Shown here: one piece after another, positions 1-64,000 of the stretch
Position numbering within the stretch: the stretch's first letter is position 1
Layout of the letters: each line of letters starts with the position of its first letter
Translations under genes and position numbers: made by a program
Assembly (NCBI GenBank): GCA_010093705.1
Contig: MU006091.1
Location: 1,168,702 to 1,232,701 of the forward strand
Reading direction: 5' to 3'
DNA length: 64,000 bases
Source: Patellaria atrata CBS 101060
Taxonomy: Eukaryota > Ascomycota > Dothideomycetes > Patellariales > Patellariaceae
The notes under the pieces: generated by a model
What the model was told of the DNA's origin: nothing
The model's input: only the letters and a program-made list of their open reading frames with translations
Databases searched by the model: none

Positions 1-54
1 TTGGCGCCCGGGATCCCAAGATCAAAGAAGAAGGACGTTAAGCCTTATGCCTAG
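1..54 (+). CDS. 3' end of an unidentified protein-coding gene (partial)
   Basis: The first 17 codons of frame 1 read LAPGIPRSKKKDVKPYA and then meet TAG at 52-54. A basic, lysine-rich tail ending in PYA looks like a real C-terminus, but there is too little sequence to name a family. It could equally be a chance open stretch, since the window begins inside it. Confidence 0.3.
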   Translation: MAPGIPRSKKKDVKPYA

Positions 55-1994
55 CATTATGGTGTGATGTAAGTTAGAGTAGAGCTTAATGGTTATCAAT
101 TTGATATTATTACCGGCGATTGGGGGCTATCACTGCCAAAAAGAAGGGTGAAGCCAGGAACGCCAGAAGAGCGTTCCGCGCGCATTCCCCTCACTGGTTC
201 TGCAACCCGTTGAGAGGCCAACCCCATCCTTGCACCGAAAAGGTGCTCTCCTACAAGCGCTGCACAGTACGCAGTACGACCTTCTTTCGTCTCAATTACT
301 GGCTCAACCGCCATATGTTTCTCCATCACTGCGACCTGTTTCATCTCATCTTTGCCAAACCTGAAGTACTGGATGCTGCCAAGTCTAAATTTAGTGACTG
401 GCCTTAATTCGGTATCGGCCTTTAACGCTCACCAAGTCAAGAAATGTACAACTTCACTCTAGTGCATCTCCCAAAAATATGGTCCGAAGCGAAGAGAACT
501 TCTAGACATCCTTCCTGCAGGAGTATATATGCACGGCACGGTCACTTATGTAAGATAGAGTGTGACAACCGCGGTTCAGAACTTCGTATATACAAAGTTG
601 GCGCAGCTTGGCCCAATATCCCGTTCACTCTCCTGATTCGAATTATTCGGAATACTTTTATATGAGGCTAGAGACTACAGAAGTGAGAGCATGAAGCTTT
701 GGCATTGACTAGGTCTATAAGAATCCCTGTGGACGGTGATCCAGTCTTTAGTAATGACAACGGCGTGATAACGATTAGCAATGATGAGAAGAAGATATAC
801 GGTAGGTAGGTATACGGAGTAGTAGGACCAATGTAAACCGTATAAAAAGAAAGAATCTAGAACGAGAATTAAACATCGAGCATCTTCCAAATTCATCGAC
901 AGTGGCCCTAGACTACGCAGAAGCGGGACGTCTTCTGGTCCTCTAAGGCGAGACTATCACCTGTACTTCATAGCTGGGGAGAACTTGGAACCAGGGAGAA
1001 AAAAAAAAAAAAGGCAATACTACCACAACTCTGAGGACCGAAGGTTATCAGAGACGAATCTACCTCATCTTCATATCTAACCTACTGTTACTGTTAAACC
1101 AATAAAACATGTTGAAGCCCTGGAAACGCCATCTTCAGCATCCAAGGGCACTGGACTTCCAAAGCTGCTCTGATTCATCATGGTGGAGACGATAGCTTCT
1201 ATCTAAATGAGCCTGAGTAAGAATCTGTGCTTTTGTTGGTGTAATGTATCATAGGTGAGGGTGGGATGCTTCCACCATCTGCAACTAATTTTGAATCACA
1301 TCTTAACGATATGGGTAAAGACCATCTACGGAAGCGGATGTGGTAAGCAAGCCAGAGAATTGCTGTTTTTGATCGTTCTCTGTTGGGGAGATGTGAGCTG
1401 TGATATGACCGATTTGAGGAGGTACGATTTATCTTGGGAAGGAAGATCCACATTTTTAACTCCTATAATACCACCTCATGGGCATGACCTATGCTGGCGG
1501 TACAGCTTCATAGGTAGATCTTTTCCACGTTCTTCTGTATCTAGGATATGGAATATTAGGGAGCAGTTGGGGAACATTGATTGTCATTCATGAATTAAGA
1601 TACATACTTGCCATCATTAACGCTCTGTCCGGACTCTAAATCACGTTAAGCATATTTCGAAACTCAAGTCAGTGGAATTATCTTATATTGATATGGGAAG
1701 GGATTAAGCCCCGATTGAGCCATTTTCTAGCCTTTATTGCTATGCAATTACATCAAGGAAACCGTGAAATCCTTGATTGCATAGCTGTGTAATTGAGGAG
1801 ACCGCTAATTCTTGGATCCGCCCGGAAGGAGAACAACCGAAATACCTGATAACGCCTTGTAAAGCCTTCATCAGCACACAGTTATGAGGCCAGTGCGTCA
1901 TGAAGAGATGCATTAGAATATTGGGGATCAGAACGCGATTAGCGACTATTGAGCTATTAGCATTGGTACATAAGATAGGGGGATGAGTCAAGAC
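55..1994. other. Intergenic stretch, no supported gene
   Basis: Several 70-110 codon open frames exist on both strands (for example 96-344 minus and 1255-1593 plus). None shows a domain, a splice-compatible neighbour or a convincing composition. A 14-base A run lies near 1001-1014. A strong nested hairpin is listed separately at 1741-1795. Confidence 0.6.
1741..1795. repeat. Nested inverted repeat (hairpin)
   Basis: TATGCAA (1741-1747) and ATCAAGGA (1752-1759) are mirrored by TCCTTGAT (1770-1777) and TTGCATA (1777-1783) around a 10-nt loop. An alternative outer pair, CAATTACA (1745-1752) with TGTAATTG (1788-1795), overlaps these arms. It lies about 200 bp past the SKP1 stop codon. It could be an RNA 3'-end structure or a small foldback element; no target duplication was seen. 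Confidence 0.5.
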
Positions 1995-2548
1995 TCACTC
2001 TTCCGCCCACTCGTTCTCGCGACGGATTTGATCCTCTTCCTCTGGTGTGAAGTCGTTCTGAATGTTAAAGGTCTTTCGGATCTCGTCGGGAGACTTGCCC
2101 TTGATCATGTTGGCAACAGTCTTGCAACCAACATCAAGGAGCGCCTTGATGTCGAGGTAGTTTGCAGCCAAGATTATCTCAAAGAGCATCTCTTGGTCAA
2201 CCTGCATGAACTTCTGGTCCCACTCATCGATGTCCGTAGACTTCTTCCTCGAATCGGAATCGTCGTCTTGAGTAGTGGGAGGATCCTTCTTGTGGTGCTC
2301 GCACCACTCGATAACCTTCTTCATGACGGGTTCTGCGACGTTAGGAACCGGGATGCTCTCGGTCTGTTCACCACCTAGATCTTCGAGTAAGTTCTTGATG
2401 AGGATGGACCTCTCGGCCACAGCGCGCTCTAAAGAATCTGTTAGTTACATATATTCTACTCGAGGGGATAATGAAGGAGTAACATACCGACAGTCATTTC
2501 GACATTGTCGGAGGTCGTTAGGCGAATCGTTTGTGTGTCGGTTGCCAT
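1995..2548 (-). CDS. skp1: SKP1, SCF ubiquitin ligase adaptor
   Basis: SKP1 links the cullin Cul1 to F-box proteins in SCF E3 ubiquitin ligases, in nucleus and cytosol. Two exons (2488-2548 and 1995-2428) with a 59-nt intron (GTATGT...CTAAC...TTTAG) give 164 residues, the usual family length. The N-terminus has the BTB-like fold signature: [13 protein letters not shown], then [19 protein letters not shown] across the splice. The C-terminus carries the F-box binding part ([26 protein letters not shown], then [19 protein letters not shown]...EENEW-like end). The start at 2548 is the only ATG that restores the conserved N-terminal beta strand. Fungal names for this gene include sconC. The opposite-strand frame at 1983-2378 is a shadow. 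Confidence 0.97.
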
Positions 2549-3831
2549 GTTTCGATGTGATGGGTTTTGATGGTGGGGATAAAGTGTGTTCCGATAGTTT
2601 GAATTCGGTATTTTGAAGGGCGTTCAAGTATGCTCAAGTCCAAGTTGTTGTTTTCTGCAGAAGAAACGTTTCTAGACAGAATGGAAGGGCTTTAAGTAGA
2701 TGGGGAAGGCGTCAGTGAGAAATACAATGAAGTTGTTCTGTGGTTGAGCATTGATGAGCACTGAGTTGATGAGGCAAGGCAGCCACGCTTTAGAACTAGC
2801 TTGGCGGGCCCGCCGCACAGAGCCTCTCTGCGTTGTGCAGCTTCCATTTGTACGCCGTACTCAATAACCAATCACCCTATTAAGGTAATCCGCATTCTCA
2901 TTTTTGACTACCCTATTGTACTGATTATTGTTGTACTGATTATTATTGTACTGACTCCACAGTCATTGAGGTAAGAATCTATGCAAAGTTGTTGTGAATA
3001 AACAGAGTAGCATAAGGAAATGCGTCATGGCAGTTCCACAACCTACCAGCGCATTTCAGTTCGCTGAAGTACAAGAACATCATGGAGCATTGTTAAATTC
3101 GTATGAATTCAGCCCAAACAGGGCTTCTCGCAAGCAAGGAGTTATAGAACTACACGTCTTGTCACACGAACAAAAACTGCACCGCCAGCATAAATATCGA
3201 TATGATCTCCAGGCGACTACGTGCTACAAAGAAAGAGAAAAGTATCGGAAACTATGTTGGATCAATCTACCGTTGTGTTTGCACATTTCCCCCAATGAAT
3301 CCCATGAGACTTGATGGATTAAGAATAATCAATTTGTCTGATCATACAGTTCATCTGTTGGTGTGAGGGCTCTCTGAGCACATGCACATATTGATATCCA
3401 GTTGATGGTGGTGAGTCTCACATGGGATTAGCCCTAAGGTAGTTCTATCCTGCACGTGATCGAGGTTTTGGTTTTACGGTATGCAAGGTGACGAGATGGG
3501 ACAATTCTCTGTCGCTTGGTACACGTCTTCGGACGATTTTCAAGTCATCAATCAAACAGGATATTTCTTTCTTCACAGTTCACAGGCACATCGAACCGGG
3601 CGTTGCTTTTATCATAATAATCTTTATGCCATGTAGCCTGAATTCAAAGGCGTCAGGGAAGTCTTCGTAAATAATTTTAGTTCACCTCCCATTTAGGCCC
3701 CTATCTCACCCATTACAAACTCTCCATCAAGTGCAACGCCTTATCCTACAGATCAATCTCAACAACCAACATGCTATTTCCCAAATTCGTTTACTTTTTA
3801 ATCTATCATCAATTCTTCTTGGCTCGGTAAG
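2549..3831. other. Divergent promoter region between SKP1 and SMP3
   Basis: About 1.3 kb with no supported gene; it must hold the 5' regions of both flanking genes. The open frame at 2994-3314 has no domain and no splice partner. It contains a 15-bp tandem repeat (2916-2954, separate entry). Confidence 0.6.
2916..2954. repeat. 15-bp tandem repeat, 2.6 copies
   Basis: The unit TTGTACTGATTATTG occurs at 2916-2930, again at 2931-2945 with one change at its last base, and is cut short at 2946-2954 (TTGTACTGA). It is a microsatellite-like array in the SKP1/SMP3 intergenic region. Confidence 0.8.
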
Positions 3832-5556
3832 ATGTGGCGACGTACATATCTTTTCTTAATCCTAGTTCGTTTGTACTTTGCCCTTTCTCCGAGCTATTTG
3901 CATCCCGATGAAAATTTCCAAGGCCCTGAGGTGATCGCAGGTAAGTCACCAAACTGGAAGCTGGAGCAATAAGAGGTAAACTGATCATATCCGCTTTACA
4001 GGTCGAGTCTACTCCTATCCCGTTCATCTCACCTGGGAATTCACGTCGGACAACCCATTGCGCAGTTCATTCCCGCTATGGCTGATTTACGGACTCCCAA
4101 TGTACATATTACGTTGGATCTGGGAAGGACTGGGAAAGGATGAAGCTCCACCATATGTTGTTTTCTGGACACTAAGGGTATTGATGTTCGTATTGAGCTT
4201 TGTGTTGGAAGACTGGGCCATACAGGAACTCATCCAGTCACCTCACCAAAGACGCGTTAGCATCTTACTTGTCGCGTCATCCTATGTTACATGGGTAATG
4301 CAAACTCATACGTTCTCGAATTCCATTGAAACATTGGCCGTGCTGTGGTGTCTGGTCCTGGTTGGCCGTATACTAGACGATAAGGTACTTTTCCAATCAA
4401 GCATTCTACAATTCTTCGGGGAGCTAATGCGATGTATAGAAACACTCGGGCTCATTTGCTTCCGCCGTCCTTTCCTTTCTATTCGTCCTTGGCGTGTTCA
4501 ATCGCATTACATTCCCAGCTTTCGTACTTATACCATGTCTAAAACTTCTCCCTCATTTCTGGCGCAAGTAAGGAATCCGCAGTTATCGCATGCTTATGAC
4601 TTGCTAACGCTATCACAAGGCCTCTTTCCCTTCTTGCCATGATACTTTTTGGCGCGTTTACCGCTTCTATCGCAATCACGCTTGACACCGCTTTCTATAC
4701 TTCTGAGCCCTTGACATGGACCACTCTACTACTCAACCCCGTAATAACACCAATCAACAACCTCAAATACAATCTATACACCGTTAATCTTTCCAACCAT
4801 GGCCTTCATCCATTCTACCAACACGTGGTAGCAAACCTTCCTCAGCTGCTTGGTCCGGCTTTTCCTCTCCTTTTATTCTCCTATCGCAAGACTCTACGTC
4901 TAGCTTCCGCCGCATCCGGAATTCTTATACTTTCCGCATTCCCTCACCAGGAAGCTAGATTTTTACTCCCGGCGGTACCTCTTATACTCTCCTCAATTCG
5001 CTGGCCCAAGCGTCCCATGCGCGTTTGGATCGCAGCGTGGATCATATTCAACTCTTTTTTCGGGATTTTGATGGGTATTTATCATCAGGGTGGCGTTGTA
5101 CCAGCGCAGATGTTTATTGCTCAAGAACAGAGAAATAAAGTGTCACATGTTTTTTGGTGGAAGACTTATAGCCCTCCGATATGGCTATTGAACGGGAAGA
5201 ATTTAAATTGTAGAACAAAAGATCTTATGGGGATGTCCGGCGACAATATGGTTGAAGAACTATTACAAGTCGCGCGATGTGACCAACCGGGCTGGACTGA
5301 CATGCTGAAACAACCGGTTGGAGATGTGTATCTCGTTGCACCATGGTCAGCGACGTTCCTCGATCAGTTCCACGACCTTGGGAACCCTTCAACTATACGA
5401 TTAGAGAAAGTGTGGATGTCGAGAAATCATTTGAATCTAGATGATTTGGATTTCGCAGAAGATGGCGTGTGGGCCACTTTATCTCGAGTGATAGGACGGC
5501 GAGGACTCGTTATCTGGAAGGTAAAGAAGGAGTGTGGAGGAAAGACTAGTCAGTGA
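3832..5556 (+). CDS. smp3: GPI mannosyltransferase 4 (SMP3/PIG-Z family, GT22)
   Basis: Smp3 adds the fourth mannose to the GPI anchor core from dolichol-phosphate mannose, in the ER membrane. Four exons (3832-3940, 4002-4384, 4440-4567, 4620-5556) with introns of 61, 55 and 52 nt encode 518 residues. The GT22 N-terminal signature is clear: [19 protein letters not shown], with the acidic HPDE motif, then [18 protein letters not shown]. Later come LDTAFY and [16 protein letters not shown], matching the family's HQE-RFLLP loop. Many hydrophobic helices are visible between about residues 40 and 370. The start is the first ATG, six codons before the first hydrophobic segment. It faces the small Gly/Cys gene tail to tail. 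Confidence 0.95.
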
Positions 5557-5970
5557 ATAGCTGTCCACAAGTCCCTCGTTTTGTTTCCTTGCAGTCAACT
5601 TGTGCTTCGAATGATACCCAGTCTTACAGTCAAATATAGCTTTTTTCATTACAAGGGCACTAACTCAGCAGTGAACATATGAACATATAGTACGATAGTC
5701 TCAAAGTTCGCAACCAGACAGGACTCATCGTGTTTACTATGCCGATACATACAACATCAAGCCAACAACATGTATGTATGAAAGTACAATTTCGCCGTCA
5801 TCCATGTCCCCAGCATTTAAACCGCGTCAAACGTCAGAATCAATAGACTAATGAAACTCATGAATTCATAATCCACCCATCCATCCTCCGTAAACAGTAT
5901 CCCTCAAGCCTAACTCCCTTCCAACCTAATTCCCCAGACTCCCCTCTTTCCAGACCTTCTCGTTCTCTCA
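5557..5970. other. Convergent 3' intergenic region
   Basis: About 410 bp between the stop codons of SMP3 and the small Gly/Cys protein. It presumably holds both 3' UTRs. No gene, RNA or repeat was seen. Confidence 0.6.
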
Positions 5971-6177
5971 TCAACAACCACCACCCCCGCCTCCGCCACC
6001 TCCGCACCCGCCTCCACCGCCTCCACCGCCTCCACAACCTCCGCCGCCTCCTGCCGTGCCGAATAATGCTCCACCCGCAGAGGCGCCATGGTGCCTACGT
6101 CCTCGTCGACGAGCGGGTTTGTTCCAGTCTGTGGAGTAATAGCGGGGATCTGATTGTTTGGAGGAGGTGCAGCCCAT
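5971..6177 (-). CDS. Small protein with MGC lipidation start and Gly9-Cys repeats
   Basis: A 68-residue single-exon frame starting MGCTSSK. Gly2, Ser6 and Lys7 fit the N-myristoylation consensus, and Cys3 is the usual adjacent palmitoylation site, so the product is probably anchored to a membrane face. Residues about 8-36 are polar and basic (KPARRRGRRHH). The rest is almost only Gly and Cys: a five-Gly run and Cys, then nine Gly and Cys twice, with Cys as the final residue. I recall comparable short MGC...Gly/Cys-rich hypothetical proteins in other ascomycetes, but their function is not established to my knowledge. The repeat-coding DNA is GGN-rich, so a longer open frame exists in another phase (5910-6230), but that frame lacks the ordered ends. 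Confidence 0.72.
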   Translation of the reverse strand: MGCTSSKQSDPRYYSTDWNKPARRRGRRHHGASAGGALFGTAGGGGGCGGGGGGGGGCGGGGGGGGGC

Positions 6178-7495
6178 GTTGGAATTTTTATCTTCGAGTT
6201 GGTTTGGGAAGTCGTCGTAGTAGTGTTCAATTTGCTGTTGAGGATGATTTGCTCATGTTATGTTGTTTTCTATATTGAATGTATGTATGATCGTGGAGGT
6301 ATTTGTATGTAACGGTGGATGCGTGAGGTGGGTATCCAAGTCGTCAGTTGGATATGTATAGCTTTAAGGAATCTATACAGCGCACAGGTGAGGTAGATGC
6401 ATAGAGGTATCAATGTGAGGTAACCATGATGTAGGAAACTGTAAACAACAGTGCAAACCAACGCATACTTATACCCATTCATTCCTTGCCCGTACAACAG
6501 TCGATCTTGCCAACATACTACGTCAAACCCGCAGCGGTCTGCCTCATCGCGCATTGCACGGCTCCAAATGGAGACAAGGTACCTTAGGTTGCCTGAGCTC
6601 AGCCTTCTTAACAATCTACTGATTCCAGGTTGTTTCTGGAACTACTGGAGAAGGAAAACGGCGTGACCGTGCATAAGGCAGATTGGATCCTGAAAATGAG
6701 CCAAGCGCACAGCTGATGATTAGCGAGTAAGGTAGCTAAACGGCAGACTTAATCGGTTACTTCGGTAAGTAGCTGGGTATGTGTAAGGTTAGGGTTAGTT
6801 ATGTGACAAGTACAGTGGAGTACAAAGTACAAACCCGACCCGACCGTGCCGACGTCACAGTGGCGGTGGAAATAAGCCTTGCGAGGCTGTGATGAGCTAA
6901 CTGTGTGGGGGCTGGAGGGAGATTGGCGACCAAGACGTCTTCGGAAATCCGACATGCCCACGATACCTTAGTGTTTCGTACAACGAGGAATGGTGTACTC
7001 TGTAATAGGGGAGATAGCACCTGAAAGTAATTGGTGAATGATCCAATATGTTGGAAGTGCTTCTTATACCTGGAATGCCATATTTTACCGTATCGTAGGA
7101 AATTCTCAGCCTTCCTACCACACGGCAGATGGATAGAAATAATTCTGATATGTCACGGTTCTCCCTGGAGTATCACAACCTTTCTTCCAAGTACACTCTA
7201 CCAGCATGCAGCCTTCCAGTTGTGAACCTCGATTCAGAACTTTCATCATGGAAGCGTTAGTTATATCTGAAACTCTCTTGCTGATGGACATGTCCAGGAG
7301 GACATCTTACTGGAGGCTTGTTCTCCTATCATCACAAGGCTAAATCATACTAATTACCCTTTCAAAACTTTTGGGCTTGTTCACCAGACGGATGTTGACT
7401 TAGCGAGGCCGAAGAAGCTGAAGTAGAGAACTGGTGTATTTCACCATGTGGCAAAGAACTATTCTTCGTAACGCATCTCAAAACCGTCGGCCACA
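6178..7495. other. Intergenic stretch, no supported gene
   Basis: About 1.3 kb that includes the upstream region of the Gly/Cys protein. Open frames of 65-115 codons occur on both strands but none has a recognisable feature. A single GGTTAGGGTTAG at 6787-6798 resembles a telomere repeat but is only two units. Confidence 0.55.
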
Positions 7496-9813
7496 ATGAC
7501 TACTCTCGTCTTTCGTAGCGCCTTTGGACCACTCATAGAAACTCAAGTCAGCGCGGCCGATCCAGTCGCGACGTTCCATGCTGCACAGACTGCATATGGC
7601 TGGCTGGAAGGACTGGATTCCATTCGGTTTTTGATCAATGCAATAACGAACAAATTCACTCCCAAATTAACAAACTTTAGAATCCTCCATTCGATTCTCG
7701 GCTCAAGCTGCTCCCCACGAAGGCTCACGTTCTTACAAGCATCGGACCCCAAGAACTGACCCTCAATGATGCAGTGCAATGCTTTGGGAATGGTATAAGA
7801 AACCAACCCATGAACTTGAGCATCTGCGCTCTCGCTCATGACTACGTGGACAAGTTGCGGTGTACATGTTTCACGATTTCGAGCCTCGTATGTTCGATGC
7901 AGCACCTGAGCTTCTTTATTCGATGGATATTCAACTCTTGAAAAGCCAGACTCTACAAAAGATTCTTAACGAGGGAGCGTTCCGTGGTCTTACTAAATTT
8001 TCTCTGATGCAACCTCGTCTTCTGGTATCACTATTGGCGAACGGCGGGATTACGCTCGGCATCGAATTGAATTACGTTCGAGGGCTGATGAAATGGACTG
8101 GCGAAGAGACTTCTGCCCCATAATTTACTCGGAGCGGCCTCGTTATACGAGTTGCCATATGTTTACAAACAGTGGAATACATGATAGGAAGGATCGCGTC
8201 CTGGGAAGGTAGTGGAAACCCGCCTTCTCATCTTGGTCCGAATGCAGTTATATTAGTCCGCGGCGACTCGTATCCTACCGACAATCTCCGCGTAGATCCT
8301 GAGCTGTCGGACAAGTTCATACTCTAGTTCTTGAGCCTATTTCTTACTATACGCATAGGACAGTTGGGAGCTTGGTGTATAATTCTTTCGGTAGGAACGT
8401 GGAGGTTCAAGACGACTTTGAACATATACGCTACTATATCATATCAAACATGAAAGTCAAATGGCTTCATGGGTATATGCGCCATGCTTCCAACTACTGA
8501 CCTCCATATCCTTGCGTGAGTTGTGAATGGGATGGTACTCCGGAGAGTTCATCCATTGAGCGAAACGCTTGCTGGACTTCACTTTCCAAATTCCGCTGAT
8601 TTTATAGTACCGTGTTACCGCCGAATCGCATGCGAGGATTTACTACACATGGTTCGAGATCCATCAGCCAGGGAGCAAGATTTCATTTTCGATTCCGAGG
8701 AGTTACCAATGGTAACAGAGATTGTAAAGTTCAGAGCCACAACTGCATGTGTTATAATTGCACTCATCAGTTATTTAGCTCCCGATACGTTCACAACCGT
8801 TCTCCATCATATCTCTCTACAACTGTTCGACGAAAGATGGATCGATTCGCTTTGCACAGAAGTAGATCGATCCGCAAGTAGCCGCGTATCCATCGATTCA
8901 GCCGTGTTGCAACTAGCAGCGATTCGCGAGGGATATGATTTCAATGATACTAAGATTACTGACAACTCCGTCCCAACGATCGGCTACCGTAACGGTGCAT
9001 TCTCTATTTTACCGACACTGTTGCTGAAAATGGAGCCGACGGCTGAGTCCCTTGGTCTCTCTTGTACTGGCCGTTTCTTAGCCAACTTAATTCTCTCACT
9101 AAACGGGAAGATTCAGGCCAATAGCCCCCCTATTTCGGTTAGTGAAGATTTCGGAGTGAAAGAGATGGATTCGCTGGTACACAATATCTCAGCTCTTGAG
9201 ATGATAGACCAGTCTTAGATTGGCCCAAGTCGCCCAAGTCCGCCAGATCGTCCACTGTATCTCGGTCTCGAATGAGGACCTTCGAGCAAGTTGGTTGCCG
9301 ATGGCGTCTGTCTCGTAGGGCGCATCGATGGATCTGTCGTCGGTGCAGTTTCGATCACAGATGTCATATGGACTCTCGTAAGAAGCTCCCACGAGGCCTC
9401 CGCTTGCGATCATTCCAATTCAATCAACACCCGCAACATCAAGGCCTCGCATTTGGCGCGGAAAAGGATGCATAAACTCACCTCGTCCCTGGGGACTCCA
9501 TCCTACATCTATGTCAGAGGGGATAATTGTTGGGCACTCCTCCTAGCCGGTGAGTCCACACGTATGAACAGTGTGGTGGTGAAACGCTGCATAAACTGCG
9601 CTTAGGAGCTGTGTGTATCGATGCCTCTGGAACTAACTCATACGTACAAATCGCCCCATGCGATACTCATCGGATTTGGAGGGTAGTGAAGTCGAAGTAG
9701 ACTACGTGCGGAATATAGTTCACCTTATGAAGTTAGGCAAAGGCAGATCGAGTCTCAAGGCCTTTACTTGGAAAAATGGGAATCTCGTTGTACTACCTGG
9801 TTCCAGTGGCTGA
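7496..9813 (+). pseudogene. Decayed gene of unknown function, fungus-type hypothetical protein
   Basis: Protein-like sequence runs through this block in changing frames. It starts MTTLVFRSAFGPLIE at 7496 (frame 2), shifts near 7690 to DSRLKLLPTKAHVLTSIGP, then shifts near 7860 to frame 3 (VYMFHDFEPRMFDAAPELL). Frame 3 stays protein-like to about 9600, including ISVSEDFGVKEMDSL and PDRPLYLGLE...LVADGVCLVGRIDG, but meets stops at 8121, 8325, 8451, 8517, 9216 and 9258. A last piece in frame 1, DYVRNIVHLMKLGKGR...GNLVVLPGSSG, ends at 9811. Some breaks could be introns (8330-8520 is a candidate), but the stops between well-conserved-looking stretches argue for decay. I do not recognise the family. 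The style resembles large fungal orphan proteins with scattered hydrophobic segments. Confidence 0.5.
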
Positions 9814-10520
9814 TCGTAAGGTGCGATACGATGTCATCGTATGCTGACTACCATTGCTCAACACGCTCCGTACAGCCTTGCGGGTCCTACACTCCGAGTA
9901 GGTACGCCGTTTCCGCTATAAATGACCCAAAAGCTGCCTTGACAACCTGCGTGGCTTCTACAAATTATCTATCACCGAAACGCCGGCTCGATGATTGACG
10001 ACTCTTTCCGTATGTTTCTCCATTCATGTTTACCCATATCATACAGGCACAAGGACAACCCGAGTCGGCCCCTTCCCCAACTTCTCGCTCTGCCCGTACG
10101 AAATTTTGTTCAATTTCTCCTTCAGTCTTTCGTTTGTTTTGTACAGTAAAGCTAGTCAATGTTATAGATTGGATACTTTTTCCAGTTTTCCACAACATGC
10201 ATACAAGTACGACGAGAGGAGTTCTGGGCAAGGGGATGTCTGATAGTTGAACTTACTATAGAGAGTGCCTTCGTATCTCACTCAAGTCATACAACATAGT
10301 TGGCTCATCTGCATATGTCTGCACCGGTCACGATTAGGCTGACTTGGGCTGTATGTGTTTACAGAATATACTTATTTAATTTTTATCTTCGTTTTCCTAC
10401 CCAGTTAATTGCACCCTGCAACTGACAAGCCCTCCTTGAGTACGCACTTGTCCTATACTGTACCAGTAAGAGTAGACGATCCATCCCCTTGGAGGTAGGC
10501 TATGCGACGGATGATTGCTC
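9814..10520. other. Intergenic stretch, no supported gene
   Basis: About 700 bp between the decayed gene and the 3' end of the dehydrogenase gene. Overlapping open frames of 70-90 codons near 9965-10250 on both strands look like chance. Nothing else was seen. Confidence 0.55.
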
Positions 10521-11559
10521 TCACCTGAACTCGTTCATATAGGCCAGAGGTGCATCTTTGCGAAGAATCTCCAACGTCTCCTGCCAAAGCCTTCGCCCGG
10601 TTAATTCACCTTCACTAGAGAGAACAAAATCGGAAGCGCTGTAAAACGTGTTATTCCAACGTAGGAGCGTTTCTCGAGGATACTTACGGTGTTTCTCTCT
10701 GCTCACTGAGGTACTTTCCATGCGCTTCCACATCTCCCGCGACAGCGTGAGAGAGGACATGTCCACCCTGAGTCTCGGTCCAGGCGAACACTTTGAGGAA
10801 AACCTTCAAGGCGGCCGAACTATCATCGCGGTGGAGCTGGCTGGTGCAGAAACCCGGGTTGACGGTGTTAATGACGACCTCATTCTCATTTACACTTTTC
10901 GCCAACTCCCTCGTGAACAGTACGTTCAAAAGCTTTGAGGTGTAATAGCGTTCCATACCAGGCTTGAACGAGTCGGGCTCATCCATACGTTTGAGGATGG
11001 ATTGATACTTGCGCTCATTGAAAGGCGTCCAGAAGTGTACTTCGGAAGAGACAATAGTCAAACGACTCTTCTTACGGTACGTCCTGGCCGTATTTTCCAA
11101 AGGTTTGATCAACAGAAAGGCCAAAAGAGCTGTGCCGAGATGGTTGACTTGCACTTGTTGCTCATGACCCGTGAGAGGAGATTTGACGAACTCCAGTTTC
11201 TTGACGCCGGCGTTCAGCAGAGCGATGTCGAGGCGCGGGAGCTTATCAGCTTTCTCGGCGAACGCGATGATGTTGAGGAAGTTCTCGAGATCGAGCTGCC
11301 AGACTTCGACGAAGCAGGAGGGGTTTTTCTGGAGGATTTGGGCTTTGGCTTTGTCGCCGGCTGAGACGTTACGAACGCCTAGGATGAGGTGACTGACGCC
11401 GTGGGACGCGAGTTCAAGAGCTGTGGCGAGTCCGAGACCAACGTTCGCCCCGGTGATGAGCACTGTCTGGTCTTTCAGGTTGACGGACTCGGGAAGTGGA
11501 CGAGGTTTGTAAGTGAGCTGTTGCCAGCAGAAGTTGAGAAAGTTACCCATGTTCAGCAA
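10521..11559 (-). CDS. Short-chain dehydrogenase/reductase (SDR)
   Basis: Two exons (10688-11559 and 10521-10638) with a 49-nt intron encode 329 residues. The Rossmann glycine motif TGANVGLG is at residues 36-43, the NAG motif at 116-118, a Ser pair at 171-172 and the catalytic Tyr205-xxx-Lys209 (YYTSK). This makes it a classical NAD(P)H-dependent SDR, most like the fungal group annotated as retinol dehydrogenase or TIC32-like; the substrate is unknown. The PG motif after the active site is present (NTVNPGFCTSQL). Exon 2 supplies the helical end (SEGELTGRRLWQETLEIL). Met4 at 11550 is an alternative start. The gene is isolated, so context gives no pathway. Confidence 0.9.
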
Positions 11560-12798
11560 GTTGAGGTATTATGTCGGGTCGTGCTGTGGTTGAGATTGTG
11601 GATGGAAAAATGGTGGAGATGTTTTATGTTCTTGGGAGATTGATGGTTGGAAGTAAATTTAAGGTTGAGGTTACCTGCAGGGAATGACGGAAGGAAAGTT
11701 TAGAACTGAAGAGAAGGTGCCGTAAGACGTGTCCCAGAATAGAAGTCACGATGCGTAAAAGTGTAACGGCAACAAGCGAATCTCAGCAACCTCAACCTTT
11801 CGGACCGAGGACTTTGATCATCCGGATACCAGAGAACTATATCTTTTTCCTTGTACGCAGTTGCTGTACACTACGGGACTACCTTTCACTTGAGAGAATT
11901 GAAACCTTTTATTCCTATTTACCGTCGACCGGTTGCACAGATTGGAACCAATAGTGCAAACTCGTATATGTGGTACAATGGGGTTGAGGTTCTTCTCAGG
12001 AGTAACCATACGGTGACTAGAAGTGTCGTGATGAGGGAACAAGATGAGTACCGTACTATCTGCAGGTACAGTATTATACTAGGTGATGAAGTTCGAAAGT
12101 GAAGCTCCAATCTTGATATCTCTCAACGCACTCCATTTATATAAGGGACTAACCCAAGGTAGTACTAAGAAATTTAGCCACATTCTCTAGTTCAAAGGAG
12201 CCGGAGCTAGAGCACCTTATGTCCGTAAACACCAGATGCGAGGATGATACCTAGAAAGAGGATGTCATTCCTCGTGTAAAGCATCGGAACTCAGGTGGTT
12301 ATTACGATTGGCGCATGTAGTGTAACAAATACATGTGTTCACACCGCCAACCACCGTGCCGCAGTGTCATAGATGACGTTAACTAATCGCACCATCACGG
12401 AGTTAAAGAGGCGGAGGTATATTCAGAATAATGCTTTTGTTAGACTCCTTTTGGGAGAAAATTAGTACAGATTCGTTCATCATGGTAAGGTACTAGTGGT
12501 AAGGTACTGCCTTACTGTACTATACGATTCCTGTATAATTGCCGTTACTAACCACTATACAGTTTTCATATTATACAATCAGAGAGAACTTACTAGGATT
12601 TAGTTGTACAATACCAAACACAAAATGGGTGGATGCGAAAATAAGATTTCCGCGAGGATTGGTGTATAAGTTGATTCGATTGTAGTTCTGGTATATATGA
12701 ACACTATATAACGATCTAGGGACCTGGAGGCGATGATAATACCTGTACTATACCTTCCTTAGATGGCTCCCCTCAAATCAAGAACGCTGAGACTACGT
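11560..12798. other. Gene-poor stretch with short GTAC-rich repeats
   Basis: About 1.2 kb, visibly AT-rich in its second half, with no supported gene. A 12-bp direct repeat plus hairpin is listed at 12483-12515. It contains the SDR promoter and the 3' flank of the NPP1-like gene. Confidence 0.55.
12483..12515. repeat. 12-bp direct repeat followed by a short hairpin
   Basis: TGGTAAGGTACT occurs at 12483-12494 and 12497-12508. GTAAGG in the second copy (12499-12504) pairs with CCTTAC at 12510-12515 across a 5-nt loop. The role is unknown. Confidence 0.55.
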
Positions 12799-13957
12799 TC
12801 ACACACCGCAAAGTCCGTCATGAACCCTCGGAGGTGTACTGTCTGCGCTTCCCCAGGCAAACATATTGATCGCCTGACCTTCTGCTGTCGATGAATCTGC
12901 ACGGATGTAACTTGCTGTACATTTCGTTAGCATATTATCTCAAGAGCCCGATACACTGCTTTTTCTCTCTTCTTTCAATACATATACTCTCCATGTATGC
13001 TACCTGGAGACAACAATGAGATGAGGGACAAAGTGGAACTTACATCCGGGTACGTAGTACCACCAATCTTGACTCCTAAATGCGTTACCCGTGGACTGAG
13101 AGATGATGTCGTTCCAACCCGTGTTTCGGGTATGGAAGATGGCGTGTTTGGACCAAGCGACATATACCTTGGGGTGATCGAGGTTTCGCCGCCCACCAGA
13201 GCCACCGAGAGGGGATGTCGTTTCGAAAGTTCTAGTAAAAGGGTGATTTAGCAGCTGTTTTTTGTAAGAAAGAGGAAGAAATAGAAAATATTATGATTTT
13301 GGGAAGTAGCTGAGGAATTAAAGCAGAAACAGACTTGGAAATGGGGGTTGGCATACTCGAATGTGTTCTGAATATCTCCCCAGTTCCTCTTGTCGTAGCC
13401 GCTATGTTGGCCCATGAAAAGTTGATTTTGTCGCCACTGGCCGTCGGATTCTTTGCGCCAGACCACGATCACACGTTCCCAGTCACTTTAGAAGAGAAGG
13501 TCAGACACAGTTATGCCATACTCGTATTAGACGATAGGAGAACCTACTATGCATGCCCATTTCCCGGATTAGGATTGAATCCGTCCTTTTCGAAAAAGAT
13601 GTTATACGCGACTCTGACTTCATTGTCATTGCACTTATTGTAGGAGTAATATACAGGAAAATTTGGTCCTGGATTTCCAATCGCAACACCCGGTTTACGG
13701 CAGTTGCAGCCAGTGTTCGGCCAGCCACAAGTTGCCGCCGGGGAAGTCTGTTGTCCATTCTGGATAGCCCATGTTGGGTAACAGGGAGGTTGGTTAAGGG
13801 CTTGCCCGAAGAACCACATTGGTGCCGCTGCGAGGGCGAGTCCAACGCCGCCGTCGTTTAACATAGTTGTCATGAGAGAATCAGAGACTGGAGTGACGGA
13901 GATAGCAGAGGTTATCATGGTGGCTAAGGCCATGATCTTTCTAGTGGAATAGAACAT
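12799..13957 (-). CDS. NPP1/NLP-family secreted protein, looks whole
   Basis: Four exons (13548-13957, 13335-13485, 13044-13254, 12799-12914) encode 295 residues. The family is necrosis- and ethylene-inducing peptide 1-like proteins, secreted by fungi, oomycetes and bacteria; members range from plant-active to inert. Family marks visible here are a hydrophobic N-terminal segment fitting a signal peptide, a recognisable version of the central heptapeptide spliced across the exon 1/2 junction and followed by WERVIVVW, HPKVYVAWSKHAIFHTRNTGW in exon 3, and WGSADSTPPRVHDGLC near the end. The second intron has a weak donor (GTCTGT), so that boundary is the least sure. It stands alone in gene-poor DNA. 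I infer nothing about activity. Confidence 0.85.
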
Positions 13958-14793
13958 CTTGAAATAAACGAGAGTAATCAGATTGAAAGAGCATAAAACG
14001 ATAGTAACGGACCTATGGTCTTAGAAATGAAACTAACGAACGACAGGAGCTTATAACCTGGGACATCCTTTTCAACGATTGAGGGTACTTCTTCTGTCCT
14101 TTTATACTACTGGAGACAACATATCGATACTACCGTGTGATCAAGAGAGATCTGGTGGAATGAATTATTCTATCCATGCCCGCTGCGCATAGAACTGCTG
14201 AACCTGTAAGACATGAGAAACAAGGGAAGGTCCTCTACAGGGGATGGAGATAGAGCTGTATAGTGGTTGCTTTAAACATGAAATGCACGTCCGAAACATC
14301 GTGGAGAACCTTGAACAAGGACATAGATGTATTCGGTAACCAATCTGATTTCTCTATGTTTCCAACGCGCCCGTTTGCATGGTAGACAGTATAATAAGGG
14401 ATTCCGAAGGACCTGCCATATATAGTCTACAGAGCGCTGCTATAACCGCATCTGGATAGTATGGCCGTTGACAGAAGGGTACGAAGCTGCCTCCTTCATG
14501 CTTAAGGAATCCCAATAGCCTGCGCACGCGTGTGGTTACCGTTGCACAATTACAGGAGGTACATATCGTCAGGAGATCCTTTTGACATGAAGAGAGCATG
14601 TTGTAAGATATAACCTAAAAGTCCAAGGGTCCGAAGGGTAAGTGGTGTTTCGAGTCCGTGGTTTTCGCGAGATCCGAGATCTCGCTTTGACCTTCAAACT
14701 ACCCCTGAAAGTGAACACCTCCCCCCTGATATGCCACATTTAGAAAAAAAAAAGTATGGTTATGATACTATCAAAGAATTTCCGGTACTCGTC
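13958..14793. other. Intergenic stretch upstream of the NPP1-like gene and tRNA
   Basis: About 840 bp without a supported gene. It holds the NPP1-like promoter on the left, a perfect 8-bp inverted repeat at 14667-14685 (separate entry) and the 5' flank of the split tRNA. Confidence 0.6.
14667..14685. repeat. Perfect inverted repeat with 3-nt spacer
   Basis: GCGAGATC (14667-14674), spacer CGA, GATCTCGC (14678-14685). It is 109 bp upstream of the tRNA-Ala start. The symmetry suits a dimeric DNA-binding protein, but none is identified. Confidence 0.6.
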
Positions 14794-14924
14794 GGGCGAC
14801 TGGTTTAGTGGTATAATACCCCCTTAGCATGGGGGTGGTCCGGGGTTGTAAGTTGAATATCTTAGAAAATATCTTCTTCTGTGCAAGTTACTAACATGTG
14901 TAAAAGCGATTCCCCGGTCGTCCA
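14794..14924 (+). tRNA. tRNA-Ala(AGC) split in the T-loop by a spliceosomal-type insert
   Basis: Without the insert this is a complete 72-nt cloverleaf. Acceptor stem: GGGCGAC (14794-14800) with GTCGTCC (14917-14923), one G-U pair, discriminator A at 14924. D arm: 14803-14817. Anticodon stem: CCCCC/GGGGG (14819-14823 and 14831-14835) around loop TTAGCAT, anticodon AGC. Variable loop: TGGTC. T-stem: CGGGG (14841-14845) with CCCCG (14912-14916), perfectly paired. The T-loop TTCGATT is cut after its second T by 59 nt (14848-14906). All stems pair, so the gene does not look decayed. The A box TGGTTTAGTGG is intact; the B box GGTTCGATTCC is interrupted. A T6 Pol III terminator follows at 14932-14937. 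Ordinary tRNA introns sit after position 37; there is none there. Confidence 0.88.
14848..14906 (+). other. 59-nt insert in tRNA T-loop with full spliceosomal intron signals
   Basis: The insert starts GTAAGT, carries TACTAAC (14889-14895), the optimal fungal branch site, and ends AAAAG 11 nt later. Its exact removal rebuilds TT+CGATT, a canonical T-loop. At 59 nt it matches protein-gene introns in this same window (59 nt in SKP1, 59 nt for the second EPL1 intron, 60 nt in THO2). It lies between tRNA positions 55 and 56. Archaea and some algae have T-loop tRNA introns cut by the tRNA endonuclease, but those lack these three signals. Confidence 0.8.
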
Positions 14925-14931
14925 AAATCCC

Positions 14932-14937
14932 TTTTTT
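14932..14937 (+). terminator. Pol III T-run terminator
   Basis: Six consecutive T begin 8 nt after the discriminator base of the tRNA, the normal place and length for RNA polymerase III termination. Confidence 0.7.
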
Positions 14938-15265
14938 GCATTCTGAGAAAGAACTTATTTTTTGGGCAAGGTTTCGACCACGTCTAAATAAGGTCAGGTG
15001 GCTAGTACAATTATAGAAATCTATCCGGCTCACTACGGATAAGGTTCTCATCTTGGAATATCGCACTAATGTTCTCATCCGAAAATAGTGGAACAGCTTT
15101 TTCAGGAGATAGAATATAAAATCCGGTGGAGCTGCTCTTTAGGACGAGCTGTGCTGATACCTTAAGCAACAGTTGATCATAAATACCCACGATACCTTAC
15201 CTTTTGTGTATTTTCTCAACACCCCACTACTACCCCACTATCAACAGCAACAACAAAATAGGATA
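14938..15265. other. tRNA 3' flank and ARMT1 promoter
   Basis: About 330 bp with no gene. C/A-rich leader sequence (CCCACTACTACCCCACTATC around 15222-15241) directly precedes the ARMT1 start. Confidence 0.55.
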
Positions 15266-16970
15266 ATGGAGTACGATACTAAGACTCGTGAGTTAAATCT
15301 ACCAATATACAAAAGAACCTCATCTTGATTATTATAGCGTTGTGGAACAATGGGGACAAATTGTCCTTTGCCTGGCCTTCTGCGCGAGAGCGATGGCCAG
15401 TCATAATAGTCAGTACAACCTAGCTATTCTGAATACTGTGGAAACTAACGGAGTAGTTTAGACCACCGCGATTGACGATGTACACCGAACGACATTCGAT
15501 TCCACTGATGCAGAAACGCGGAGTGAAGGTAAGCGCATTGTGGAACAGCTTGCAAATCTCAAATACGAACTTCAACATGACCGTCAACTGACGTGAGCTT
15601 TCTAATTTCCCCGAGTGAGGATGGTAACTAAATCAGCATAGGCCAATTGAGGATGATGGTGAATCAGACGTTGCATCATATAACGAGGAGCTCGCAGCAT
15701 TGGGTCCTCTGCACTGGTTCACTGCGCCCTGGTTGTTCTCGGAATGCTACATGTATAGGTGATTATAGTCCACATTCGACATGTCGGAGACATACATTGA
15801 TCAACCGAAGATAGACGCATGCACTCGTACTGTACGCTTAGCACAAAATGGAAGAACTACGATTTCTTCTCCCGGCAGAAGATGGCTACCTTCAAGTCCT
15901 CCCGTCCCGCAGTCCTCGAGCTCGCAGCACAATACAAGAACATCGTCACTGAGCTGGGTACAGGACAACAAGAAAGATCAGAGAAGTCTGCAGAGGAGAT
16001 AGAAGCTGCCGAAAAGCTGTTGTTCATCGAGATGTGCGAGATCTGTCTTTGGGGCAATGCGACGGACTTGTCTCTCCTCACAAATGTATCCTACGATGAC
16101 ATTCAGAAGCTCCAAGGCTCAGCAGCGCGTAAGAAAGCGGAGAAGAATATTTTGGTTAATGACTTGCCAGCAGCCTTCCAAGTGTTAAGAGCTGCGCAGA
16201 AGTCGAACAAGGGTGAAAGGCGAGTCGACTTTATTCTGGACAATGCAGGTTTCGAACTCTTCGTGGATCTTATCCTTGCTGGATACCTTCTATCGACAGG
16301 ACTAGCAACGACGGTTGTCCTTCATCCAAAGTCTATCCCATGGTTCGTTTCCGATGTTGTTCCTAAGGACTTTAGCGACCTGCTCAACGCTCTTGCTGAT
16401 CCTCAATCCTACTACACAACACCTTCCGATGACGAGAAACATAGAGATGTCACCCCTCAGCCGCTCTTAGACAAGGAATTAGATGAGCTTGCCTTCCTGT
16501 TCGATAGCTGGAGCACCTTCCATGCGGAAGGGAAGCTTGTCATCCGCCCCAACCGTTTCTGGACAGGAGCAGGAAGCTACTGGAGACTGCCAAAAACAGC
16601 ACCAGAGCTTCATGAAGACCTTAAGGAAAGTGAACTCGTCATTTTCAAGGGTGACTTGAATTACAGGAAACTGACTGCTGATGTAAGTAGTGATATAGGA
16701 AGAGTTAGTAGCGTCCTGTTAACATGTACTCTATAGGCTATGTGGGACCCAGCTACCCCCTTTTGGGAAGCAATTGGGCCTCTTGGTCCAGGATCGGGAA
16801 TGCGCACGCTCGCTCTTCGTACTGCAAAAGGCGATGTCATTGCAGGGCTACCAAAAGGTAAGGACGAAGAGATGAGGGCAATGGAAGGAGGGGGTGGAGA
16901 TAGCGGTGCTCGAAAGTGGGCGTGGAGCGGCAAGTGGGCAGTTGTCCAATTCTTAGACGGTAAGGTGTAA
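15266..16970 (+). CDS. Damage-control phosphatase, ARMT1/DUF89 family (Hrt2-like)
   Basis: DUF89 proteins are metal-dependent phosphatases that clear damaged or reactive sugar phosphates such as fructose-1-phosphate; yeast homologues include YMR027W. Six exons (15266-15287, 15338-15408, 15462-15592, 15642-15758, 15815-16682, 16737-16970) give 480 residues, the usual fungal size. Conserved blocks are RWPVII near residue 30, LHWFTAPWLFSECYMYR, the metal-site block DNAGFELFVDL, VLHPKSIPWFVSDV, and FKGDLNYRKL before the last intron. The first exon codes only seven residues; its ATG plus splice gives MEYDTKTPLWNN, fitting the family start. Its stop is 53 bp from the KAE1 stop (convergent). Confidence 0.93.
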
Positions 16971-17023
16971 TTGCTCGATATAATCGTGTCGATCATCAGA
17001 ATGATAGAAGGCGTCCTCGGTAT

Positions 17024-18231
17024 TTATTCTCTCCAGCCTACATAAACTGCATCAGTCCTGAAACGCTGCGTACAAGTGCTCTCTTCGAAATTCATCCTGA
17101 CCCCTGACTTGTATGCTAATAAGCCAGCATGGGCGATCATGATCCCGTTGTCAATGCAGAACCTCTCATCAGTGGCGTAGACACTTCCTCCTCGATCTCT
17201 TGCCATCATGCCCATCATCTCCTGCAACCGCTCATTGCAGCCCACACCTCCAACGATCAGAACCTGTGAGGAACCAACATGCGCCATAGCTCTCTCTGTG
17301 ATCTCCACTAGCATTGCGAATACAGTCTCTTGCAACGTGAAACACAGATCTGCCGGCGTAATCACCTCCCCTGACTCTGGTTCTCTGAGTCGCTTTCCTT
17401 CCGGCAGTTCTTCAGATATCTGCGCCGCGAGAATGTCTACACTTGCCAGGATGCCAGAGAATGACGCATCCATACCCTTCACAGCATACGGTAGGTCCAG
17501 TAGATGCTTCCCCTTCTTCGCTAGTTGTTCAATATTATACCCTGGTGCGGGATCGTTTGAGATGTTCAACGTGCGCGCAAAGCGGTCGAGACAGTTGCCC
17601 ACCGCAATATCCAGCGCTTCACCAAAGATTCGGTAACGGTTGGAGGAATAGGCGATCACTTGGGTGTTTCCGCCAGAGACGTATAGCACGACTGGGTTTT
17701 CGGCGCCGGTTATGGAGCGTCCCATCTCAATATCTGTTTACGCTTCATCAGCTCCGTGTCAGCTTTGATTATATGTAATTCTCGTAGGAGAAACTGTGTA
17801 CTGAGGACTAAAAGTCAAAAAGGAAACATACGTCCAACACAATGGTTCACCCCGATCAACTCCTTTTCCCAGAGCAAGGCAAGCGTTCTCGCTGCTATCG
17901 CTACGCTCTGCAGCGGCGCACCCATCCCCGGTCCCTTTGTATAGCATATGCAATCCAGATCTTCAGGTCTTATACCCGCCTGTCTCATCGCCTGCTTTAC
18001 TAGTCGGACAATCCATGACCGGTGGTGCTTCGCGGTGTCTTTGGGGAGAAAGCCTTCTCCAGGCGGGGAAACGAATGTATGGCGGAGGTTCGCGAGGATG
18101 TTCACTGGACCTGTTTTTGAAGAGGGTGGATGGTGTATTATGCCTATCCCTAGCTTATTCGCGCTGCCTTCCAGGCCGAGAGCAAGCATTGTGTTGACAC
18201 GGGGAAGTATTTTGCTTCTTGATGACGGCAA
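17024..18231 (-). CDS. kae1: KAE1, tRNA N6-threonylcarbamoyladenosine synthase catalytic subunit
   Basis: Kae1 (OSGEP) is the catalytic core of the KEOPS/EKC complex that makes t6A at position 37 of ANN-decoding tRNAs, in cytosol and nucleus. Two exons (17832-18231 and 17024-17733) separated by a 98-nt intron encode 369 residues. Visible marks are [13 protein letters not shown] near the N-terminus, [10 protein letters not shown], the metal-binding NHCVGHIEMGR formed across the splice, [21 protein letters not shown] and the C-terminal [12 protein letters not shown]. The chosen ATG gives a 14-residue leader before a second in-frame ATG at 18189; the cytosolic form could use either. The separate mitochondrial paralogue (Qri7) would need a targeting sequence, which is not obvious here. 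Confidence 0.96.
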
Positions 18232-18435
18232 GATGAGAATTAGGGAAGTCGAGACGAAAGATCATTCTTATCGATAAGGGGATGCGGTCAGCGGCACGGC
18301 GGGATCGGCCACGATTGGATCAGATCCGAGACTTGGCGGGATTTTGCAATACTCCATACAGTAATGGTCCGAACGACACACAATACTCCACCTTGCTGTC
18401 CATTGCTTACTTTACTCTCCACTTTCCCTCTCGCA
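18232..18435. promoter_or_regulatory. Bidirectional promoter, KAE1 / SET methyltransferase
   Basis: Only 204 bp separate the divergent start codons of a tRNA-modification gene and a ribosomal-protein methyltransferase-like gene. Both serve translation, so shared control is plausible but not shown. No specific factor site is claimed. Confidence 0.5.
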
Positions 18436-20057
18436 ATGGATAACGATGATTTCTCCGGCCTCTCTGAAGCTTTCCTAAGCTGGTTATCCAACTCTTCTGC
18501 GACAATCAGTCCGAAAATTGCCATACATGACCTACGTAGTCGAAGCGCTGGCAGAGGTGTTGGTAAGTAAGCCACCTGGGTTCTCGGAATGAGTTATACT
18601 CCCACCAAAGTTTCCTAAGCAGTCCTCATACATCAATGATAAGCGCTCTAATCTCTTTATCAGTTGCGGTCCAAGGTATCGCAGAAGATGAGCTCCTCTT
18701 CAGCGTCCCACGAGGCATAGTTTTAAGCGTGGCCAATTCGGACCTTTCCAAAACTCATCCCGAGATCTTGAAAGAGCTCACAGATCCATGGCTCTCACTC
18801 ATATTAGTGTTGATATACGAATATCTTCGCGGCGATGCCTCTCCGTGGAAGCCATACTTTGACGTCCTCCCACCGGATTTTCATACCCTGATGTTCTGGA
18901 CAACAAATGAGCTTTCGGAGCTTCAAGCAAGTGCTGTGATTGACAAGATCGGAAAGGAGAGAGCAGATATTACACTGAAAGAGAATGTTGTCTCGCTGAT
19001 CAGAAAGAATGCGGATATGTTCTTCCCACCGGGAAGCAACCAACTTTCAGATGCCAAGCTCTTGAGTCTAGCTCATCGTATGGGATCGACCATAATGGCA
19101 TACGCCTTCGATATCGGATCCGATGAAACTTCTAAAGAAGTCGATGAAGAAGGTTATGCTTCCGAGGATGAAGATGAGGCTCTTCCCAAAGGCATGGTTC
19201 CCATGGCAGATATGCTCAACGCGGACGCTGACAGAAACAATGTAAGATCAGACATGCTATATTCATGAAGCATAGAATACTGATCCATGAACAGGCTCGT
19301 CTTTTCTACGAAACTAACAGCTTAACCATGAAAGCATTAAAACCTATTCCAACGGGTGAAGAAATTTTCAACGACTACGGCCCACTTCCCCGATCCGACT
19401 TGCTCCGGCGATATGGCTACATCACCCCCAACTATGCGAAACATGACGTTGTTGAAGTATCCGCAGAGCTCGTCCTCGATGTGATCAAAACCCTCAATCC
19501 TCTGCAAGAACAGGAAATTGACCTCAGAGTACGCACAAGAGAACTCAAACCATAACTAGACAAGAAAATAAAAGAATGAAACTGACAGTAATTAGAACGA
19601 GTACCTCGACTCACAAGATCTCCTAGAAAATTCCTTCGACATCAGTCGGATGAGCCCCGAGCTCGAAACCAGCGTGATTCCTGACGAGCTAGTATTGTTT
19701 ACCACCATTTTTCTCGCCGACACTTCCACGTTTGCGCAACTACAGAGGTCGAGAAAGCTTCCAAAATCAAAAATGACGAAACCGATTGCTGAAGTCCTGG
19801 AAAAAGTCCTGAAGAGGCGGCTCGCACAGTATCCGACGGGCGTTGAAGAGGATCGAATATTGCTATCCGCTGGCGGACTGGAGCATAGGAAGAGAATGGC
19901 TGTTGAAGTACGTCTTGGAGAGAAAGAAGTATTAATGGAGACCCTGCAGGCGCTAAAAGGTGTGAAACCTGTCATTGAGAACGGAGAGAATAAGACCGCA
20001 GCGCGAAGTGGAGGAGACAATGATCGTCCTGATGCTAAGAGACGGAAGATTGCATGA
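18436..20057 (+). CDS. SET-domain lysine methyltransferase, Rkm4/SETD6 type
   Basis: Four exons (18436-18562, 18664-19241, 19295-19528, 19596-20057) give 466 residues. The order fits the RuBisCO-LSMT/SETD6 class: split SET domain from about residue 20 (AIHDLRSRSAGRGVVAVQGIAEDELLFSVPR), an inserted helical region with WKPYFDVLP and FWTTNEL, the substrate block VPMADMLNADADRNN, then GEEIFNDYGPLPRSDLLRRYGY, which contains the SAM/active-site NDYG. A Rubis-subs-bind-like helical C-terminus follows, ending in a basic nuclear-localisation-like tail (DAKRRKIA). In yeast Rkm4 methylates ribosomal protein Rpl42; the same target is inferred. An acidic insert (DEEGYASEDEDEA) precedes the substrate block. 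Confidence 0.92.
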
Positions 20058-20386
20058 GTTCAGAGGGGCAAACTAAGAAGAGAAGTTGTTTCAACTGTTT
20101 TTGTTTTTGTGAGTATGAAAAGGGGTATCTAACTATAACACACAAAAGTCAAAGCCGCCAGCTAGTATACAGTCACAAGAGGATCATCAATCCCACTCGC
20201 ACCAAAAGACCCGGCTTTTTGAGGTCATGCCGAGCGCAGGGAAAGACTCCTAAAGAGGAGCTCGTCGGAAAGAGAGAAGAGAAATTCTGGTGTACATATC
20301 CGAAGCAATCTGCAAGTGACAACCTTGGGTTTGCTCAGCAGATTCACTCAACCAAGCGATACTCGTACTCATCCAGTCGACCGAAC
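20058..20386. other. Convergent 3' region, SET gene / EPL1
   Basis: About 330 bp between two stop codons. A 163-codon open frame starting at 20054 overlaps the SET stop and runs antisense into EPL1. It shows no domain and is treated as chance. Confidence 0.6.
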
Positions 20387-22276
20387 TCACACTGCTGTTC
20401 TCTGCTGAGGCATGGGTTGAGGTGCAGATTGCAAACCGAGCTGACTGGTAATCGGTGGAGCGACAAGGCTCCTTCTCGCATTCACATTTTGCGCCGTCGG
20501 ATCTATAGGGGCTCTGGAGGCCGCGAGCATAACCCGGTACTTTAGACTCATGGTATCATACGGATCCACATGGTAGATCTCGTCGTCTTCATCGCTATCT
20601 TGGTCATACCAATAGCCTTCCGCTAGCGGCAAGTTGGCTTCCTCCGCCTTTCTCTTCACCCCTCGACGATCGATCATCAGCCGTCCGCCTCTACCCCGAC
20701 GCTGTCGGTATGAAGGCCGACTCTGCGAAGGTTGATCGAGAGGCGGAGAGACATATCGAATCGTCACCACATTCCCCTTACCTACGGTCTTTGGAGTTGC
20801 AGTACCACTACGAACACCAGCATCGCCTTCTTCCGATATAGAAGCTGGTGGTGTTGGTAGATATTGAACATCAGCAGCACGGAACTGGGACTTCGAACTC
20901 GATTCTAAAGGAGGTGTGATTGGTCTCCACGTTAGGTCCGTCCAACCCTTGTTCCAGTTCTGGTGTCTGATCAAGCTCTCGTTGATGAAACGCTGAACCT
21001 CCTCTTCCTTCTTCTGGTTGATTTCCTGCAAGGATACGAGCTCGGAGTCTGGAGCCCGGCCATCTGAGCGAGCAAGCTGCGCCTTGGATGCCATTCCAGG
21101 CATACCGCGTTGCAAGCTTGCGGGATCGAGCTTTGGTTTCGGCTTGGGTGAGGGCTTTGCGGTGTGTCAGCACAATGCACAGGTGGGTCAGAAATCCTTT
21201 TAGCAAATCGTACCTTTTGGTTGATGAGATCCTCATCATGATCCTTGATCCCAAGTTTCCGCTTCATCTCCTTCGTCTCTATCCTCTTTTGAAAGATGTC
21301 CTTGTCCAGGGCCAACTGGTCTCTATGTCCGATCTCTCTCTGCTTGACAAAGTGTAGTACTTGTCGCGCATTTTCCATGTCAATTCTTAGTTTCTTGAGT
21401 TTATCGACAACCAGTGCGTCTCTCCCACGCGTCTTTCGGGCCTGCCTTACCTCTCGGCGGCGGAAACACACGTATGGATCAGAGTCATCAGTCTCGATGT
21501 TCGTTTCGAACTTGAGGTTGGGGGTGAGGCGCCGGTTGCCACGTTTTAGTCGCTCTGCTTTCCAATGCTCATATATCTCCTTTGCGAATCTCCTTGCATG
21601 GTCGTCTATAGAGTCATCGAAAGCACTTTCCATTTCCTCATACGATATTACAGGGGTGTTGTCGACATGCGCAAGCGGCTGCTTTGCCTGCGATGTCTCC
21701 TCGAAGAAGTTCATCACCTCCTCGAACTGGTCTTCGGAGCAGGGTCCCCATTTGGACTTTTTCCGATTTAGGCATTTCAAGAAAGCATCATCATCAGCGG
21801 TCATGCAGTACGGACATCCTGTCGTATCCTCTACGGTTGATGAAAACCGTATGAAGGTTGCAGTTTGTTGATAATGCTTCGGGTAATACTTCTCATACGG
21901 CAAGTTGCCGAGAACAGCATCTGGAGTCGGGATGTGTTTCTTCGGATCGCGACCGGCGATGACGGCTTGTAAGTGGTGTTCCTACACATTCTACAGTTAG
22001 CATCTAGACCCCTATGATTATAAAAAGGGGGCGTGAGAGGTTTATATCACGTGATAGAAAAGAGCAGAGTCCCGATCGGGATTGCAGGATAGGGGCGGTG
22101 GCGCAACTCACAATCTCCTCGGCCTTCTCAACACCTGTCTCGAACTTTGGTACGTGGCGCTGTGCCTCTTCGTCCGGCACGGCCTCGACATCTTCCTCGC
22201 GGACGATGGTGAGGTTCTGCTTCGGCGACAGCTTCCGCGTCCGAAACCTCTGTGTCGTTGCCCGCGACGTCGTCAT
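20387..22276 (-). CDS. epl1: Enhancer of polycomb-like protein 1 (NuA4 scaffold)
   Basis: Epl1 anchors the catalytic Piccolo module (Esa1-Yng2) of the NuA4 histone H4/H2A acetyltransferase to nucleosomes. Three exons (22112-22276, 21214-21981, 20387-21154) encode 566 residues. Visible are the EPcA start (RFRTRKLSPKQNLTIVRE), HVPKFETGVEKAEEI followed by EHHLQAVIAG, IPTPDAVLGNLPYEKYYPKHY, DPYVCFRRREVRQARKTRGRD, and LDPASLQRGMPGM. The C-terminal third is low-complexity with RRGRGGR and a Pro/Gln tail. The first intron is long for this window (130 nt). The protein is about the usual filamentous-fungal length. Confidence 0.96.
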
Positions 22277-23847
22277 TGCGGTTTGTTATGAAAGATGGTA
22301 GAGCGGCAAGCTCGGCATGCGGTTCCGCGGTTGAAAGAGGGATAACCGTTTTATTTGGGAGGCTTGGCGCGTGCTGTGTTTTGGTGCGTGCCGTTAGTGG
22401 GTGCAGCGCTTGCGGTTTTGGGCGTAGCTGCCCTTAGCGCGACGCTCGGACCACTATCGGCCTGACAGCCTGAGGGAAACGCTGGGCGAGCAAAATTGGG
22501 TGGTGGGCGCTGGGCCACCGGTCGCGAGGGTGAGAGAAGAGAGGAAAAGCGATCGTTTCGCACCATGCAGCATCGGAGAAATTCGCGAAAAGTGGCTAGA
22601 TGGGGGTTTTAGCGATGGTATTTTTCATATATCCACTTTTTGAGATGGATATGATGCGTTGTGGTGCTTGGTTGATGGGTTTGCAGTGAGAGCGTGGTTG
22701 CTGGTTTTGGGTGAGTTGGGCGCTGTGAGGGCGGAAGGGGAGCGCTGCGTGCGAGGGATAGGGAGGGGGCGTGATGAGGGCGGCTAGTATGGGTCAAGCG
22801 GGCGAGGTTTGTGCCAAGCTAATTGACCGTGGTTTTTGGTTGGTTCGATATGACTGGGGCAGGGTTAACGCGATTGAGGTAAAGGGCTGTTTTCTTTATC
22901 TATGATTGCCCATTCGTTGTTCCTGCAACATGTTTGTTTGTTGTTTACTTTGAGTCAAACTTTAGTACTATTGACAGTTCCGATTGTATTATGAAGACAA
23001 TGCTGTTTTCGTGGTTGTGATTGTCCACTGTTCTGTTTGGTTGTTATGTGTCAGATGCGTCTACTTGCGATTGTCGGTATAGTACAGTATATGCATTCCA
23101 CGGTCACCTTATTGAAACGAAGCATATGACACGGCAGGCTAATCGGAGCTATATGGGTTCCTGTATCATGCAGTCACAGGAGGGAAGACTCACGCGTATC
23201 ACAGTATTGTAACTTCTCATAATTCAATTCCTATTAATAATCCACAAGCAATATGGTAAGATCAGATCAACGGTACGAATACTCAGGTATGGCCTCATAC
23301 CAGTTGAAGCCCTACCCCTGATACTGTGGGATATATCATTGATTTCAGGAACAGAGTGGTTTGGCATAGCTCGATTTAGCGGGAGGCAAAATCAGGATAT
23401 CAAACATTAAGCGATACAGCTGCGCTCGACGAAAGCAACAATGATCGTACGGCGTGACCCTAGCGGAGACTGGCTGGGGGATATTTGCGATAGACCCTCA
23501 GTGTCGTTCAGAGCACATCCGCATATCAAAACCGTGAAAGCACAAGAGGGATCGACCAAAGATACAGCGTACAAATACATAGAATTAAATCCAACGCGCC
23601 TAATCGATGCCCTAAACCATTTATCTACATCCACCTGCTCATGCCGCCGAATTTACAAATCGAAGACGGCCCCTCTTGAGGGCCTGAAAATGCCTAATGG
23701 TACAATAACGCGTGCAATGCAGTGCAAAAAAAGACAATAGACCTCCTAACCTCCTGGTGCTATGCAAATTTTAGATTTCTCGGAAAGGAAATATGCTATA
23801 TTGGCCGTGAGGAAGGAAAAACAGAGTTTCGATCAGATACGGAGGAG
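22277..23847. other. EPL1 promoter and BTB-gene 3' flank
   Basis: About 1.6 kb with no supported gene. The first 500 bp are visibly G/C-rich, as expected for the EPL1 5' region; open frames there are Pro/Thr or Ala-rich translations of skewed DNA. The rest is unremarkable. Confidence 0.55.
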
Positions 23848-24994
23848 TCACCGAGGGGATGAATTGGAGCCGAGGGTTGACGGTTTTGCGAATACCCCGT
23901 CGTTGGAGGTGTTCGAGCGTAGGTTGATGATGGCGTTTCCGGGTAACGAGCGACGAGGTCCGAAGTTGCGAGGTGTTAGGAAAGGGTTCAGGAAATTCGG
24001 TGCGGTTCTGGTGAAGTCTCCAAGGTGGGTGCGGATGAATTCCTCCTTGGCATCGCGAGCGGAATTCAGTAAAGATTCGGAGAAGAGATCGGTTTCTGTG
24101 ACTACACGTTTGTGATCTGGCGACAGTGGGGCATCCGGTACGGGAGCTGAGCGTTTAAGTTGGTTGGTCCTCTGATCTACTTCCTCTTCAAACTCCTTAT
24201 ATTTACATCCTACTTTTTCGAACGGCGGCAACGAGAACTTCTTGTCTAGTCTGGAGAGGGAGGAAATAGTGAGTACGACATTGACGAGAAGTTCACTTGG
24301 AAGCTGCTCCAGCAAGGATCGTTCATCCTCTTTATTCCCGAAAGCTTTCGTGGTGCACGCGTAAGCCACAAGATCAGTCAGGTACCGACACAGAGTGGAG
24401 TTTTTGGGGAGACGTTCGAACGCTCGGTCTACGGCAATAGCATGAATGGTTCTGTATATTGCACCGAAAGGTTCCCTAGCATCCTGCTCTGTCCACACAG
24501 TCATAACTTTTGCTCGCAAACCGCGCATATCATACTCATCCCCAAAGACAAATAGATCCACCAATTCTCCCGGGTCCCAATCGACTCCGCGAGGACGTTG
24601 ACGTTCAGGTGCATGCTCCACTTTCTCACTGTCAGACTTATCACCGGAACGTGCTCTTCCTGTCACATGGGAAGGATTGTTGGACCTAGACTTCGAATCT
24701 GGTTTGAGGAGCTCTCCATAATAAACGTAGTTCATGACCGTCTCGAAGGTCTTTACCGAAACGTCTTGCAGACGTATAACGCCATCATCCTTTTCCCGAA
24801 ACTCCCCCTCGAACGCATTCCGGAAGTACTTGGATTGGGAACAAAGAACGTCTCTGTGCAAGTTGAAAACAGGGCCATCATCACCAATCTTAACCTGAAC
24901 AATCTCTTGCTTCATAGCTCTGCGACATGTTAGGCTATTGCTTTTATATAGGGACGGGAGACAGTGCGTACTTGAACAATGGGCGCGGAGGCAT
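23848..24994 (-). CDS. BTB/POZ domain protein
   Basis: The BTB fold covers about residues 9-75: EIVQVKIGDDGPVFNLHRDVL, SQSKYFRNAFEGEF and the VFETVMNYVYYGEL-type helix (here TFETVMNYVYYGEL). A polar insert, then DPGELVDLFVFGDEYDMRGLR, continues the fungal BTB pattern. The C-terminal 150 residues are polar and probably disordered. Fungal members of this class are poorly characterised; BTB domains commonly dimerise or bind cullin 3. The N-terminus is spliced: exon 1 (24972-24994) codes MPPRPLFK, joined after a 52-nt intron with a CTAAC branch site to exon 2 (23848-24919), giving 364 residues. Without this intron the frame opens with an implausible Cys-rich stretch. Confidence 0.85.
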
Positions 24995-26626
24995 TCTCTA
25001 CAATACACAAGAGGAGAATGTATCCGAACGGTGTATTATGTGGTCGAGCAATCCCGCTAATCCGTTGTCACCTCGAGGCGGTCTGCCCGATTGGGAAACC
25101 AATGAAAACCTTTACGGATATGGTGGGGTCCGATACATGAGAGAAAAGGACAGACCTGGCTGAAACCTGCTTTTTGTTGTTGAGACTTACGTTGAGTGAC
25201 CTTTGCAGTTATATTCCAAGTTGATGAGAAATGGAATGGCAAAAGAAACACGAAACCTGCGTTGCGCACGCTCGAGAGATAGAGAGAACATGTACTCACA
25301 TCTGGCTGATTGCACCGAACCTCTCAAACGGATGAGAATAATCATTTTACAGCGGTTCTCAAACGGATGAGAGCTATGACTCCCCCACGATTCCCATACG
25401 GATAGTAGGCCGATTTGCAGCGGATCGTGCGAACTATTTCGTCCAGATAACCCCTGGCACTCCTAAATAGGTCCTAGTGAATAATCGCCACAACCTAAAA
25501 AGTCCCAAAAGATGTAGAGAACTAGTCGCACAGCATCAAAAATCGCCTTGGTAACGACGTTTGCTGATTTGAATCTAGTGATATATGCTCCTGAAAGGCT
25601 CCAAGAAGTTGGTTGTTCGAAACATACGTACGCAAGGACACGAGCACACGAGCTGAAGATGCAGAGTCACTCACCTGTTGTTCCACGACAGCAAAGAAGC
25701 ATAACTTCTCAAATAATAAGACTCTCTTGAAAGACACTACACCCTCTTTTGACTCTTTGGACGAGTGATAAGTCCTCCAAGAAGTGCAACCCCATGCGTG
25801 CAGTCGGCGAGGTCTCTAATGCCGCAACTCCCGGAATGGAGGAATTTGATCGCGTGCACGTAAGCTTTACCACTATCTCGGTCAGCTATGGACCTCGATG
25901 AATCGATGAATCGATGGTGATGATGTCAACATCTATATGTTGGCCAAGAGTTCAGCTTCTGAAACGCTGTTCAGTCATATCCCAACGTATTAGTCTCAGT
26001 CATATTGACCATTTCTGCAGCGAATAAAGACTGGCTCAATTAAATCTGGGGCACCATATGTGGGGGAATCAACGATGTAACAGGACTATTCGGAGCGAAT
26101 TTCGTGCGTGGACCAGGAACTCCACAATTTCGTTGCTCTCTCGTTCTTGTATTTGTACCTGCAGCTGAACGCTCCGCTCGCTAGTGTGCAGTGGAAGGTG
26201 TACCAGACCAGCTTCATACGTGTATCTTCTTCGTCCATGATCTCTAGCCGTCCAGTGCTAACAATCTAAGATGTGGGTACAAGATTCTCAAATACGATCG
26301 ATCAATCTGAAGCGGAGATAGAAATCATGGAGAATTTATTGGCAAAGGAGCGGGAAGAGTAACATGACGGAAGATATTCGGGTTAACTTGGTCCAAACTT
26401 ACAAAAGTACCAAACAGCTCAAACACAGCAAACATCTCATTGAGCTTACGATCAAGCCGCCGTCACAGCTCCACCAAGCTCCCCGGCGACACTTACAGAT
26501 AGGCAGCAAAAGTGATACCACATGGGCGCTACGGAGTCTGTCCAGCATTGAATCCTATGATCAATATGATCCTATCGTCCCATTATCCATGATTCCGGAG
26601 TAGAGACCTGAGGATTCCTAGGCACG
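24995..26626. other. Divergent promoter region, BTB gene / VPS18
   Basis: About 1.6 kb with no supported gene. It holds twin palindromic repeats (25322-25372) and a short GATGAATC array near 25897-25915. The open frame at 26364-26603 lies just before VPS18 but cannot be spliced into it in a way that matches the family. Confidence 0.55.
25322..25372. repeat. Twin 16-bp palindromic repeats, 35-bp period
   Basis: TCTCAAACGGATGAGA occurs exactly at 25322-25337 and 25357-25372. Each copy is itself an inverted repeat (TCTCA...TGAGA around AACGGA). The pair sits about 330 bp upstream of the BTB gene start and may be a paired protein-binding site. Confidence 0.7.
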
Positions 26627-29600
26627 ATGGCATTCGACTCGTCAGGTGGATATGTTGCTGCAAGCAATCTTCAAGATGCTTCAGAAACAGCTCCTCCTAT
26701 CTTTACTGTTGAGCGAGTAGAGCTTCGCTTTGGAACATCTTCAGAGTTTCTAGCAGCAGAGGTAGCCAACAATGTATTAATCCTAGCCCTCTCTACAAAC
26801 CGTATATTGAGAATAGACCTTGACAGTCCCACCGACATTGATGGTATACAAAGTTATTCTTCCTGTATAAATTGTAGAAGACTCGAGTTAAGATACTCTT
26901 AGACATTGATCTTCCCAAGAAGGCATCGGAAATCGGCGTTATACGGCGCATGTTCCTCGACCCATCCGCTTCCCATTTGATCATCACCACTACGCTCAGC
27001 GAGAACTATTACCTACACACACAGTCGCGGCAACCTAAAACTCTATCGCGGCTAAAGGGCGTGTCAATCGAGAGCATAGCATGGAATCCCTCCCGACCAA
27101 CAGCTTCGACGCGGGAGATACTCGTTGGCGCATCGGACGGAAACGTCTACGAGACATACATAGATCCGTCTACGGAGTTTTACAGAAGGGAAGAGAAATA
27201 CTTCAAATCAGTGCACAGGGCGGATGGAGCTGTGACCGGATTATGGGCCGATTTGATACCTAACCGGTCGGATGCACGACGTGTCTTAGTTGCCACCCCA
27301 GGCAAACTTTTCCATTTCGTGGGGAAGATTGGACGACATGGGCATGAAGGAAGTGGCTCAATATTTGCTGCGCTTTTCGAATCGGAGAGTCCAACTGTCC
27401 ATGAATTGGCCACACAAGCTGCTACCGGGACATCATGTCTTGCTGTGTCTCCGGACCCCACTGAAGGTGCTCATGCGGATAGTGCTGGTATAGAACGAAC
27501 GTTTGCTTGGCTCTCTTCCCAAGGTGTATTCCATGGCCCACTATTGACTTCTTCGGACCTCTCTAGACTGGGCAATAAGCTTTACTCAGAGTCGAGGATG
27601 TTACCCAGGGCGCAAATACCAGCAACCCATACAGCAGGCGGACGACTAAGGCATACACAAGATCCCGTCACTTCAATGATACTTAGTCAGTGGCATATCA
27701 TCCAGTTAGTAGAAGGTAGGGTCGTGGCCACTAATAGACTGGATGACACAATCGTCTATGATCAGATGGTGTTGGAAGCCGGTCAATCCGCGGTAGGCCT
27801 TGCGGCTGATTTGACAAAGAATACATACTGGCTATTCACCGCGCAAGAAATTTTTGAGATTGCAGTTCGGGATGAAGACCGTGATGTCTGGAAAATTATG
27901 CTCAAGAACCAGCAGTTCGATGCTGCTTCTCGACATGCCAAAACTTCTGCTCAGAAAGATGCCGTTGCAACCGCTTCAGGAGACTTCCTAGTCAGTAAAG
28001 GACAATTCCTCGAAGCTGCTAATGTTTACGGACGAAGTACAAAACCGTTTGAACAAGTTGCACTCACCTTTATAGACCATGGGGAACAAGACGCCCTTCG
28101 CCGTTACCTATTAACGAAACTATCAACCTTGAAAAAATCCTCAGTTATGCAACGTATAATGGTTGCGACATGGCTGATTGAAATTTACATGTCGAAGCTG
28201 AATTCATTGGATGACACTATTACTACAAGGGCTGAATTATCGGATATGAATGCTACTGACTCTCAAATGCAGCTTGCCGCAATCCGGAAAGAATATCAGG
28301 GGTTCGTCACGAAGTATAAGTCCGACTTAGATCGAAAGACGACGTATGAAATCATAAGCAGCCACGGTAGGGAAGAAGAACTCCTCTACTACGCCACAGT
28401 GATCGAAGACTACAACTACGTCCTCGCCTACTGGATCCAACGCGAACGCTGGGCCGAATCCCTAACCGTTCTTAACAAGCAAACCAACCCGGATACTTTC
28501 TACAAGTACAGCAGCGTTCTCATGGCCGCCGTTCCCATCGAACTCGTCGAAATAATGATGCGCCAGACCAACCTCGACGCCCGCAAGCTCATCCCCGCGC
28601 TCCTTAACTACAACAAGAATGTTAAGGGGCCTCTGACTAAGAATCAAGCGGTGCGATATCTGCTGTTTGAGATCAACCAGCATAACTCGACTGATGCCGC
28701 GGTGCATAACACACTCATATCTATCTATGCTTCGCACCCCTCCAAGGACGAGTCGGCCCTACTCTCCTACCTCCAAGCCCAATCTTATGCCCAAGTCCAA
28801 TACTACGACGCAGACTTCGCCCTGAGACTATGCATCCAACACGCCCGCGTCCAATCCTGCGTACATATCTACAGCTCGATGTCGCAATACTCCCGCGCCG
28901 TCGACCTCGCCCTCAAACACAACGCCATTGACCTCGCCTCGTCCGTAGCCGACCGCTCCGAAACGCCCCCCGTCCTGCGCAAAAAACTCTGGCTCGCCGT
29001 CGCCAAGAAAGTCATTCGAGACACCGACGGCATCAAAGGCGCCATCGAGTTCCTCAAGCGTTGCGACTTACTGCGGATAGAAGACCTGATCCCGTTCTTC
29101 CCCGACTTCGTCCTCATCGACGACTTCAAGGACGAGATATGCGCGGCACTGGAATCGTACTCGTCGTCCATCGACGAGCTGAAGCAAGAGATGGACGCCA
29201 GCGCCGACACGGCCGCGCACATCAAGCGCGACATCAAGGCGTTGGATCAGCGCTACGCCATCGTGGAGCCCGGCGAGCGCTGCTACGTCTGTCGTTTGCC
29301 CTTACTCGCGAGACAGTTCTTCGTTTTTCCCTGTCAGCACGCCTTTCACAGCGATTGTCTGGGTAGGAGTGTCGTCGAGATGGCGGGACAGAGCAGGGGC
29401 AGGAGGATCAGAGAGTTGCAGGCTGAGGTTAGTAGACTGGGGAATAAGGGGAAAGAGAGGGAAAGGGTTATCAGGGAGTTGGACAGCTTGGTTGCCGGCG
29501 CTTGGTGAGTTTTTCCCTTTTCCCTTCGTTTGGGGGCTGGTGTTTTGATCGGAAGGCTAATGTGGGACAGTGTGCTGTGCAGCGAGATGGCGGTCGATCA

Positions 29601-29655
29601 GGTCGATGAGCCGTTTGTCAAGGTGAGCGATAATACGGCGGAGTGGGCATTGTAG
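26627..29655 (+). CDS. vps18: VPS18/Pep3, HOPS and CORVET tethering subunit
   Basis: Vps18 is a core subunit of the HOPS and CORVET complexes that tether endosomes and vacuoles before SNARE fusion. Three exons (26627-26843, 26903-29504, 29571-29655) give 967 residues. The N-terminal half is a beta-propeller (PIFTVERVELRFG, then SIAWNPS and EILVGASDGNVYE). It is followed by clathrin-repeat-like helices (QFLEAANVYGRS, FEQVALTFI) and a C-terminal RING-like zinc module (CYVCRLPLL, FPCQHAFHSDCL, and CVLCSEM supplied by exon 3). The last intron falls inside the zinc module, so a single-exon reading would lose the final Cys pair. From about 28380 codon choice becomes strongly C-ending, unlike the first half. 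Confidence 0.96.
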
Positions 29656-30180
29656 GACAGGGGCAGGCAAATTGGTACCGGCTGAGATACACTAGGCGGG
29701 CGGGATCTGAGTGGTAAGGTAAATCGCTGATACAGACACGTGTAATTTATATGTTGCAAATGTGTTCAAACGTGCAACAACATACGAACTCTGATCTATT
29801 CCCCAAACCAAATTTATACAAAACAAAAGAGGGGGTATATACCGATGCAGCAATATATACCGTGTAAGACCTACAAGATGGTGATAGAAGAATCGAGAGA
29901 GTTGTCTCGAGAGGCAAGGAAAGGTGATATAGTACAAAAACACCTCTCGCCCTCGAACCCCTATATCCGTCCACTAACGAACAGATATAAAATGATGCAT
30001 GCAAAGAAATTCCGGAGCCGAAAACGCCACGCTGTAATGATGAGTAAGTTAAAGAGGATATGCAGTAAATGTGGTATATTGTGAATGAGAATTGAATTTG
30101 GACGACTAAGAAGAGCGGGGTTGAGAATGTTATACAGCCCCTCTTTTCCCATTATACAACTTCTCTCGGGAATAGAGCGT
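29656..30180. other. Convergent 3' region, VPS18 / ERF4
   Basis: About 525 bp between stop codons. No supported gene or RNA. Open frames near 29692-30152 are AT-rich and uninformative. Confidence 0.6.
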
Positions 30181-31665
30181 CTATCGCCCTTCTAGTTTGA
30201 CTCCGGCAGGTAGCTGCGTCTGTCCGGTTTGGTGCAGTGTTGAGAGACTCTGGACGGGATAGGGAGCGAAGTTGCCTTGTGCTTGGTTCGGGGGAACTGC
30301 GCCGGTGGGTGTTTGTGTGCGGTCGTCCGTTGCGGGGCGGGATTCGTCGGTGATGTGGGGGTTTGGGATTTGGAAGTCGAGCTGGTGTTTGGGTTAGCAA
30401 GTTTGAGAGAATAAGGATTAAAGCAGGGGATAAATTGGAGATGTAGGTGAAACCTACTGTTAGATATGCAGTCCTCCTCAACGGGATGATCTTGATACCT
30501 TCCTTCTCCCCCACGTCTTTATTCCACTTTTCTAGGAAGTCTTCGAGCGCACGCAGCTTCTTCTTCACGCCCGTCATGCCTGCGTCTTCCCACAGCCAGA
30601 GCGTCGCGACGCCCATCAACGCGTCCACGAAAGCTCTGCCGCTCATCGGGGTGAAGGCGGCCTTTAGCTCCGTGTTTATTTTCTTGATGATCTCCCAGTA
30701 CGCCTCAGATGCAACGTACGGTTCTAAGATTTCAGGGTACAGATTTGAGAACTGAGGTACGAGGTCACCAGCGACCATCCAGTCGCGTTTTACGCGTATG
30801 ATACGGGTCGAGCTTGCTAGAGGAGAGGATAGTGGAACGTGCGGGTTCTGATGCGGATAGCACGGGTGTGAGGGACCCCAGGCGAATTCATCATCGTGAT
30901 GTATAGTACCAGGGTGCGTAGATTGCGAAGCCCTTCGTGAGAGCGGTAGAGACGCTTTGGAGCGATTGTTATTTCCTCTCTGTCCAGGTCCTGCCTCTAC
31001 ATCATCAGATGCGGGGCTTGGAAGGACGTGTAAATCCGGATCCTCTATTCCAGAGAGCTTGACCCCAATGTCTTCCATCGGTGGCGGGTGAGCAGAGCCA
31101 CGCTGGGGATCGTCGAGCTGAACGCTTCGTCTATTGCTGGGTACCCCGACACTGGTTCTGCCGCTCTCTCCGCCCGTAGAACGTTCTGCTATAAGGGAGC
31201 CAGGACCGCTGGTTTTGCTTCGTCGTTGCTCGGGGAGTGTGAGGAGAGGGTATTCGTCTCGGCCTTCTGCAGGTCTTACGCCACCTTCTGCAATCTGAGG
31301 ATGAGAGATAGGAACGTTTGGAATCGCGAGCGCACGGGGAGAATTATTAATCGGGTTCCAGAGGCGGGATGAAGGGGCTCGGGGAAGGGAGTTGCGCCAG
31401 GAGAAGAAGATGCGGTTCGTCAAGCTCCAACGGCTCGAAGGCGTGGTAGAGGGTGGCGGTGGATGTGTGGGCCTTGGAAGCTGAGGCAATGCGTTCGGTG
31501 TCGGGGAGGGTGAAATACGATATAATGTTTCCTGATGGGACGCCGTTGTCGCTGATGTGCGGAGGTATAGGTGGTGGTGGCAGCGGCGTTGTTTAGGGGA
31601 AGAGATGTAGTTCTAGCGGTTCTGGCGATGTTCCTAGCTACGAAGCGAGAAGTTCGCCGACGCAT
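30181..31665 (-). CDS. erf4: ERF4-type subunit of Ras palmitoyltransferase (5' end unsure)
   Basis: Erf4 (Golgin A7 family) partners the DHHC enzyme Erf2 to palmitoylate Ras at the ER/Golgi. The domain is clear in the main exon: IIRVKRDWMVAGDLVPQFS, YPEILEPYVASEAYW, INTELKAAFTPMSGRAFVDAL and TLWLWEDAGMTGVKK. A 76-nt intron (30382-30457) joins exon 30181-30381, which codes a Pro/Gln-rich tail ending LPAGVKLEGR. The N-terminal 200 residues are Ser/Pro-rich. The main frame has no ATG before its first upstream stop (near 31610). The true start therefore lies in an earlier exon; an ATG at 31663-31665 in another phase is a candidate, but I could not place the joining intron. Confidence 0.82.
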
Positions 31666-32773
31666 CTGCTCTATAATCAATCTGAAATTGTATATCACCC
31701 TCAATTAATGATAACTTATGTGTTGTACAAGAAAAAGATAGCTCGAAAAGAGCTAAATGAACGTTTCACCGAAACTTGAGTCTATCAGCAACACATACTG
31801 CCATCAGGATGTCAAAGAAGCCAAAGGCGGCACCAGAAGCATATAAGTCACACCCTCTCTTCCTTCAGATGCACGTTTGGCTTTAGGACGGATATGACAG
31901 AGCGGCGGGGGGTTGTTTTCTGGAGCACTGACGATCAATTACAAAAATAAGAAATCAAAGTTGAACAGAGCTGAGAGAAACAAAAGGCCATGAATCCGAT
32001 GAAGCCGTGATGGCCCACACCTCCCCCCGTGCGGTGCAGCGAGTGCACAGTTAACCCGGCATCTGTACACCGTAATGAGGCGTCAAAGTAATGCCCTCGC
32101 CTAGGAGATCATTGACACGCTTATTCGTTGCCTTGTTGCTGATCCTATCGTGACCTCTTTTGGCGAGCATTGAGCATGAACGTCTGGAAATAGTTTCTGT
32201 ATCCTTAAAACGTCTACTGTACCCCTTAACAATCCTCACAACTCCATATCATCAATCACGTGTGATCACTAGAAACACCAACAGGCAACTCACAGGCAAC
32301 GCACAGAATCTGACATCATTATCACCAAATCACACAAAACTTACCCAGTTTAGAGATGGTGAGACGAAGTCAACCAGAAGCCTAAAAGGAGACAAAGCCT
32401 AACAACCCCAAACCACCCAAACCCCCGTGGCGCATTCCATAGTTTCTAGCGTTTCTAGCTACATGAAGAAAACATGACGCATTCCGTCCGTATGCTTGTG
32501 ATGAATTAGAATTTAGAGATTATGGTGCCATTATGAGACACGTGAGGTCGATATTTCGTCTGCGCGATTCATCCTCTAAAGTCATTTTGATGCCTCCCAA
32601 GAATCCGGAATTTCAATGCGAACCTGATGAACCCAGAAAGTCCCATATGTATACCCAAAACAAGACCTCTAATCCCCGAAATGGAAGCGTCATTATACGG
32701 AAGATTATGGTTTATGCCGACCTAATCAAACGATGGTTTGTGTTTCATGCAAACCAATTTCAGCCCTATCGAA
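31666..32773. other. ERF4 promoter and DUF4203-gene 3' flank
   Basis: About 1.1 kb with no supported gene. Part of the left edge may be ERF4 5' exon or UTR. Small open frames at 32051-32790 show no features. Confidence 0.5.
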
Positions 32774-35700
32774 TTAGGCATGCTTATTAGCATCGGCTTG
32801 CATTTTTCTCATTGCATTTCTATGGAGATCAAGCATATCTCCTCTCCTCATCATCGACTCGACCGCGCTGTTGCGCTGGGTGGCAACCTGCGCCTGCACC
32901 TGCTCCTGTAATCGAACCTGTCGACGTTCGTTCATCATTGCAGCTCGTCGTGCTTCGATTTCTGCTGGTGTTGACGCCACCTTATTGATCGGTTGTTGCG
33001 TGTCCTGTTTTACTGTCTCCCTCCATGATGCAAGCATGGCCTCCCGCTTACCCTGATCGATACTCGAAACCCGCTTCGGTTGATGGGAATCATATATCTG
33101 ATGTTGTTCCGGAATAGGCCAAGACCCCTGCATTTGCGTCGGTGATTTTGACTGACGTCCTTGCTGCAACGACCTTTGTCGTTGGATATACTTTTTGCGT
33201 TCAGCTAATGTCATATTATCTGGTGATACTGTGTGAGAGCGGTCAGGGTGTGCTGTCGTCTCCTCGTGTTGATCCTCATGAACCACTTCTCGGATGGACC
33301 CTGTATCACTGGGCGCTATGATAGCTACATTCGGGGTTGATCCATTGCCTTGGAACGACATCGACGACATCTTATTACGTATCAAACCATCTCTTTGTTT
33401 GAGGAGCGTGCTTCCAGGAGCTTGCGATCCCGGCATTCTAGCGGAGCTTGGGTTGTATGAGGCTTCCTCGGTGGGGGACTCTACAAGAGGTTGTCCCATC
33501 ATTGGGGATGAGACACTCCGTAGTCCTACAGTATTTACATTTGATGATGAAGAAGGCCTCGACAAACCGTTAGAGGGTCTAATAGCAAACCCTTGTTGGG
33601 TAACATCTACAGCGGACACTAATCTTTCTGGCATCCCACTTTGCATTAAACCGGGGCGAGCGTTGAACTGAGAGGACGCCGGTCGTCCAGAACTAGAAGA
33701 AGGTCGAGATTGGCGTTGAATCATCTTTACAGACGAAGTTGAATTACGAGCGGCTAGACGATGACCATGCTCTGCATCACCCTGTTTCTCGCCCTCGTCA
33801 GGGACTCTGGGGGAAGCAGCTTCAGCAAACTGTGTCTCGACTCTGACTCCAGGCGAGGACGGAGCCTCGGACAATGCGTCATCTTCTGGTGTCTGAGCTC
33901 CGTCAAGATGTTTGGCCCACTCATTGGTGCGATATGACAGAACCACCTTGGACAAATTCTCGGGAAGATGCTTCGCCACTAGGGAAGCAGGGACGATCTC
34001 CTCGGATCTCCGGCGTCGTGAATTTAGTGATGTTCGCCTACTCTTGTCACCACGCGAAGGATCGGCATTTGATATCAACGATTGACGAGCACTCTTACTA
34101 GAGGAATCTCTCTTGTCAGCTATGGATTCCGAACGCTCCCATTTAGGTGACGAAGGTCTACCGTTAGCATCCCCAGGGTCTATAGTTAGCGAGGGTACTC
34201 GTCGGATCCTCTGATTCGAGGATAGCGCGCCATTACTGAACTCGCTCATGGATGGAGAGGGAGGCGACGACAGGGTAGGTAGCGACATGTTATCTTCATC
34301 ACGCTCATCCAGAGTTGCCACAACCGAGGATGCCCTATCATCGTCGTGCGGTATTATGAGGGCTTCGCGAGAACCTGAGAAATCAGTTGATCCTCTCCCT
34401 ACCGACAAACGTTTCAGGGCTGAGGTAGCAGATAGTCGGTGGGATAATCTTCTATTTTGGTGATCATCAGCCATATTGGATATTGACCCCGTATCCTCCA
34501 GAGTAGAGGTCACAAATGGAAGAGGAACGATCTCCGGTGGACCAGGGACAGATGAATGCTGTGATGATCGTTGGGATGGCGCTAAGAGTTGAGAGTTATT
34601 AGTTATGAAAGGGAACTCAGATGACTTTGTAGAAACGCCCTTTTCAACCCCAACCGGGGATATAACGTCCCCGGAAAGCACAACGGGTGTTGCTGACTGC
34701 CTTTCACTGTCTTTTGGGTTCCGGACTGTTCCGGTAGGTCCTGGCCATTGGATACTCGTCTTATGAGGGTTTGAGTTGCGCTGACTCCTAAGATTCAACT
34801 TTGAAAAGTCATCCATTTCCACTTCTTCAGTAGTGATGATCGCGGCATCCTTCACACTCAGAGAATTTTTACCCGAGCTGCCTTCAGTTGAACCAATCCC
34901 CGAATCTGGCTGCGGTCGTCCATCGCCATAAATTGCTTCCCAACGCTCACGTTCGCGAATTGCAGAGTTCTCCACTCTACGACCAACCTCGATTTCTTCT
35001 TGCTGTATATTTTCCTGGGCTTCAATCTTCTCGGCTTCTCTCTTCTCTCTTCTTTCTTTGATTATTTTCCATAGGCGAAATTGAGAAATAAGTCCTAAGA
35101 GAAATATTATGATAATTGCGGCGATTTCCGCCCGAATTCCACGAGTCATAGGATAAGTATCGGTGAATAATGGGAAAATATCCTCGTTCAGAGCTATTAC
35201 TGTCAGTATGCATTAGACCCTGCTATCTGAGTCAAACGTACCCCATACGTAGAGCCAAAACTCCTTGAGCCCTGCTCGGCTGAAACAATCCACTCCGAGG
35301 ACAGTGATTGTCGCACCCGAAAATGAAATGGATACCATCAAACCGTACGTTCGGGTGTAACGACTGAATGCAAGACAAAAGGCGGAAAGACTCATAGCGG
35401 CTACAAAAATAGCTTTACCGGCGGCAGACTGAATCAAACCACCGTCTTTCAAGACTAAGAACCACATGCTGAGGCAGAAGCCACCCAGGAGGCAGCCCAA
35501 GCCCTCAGCGACTTCTGCAAAGATGAGGGATACGCCGCCGAAAAGGAGTCCTGTGAGACATGCTGCAACGAAGAAAGCTCCCTGGACAGCGTTACTGACC
35601 GGGGGATTCATAACATAGATGATAAGTACGGTAACTGCCAAGGCGGCAAGGTATGCGGATGACAAGAAAATATACATCCTATGATCCCTATTAGCATAAC

Positions 35701-36266
35701 ACCTAACATGAAAGTGGGAACCTTTCGATATACCATTTATTTTTAATCCCAATCACGGTATAAATTGCTCCAGAAATGATAAAGATGGCTCCGATTATTC
35801 CGAGTGCAGGTGTTATCTTTGGTGTTATAGGAAGCGGTTCGCGATTTACAGAGGTCCCTAAAAGCGGTTAGTGAGGTTTAATCCGAACATACTGAAATGC
35901 CATACCGTTAGTTGCGGTGGGAGAAGGGGTGGGATCTAAAGTTATCGAAGGAGAAACTGATTCTTCGGAATTCAGCTCTGTCGTAGAAGAAGGGCGCTCC
36001 TCGGATCTGCTAGACGCAATGGTCGATCTAATCGAGGTCCTGAAGGTGGTTGAAGCATTTTCGATATTTGAGTTTGATGTTGTTTGACTCGGCGACTCTT
36101 CGTTTTGAGATGTTGTTGGACTTATCCGGGACGTTGTCTCAAAACCGGAAGCTGCTGAAGATTCCACATCTTGTCGACGCAATAACGCATGATGTGAAGC
36201 TGTCGTGGTGATGGTAGAGAAATTAAAGCAAACAACAGTATATAATAGATAGCGGAAGGAACGCAT
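32774..36266 (-). CDS. Seven-TM DUF4203 (TM7S3/TMEM198-like) protein with long tail
   Basis: Four exons (35906-36266, 35734-35857, 35242-35678, 32774-35199) give 1115 residues. The order is signal peptide (MRSFRYLLYTVVCFNFS), a Ser/Thr-rich ectodomain of about 100 residues likely to be O-glycosylated, then six closely spaced hydrophobic helices starting at LGIIGAIFIISGAIYTVIG. After a short polar loop (NEDIFPLFTDTYP) comes a seventh helix (EIAAIIIIFLLGLISQF). About 750 residues of charged, Ser/Pro-rich, probably disordered cytoplasmic tail follow, with a coiled-coil-like KERREKREAEKIEAQ start and a Gln/Arg-rich end. This is the fungal DUF4203 layout; function is unknown to me. The intron before the last exon uses donor GTACGT. 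Confidence 0.88.
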
Positions 36267-38172
36267 CAGGACGACTCTGTGCCGATACGCTTTTGTAGTA
36301 ACAACTGCAACCCTTCTTCCATAACCAATGAATATATCGAGAATCTCTTGAGCAAATTACCTATTTCGGTAACCTAAAGGACATATAGATGCTCTGTGAT
36401 GTTGTCCCTAGTTCGCTATATGCTTAAAGCACTCCGGTCTCTGGTTTAGGCTATAGACGGGGGTTGTTCCATAGGCACTTCAACCAGATCGCTGGTCTAT
36501 GTGTAAGGAAGCGTATAGCGACGGCGGGATGGTATGATAGCAACAGAGGAGGATAAATTGTGAATTAAAAGACAAGAAGACAAGGAAAATAAAAACGAAT
36601 GACGAAGGTGAGGATAATGAACGACAATATGCGAGAACGAAAGTTGGAACAGCCAAGTGCAAAAAGAGAGTTGTTCATGTTTCCTCTGTTCCGATAGCTG
36701 CAGGAGATTCACAAACCCATGCGGCTTTGACAGGTTCTCAGGAAGCGGGCAACACGAAAGAGGCTAGGGTCGCGCCAATTGCACGACGCGTGTTCGACGC
36801 AAAGAAGTTCACGACCTGTAACGAAATGGGCAACTTAGCTGACCTGGGCTAGCGAATTGTTCCCCCATCAGGATCAGCACGAGTGATCGGAATTGGCGCC
36901 GATAGCTCGAGAAAGGCGTCAAGAGAAGCTCAGCGTGGGAGAGAGTCGGGTTCTCCCATGTTCAAAGAAAGCTGAAAAAGGAAATTGGAAGGTCAGATTC
37001 TGATTCCAGGAAATTACATCTGGAGACGGAGCAAGCCACGACTCTTCGCCTGAGCGAAACGGTCGGTACTAGAATGGTAGACGAGTGCTTAATCGTCCAG
37101 CGCGTGACAAATGGCTTGAACTGAGAACATGCAAATAGGAGAATTTTTGATACAGTAGGTGTTGCCCAAGTCCTTTGAACTGAAGCATGAAATGCAAACA
37201 TGATACTCTCTGGTGTGACGTGGTCCATAGAGCGTGGAAAGGAGTGCCACAATTCCACAAAGCGTGGTGAGTGGTACAGGTATTTGGTGGAGAACAGTTT
37301 GCTCAATGCTCAGCAGCACTTCGCCTTCCGACCTCCAACTTCCTCGGGCCCCAGTTTGGTTCGAGTTTACCACAGTAATGTTTGTGATCGTCCAAGGGAT
37401 CCCCTTTCCCGACGACTTGTGAGACAAGGGGTCCGCCATGTTCTTCAAAGCTCGTGCGTCCGCTCAAAATGTACAAGCGAGATTATCAGGCCAACGAACC
37501 TCGTGGCGCCGTTGGTTACTTGTATGACATCAACTTGATTGGTCCCGCATGTATAGATAGATTTCCATATATTTGCATGCTTCTCCTCCGATGATGGGCT
37601 CTGCAGATTGCAAACTGTTCAGAAATCAGGATTTTGAGGTTGCGTTGACGTTGAAAGTAGAGTACGGCTTCGTCGGCTCGCCAATTTGACTTGCATGACT
37701 CCCCTTGGACCACGATGACCGTGCTACAAAATGCCTTAAGCCCTGGGAATTATAGCTGGTCTGGGGTATTCCGTCCTTCAGCACTATCCGGTTCCGATTG
37801 CCGAACAATATCACCGAGAGCCGAAACTCCGTGTTAAGTAAGGTATGGTTCGGACATGGAGGTTGCTCTCTTTGGATCTGTGTTACACGGTAGTCAATAG
37901 ATACAACCCCCTACCTATCATACCTAGCTTTTGTGATACTCAGTACCGCAGAGCCACGATATCCACCTCTTAGTCTACTCTGTGCATGCGGGAGACAATT
38001 GCGTCGACTCCCTTGCAATTTAACATAGAACGACTGTTGTGCAACTCGCAGCTGTACATGTTCGCACACTGCAGAATTCAAGAGATGGGAATGGTGGAGA
38101 GCATATGCAGTGCATTGTGGAATCCATTCGGCAGCCATCAATGGTTCTCAGAACGATGGTCTGTATTCGCGT
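36267..38172. other. Intergenic stretch, no supported gene
   Basis: About 1.9 kb between the DUF4203 start and the glutathione synthetase stop. Overlapping open frames of 60-120 codons on both strands (36480-38266) show no domain or splice-compatible neighbours. I see no RNA gene or repeat of note. Confidence 0.55.
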
Positions 38173-39924
38173 TCACACATCGATCAAGCAACAACTATCC
38201 ATAGCTCCAAACCCGGCCGCAACCCCTCCCTCCTCGCTCTGGTCTCCCTTTGTTCTTAAAAGGTAACCAGCCTCGAAGTTCTCCAGGATCTCACCTTTTT
38301 CAAGTTTTCCATCACCATGCCTCCAGATGCATACACCGTAGACGCCCAATTCTCCAATGACGCCTCCTTTCTGCACCTCACCATTTCTAAGGATGGCGTT
38401 GTGGAGCGCGGGAGGCTCGATCATCTCCATAAGTATGTACGCAGGCCAATGTGACTCTGGTTGACTCTTCAGGAAGTCCGGTATGGCTTTACGATACACG
38501 TTATTACCACCACCCTCGCGCTGGGGCTTTAGAACATAACGGCTAGCTGTCTCTGGATCGGTCGCCAGCTTCCGCGCTTCCAATCCTGCCTGACTTTCAT
38601 CAAGAGGATAGATTGGCGCAAATGTTTTCAGAACCCTACTTGCAACAGCATCGTCGGGAAGAAAGCGCGAGAGATGAGGCGAATTAGGTGTGGCCAAAAC
38701 CTGCTGTATTTTCTTACAGCCAGCCAATTGAGTCAATATCGTGGGGCATTTGATGGCTCTGCTGCGCTCCAGATGGAGTCTGGCGTTCCAGTCTTCTTCG
38801 TTTCTATAATCGTCCGGAGAGTATCCTGACCGGAAGTACACGGTTGTCACTTCAAAGGTACTCGATGGACTATGTGGAGGAGTATATATGAGTGAGCGAT
38901 CCGTATCAAGATAAGTATCCGTGAGCACTCGATCAAGCGGAAGCCGGAAAACTCTGATACCTTGTGATTGTAGCGAATACTCCAAATGTCTTTGGTCGAA
39001 GATGTTACGCTCGGGATCCTGCACCAAGAATAGGACGCATTTCGTGCGATTTCCCTGAGATGAGCTATATGTTCTGTGTGCTACTGCTAAACCAGCTGAT
39101 AACTGCGGGACGGAGGTGCTCTTAGGAAGATTGTCGAGGTCTATAATTGAGCGAGCTTCCTCAGGATATGCATCAATGGACACTAAATAAGTGTGTAACG
39201 CTGATACCTGGCTCGCAAGACCACCAAATGATGAGGCAATTGTGTTGAATTCTACCTGCTTAATTTCTGGTGTCGCGTTCGCAGTTGATGGATCAATGTG
39301 TACCATGTAGTCTGATCTAAACAAGCCCAAAGAAAGATCCTAAAATAAGTCAACTAAGTTCACTTGTTCTGATTTAGGTCCTGATTTACTTGAGCATAAC
39401 CTTCCTTTTTAACAGCCATGTGTATCTTCCATAATCTTTCTACGAATTCATCGATGCCGAGCAGTCTATAGATCTCATAAAGTAAGTAAGCTTGATAATA
39501 AGCCACACCACGGCCATATTTATTATGTAGCCAGAATTCCAATTGGAGATGTTTCCTGCTAACGAGTTTCCTAAAATGAGGGGGGGGAAGGGGAAAATAA
39601 GAAAATACTCATGACCTACTCCGTGATAATGTTACCAAGCCATTCTTCATCTCTTATAATAGCCGCATACAGTTCATTGTAAGCTTGGGCTATTTCAAGG
39701 CCTTCTTCAAAGCAGGTCCTGGGAAACAAACTTGGAAACAGAGTCACAGGAGCAGTTGTGGCTAGTACTCCAGCTGGATCCTTCTCCGACTCTACGAAGG
39801 ATGGAGCTGGTCTAACAGCCAATCCATGGGCAATTGACCAGTCCTTGAGGTTAGAGAGAAGAAATGAAGCACGCTCTTCATTCAAGTCAGGCGGGTACTT
39901 CGGATAGATAGAGGTACCTGCCAT
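38173..39924 (-). CDS. gsh2: Glutathione synthetase, eukaryotic ATP-grasp type
   Basis: It joins gamma-glutamylcysteine and glycine with ATP to make glutathione, in the cytosol. Three exons (39620-39924, 39390-39570, 38173-39339) with introns of 49 and 50 nt give 550 residues. Visible are LKDWSIAHGLAVRP, YYQAYLLYEIYRLLG, the substrate block LSLGLFRSDYMVH, KQVEFNTIASSFGGL, and VYFRSGYSPDDY. The ATP lid glycine loop follows (LKPQREGGGNNVY), then ILMEMIEPP. MAGTSIYPKYPPDLNEE at 39924 fits the family N-terminus. An upstream in-frame ATG at 40035 would add 37 residues without family support. It is divergent to the SNF2 gene across 722 bp. Confidence 0.95.
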
Positions 39925-40646
39925 CACAGACAGTGATAATTCTCGCCAAAGAACCTTCTCCAATCGTGTTTTTGTAGTTGTAGAGGGAAACGACCTCGAG
40001 CAATTGTTATAAGGTACCAGTTGTCGATATGACAAATCCGCGGTGGTACCAGCCTTAACGGCATGGCGGATTAGGTAATCGCGGGCTCACCAAAACCGCG
40101 CACTAAAAGTTAGGTAGGCTTGCAATTTGTGGCGCAGGCAGAACGGCACGTGCACGGTTCTCGCGGAAACCCGACGCGGAGTCGCGGACAAGGCTGAGGC
40201 GCTCACTTCGCGTCAAGCAACTTTACCAAGCAATGTCTGTATCTCTGTTTTGATCGAAAAATTAGAACATGAATTCTAGTCGTTTGCACCCCAAGGAGGA
40301 AGATCTATAAGAATTTCGCGCATTCGTCCCACGTTAGTCAAAGGCAGCGTGAGCTTCGTCTACTCTCCTGCTCCTTTGTTGTTGACCATTGCTCAACCAT
40401 CTTCCATAAAAAATATATAACAACTCCTAAAGTTGAACTTCAACAGTTTCATCAAAAGTTCCTTAAGGCATCTTTCATAAATATTCCGGGCCCTATTCGC
40501 ATACTTACTGCTCGACGCGTAGCTTACTCACGTCACACTTCGCCCAGAACCAACATTGCCAGGTCATGTATTACTGCATGATCTAACTGAAGCGGTCCGA
40601 TTAGTCGCGATATCACTCTTTCAACAGTCTTGTTCCTTCCTCAACT
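39925..40646. promoter_or_regulatory. Divergent promoter region, GSH2 / SNF2 ATPase
   Basis: About 720 bp between two start codons with no gene inside. No specific regulator site is claimed. Confidence 0.5.
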
Positions 40647-43600
40647 ATGACTTCCGACGATCCTTATTCTTGGTCCATCGAAGAGGTCATTGATGCTATC
40701 TGCAGGTCTAGAGGTTTGGCTGAGAGCAGGCCACATGCTTTTTTAGGAAATCCAGAGAAGCTTGAAGAAATTTTTCGCAAGCAAAAAATTGATGGCGCTA
40801 CATTACTAGAGGATGTGGACGGCAGCTTCTTGAAAGATGAATGCGGAATCCAAGCTCTTGGAGAACGAGGTGCAATTCTTAAAGCAATTAGGTCTCTTCG
40901 AGGTCAATCCGGCCAGTATCAATATCACAATCCAGATCACCCTCAGTTCCATGGTGCCAGTGCTCATGTTCGCGGTGTCACACCGCTAATCCCACATTCT
41001 CCCGCACACCGTATTTCGGAATCACCAGGACTCCCTCTGCGTAGCTTTACCCCTTTCCAACAGAACTATCCAGAAGCAGGCTCATCAGTCCATGCACTCA
41101 ACTATTCAGCCACGAAAGTTCAAGAACCGGAAGTTACAGTTAAATCCAGACTAGCAGAGGTTACTAATAACAGGTTTCCGTCTAATGGTATCAAGAGTAG
41201 GACTGACGAGTTCGTAATCGAAGACTCCAATGGACGGAAGCGTCGTAAACTTGACCTAACGCAAATTAAGACTCATACACCGTCAGTTGACCTTACTTCA
41301 CAAGAGACCCCGAACGTATCTCCCAACTCTATTTCAACACCCTATCCCGCACTTGGTGCTGATCAACGTAGAGATATAAGCGGGAATAGCAACGCTTATC
41401 TTGGTTCTCACAAATTTCCTGTTGATGAAGTTTTCTTCGGATCCGTCCCCATAGGTGGTTCGTTCAGTGATAATTCTGATATGGACTTCTCAATCTCGTA
41501 CTCTCGCAACTCTCTTAAGCATGCGCTCATCCCTGGTCTCCAGGAATATGTGAACTCTCAAATGCGACATTTCCTTAGCGGACCGGAACAGAAGAAAATC
41601 GTGAGAGGGTCACATTCGGCGATTGCAATATTTCCTTATAGAGAAGATATATGTATGGATGATCACCCAAGATCCGTTATGGTTCTCCAGACAGATGAAG
41701 GCAAGGTGGTAATTTCAAGGCAAGACACCGTTACGATGACCATAGAATCACCAGTAAACGGAGCTGAACAAAGTCACGAATGGGACCACTTGCTGCACTG
41801 GGCGGACAAGGACAAGGACGATACCGTTTTACCGTTATGGGGAGAGTCAGATACGGAAGAAAAATTGAGCTCATCATTTTGGGATGAGGTTGAAGAAGAG
41901 GAAAGAGGGAAGGCCAATTCTCGGTCGAAGCTGCTAGATAAAGACTCCGTTGCTCAGATTATTAGTGAAGCGGTCAATAAGTTCATCACATTGTGGAAAG
42001 CCAGCAAACTCCCCGTAAGACAGAATCAAGCATGGGCAATCTGGAAGAAGGCACGGCGTCAAAAAGATCGGCTTATGCTGATCACCTTTGCGCGACAGGA
42101 ATTACGCCGATTAGACAATCGTTTGGCCAAGCTTACGAATAGCATTCTCAACGAAACGTGGAACAGAATTGCCGACGTAGAAAAGCAGTGCCTAATTTTA
42201 GAGGAGACAGTGTTCCAACGGGAAGAAATCTTATGGAAAAAGGAGCTATGGGAATCCAAGCACCCGCCCCCAAAACCTTTGAAGAAAGTGTTTAGGAAGA
42301 AAACAGTTCCTCGCGATGGGGACGATGGGGACGACGTAGATTTAGACTCGGAGATTGCTTCCGAGCCCGAAACCGCTTTGGAATCTGACCGTTTTATTCA
42401 CATCGACGAGATAGATATGACGCAACTATTTGGCACAAACAGTGACGGTGCTGAGACAGTTCCAGAGGGTATGAATCAGGAACAGCACCAAGATGTTGAG
42501 GACCGAATGGACATCGATATTGAGGAGCCGAATGAGAGTTACGCACCGCATATTGAAGAGCCTGTAGAAGATCAATCCAACCCCACAGCTTCTGAAACGA
42601 TACGACAGACCACCGAAGAGAAAGGTGTAGTACTCTCTTGTGGGCATGTGATTGATCTGACAGCGGATACAGACTCGTCAGATTCAAAGACAGAGTCTGA
42701 TGAGCATGACTCTGTGGCAGTAAACAGTAAGCATCTCTTAGCGTACCAATGGAGTTTCTACTGGAGCAAAACTCCAGAAAGGTGCGCAGACAAAGAGGTG
42801 GAAGCTTGGTCATATGAGGAACTACAGGAGCGCGATGATCGGAAGCGGCTCGTTATGAAAATCCTTCGGACTTTGGATGAACCTGTTTATATCCTTATGA
42901 CACGACGTATTCGTCAAATCCACAAGAATGATTTCTTAGATGAGATTTCTAGAGCGTTCGATGCGCTTAAGAACGGGGGTGAACGAATTACTGGCCTTGA
43001 CGACAATGATACCACGATTATGTTGCGCTTTGCTGTGCTGTATCTTTGCTGGTATCAATGTTCCTATTCCATCTGGAACGGTGATCCTCGTGGAGCGCAA
43101 GAAGAAGTAAAAGTGGCACTTGAACAAGTTACTGTTGATGCAAAGTTGTTCAGACCATTCTACGAATTTGTTAGGAGAGTATTGTTTTCGCATTCTAAAC
43201 CAATCCAAAGGAAGTTGCTACTCTCACAGGATAGCAAACAAAAGAACAGCGCGGTTTCTGAAGAACAGGAAACTCTATTAGAAAGCTCCGATGATCCTAT
43301 AATAATGGACACACCACATAAGAGAAGGAAACGAGAGGTGAAGCAGAGCGTCGATGCTAAGCAAAGGCGTCAAGAAGCCATCCAAAGACAAGAGGATCAA
43401 GTACTGAAAGAGTCTCAACTAAAGGTCATGCTTGGTTCAGATCTAGTCACTGATAAAGAAGGAATCATAATAAACCCATCGAAGAATGCAGAACATGGTT
43501 TAATCTACATCAACCGTCGCATTAGTACTTCGATAAAGAAGCATCAGATTGAAGGCGTTCGATTCCTATGGCGTGAAATTGTAACACCAGGTCAGTCATC

Positions 43601-45885
43601 AATGCAGGGATGTCTTTTAGCGCACACAATGGGTTTAGGAAAAACTATGCAAGCGTGAGTACATCTCTTAGGTTCACGGTGATATTCAAGTTGATTAATT
43701 CCGCAGAATCGCTCTCCTCATGACAATTGCGGAAGCAGCTGGATCACCCGACCCTGCGATCTTTGAACAGATCCCACCTAGTCTACGGGAATCGAGAAGC
43801 TTAGTTCTTTGCCCCGCGCCCCTAACTGTAAATTGGGAGGAAGAGTTTAAGAAGTGGGCTCCGCCCAGTATCTCGTCCAGTTTACTTGGCAGAGTTCGCC
43901 GTATAGATGCTGAGATTCCTCCTATATCTCGTCTCAACACCATATCCGCTTGGTTTACGGGAGGTGGAGTCTTGATAATCAGCTACAGTATGCTCCGTCA
44001 GCTGGTGTCAGAAAGGTCCAGAGCAGCTTTAGGTGCTGAATCAGCGGATCTTGTCAAAAATCAACTCCTTAACGGGCCAAACTTAATTATTGCTGATGAG
44101 GCACACACGCTTAAGAATCCGCAGACGAGTATTGCATCTTTAGCTAAACAATTTCGCAGCACAAGTAGAATCGCATTGACTGGATCGCCTCTTTCGAACC
44201 ATCTTATTGAATATTTTGCAATGATCGATTTTGTATCGCCAGGATATCTTGGGAGCATCATGGAATTTAAAGCACACTATCAGGAGCCTATTCAAGAAGG
44301 TTTCTTCGTTGACAGTACACCAGCGGAGTATCGAAAGGCATTGAAAATGCAGAAAGTCCTCGAGAAAGAAATTGGCCCGAAGGTTCACCGTGCGGACATA
44401 ACAGTACTAAAGGGTGATCTTCCACCGAAAGTCGAGTTCGTCATCACGGTTCCCTTGACGGCACTTCAGCACGACTCTTATAAGCTCTATGTAGAGCTTG
44501 TGGAGTCTGGAGTTAACGATGACTTAAGCAACGCAAAGATGTGGCAATGGCTGAATATACTTGCGTTGATATGCAATCATCCAAAGAGTTTCAAGGACAA
44601 AGCTACTCCTAAAAAACAGATAGAGATAAGTGACGACCAGTTACCGGATATTACTGATGAGGTCCCGGATGAAAATGACGACGATGTCGTAGGTGTACAG
44701 CTCACATCGAGCGGCCTCAAAGCACAAGAAGCACTGTATGCAACCGTCCAGAACTTGGGTGATGCTCATCACTCGAATAAGATTCAAATGTGTCTTGCTA
44801 TCATCTCCTTCGCGAGAAAAGCGGGAGACAAAACCCTGCTCTTTTCCCACAGTCTTTATACTCTTAACTATGTCCAAAAGGAGCTCGCGAATAGGAAGAT
44901 ACCCCTAGTAAGGCTGGACGGGAAGACTAAAATGACCGCTAGACAGACCATGGCTACGGTGTTCAATAAGGACGGAGAATCTGACGTGTTCCTCATTTCC
45001 ACAACAGCTGGCGGACAAGGATACAATCTCCCGGGCGCGAACCGAGTCATCATTTTGGACTTCAAATTCAATCCGGCGTGGGAGGAGCAAGCTATTGGAC
45101 GAGCATATCGCATTGGACAGCGAAAGCCAGTATTTGTCTATCGGCTTATTGCGGGCGGAACCTTTGAAGAAAAGATGTACAACAAGACAATCTTCAAAAC
45201 GCAACTAGCGTCCCGTGTCGTTGACAAGAGAAGGCCATATAGATACGCTCAAAAGTCTCGGCCCGGCGAGTTTCTCTTCCCTCCTAAACACGTGGAACAG
45301 AAAAGGATCACTACACAGGACGGTAGGGGCAAGGACCCGTTTGTTCTTGACAAGATTCTAGCGAGACTACCAGAAAATCAGGATACGATGATTCGATCCC
45401 TCTCTACTATGGAAGTCTTACAAAATGATGACAATGAAAAGCTCACCAATGAAGAGTTAAGAGAGATTGAAGAAATCTACCAGGGCGAGCAGCTCCGGAA
45501 GACAGATCCCATAGCATATAGAGCTTTCCAAGACCAGATAAGGGCTGCAAGACAGACTGCTGCTCAACAAGCCGAATCGAGTTCTACTATCGTACCGAAC
45601 GTATTACGAGAAATGGACAATGTTTCCGTTGGACGTCAAGGACCAGTTGGAAAACTGCAGAATCTCTTAGCAGAGTTTAAACAAGGTATTGTAGGCGGTC
45701 GAGCTCTCCCTTTCACTCATCGCCAATCTCTGACTGGCGCATCTACTACTGAGCAAGGATCACAAGTCCGAAGACTATCTACAGATGCCAACCTACCGAA
45801 CACGACCGTCTCAGGCGGCGAGAGTACCACAACGAACTTCGCCTTCGATCCAGGAAATTCTCAGTTCCGCTCAGACGTCGGTTAA
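40647..45885 (+). CDS. SNF2-family ATPase, ATRX/ARIP4-like subfamily
   Basis: Two exons (40647-43654, 43707-45885; 52-nt intron) encode 1728 residues. Residues about 7-90 look like a SAM domain (YSWSIEEVIDAI, KIDGATLLEDV, GIQALGERGAILKAI). A long charged linker follows. The ATPase core starts near residue 965: HQIEGVRFLWREIV, motif I AHTMGLGKTMQA (the AHxMGLGKT form typical of ATRX/ARIP4), motif II DEAHTLKNP, TGSPLSNHLIEYF, the C-lobe with LLFSHSLYTLNYVQ, STTAGGQGYNL and motif VI QAIGRAYRIGQRKPVFVY. The protein should be a nuclear DNA translocase in chromatin or recombination control; the exact role is not known from sequence. The intron splits the codon just after motif I. Confidence 0.93.
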
Positions 45886-47015
45886 GGAGACTAAACAAAC
45901 CCTCCACGGGAATTATACGTCATCTGCAAGTGATGAAAGCAGGACAGTACAGCGCTGGCTAAGGCCAAACTTGCTAGCCTCCTAAGGTGGACAACTTCCC
46001 TCAAGTGTTTCCCTTACTCTAACGACACACCTTATCGTGTTCTCCAAATACTTTCTCCTATTTCGACTTTAAGTTTTTATTTTAGGCGTATGGAGCTGCG
46101 AATTCTCGCCTAAAAGAGTCCTACCACCTCTCATGGGGCGGACATTCCAACGCGAGAGGGCTTTGCTTCAGATCGATATTCCAGACGATACCCTATGATT
46201 GACTTGGTTTCTTCCTATTATATGATCCATGGTTCCTGCATGGCGTATGGCGTCTTCTATACCTTTGCGGAGATCTCAAATGAGAGGATTGATTTCAGAA
46301 AGATAGAATCTCCAGTGCCGTCTTAGAATGTGGAAGATATGCAAAGGCTTTAGTTCTAGATCGATTTCTCGCGAAATCGTGGGTTCAATTTGTACAGTAC
46401 GATAGATAGTATGAACTCAATAAGAGAGGTGACAAGTGTTTCGCGTATAACAGCCGTGCTTATGTTTTAGGTTGTAGTATACACTCGGTCCTGGATCCGA
46501 CGGTCCAGACACAATGAAAGAGTAAGAAAGACTCAATGCTGGTACGGATTATATTGCTAGCTAGCTTTAGAAGCACGCGGCCAGACTCTGGGTTCGCGGT
46601 TGTGTAGAATTTTGAGACCATCTGGCACCGCTCTGGCTACACTGGCTACTCTGCATAGTAAGTTGAGTAAAAGGATGCAGACGGAGAATACGGACCACTG
46701 TATCCTACTGTAATTACTTTTGTCTTTCTCGTATAGTTCCAAGTGGCGCTCTGTCCAGTTTCTATCTAATACCGGAGAACCAATCATGCTACGGGTTAAA
46801 TAATCCATACATATCCCCGCCATTTCTCCATTTCTCACCTCCGCACAAAAAGCCAGGAAAGTGTCTCCCGCAACTTTCTTTTAAAAGCCCGTACACCCTA
46901 CTCGTGCAAGGAGAACTCCCATCTTCTCCCACCCATACGTCTATATTCATACGGACAAATCAATTGTTCGTAGAAACCGTAACCTAGCTTGCAAGACGAT
47001 AGCTTTCTGTTCATC
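45886..47015. other. SNF2 3' flank and HEM1 promoter
   Basis: About 1.1 kb with no supported gene. The 93-codon minus frame at 46557-46838 has no recognisable domain. The sequence just before 47016 must include the HEM1 leader. Confidence 0.55.
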
Positions 47016-48980
47016 ATGGAGGCCATGCTTCGTCAATCTCGCTCTATGTGTCCTTTCCTGAAGAAGACGTCGCCCGCAACTCTTCGCTCTTTGTCGACGA
47101 CCACTGCCCACAATGTATCGGTTGGTGGTGGTAGCATGTCGAACTTGCAAGTTCTAGCACGTCGTTGCCCCGTTATGGGCAAGGCGCTTGCTGTTCAAAG
47201 CGCTCGCGGCTGCGATGCTTCCCTTGCTGGTGTTTATGGTGGTACTCGCGCTTGTCACACTAAGATTGCAAGGGCCAACTTGCACACCACCCGAGCAAAA
47301 GGAGCGCAAGCTGTTGATATCGGAACCGTTCGTCGTGAAAGGGGTAGGATACACGCATCGCGGATGCCCATAGACGTATTTGCTAACGAAACACTCGCAG
47401 ACCATTTTCCCCACGCCGTTAAACCGCAACTTCAAGCAGCCCCTCAAGAAACTCCCGTCGGACCACCTCCACCCCCGCCTCCTGTTAAATTCGATTATGA
47501 AGGTTTCTACAATGCTGAGCTTGACAAGAAGCACAAGGACAAATCTTACCGTTACTTCAATAACATTAACAGGTTGGCGAAGGAATTTCCCCGTGCTCAC
47601 ATGTCAGACAAAGAGCAGCGCGTTACGGTCTGGTGCTCTAACGACTATCTTGGAATGGGCCGTAATCCTCAAGTGTTGAAAAGCATGCATGAGACGCTCG
47701 ATACGTACGGTGCCGGAGCAGGAGGTACGAGAAATATCTCGGGCCATAACCAACATGCAATGGCTCTAGAGAAGACAATTGCGAAACTACATGCGAAAGA
47801 GGGCGCTCTTGTGTTTTCTTCCTGCTATGTCGCCAATGATGCTACCCTGGCGACACTTGGGAGCAAGCTTCCTGATTGTGTCATCCTGTCCGATAGTCTC
47901 AACCATGCTTCGATGATTCAAGGTATTAGGCACTCTGGTGCTAGGAAGTTGGTGTTCAAGCACAACGATGTGGCAGATCTAGAGGCAAAACTCGCCTCTC
48001 TGCCCCCGGAAGTGCCGAAGATCATTGCCTTCGAAAGCGTGTACAGCATGTGTGGTTCCATTGGGCCAATCGAGGAAATTTGCGATTTGGCCGAGAAGTA
48101 TGGCGCAATTACCTTTTTGGATGAGGTTCATGCCGTTGGAATGTATGTTTCACTACAGATTGCAATGCTATTCAATAACTAATCTTTGTCTAGGTACGGG
48201 CCACATGGTGCAGGTGTTGCAGAGCACTTAGATTACGAGTCACATCTTGCGGGTAAACCAAACGGTACTATCATGGACAGAATTGACATCATTACTGGAA
48301 CGCTCGGGAAGGCCTACGGTTGTGTTGGTGGTTACATTGCCGGATCTGCAAAGATGGTTGATACGATACGGTCACTTGCCCCCGGATTCATCTTCACCAC
48401 CTCTCTTCCCCCAGCTACTATGGCTGGCGCAAAGTCAGCTATTGAATACCAGATGGCATACCAGGGCGACCGTCGACTTCAACAATTACACACCCGTGCG
48501 GTGAAGGATTCCCTTGGCGCCAGAGACATTCCGGTCATTCCTAATCCGAGTCATATCATCCCAGTTCTAGTTGGTAATGCCGAGCTCGCCAAACAAGCAA
48601 GTGATCTGCTTTTGGAAGATTGGGGAATCTATGTTCAAGCTATCAACTATCCTACGGTCCCTGTCGGGCAAGAACGTTTGCGGATCACCCCAACTCCAGG
48701 ACATGTGCGCGAATACCGGGATCATCTGGTCGAGGCAGTCGACTCTGTATGGAGACAACTTGGTATCAAAAGAACTAGTGAGTGGGCCGCTGAGGGAGGT
48801 TTCATCGGGGTTGGAGAAGCTGGTATAAAGGAAGTGGAGCCGCTTTGGACGGATCAACAACTCGGCGTTGACGTTGTCCTACATGAGATGAAGGCAGGCC
48901 AAGGAGCCGCCGGTGTTCTTGAAGCTGTTCTGGAGAACGAGAGAAAGGAAACAGCTCAAGCTGTCGCGGCTGCCGCCTGA
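47016..48980 (+). CDS. hem1: 5-aminolevulinate synthase, mitochondrial
   Basis: It condenses glycine and succinyl-CoA to 5-aminolevulinate, the first step of haem synthesis, in the mitochondrial matrix with PLP. Two exons (47016-48142, 48194-48980) give 637 residues. The N-terminal 100 residues form a basic, Ser/Thr-rich presequence with two haem-regulatory Cys-Pro motifs, MCPFLK (Cys12) and RCPVMG (Cys51). The catalytic domain shows [50 protein letters not shown] (spliced at the Met codon) and the PLP lysine motif [14 protein letters not shown]. The start [16 protein letters not shown] matches fungal orthologues; the in-frame extension to 46989 begins with TTG and is not used. Haem feedback on import is expected from the CP motifs. 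Confidence 0.97.
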
Positions 48981-49598
48981 ACAGGAGACTGTGCCAGCTA
49001 TTAGATATAGGGCATTTACTGACAATTACCACGCGTCGAATCCTCTTCAATTTTCCCTGCCTATGTCCGTATGAAAAACGCTGATCAATACCTGGAATTG
49101 CACTTGACGTAACATTTGCCGTGAGACTTTCTGAGAATGCGACCTTAATACAGCCCTTGGTCTATTATAACATATTTCTGTATACAATGTTAGTGCTCTC
49201 AATAGACGTTGAAGAGGGGTCGTTGTCAATAGGGAAACGGCAATTACCGTGTCCATTGTCGAGCGAAAGTCTTGGCACCGTTTCTAACCCCATTGTCAAT
49301 CGCGAACCCGCAACGCCGAACTTTCTACCTTTCTCAACCTTTCGCGCTCTCTAACACCAACTCATTTCTTTTCAAGACAGGATACCCATTCAACTAACTA
49401 ATCTTTCCTTGCTTACCTTGCATCTCTCTTTGATTTCAGACACAAATATTGAGCGACACTGAGCTCAGTTACCTTGCTTGCTCTTCAACCCCACGAACTG
49501 TCCTGCTTAGACCAGATCGAGCATTTCACGCGTGCATGCACACAAGTTCACAGACGTTTACAGAGCGACCTTAGTAGGTCAGTATAGGAGAGGGGCAG
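48981..49598. other. HEM1 3' flank and THO2 promoter
   Basis: About 620 bp. The right half is C/T-rich (CTTTCTACCTTTCTCAACCT region near 49320), typical of a fungal promoter and leader. No gene was seen. Confidence 0.55.
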
Positions 49599-52500
49599 AT
49601 GGCTCCAGGTGGGAAGAGAAAGAGGGGAGATAGGACGTTCTCGCAAGATAGCAATAACGATGGCACGAACAGGCCTTCCCCACATCGGCCGACCAATCTC
49701 AATCTTGCGCAACAGAATCAGCAGAATAATTCACGAGGCGGGCGGCGAAGCAGTCGTGGAAGAGGTGGAGCATCATCACCACAAAGTCCCGTCGCACCAA
49801 CACCCAATGCTGCATCAGCTGCTCTAAAAACCAGTCCAACAACGAATTCCGCCATGTCTCCACCACCTCCAGTAGGCACGGCACAACGGTCATTGCAAAC
49901 GATAAATACACATACGTCCTCCTCCAATTCAAAAGATCGACCAGCGATCTCACCCTCGACCCCTCAATTACCCCCAACCATCTCCTCCGGCTACGTGTAT
50001 GAATATCTTACAGACGATAAGATCTCTGCGTGGAAAACCACAGGCAGAAAATCAGTTATGGATGCAGCGATACAGTCTCGCGGGAATGATGGTTACGTAA
50101 CTTTGAGTATGATCTTTCAAGAACTTATTCACGCCGGTATGGAAGGGAGAATCGGAGCAGTCGACGCCGGGATTTCCGTAAAAGATATATTGGCGAATCT
50201 AGGTCCAGACCTTGAAATCGATGCTTCATCCACATTCCTCGACACTCTTTCTATTCTGACAGATTCGGATTCATACAATCCTACGCTCCGTCAAATTGTT
50301 TTCTCCACCGGCATTGCTGCAACCAAAATGCGGGAAGAGCTAGATGCGCCCCTTTTGATGAACCTTGGATTAGTCCGTAGCTCTTTCGTGCGCATGGGAA
50401 CTCGTAAAGCCACCAACATGCTTTACCGACAATCGAACTACAACCTGTTAAGGGAAGAGACTGAGGGCTACTCGAAGCTGATGACTGAATATTTCACATC
50501 TTGCTACTGCGGTGGTTATCCTCCCACCGATGCTCCAATCACAACGAACGAAAAGGTGAAAGCACTTATTGGAGCTTTCGACCTCGATGTTGGACGCGTA
50601 CTTGACGTGACGCTAGATGTCTTCGCAAGCCTTTTGACGGCAAATTTTCGCTTCTTTGTCAAATTCCTATACACCAGCCCGTGGTGGCCCGAGTCACATC
50701 CATTTTCGGGTTTATCCTACACCGACTTTGGCTTAAGTCCCTTACCATCTTGGGCTCATCCAACATCGACCAGCTGGTTCATATCGGACGACGAGAAGTT
50801 ACAATTGATTGCACTCAGAGAAGAAAGGGATTGCGACTTCTGGCAACGAGTTCGAGACGTGGGCCTTCGCGCATTCTTCGAACTTGGCGGGCGACGCATC
50901 ATGGAAAATCAACAGGAACTTCTAGGCGACCCTTCTGTGGCAGCGGAAAATAAAGAGGACCAAGAATGGATATCTGCGACGAAAACTCTTCCACCTCCTG
51001 GAAATAATGTTGCCGCTCAACTTCTAGGTTTCAAGCTGCGCTTTTACACATCATCAGCCCGCGGACCAAGGGACACCCTCCCAGAAAACCTTATATATCT
51101 AATTGCACTTCTCATCAAAATTGGTTTCATCTCTCTTCGGGATATCTACCCACATGTTCACCCGCTTGATAAAGATATGCCTGCTCACAGAGAGAAACTT
51201 CTGAAAGAACAGGAAGAGCGCGACAGAAAAAACCGTCCCGGTGCTGCAAACAATGCATTAGCAAATGCGGGAGCATTGATTGACGATACATTACCCGCCC
51301 CATCGAGAAATAGAGACATTGAAGCTAGCAAAACTACCTCGAAAGTAGATCCTACAACGGAGAAAACTGGGGAGTCAGCCGAGGAAACAAAGAAACCTGA
51401 TATACCTCTACCAGAACCTGTTGATCAAAAGATCCGACTGTTGAAGAGCCTTCTCCTAATGGGAGCTCTACCGGAAGCCCTGTACATACTTGGGAAGTTT
51501 CCTTGGCTCATGGATGTATATCCCGATTTATCAAAGCATGTGCATCGCCTCTTACATCACAGTCTTAATAAGGTCTATACACGCACACGACCTCTTATTA
51601 ACAGAAATACAATACGTGCGTTGGTGCGGCCAGCTTTCGAGCAAAGCGGTCTATCTAAAGGTCATTTAGGCTCTGGCGATCCATGGTCCCGGAAAGTTCG
51701 ATCGCACCCTCAGATTGAAACCGAGGAACTCAGGTACTACTGGGATGAGTGGGCAGATACGGTACCCATCTGTCAGACCGTAGATGACGTATTCTTGTTG
51801 TGTGGCACACTTCTTAATGTTTCTGGCCACAAAATCGGAGAGGACCCCGAACTCATGCTTAAACTCGCTCGAATAGGTAAATATAGCGTCACAGAGGATC
51901 CGTCCGAAAATAACCGATCTCGTTGGAAAGACTTGTTGAAACGTCTGCTGGTGCCTGCGCTGAGCCTTACTAAGAGCAATCCCTGCGTCGTCAACGAAGT
52001 TTTTGAGTTGCTCAACACATACCCAATAATGGATCGTTACAATATCTACGCCGAATGGTTCACCGGCCAAACATCTCGACTTGCAGACATCAAGAGAGCA
52101 TTCGAGCAGACCAAAGCAGAAACCAAAGATGTACTTAAGCGTATTTCTAAGACCAACGTTAAACCTATGGCTAGAGCGCTTGCCAAAGTGGCATATTCCT
52201 CCCCTGGAATCGTCTTCAGCGTCGCCTTGAGTCAAATCGAATCATACGACAACCTTATTGAGGTCGTTGTCGAATGCGCTCGTTACTTTACCTTTCTAGC
52301 TTATGATGTGCTTGTATGGTCATTGGTAAACTCATTGGGAGCTCAGGGTAGAAACCGCGTCCAGGCGGACGGCATGCTGACCAGTCCCTGGTTGCGTTCT
52401 CTCTCTCTTTTCGCAGGAAAAGCATTCAAACGTTACAAGACCATGAATGTGACGCCCCTCCTTCGGTATGTTGGTCACCAGCTCCTTTTGGGTAATTCCG

Positions 52501-55500
52501 TCGATCTCGAAATTCTGGAACAGATTGTAACTTTCATGACGGGCGTGAGATCCGAACTTGCTATGAACGATAGTCAAATTTATACCATGGCCTCGGGTGA
52601 AATGCTGCAGGCACAGACGTTGCAGGCGCTCGCTGATGAGAGACACTTGTCAGGAATGAAATCAAGTGCGAAACGCCTTATGGAATCTCTCTCTGCGAAC
52701 AATCTCAGTGCCCAGCTTTTGATACTCATCGCACAGGAGAGACAACAGTACATTTTCCGCGATCAGTGGAAGGATGCACCCCTGAAAGTCGTGGGAAACA
52801 ACTTCGACAAGATTCATCAAGTCCTATACCAGTATTTGGATATGCTTCGATATCTCCTGACCCCGAAAGATTTTGATGCTACAGTACCGGACCTCATTAG
52901 TCTCATATCCGAATTCGGTATCGATCCTGCCATTGCCTGGAGTATTGTAAGGCCGAGTCTTTCTTATGCCATAAAGATCATGGATACAGCCTCAAAGGCC
53001 GATGAACAAGTCAATGGTGATGTCGAAATGGGTGATGATAGTGTCAAATCTCCAGTGGGAAATCCAAAGAAGCTTGAGGTGTCTAGTGGATCAAAGGTTG
53101 AGACATCGATTGACCTCGATAAGGAGGATGAGCAGATGACAGATGTCGCGAATATCGCAGATGGTGGCCCAGTCTCAACTCCAACGCTTCCATCCCTTCA
53201 GACAATAGCCGACGACCCTTGGCATCCAGTCCTAAAAGGACTTATCGAGCGTCTAAAAGATATACTACCTGAGGGGTTTGAAACTACAATGAGTTTACCG
53301 TTCTACGTTACATTCTGGCAACTATCATTACACGACATGACGGTCGGCAAGTCGGGATACGAAGACGAACTCACTCGAATTAAGAAAGGGTTGGATTTCC
53401 CGACTAATCGCTCGGATGCTAGCAATCGCCAAAAGGTACTTAAGAAAGAAGACTTGCTGGCTAAGATACAGGCGGAAATGAAGGCTCAAATATACAGCTT
53501 TCAACTTGTCAAGCATCGATTACTCAGAGAAAAGGAGCACTGGTTTGCGTCTTTCAAATCGCCCAAGGAAGCGCAAGCGGTTTACGCGGCCATCCTTCAG
53601 GAGTGCTTTTTCCCAAGAATCCTATTGTCTGCGATGGATGCGGTCTACACGTACAAACTACTTTTCTGGCTGCATAATCATGGCACACCCAATTTCGTTA
53701 CGATGCACTTTATTGACGGTATGTTGAAGGAAAAGCAACTGACTGCGATGCTGTTTACATGCACCGCCAGAGAGTCCGAACATTTTGGAATGTTCCTCAA
53801 TGAGTTATTCAAGCATTTAGCACGTTGGCATGCTGAGAAGAAAGTGTACGAGAAAGAAGCACACGGTGTTAAGAAGGAGCTCCCTGGATTTGCGAGGAAA
53901 CTAACCCAAGGTCACAATCCGGAAAGCCATATGGTCTTCGAAGATTTCCGTAGGCTGCTCTATAAATGGCACTCTGGTATGTATCGTGCTTTAAAGGCAT
54001 GTTTTACTGGCGGCGAATACATGCATATCAGGAACGCAATTACTGCATTGAAGGCAATGTCGGCTACTTATCCAGTTGTTAATTGGATGGGTAACGGTTT
54101 AACGGAAAGTATTGTCTTGCTCTCACAGACCGAAAGGAGACAGGACTTGAAACTTTCTGCAACTTCAGTTTTGGGTGATCTGAAGAAACGGGAGAAAAAT
54201 TGGGTTTTGCCGCAAGCTTTCCATCTTGTACGTCGCATCTCAACTATAGTTCACCAGAGGCACGCTAATTCTTCAAAGTCCGATGCCGCCCAAGTTAGAT
54301 CTGCTAGTCGCAGTGGCTCTGCTCGACCCAGCACACCTCAACCAACATCGGATACGGCGAAAGCGCTCAATGCTAAGGCCGCTGAGTTCAAACCGAAAAC
54401 GAACATGTACGTATCTTCTAGTTATACACAGCTTAGATCATTGATCGGCATCTAACCTTTCTGTAGTTCTAACGGCGTTGTTAAGTCCTCTACGAGTCGG
54501 CAGGAGGTTGAGGATGGCGAGATTGATGATGCTCAAGTCAAGAAGACAAAAGAAGCAGCTCTTACCGCTCCTTCTTCCACCCAAGCTCAACAGACCAATG
54601 TCCAAGCGAAAACTCAACCACCATCCACTCCTGTTCCATCTGCAGCTGCGCATTCCCAAAGGCTTCCACCTCAGCCAGCCAAGGTTGACTCGAGAACTAC
54701 ATCTGCTGGCAACTCGAGTGTCCCTCAGAGCTTACCTCCGCGACCTGATGTTAATCGCTCTACTCCTAGCAATCATTCTGCGCCCAACAGAGCGCCTCAT
54801 GCGCTGCCGCCGCGTCTCGACCAGCATCCTCCTCGTAGGCAACAAGATCGGCCCAGTGACCGTGACCACATCTCCAACCACCGACCCGATTCTGGACGTG
54901 GCGTTCCGGCGCAGGATTATGGAAGATTGGATAGGCCTGGTGAAATAATGCGCGATAACTTCCAAGACCGTCGTGAGCCATCTCCCGGCAGACGTCCCCG
55001 TGGTAGAACCCCAGAGCGAGGACCTCCCGCAGATCGTGATCGTCGTGATCAAGGTTGGAATAGTGGTCGTGATACGCGCGGATATCCAGACGAACGCAAC
55101 ATGAGGCCTCTACAGAGAGATGCTAGGGAACCTCGAGCAAATGAAAGGAACTCCACTTGGTCGGACAGCCCACGTGACCGCGTAGGACCGTCCGCTCAGG
55201 GATCTCATACGCTCCCACCTCATCAAGATAACCGCGGCCGCATGCATGCAAGCACAGCTGGTACAACTTCAAATGCCAATTCTCAGGTACATCCCGATCG
55301 CGCGCCTACCATAAACCCAGATCGAGCCGCACTTATCCAGGGTCCAGAGAGAGGGACCATGGCCCTACCTCAACATGATCGTCTTCCGCCCCATGTTGAC
55401 CGTGGTGCAGTAAATCCGGAACGTGCTACACTGATAGAATCTGAAACGGGCCGTAGACCAGACGGTCGCTCTGAGAGAGATGGACGTCGGGACCGTGGAT

Positions 55501-57242
55501 CTAGACAACACTCACCCAGACGAGGAGATGAACGTGCTCCTTCTTCATCGTTTCCACCTCGAAATGATGGTGCTAGGGATGATCGCCGCGACGAACGCGT
55601 TGGTCCTGAGAGAGGTCCGAATCATAGCTTCCCCCCCAGGGACAGGCGCGATGAACCAGGCGCGAATGCTCCGACTGGTCCTCGACATGGGCGAGCAGAA
55701 AATTTTGATAGTGCTGGACCGGCTCGATCTAGGGAACTATTCCAACCATCCCAAGCCCCGCAACGTCCCCCAATTGATCCAAACCATGGACGCTTGACTC
55801 AACCTGAGTACGCTCTACCGCCACGCCCGTCACAGGATCCGAACTACGGGAGACTCAATCAAGGATCAGACATCCCTTCTGGTCCACGCAGTAGGAGTAG
55901 TGCTACACGCGGTGGAAGAAACTTCACCGCACCTGTACAGCAAGGAAACTCCCGAATGAACGAGCCAAGTTCTCAAGGTCCCCCACCTGCCTCTCCCACT
56001 GATCGTCAACCTCCATCAGGACCACTCATGGATAGAAGGTCTGATCATAGAACCGGTGGCCAAGGTGAACATTCGCGTCAACAGAATACCTCGGCGCCTC
56101 CGACTCCGTCGTCTGAGCTTCCACCCTCAGACCTAGTTGGTATGCATCCAAGCCGCATGAACCAATTCACGTCTTTACCCCCTCCACCTCCACCACTTCG
56201 CACAGATGTCAATGGAGGCCAGACAAATCCCTCACCAGCATCCGCAAATTTTCCTCCATCTGGTCCCAGAGGCGGTCAGCGCGGTCCAGCGCATACAAAC
56301 AACTTATCCGGGCCATCACCGACGTCACGTAATCCACCAACTGGTCCCGCGTCTAGTGCTGATCGCCGACCGGAAGATAAGCGCTTTGCGGGCCTTCAGG
56401 GTGTCTTGCAACAAAATGGTCCGAGCACCGACCGAGGTACTTCGGTTCGTGGCCGCGGCAGAGGTACGAATCCTTCACAGTCACCAGCGGTATCTCAACC
56501 CTCAACACCAGTGATGGGCCGGCCAGACGGTCTACCCTCACGTCCCGATGGCCGTTCTGACCTCATTTCAGGTCGCATGCCTGGTTTCGACCCCGGACAG
56601 GGTGAACCACATTCTGAAGGCCGCGGCAACAGACGCGAGAGAGGTAGAGACGGTGGCAGTAGTGCCCGTCGTCATCGATCCAGCAGGTCTATGAGTCCGA
56701 GACCTGAGCGCGAATTGAGCGGACGCAGAGAGAGAGATGCACCGGCTCCGGGAAGTGGTATGAGGCCACCACAGCAACAGCAGCATGACGATCAGGGGCT
56801 TCAAGTTCACGGACAACAGCAGCAGCAACGAGGCGATAAGCGCAACTTTTCCGAAGGTCAAGGTGGTAGAGAGCGTCGCCCTCGCGACGATGGGCGCGAT
56901 GCTAGAGACAAGGAGCCCAGAGAACGCAGAGATGTCCGAGGAGATGATGGCAGACCTCCTCGACGCGGTGGTCCTCCGCAGACAATGCATCAAGGCGACG
57001 ACGAACAGAACTGGGGCGAGATGAGACAGGAAGGCCGGAATGGTGAGAGGGGTCAAAGGGCCCAGCGAGAAGATAGAGAGGGTAGACCCCAGCGGGGAGC
57101 TAGAGAGGAGCGAGAAAGGGGCGGTGGCGGTGCTGGCCGAGGTGATGGCGGTCAGGCGCAAGGACAAGGTCGGGATGGCCGCAAGAGGGGACGTGGTGAC
57201 GAGGGTTGGAGCGAGAGTAAGAGGCCCAGGAGGACTGGTTAG
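49599..57242 (+). CDS. tho2: THO2, THO/TREX mRNA export complex subunit
   Basis: Tho2 is the large scaffold of the THO complex, which couples transcription elongation to mRNA packaging and export and limits R-loops. Two exons (49599-54406, 54467-57242; 60-nt intron with TCTAAC) encode 2527 residues, usual for filamentous fungi. The N-terminus is a Gly/Arg/Pro/Thr-rich linker (about 1-130). Helical THOC2 repeats follow, with LLMGALPEALYILGKFPWL, then FYVTFWQLSLHDMTV and FPRILLSAMDAVYTYKLL, hallmark Tho2 blocks. After the intron, SRQEVEDGEIDD opens an 850-residue Arg/Asp/Gly/Pro-rich disordered tail with RGRG and RDRR-type clusters and a basic end (GRKRGRGDEGW), likely RNA-binding. Exon 2 alone would look like a separate low-complexity protein. 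Confidence 0.96.
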
Positions 57243-57898
57243 AATTTCTTCTAGAGGAAAGAAGTTGATGTTTGGGCGGATAGGGAGTTATATCTTGGTT
57301 TTACTTGATCATATTGGCATGGTGTTCAGGTCTCAGGCAGATTGGTGCATCAGCTGGCGTTTCTCCACAACCCTTGATCCTCATGTTGGGGTCTGTAGTT
57401 CCTATGTTTGTGTGGCTCTTGGGATTTTTTTCTGAGCTCAGTTGGGAAGTGTGTCTTCTTCCTTCAGTTTGAGAGATTTTCAATCCTTCTTTTTAATCTT
57501 GTATTATCACATTTTTCTCAAACTGATGGATAGGTACCTTAGATTGACATGCGGATCTGCGGTGATCATTTCATGGCACATGAGATGTGCGAAGTTTTTA
57601 CTGTAGCGAGTAATGCAAATCATACTTCCACTCCCACTTCCTTGACCTTACTGGGATAGTTGAGTAATTTTGATGTGTTAGTGGAATGGGCGGTATGGGG
57701 TTAAACTTACATACGTGCTGTTTCCCTTTGAGCTACAAGGAGAACCAGCGACGGTATGACATCCTTTGCCCACCCACAAGGCGGGACCGCGTGTGAGATA
57801 TATGAACGGCCCTTCCCTTTTGGCTGGTCTTCCCGACATTCGACTGACTTACCATACTTATCCGTTCCCAGTCCCCCATCCCATAAGAAGCGGATACG
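57243..57898. other. Convergent 3' region, THO2 / small unknown gene
   Basis: About 650 bp with no supported gene, holding both 3' UTRs. Confidence 0.55.
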
Positions 57899-58414
57899 TT
57901 AAAATTCCAAGAAACCCGCGTGGTCGCGAGACGCCTCATCCTCTCTCTCCGCATATGGTACTCTGATAACATACCCCGCCTCCCTCAAGTCTACGGGGAT
58001 ACCAAAGCATCTTAGAGGTGAGGTGGGGGTGTATCAGAATCAGTGTTGCTTACTATCAGAAGCCTGGGCGGTTGGCGGAGCTGGCGATACTATCTTAACC
58101 CTAAGCGTTGAATGTGAGGGGTCTAGACTAGTTTCGTCCATGATGGGCGGTGTGGATGGGGCTGGGACTACGTTTTGAGTATGGGGGGAGCTGTTTCTTT
58201 CTCGGGCTCTCCTGGCGCGGGCGGTTTTCAGGTTGGCTTTTAGGTGTTCTTTCTTGATGTCTTTTGGCTGGGAGAGGTAGGCTGACGGTTTTTGGTGTGC
58301 ATTTTGGGGGCTGAGGGTTTGAGAGGCGGGATATGAGATGGAGGATATGAGGGGGTTGGGGCGGAGGGTATGAGGAAGGATATAAAATGGGGGGTTGTAA
58401 GTCATGTTCGGCAT
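57899..58414 (-). CDS. Small unknown protein, two exons
   Basis: Exon 1 (58054-58414) codes MPNMTYNPPFYILPHTLRP, a Pro/Ser-rich stretch, then a basic helix (KDIKKEHLKANLKTARARRARERN) and TLRVKIVSPAPP. A 63-nt intron (57991-58053, GTAAGC...CTAAG...TAG) joins exon 2 (57899-57990), which reads NLREAGYVIRVPYAERED and ends GFLEF. The total is 150 residues with a whole number of codons. I do not recognise a family. The junction yields a sensible, charged C-terminus, which argues for a real gene. A 25-bp triple repeat lies directly upstream. Met4 is an alternative start. Confidence 0.5.
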
Positions 58415-58432
58415 CAGAAGGTTGTTGAAGTG

Positions 58433-58507
58433 GTGCGCTACGAAAGTGGAAAGTGCGGTATGCTATGAAAGTGGAAAGCGCGGCGTGCTGCGAAATGGAA
58501 AGTGCGA
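58433..58507. repeat. 25-bp tandem repeat, three copies
   Basis: Three units with a core like CGAAAGTGGAAAGTGCG start their GAAA at 58442, 58467 and 58492 (25-bp period). They differ by a few substitutions and one deleted base in the third. The array begins about 20 bp upstream of the small unknown gene's start codon, so it lies in its promoter or leader. Confidence 0.75.
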
Positions 58508-58997
58508 TGCTAGAAGCGGCATGTTCGATGTAAGACTAACAGGGACGTCTGTATTTTTTGAGCTGGGGTATATAATGTCCATATATATACACACCGAGTT
58601 AAATCTACGTGCTCACAGAGTGGCCTTGCTGAAATTGAAGAGTTTGAGGAGCAAAGCGTTATCGTGTCTGTATTCGATATTGCAATAATTCATATATCTG
58701 GATGAGTTATGGAAAGTCAAAGCGAGGAAATCAGGTTTGAACCAATATATCTTTCATTTGTATGTGGTAGAGTGGACTAGCAATGTGTGGTGGAAGTACC
58801 AGATTGCACACTCAGACAAAAATATAAGCTATAGGACAGAGTTCGTGACTTTCCTATTTAAATTGGAACTCTCGAGCAAATGGATCCGGTCCCCAGTTGG
58901 CGATCTTATGTCAGATATGATTCAACATGAAACAGAAAATACTCCCTTCGACGTCTCCGGGTGAGCTTTGGTGATGTTTGGCGTTTGATGACAGTGA

Positions 58998-59028
<31 letters not shown>

Positions 59029-60866
59029 TTATTCTAAAACTTGATGTCTCCTACCTAGCCATTGAGCAAATTCATTGTACAGTTTATCCTGATCGCACTC
59101 CTCCCGCATAGTACTATACTTGCTTGTATGGGCACGTAGCAAGATCTGATGTGTCGGTTAGGGCGTTGTGCGGTGAGCTACATTTAGATCGATCAGGGTA
59201 TCTGGTGCTACCATTTTTCGCTATTTGTGCTCTGCTCCAGAATAACAACTTTGAGTTATCTGACAAGACACTCTTTGATAATCAGAGGACAGAAATGGGG
59301 TCGAAATACAGTAAACTCCTTAATCATCATTGGAAAGTCCCGTGAGATTGCTGCGATGCGGGTTAGTGTGGATCGACATGGAAGCAGGTTGTCCGTTTTG
59401 ACTATTCAGATACATTGCATTCTTTGAAGTACTAAAGTATCTCAGAACATCTGCATGAACTTTCTGCGCGATTGCCGCGGACGCAAGTCGTAGTGTTGGT
59501 GTGTCTTCCGGATAACGAGGCCTACATCCGCTGGAGGTATTTCGAGGAGTTGGCCAATGAACTTTCGCCAAAGGGATCTGATAACAGTCAAATCCGGAGA
59601 GTAGCAGCAGCATTTGATCCTAAAAGTTAGGTAGCCGGTGCAGGTGTGGGACGAGATCCGATTCGCAGGCCGTCCTTCATCTCGGACAGTATGAACTCTC
59701 TTTGAGTGAAATTCGGGAAAACAATGAGGATGTAGGCCGGCTGTTGGCTGTTGCTACGTCTCGCAAATGAACCTACCTAATGTCGTGTCAGCTTTAGAAG
59801 CTCAACGAATGTACAGTTACCTTTGCGATATACGGTGGGAATCAATATTTCCAACAAATACGACAGATCTGTTCCCATGTCGTAGCAGGATACACACTAT
59901 GCGATCACATGATTGAATCTGTATGCGGGTGAAGCTGCAACGGGAACACGGTGGAACATCTCGCCCTCATCGCTGGATTTGCTGACCAGTCGCATCCAAC
60001 CAGCTGTGTTCCTTTTGCTGCTTCTGGGCAAGGATTCGATATCTGTTCAGCGGCTACCTTAGGCCGAAGTTGTAATAGTAATGCATCCGATGCAGCTGTT
60101 CTCAAATCGCCGTCAACCCCGAAGTTCTCGATGAGCACTGCCGTGAAACATGACGAAGGCTCTCCTTGTTGCATTATGATATTTCTGTTGGAGGTGGGGT
60201 TGCCGACGCATTGCAAGGCGACAAACTGAAAATTTCCGTGGATACATGTCCTTGGCTGCTCGTCCTACCGCTGGATTCGCTGCCTCACCCCTCACCCTCA
60301 AGATTGAACAGAAGAGTATATAGAAAGGTATCTGTACTGTACGACTGATCCTCTCCTCAACCATCTTCACTATTGTTAACAAGTCTACAGTACAGTACAA
60401 ATTCCCGGTCATGAACGCAGTAGTGAAGTTTATTCCACACTCTAGTCCCTTGGATAATTTGTGTTATCATACGCCATCCATGCTGTACTGACTACGAAAT
60501 GACCGAATCGGGATCAGCTATTCGCGGGGTAAATCCATCTTTACAGCACTCTACGGTTTATCATGCTTCTGCACGTTTCCTAGTTCTAGCTGGAGTGGAG
60601 CGGCCCGTTCAATAGTAAGGTCGTTCTAAGCTACCTTACAACTTGTTGGCGGCTCAACTTAAGTACTTCCAAAGTCTAAGGTCTGAGCATATGATTCGTC
60701 TCTTGCATAATAAAAGTAGCGGGATGAAGCAATGACGGACGTGTGAGAGACCGAGAGGAATATAAGGTACGGAGTATTTCACTCTTTTTGTCTCCACGCC
60801 TAAGACCGTGCATGCATTTTACGGACGGAAGGTGAGCCGTGTTCAGGCGATCCCTTCTTTTTTTTT
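58508..60866. other. Gene-poor stretch left of the assembly gap
   Basis: About 2.4 kb without a supported gene. A pyrimidine microsatellite (CT, then TTTC, then T run) lies near 58998-59030. The 92-codon frame at 59951-60229 and its antisense partner are long for this DNA but have no start context, splice partner or family match that I recognise. Confidence 0.5.
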
Positions 60867-60966
60867 NNNNNNNNNNNNNNNNNNNNNNNNNNNNNNNNNN
60901 NNNNNNNNNNNNNNNNNNNNNNNNNNNNNNNNNNNNNNNNNNNNNNNNNNNNNNNNNNNNNNNNNN
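60867..60966. other. Assembly gap (100 N)
   Basis: Exactly 100 N flanked by T runs on both sides. A round 100 usually marks a scaffold join of unknown true length, so the distance across it is not reliable. Confidence 0.95.
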
Positions 60967-63360
60967 TTTTCCTCCTATGCTTTCCTCCCCGTAATTTTCT
61001 ATCGCGTTGGGCAACTTGACAGACAAGAAAAGCAAACCTAAACATCTGAAAGGACCCCGGTCAAGGAGAGAAGCAGAGAGGCCCGACCCAAGAAGAAGAG
61101 ATGAATTCACCAGGACCCCGGACGTGGGTTGCTACTTGGGAACTTCGGTGCCCCTCGTTGGTAACAAGTCCCTAGATTTGTCTTCAACCTCCTATTTTCT
61201 GGCTTCTCGAAGCTCTAAAGAAAAGCAGGGAGTTCCCTTTTCAACCGAAGAGCGGAGGCGAAAAGCTCAAGTGAGTCAAACACAACCTCATAGCCAATGG
61301 TTGCGGTTGTCCGCGCCAATAATGAAGCTCAACTGCTCAAGTCGCTGAAGAGGGGTTTCGCACATATGGGCGTGACTACCTATCACTTTACCTTATGGGT
61401 TGCAACGTCGTAGTCGGTGGTAGTGTTCTAATAGCGCAGGTGATTGATATTGCAGGCCTGAATTCTCACGCCGCTATTTGCAGTGTCGCAGAACTTGCAG
61501 AAGTACTTCAAAAGCCCCCATGCAATACTCCAGTCATGCTCTACTGCAAGTCATCCCAAACGGAGCTTTAGCATCATCAGACGCTCACAACTAGATTTAA
61601 GCTCCTTTGTATCAAGATTGATGGAGCAAGCGTGGCCATCATGCTCATCTTGGATGAGATGGCTCAGATGATTCAAGTCCAATAATGTTGTGTGAACGTC
61701 TTGCCATCCGGTAGCGAACACGGATACTTGATATAATACGGAGAAGCCTAAATATAACGAACCAAGGAGAGTGAGTTGGTCATGCCCGGAACCCCAAGAA
61801 GAAATACCGTAATAACTTCACTTCTGTAATGTAATAGTGGGCCGCGAGATGGGCCAGGACTTTCGACTTTCGACTGCATGGTCTTCCAGGTCCAGGAGGT
61901 CATTTATTATTCCAGTAGCAAAGTGGAGGCGGCGGATGCACAACGAAAGGGGAGCTTTTTGGCCTTTGAACCTTGAAGGCTTGATTTGCCTCTAGGGTGT
62001 AAAAGGCAGCAAATTGCAGCGCGTACGCAGTTTGCGATTTGATACTCCTTTACAAGCCCTCTCGGGTCTAACTAGTAAAAGAAGAAGAAGAATTAAGGAG
62101 AACCTGTGTCTCTGCTGCTCTGACATAAACTTGCTGATTTGCCAGGAGTCCATAATCCATGACCCTACCTTACAGACCTCCTTTCCGACCTTTCATCATA
62201 TCCCAGATAAAGATATTGTACAGTACAGCACTTGGTTGCAGTGGAAGACTGTTACTCTCCACCCTCGTGCGCTTGCTTGTCTCTCATTTCGCATATCCCC
62301 CCTACAGACGAGGTGTTGAGAGAACCCATACCCTTTTCCCATACTAATAACCTGTCAAACGTCGTTACTCTTCGGACGTCCCATTGTTCGAATTGCTCTC
62401 TCTTGACTCTCTTACTACAATCTTGATGCAGCATCTTCAGAGCGGGAGAGACTAGCCAGATCCGTGGAAGCACACAGGAAAAGCGCTGCACGGCTTTTTT
62501 TTTTCCCTCCCTCTTGGACAACTCATCCTGCGCCTTTCACTCTCTTTCGTCGCACCCGCGGCTTTCGTCCTTGATTCTCTGCTTTGTCTTATCCGGAGAC
62601 GATCGTTCAAGCAGCTTCTTTGCGTTGCTTCAGAACGCAGAGAACAGGAGAAAGAGAAGAGGAGGCTCGCTCGAGTCCTTCACAGCTTGCACGAAGTCAC
62701 GAAACAAGAGAGCAATCGGAGCATCCGAGACGGCAAGAAGGGACACAAAGGGTGCTTTTTTTTTTTTTGGGTCATCCAGACGGGATTTGTTCCCCTTTTG
62801 ACTGCTCTTTTATTCAAGCAGTATATCTGACTGAACCACGAGCTTACCCTGGACGGCGGCGGGCAGATCTTCTTATTACTTTGCTGCTTGGGTAGTTCTA
62901 CCGCTTCGCGAACTCCCTTTCTAGGAGCATTTTAAGGGGGCCTTCTCGACTGTATTACTACCGGAATATCAACTGGAACACTGTACTCGACAAATTCGTC
63001 TTCGCATCTGATAAAAAGCTCGAATATCCGGGTGCAGCTCAGATTATTTTTCTCGGCTGTCCTTCCGGCTGCGTCCTGATCGCTGGCGCCATCGTCTGCG
63101 CGTTTTCTGGCTGGCGGATTCCTTGGTGGAAGCGAGAGGACGAGGGCCCGCGAAGCATCCGCGCTCCTTCTTGGTCTGTGGAGAGACGGTTTCCTCAAAA
63201 GAATTTGGGTGCACAGTGCACACAAAGGACGCACTGCAGCCAGCACCAGCACCAGCACCCTACCTGCCTCTGGTTCTTACTTGTTTTGCCTCCATAACCT
63301 AATACTCCAAACTTCACCCTTTACTCACCCTTTCGTTCGTTTTCATCAAAAATCCCCATT
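60967..63360. other. Gene-poor stretch and leader of the RRM gene
   Basis: About 2.4 kb. Protein-like scraps such as MVAVVRANNEAQLLKSLKRGF near 61299-61361 and LLCIKIDGASVAIMLILDEM near 61603-61662 lie in different frames with stops nearby. They may be remnants of a decayed gene, family unknown. From about 62480 the plus strand has long T runs and C/T-rich tracts, then CAGCAC repeats near 63238-63260, typical of a long fungal 5' leader for the following gene. Confidence 0.45.
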
Positions 63361-64000
63361 ATGAGCAATATGAGCAATATGAGCAATATGAGCAACCATC
63401 ATCCTCATGAAAGTATGTATTACGATAATCCTTCCTCTCGTTCACCGGGATCCCACCGACATCAACCCAACACCCTTCATCGTCAACCATCCAGACAATT
63501 CGACGCATATGGACAATTACCATCTGGACTTTATACAGCCGAAGACCATGCCGCCAGATATGATGCTCCCCGATACAACGATAGAATGAATACCCTGCAC
63601 TCGAATTACAATGGCGCGAGCTATGACATGGGTCCATCTTCCGCATGGAACAGCTCAGCTTTCGGCCAAAATCATACATTGTCTGCTATCGGCGGCCCGT
63701 CCAGAATGAAGCCACAGACACGCGGCGGTCGAAGCGCGTTGCCCACGGTACAACCCATTCCATCCTTCCACCCGTTCTCACAACAGCTAACTCGCCATAC
63801 TCCTCAGACTTGGCTCAACCAACCCTCGCAGAATCTTCCATCCATGAATGCATTCTCTGGACTCGGCAGTGCTGCTCTGGGAGGTCCTCCGCTACGACCT
63901 GAGACTCTTGAACCTGAAATGGATGAAGAACTCATCCCTACAGCCATCGTTATCAAGAACATCCCGTTCGCAGTCAAGAAGGAGCAGCTTGTGCAGATGA
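63361..64000 (+). CDS. RRM RNA-binding protein, 5' part (runs off window)
   Basis: One frame stays open from ATG at 63361 to the window end (213 codons). It opens with four MSN repeats, then a His/Pro/Ser/Asn/Gln-rich low-complexity region (about 13-190), for example PIPSFHPFSQQLTRHTPQTW. Next comes DEELIPTAIVIKNIPFAVKK, the first strand and RNP2 motif (IVIKNIPF) of an RRM domain. The match is to fungal RRM proteins with a long disordered N-terminus followed by one RRM; these bind mRNA, but the target is unknown. No intron is needed in the visible part. The domain and C-terminus lie beyond the window. Confidence 0.88.
   Translation, partial: MSNMSNMSNMSNHHPHESMYYDNPSSRSPGSHRHQPNTLHRQPSRQFDAYGQLPSGLYTAEDHAARYDAPRYNDRMNTLHSNYNGASYDMGPSSAWNSSAFGQNHTLSAIGGPSRMKPQTRGGRSALPTVQPIPSFHPFSQQLTRHTPQTWLNQPSQNLPSMNAFSGLGSAALGGPPLRPETLEPEMDEELIPTAIVIKNIPFAVKKEQLVQM

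Follow-up and report, generated by a model that had tools for sequence, protein, structure and literature searches.

Putative spliceosomal introns in Pol III tRNA genes of the fungus Patellaria atrata

U2-type spliceosomal introns have very likely entered RNA polymerase III (Pol III) tRNA genes of Patellaria atrata CBS 101060, a wood-dwelling fungus of the Dothideomycetes, and would be removed there by the spliceosome. We identified introns of this kind in at least five tRNA genes of the species, and another in its U6 gene. Standard teaching assigns nuclear tRNA introns, one per gene and located between positions 37 and 38, to the tRNA endonuclease and ligase. With mRNA-type introns in tRNA genes, tRNA production may therefore depend on the spliceosome. 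Somewhat less firmly, we consider it likely that the introns entered repeatedly, at four positions of the cloverleaf, that cytosolic translation depends on the spliceosome through what is possibly the sole tRNA-Trp, and that two unrelated splicing machines act on single pre-tRNAs. If these genes are spliced as we read them, the spliceosome can mature tRNAs, and intron gain reaches Pol III genes, consistent with reverse splicing into abundant small RNAs; such genes would also escape tRNA annotation. Since the tRNA finders we tried miss or misread split genes, other genomes may harbor the class unnoticed.

One of the five is a tRNA-Ala(AGC) gene in the window, the whole stretch of 64,000 nucleotides, on contig C3, that was analyzed (Table 1). 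Direct reading of positions 14794-14924 of the forward strand confirms what a sequence-only reading had described: a T loop split between positions 55 and 56 by 59 nt that begin with GTAAGT, contain TACTAAC and end in AG. The anticodon arm has no 37/38 intron. Exact removal of the insert rebuilds the tRNA, again as had been claimed: ARAGORN calls the spliced 72 nt a complete tRNA-Ala(AGC), in which every stem pair forms but 13-22 (T-T), a pair also missing from the intact paralogue described below and from eight other tRNAs in a 24-row alignment. The spliced molecule contains G3:U70, the alanine identity pair. Left unspliced, the gene gives no ARAGORN match, with or without anticodon-loop introns allowed, and no Rfam match even at E<=1 (351 bases searched). 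The GT-AG boundary of the intron cannot slide, because the bases flanking the two junctions differ. A hand estimate with uniform base frequencies puts the chance of a GTAAGT start, an AG end and a TACTAAC near the 3' end occurring together at about 1e-8.

Table 1. Features of the tRNA-Ala(AGC) gene and other genes of the window (locations without prefix are window positions), and split tRNA genes elsewhere in P. atrata
Feature	Location	Strand	Remarks
tRNA-Ala(AGC) exon 1	14794..14847	+	54 bases, positions 1-55: acceptor 5' strand, D arm, anticodon arm, variable loop, T stem 5' strand, T54 T55; sequence, ARAGORN, alignment
A box (TGGTTTAGTGG)	14801..14811	+	Uninterrupted; sequence
B box, 5' part GGTT	14844..14847	+	Resumed as CGATTCC at 14907-14913, beyond the intron; sequence
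Putative U2-type spliceosomal intron at 55/56	14848..14906	+	59 nt; splice motifs, exact removal restores the tRNA
5' splice site GTAAGT	14848..14853	+	Sequence
Branch-site motif TACTAAC	14889..14895	+	11 nt upstream of intron end; sequence
3' splice site AAG	14904..14906	+	Intron terminus AAAAG; sequence
tRNA-Ala(AGC) exon 2	14907..14924	+	18 bases, positions 56-73: remainder of T loop, T stem 3' strand, acceptor 3' strand, A73
Pol III-type terminator TTTTTT	14932..14937	+	7 nt past the tRNA; sequence
ARMT1-like/DUF89 phosphatase gene	15266..16967	+	Nearest downstream gene identified; start codon 341 nt past the tRNA
VPS18-type gene	26627-29652		59-nt intron at 26844-26902
tRNA-Ile(AAT), L090	C31:85722-85859		Split at 25/26 by 50 nt
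tRNA-Thr(AGT), L076	C3:1733617-1733768		Split at 23/24 by 58 nt
tRNA-Leu(TAG), L114	C2:1665130-1665294		Split at 31/32 by 59 nt
tRNA-Trp(CCA), L130	C2:2217163-2217299		Split at 23/24 by 53 nt

The sequence-only reading had also suggested searching the genome for other such inserts in T loops. Four further tRNA genes contain inserts of 50-59 nt of the form GT..CTAA(C/T)..AG outside 37/38, at three other positions (numbered by hand), none of them in the T loop. Once the insert is removed, ARAGORN calls the expected tRNA in each case (Ile, Thr, Leu, Trp) and still places a second, small intron in the anticodon loop, where ordinary tRNA introns lie. The inserts of these four genes leave the A and B boxes uninterrupted, only spaced wider, and a run of at least four T lies downstream of each of the five split tRNA genes. 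For the T loop itself, the genome-wide pattern GTTGTRNGTN{36,66}AGCRANNCC had five matches versus seven for its reversed control, and none of the four matches outside the window fits R1, a covariance model of T-loop-split tRNAs built from 24 rows. R1 scores the window gene, itself one of those rows, at 112 bits; on 71 loci it produced 17 matches, all at tRNAs that had been read differently and none with a T-loop intron by sequence.

Same-anticodon genes devoid of such an insert exist for Ala (L027), Ile (L091) and Thr (L041). The Ile paralogue (C31:86854-86941), in opposite orientation to the split gene, shows the empty site, and two exonic differences between the two genes make up one compensated pair. 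They form a natural before-and-after pair for dating the Ile intron. That the inserts are assembly or sequencing errors is scarcely credible, given six separate loci with coherent splice signals and, for Ile, a paralogue with an empty site at a distance of 1 kb on that contig. Leu(TAG) is the weakest of the split cases: its 5' site is GTTTGT, and ARAGORN can alternatively read this gene with one 84-nt anticodon-loop intron, which places a Thr anticodon on a Leu-type body. Our tRNA searches found a single copy of it; an IAG tRNA could decode one of the Leu(TAG) codons.

The splice signals recur from insert to insert. All six (Ala, Ile, Thr, Leu, Trp and U6) start with GT, end with AG, measure 49-59 nt and contain CTAAC or CTAAT at 8-11 nt from their end. 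The fungal 5' splice-site consensus is GTRNGT, which is matched by GTAAGT in Ala, Ile and U6 and by GTATGT in Trp; Thr (GTAATT) and Leu (GTTTGT) deviate. The ordinary anticodon-loop introns of P. atrata served as a control, namely the 38 called by ARAGORN in the loci examined minus three that belong to mis-assigned split genes. None of these 35 combines GT-AG ends, sought within two bases, with a CTRAY word; ARAGORN intron boundaries are approximate and off by some bases in several of the control genes. One 14-nt control has GT-AG ends by this measure and no branch motif; CTRAY occurs in two controls that do not have such ends.

These observations bear on another way of reading the inserts, as tRNA-type introns in ectopic positions that the tRNA splicing endonuclease excises, for which excerpts of PMC8450103 and PMC3978253 offer a parallel in introns outside 37/38 of archaea and some algae. 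We regard it as very improbable: all six inserts combine the end and branch motifs of spliceosomal introns, consistently spaced, none of the 35 ordinary introns does, and U6 carries an intron of the same kind. The window insert sits at 55/56, not at the 37/38 position of tRNA endonuclease (bulge-helix-bulge, BHB) introns.

The lengths of the inserts fall within the range of protein-gene introns, 49-78 nt among seven introns of two annotated window genes, one of which is 59 nt. The sequence-only reading had likened the size of the window insert to that of 59-nt introns in SKP1 and EPL1; a 59-nt intron is present in the VPS18-type gene of the window. A SKP1-like reading frame lies near 2051 on the minus strand. 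A CTRAY word occurs in three of the seven protein-gene introns, in one of them 35 nt from the end, which is too far. The branch motif is therefore more regular in the tRNA and U6 inserts than in the protein-gene introns; an uncapped short transcript may need stronger splice signals.

Assignment of the window insert to the spliceosomal class, as first suggested, gains from the four other split tRNA genes and from the like insert in U6. The U6 gene at C1:675319 onward (L063) is the only one found with an intact ACAGAGA. Its 49-nt intron (C1:675384-675432) has the form GTAAGT..GCTAAC..TTAG and contains GTTCGAATCCC, a B-box match. U6 being indispensable, splicing of a Pol III transcript very probably takes place in P. 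atrata already. The search with RF00026 scored 47 of 1761 candidates, so that another U6 is possible. A diverged, intronless match to this family at C1:639983-640079 (L062), with an ACAGAGA two bases short and followed by T6, may be a pseudogene or a U6 variant. In the SRP RNA, found at full length, we detected no large insert.

The mechanism we propose runs in four steps. Pol III would transcribe the split tRNA genes, both internal boxes being uninterrupted in four of the five. The spliceosome would recognize GT, CTAAY and AG in the short transcript and remove the intron by the branching pathway. The tRNA endonuclease would then excise the ordinary 37/38 intron where there is one, and the rejoined RNA would fold and be processed like a normal tRNA.

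The window gene differs from the other four in its promoter. Judged against the box consensus, its A box is uninterrupted and its B box is split by the intron; the best B-box match within 14794-15000 (7/10, at 14971) lies beyond the terminator. We found no TATA or TATT between -45 and -21 of this gene; such a motif is present in the Thr, Leu and Trp split genes and absent in Ile. GC comes directly after the T6 run, an arrangement shared with many other P. atrata tRNA genes. The absence of T runs from the intron is uninformative, since 10% of shuffles do as well. Because the ARMT1-like gene lies downstream on the same strand, the insert could be imagined as a 5'-UTR intron of its Pol II transcript, with the tRNA sequence as a passenger. 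We find this improbable: the T6 run separates the tRNA from that gene, the insertion falls at a tRNA position from which removal rebuilds the tRNA perfectly, and the four split tRNA genes at other loci would be left unexplained.

The sequence-only reading had proposed a count of intact tRNA-Ala(AGC) genes, and one was found, L027 (C23:84765-84846). By inspection its T loop is uninterrupted and an ordinary intron follows position 37; ARAGORN puts this intron elsewhere and for that reason labels the gene Ser(CGA). In mature form, L027 and the window tRNA-Ala differ at 6 of 72 positions, in acceptor and T stem, and these amount to three base pairs with both sides changed in each. Compensation in all three pairs indicates that selection for stem pairing acted while the two genes diverged, a divergence that may predate or postdate entry of the intron into the window gene.

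The intact paralogue and the split B box make an own function of the window gene less certain. Together with the missing TATA/TATT, they lend some weight to a view of this gene alone as a silenced pseudogene, in which the arrival of an intron disrupted the B box and put a stop to Pol III transcription, with decay still pending. We consider that view a possible but less favored one: no uncompensated change separates the gene from L027, and its A box and T6 terminator are intact. As a general account it fails for Trp, where the only gene found is split. We lean, with moderate confidence, towards the window gene being expressed and spliced; given the paralogue, it may serve as a functional second copy, be expressed only weakly or be in the process of being lost.

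We found no donor for the window intron: in a BLAST search of the genome that skipped very common words, 151 bases matched only themselves and exon 1 of L027. Nor is there support for an introner family, since among the loci compared each of the six introns matches only itself, save for one 14-base match of the Thr intron.

Spliceosomal introns also occur in nuclear rRNA genes of ascomycetes. A title cited in PMC11782384 describes an mRNA intron in the 18S rDNA of deuteromycetes; these are likewise mRNA-type introns in a non-coding RNA gene of filamentous ascomycetes, but the host is a Pol I rRNA there and a Pol III tRNA here. A close likeness is with U6 of Schizosaccharomyces and other fungi, a short Pol III RNA gene with a spliceosomal intron. 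The excerpt of PMC10484740 gives fission-yeast U6 as a precedent for an mRNA-type intron in U6, and its reference 17, as cited there, places the B box of Schizosaccharomyces U6 within the intron. P. atrata U6 is itself an example, with its B-box-like word in the intron as in Schizosaccharomyces. In contrast to U6, the split hosts described here are tRNAs, comprising five genes and four positions, and four of them have an ordinary tRNA intron as well; furthermore, the intron of the window gene splits a B box rather than supplying one.

P. atrata also shares tRNA introns outside 37/38 with archaea, the alga Cyanidioschyzon merolae and the Guillardia theta nucleomorph. In the source passages, however, those introns are described as bulge-helix-bulge structures for the tRNA endonuclease, whereas the P. 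atrata inserts have spliceosomal signals. PMC3978253, in excerpt, regards algal tRNA genes of the ectopic and permuted kinds as BHB-mediated, and states that many G. theta tRNA introns are without a defined BHB motif. PMC8450103, in excerpt, sets a limit of one intron per tRNA gene in eukaryotes and treats non-canonical positions as archaeal; according to both papers, as excerpted, archaeal tRNA genes can hold more than one intron. Ordinary nuclear 37/38 introns are present in P. atrata, including in four of the five split genes; unlike the split-gene inserts, they measure 10-41 nt by ARAGORN and have no GT-AG and branch signature.

Among the titles and abstract openings listed in limited searches of the open-licence PubMed Central literature, none reports a spliceosomal or mRNA-type intron in a tRNA gene, which agrees with the earlier statement that none was known in a tRNA. 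Excerpts of PMC11782384 and PMC6461891 hold no such report, and the P. atrata papers in that literature do not have the subject in title or abstract opening. The type of intron, and a Pol III RNA (U6) as its host, were known already; what is new is that the host is a tRNA, that several genes are affected together, and that a single pre-tRNA would be handled by two splicing systems.

The significance of the Trp gene depends on how fully the tRNA genes of P. atrata were surveyed. A genome search with RF00005 scored 63 of 1031 candidates and placed 38 tRNA genes over the cut-off, the window gene not among them. Genes for Pro, Phe, Tyr, Val, Ile and Met that bear only the usual intron also escaped it and were found later. 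Because several isotypes were absent from this list, we ran tRNA-specific pattern searches and read the loci with ARAGORN and an insert-tolerant finder. A hand tally gives 53 tRNA genes: the 38 from RF00005, five found by inspection (four Pro, one Phe), four more (two Tyr, Val, Ile), one Met and the five split genes. One pattern list was complete at 97 places, of which 69 were read with ARAGORN or the finder; the finder recognizes only genes whose A box is standard and whose acceptor stem has 6 or more pairs, and 20 places were covered for only about 190 bases upstream. For another tRNA pattern, 100 of 274 places were listed, including all 27 exact matches. Counting of B boxes is no guide, as B-box words show no enrichment over the reversed pattern (369 genome-wide versus 400; 100 of the 369 places listed).

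The case for a split gene being in use is strongest for tRNA-Trp. Tryptophan has one codon, and its tRNA one anticodon. The split gene L130 is the only tRNA-Trp gene found. There is none among the 38 RF00005 genes, and the T-arm word of L130 turns up a single time in the full list of 97 places. An uninterrupted copy of the same type would be three mismatches from the searched pattern, and a search permitting three found no such copy. As no uninterrupted tRNA-Trp was found, splicing of L130 is probably obligatory. A second, diverged tRNA-Trp gene may exist; the inventory is incomplete and the assembly may lack genes. By none of the searches used did we find a tRNA-Glu, which may lie outside the patterns or be interrupted too.

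Two minor observations come from the same searches. Five loci (L098, L102, L104, L105 and L106) share the B-box-like word ACGTCGTCGGTTCGA or a close variant, possibly a dispersed repeat, and the finder reads no tRNA there. A weak tRNA-like sequence of 20.8 bits, below the cut-off, at C4:1234026-1234108 (L113) is probably a degenerate tRNA.
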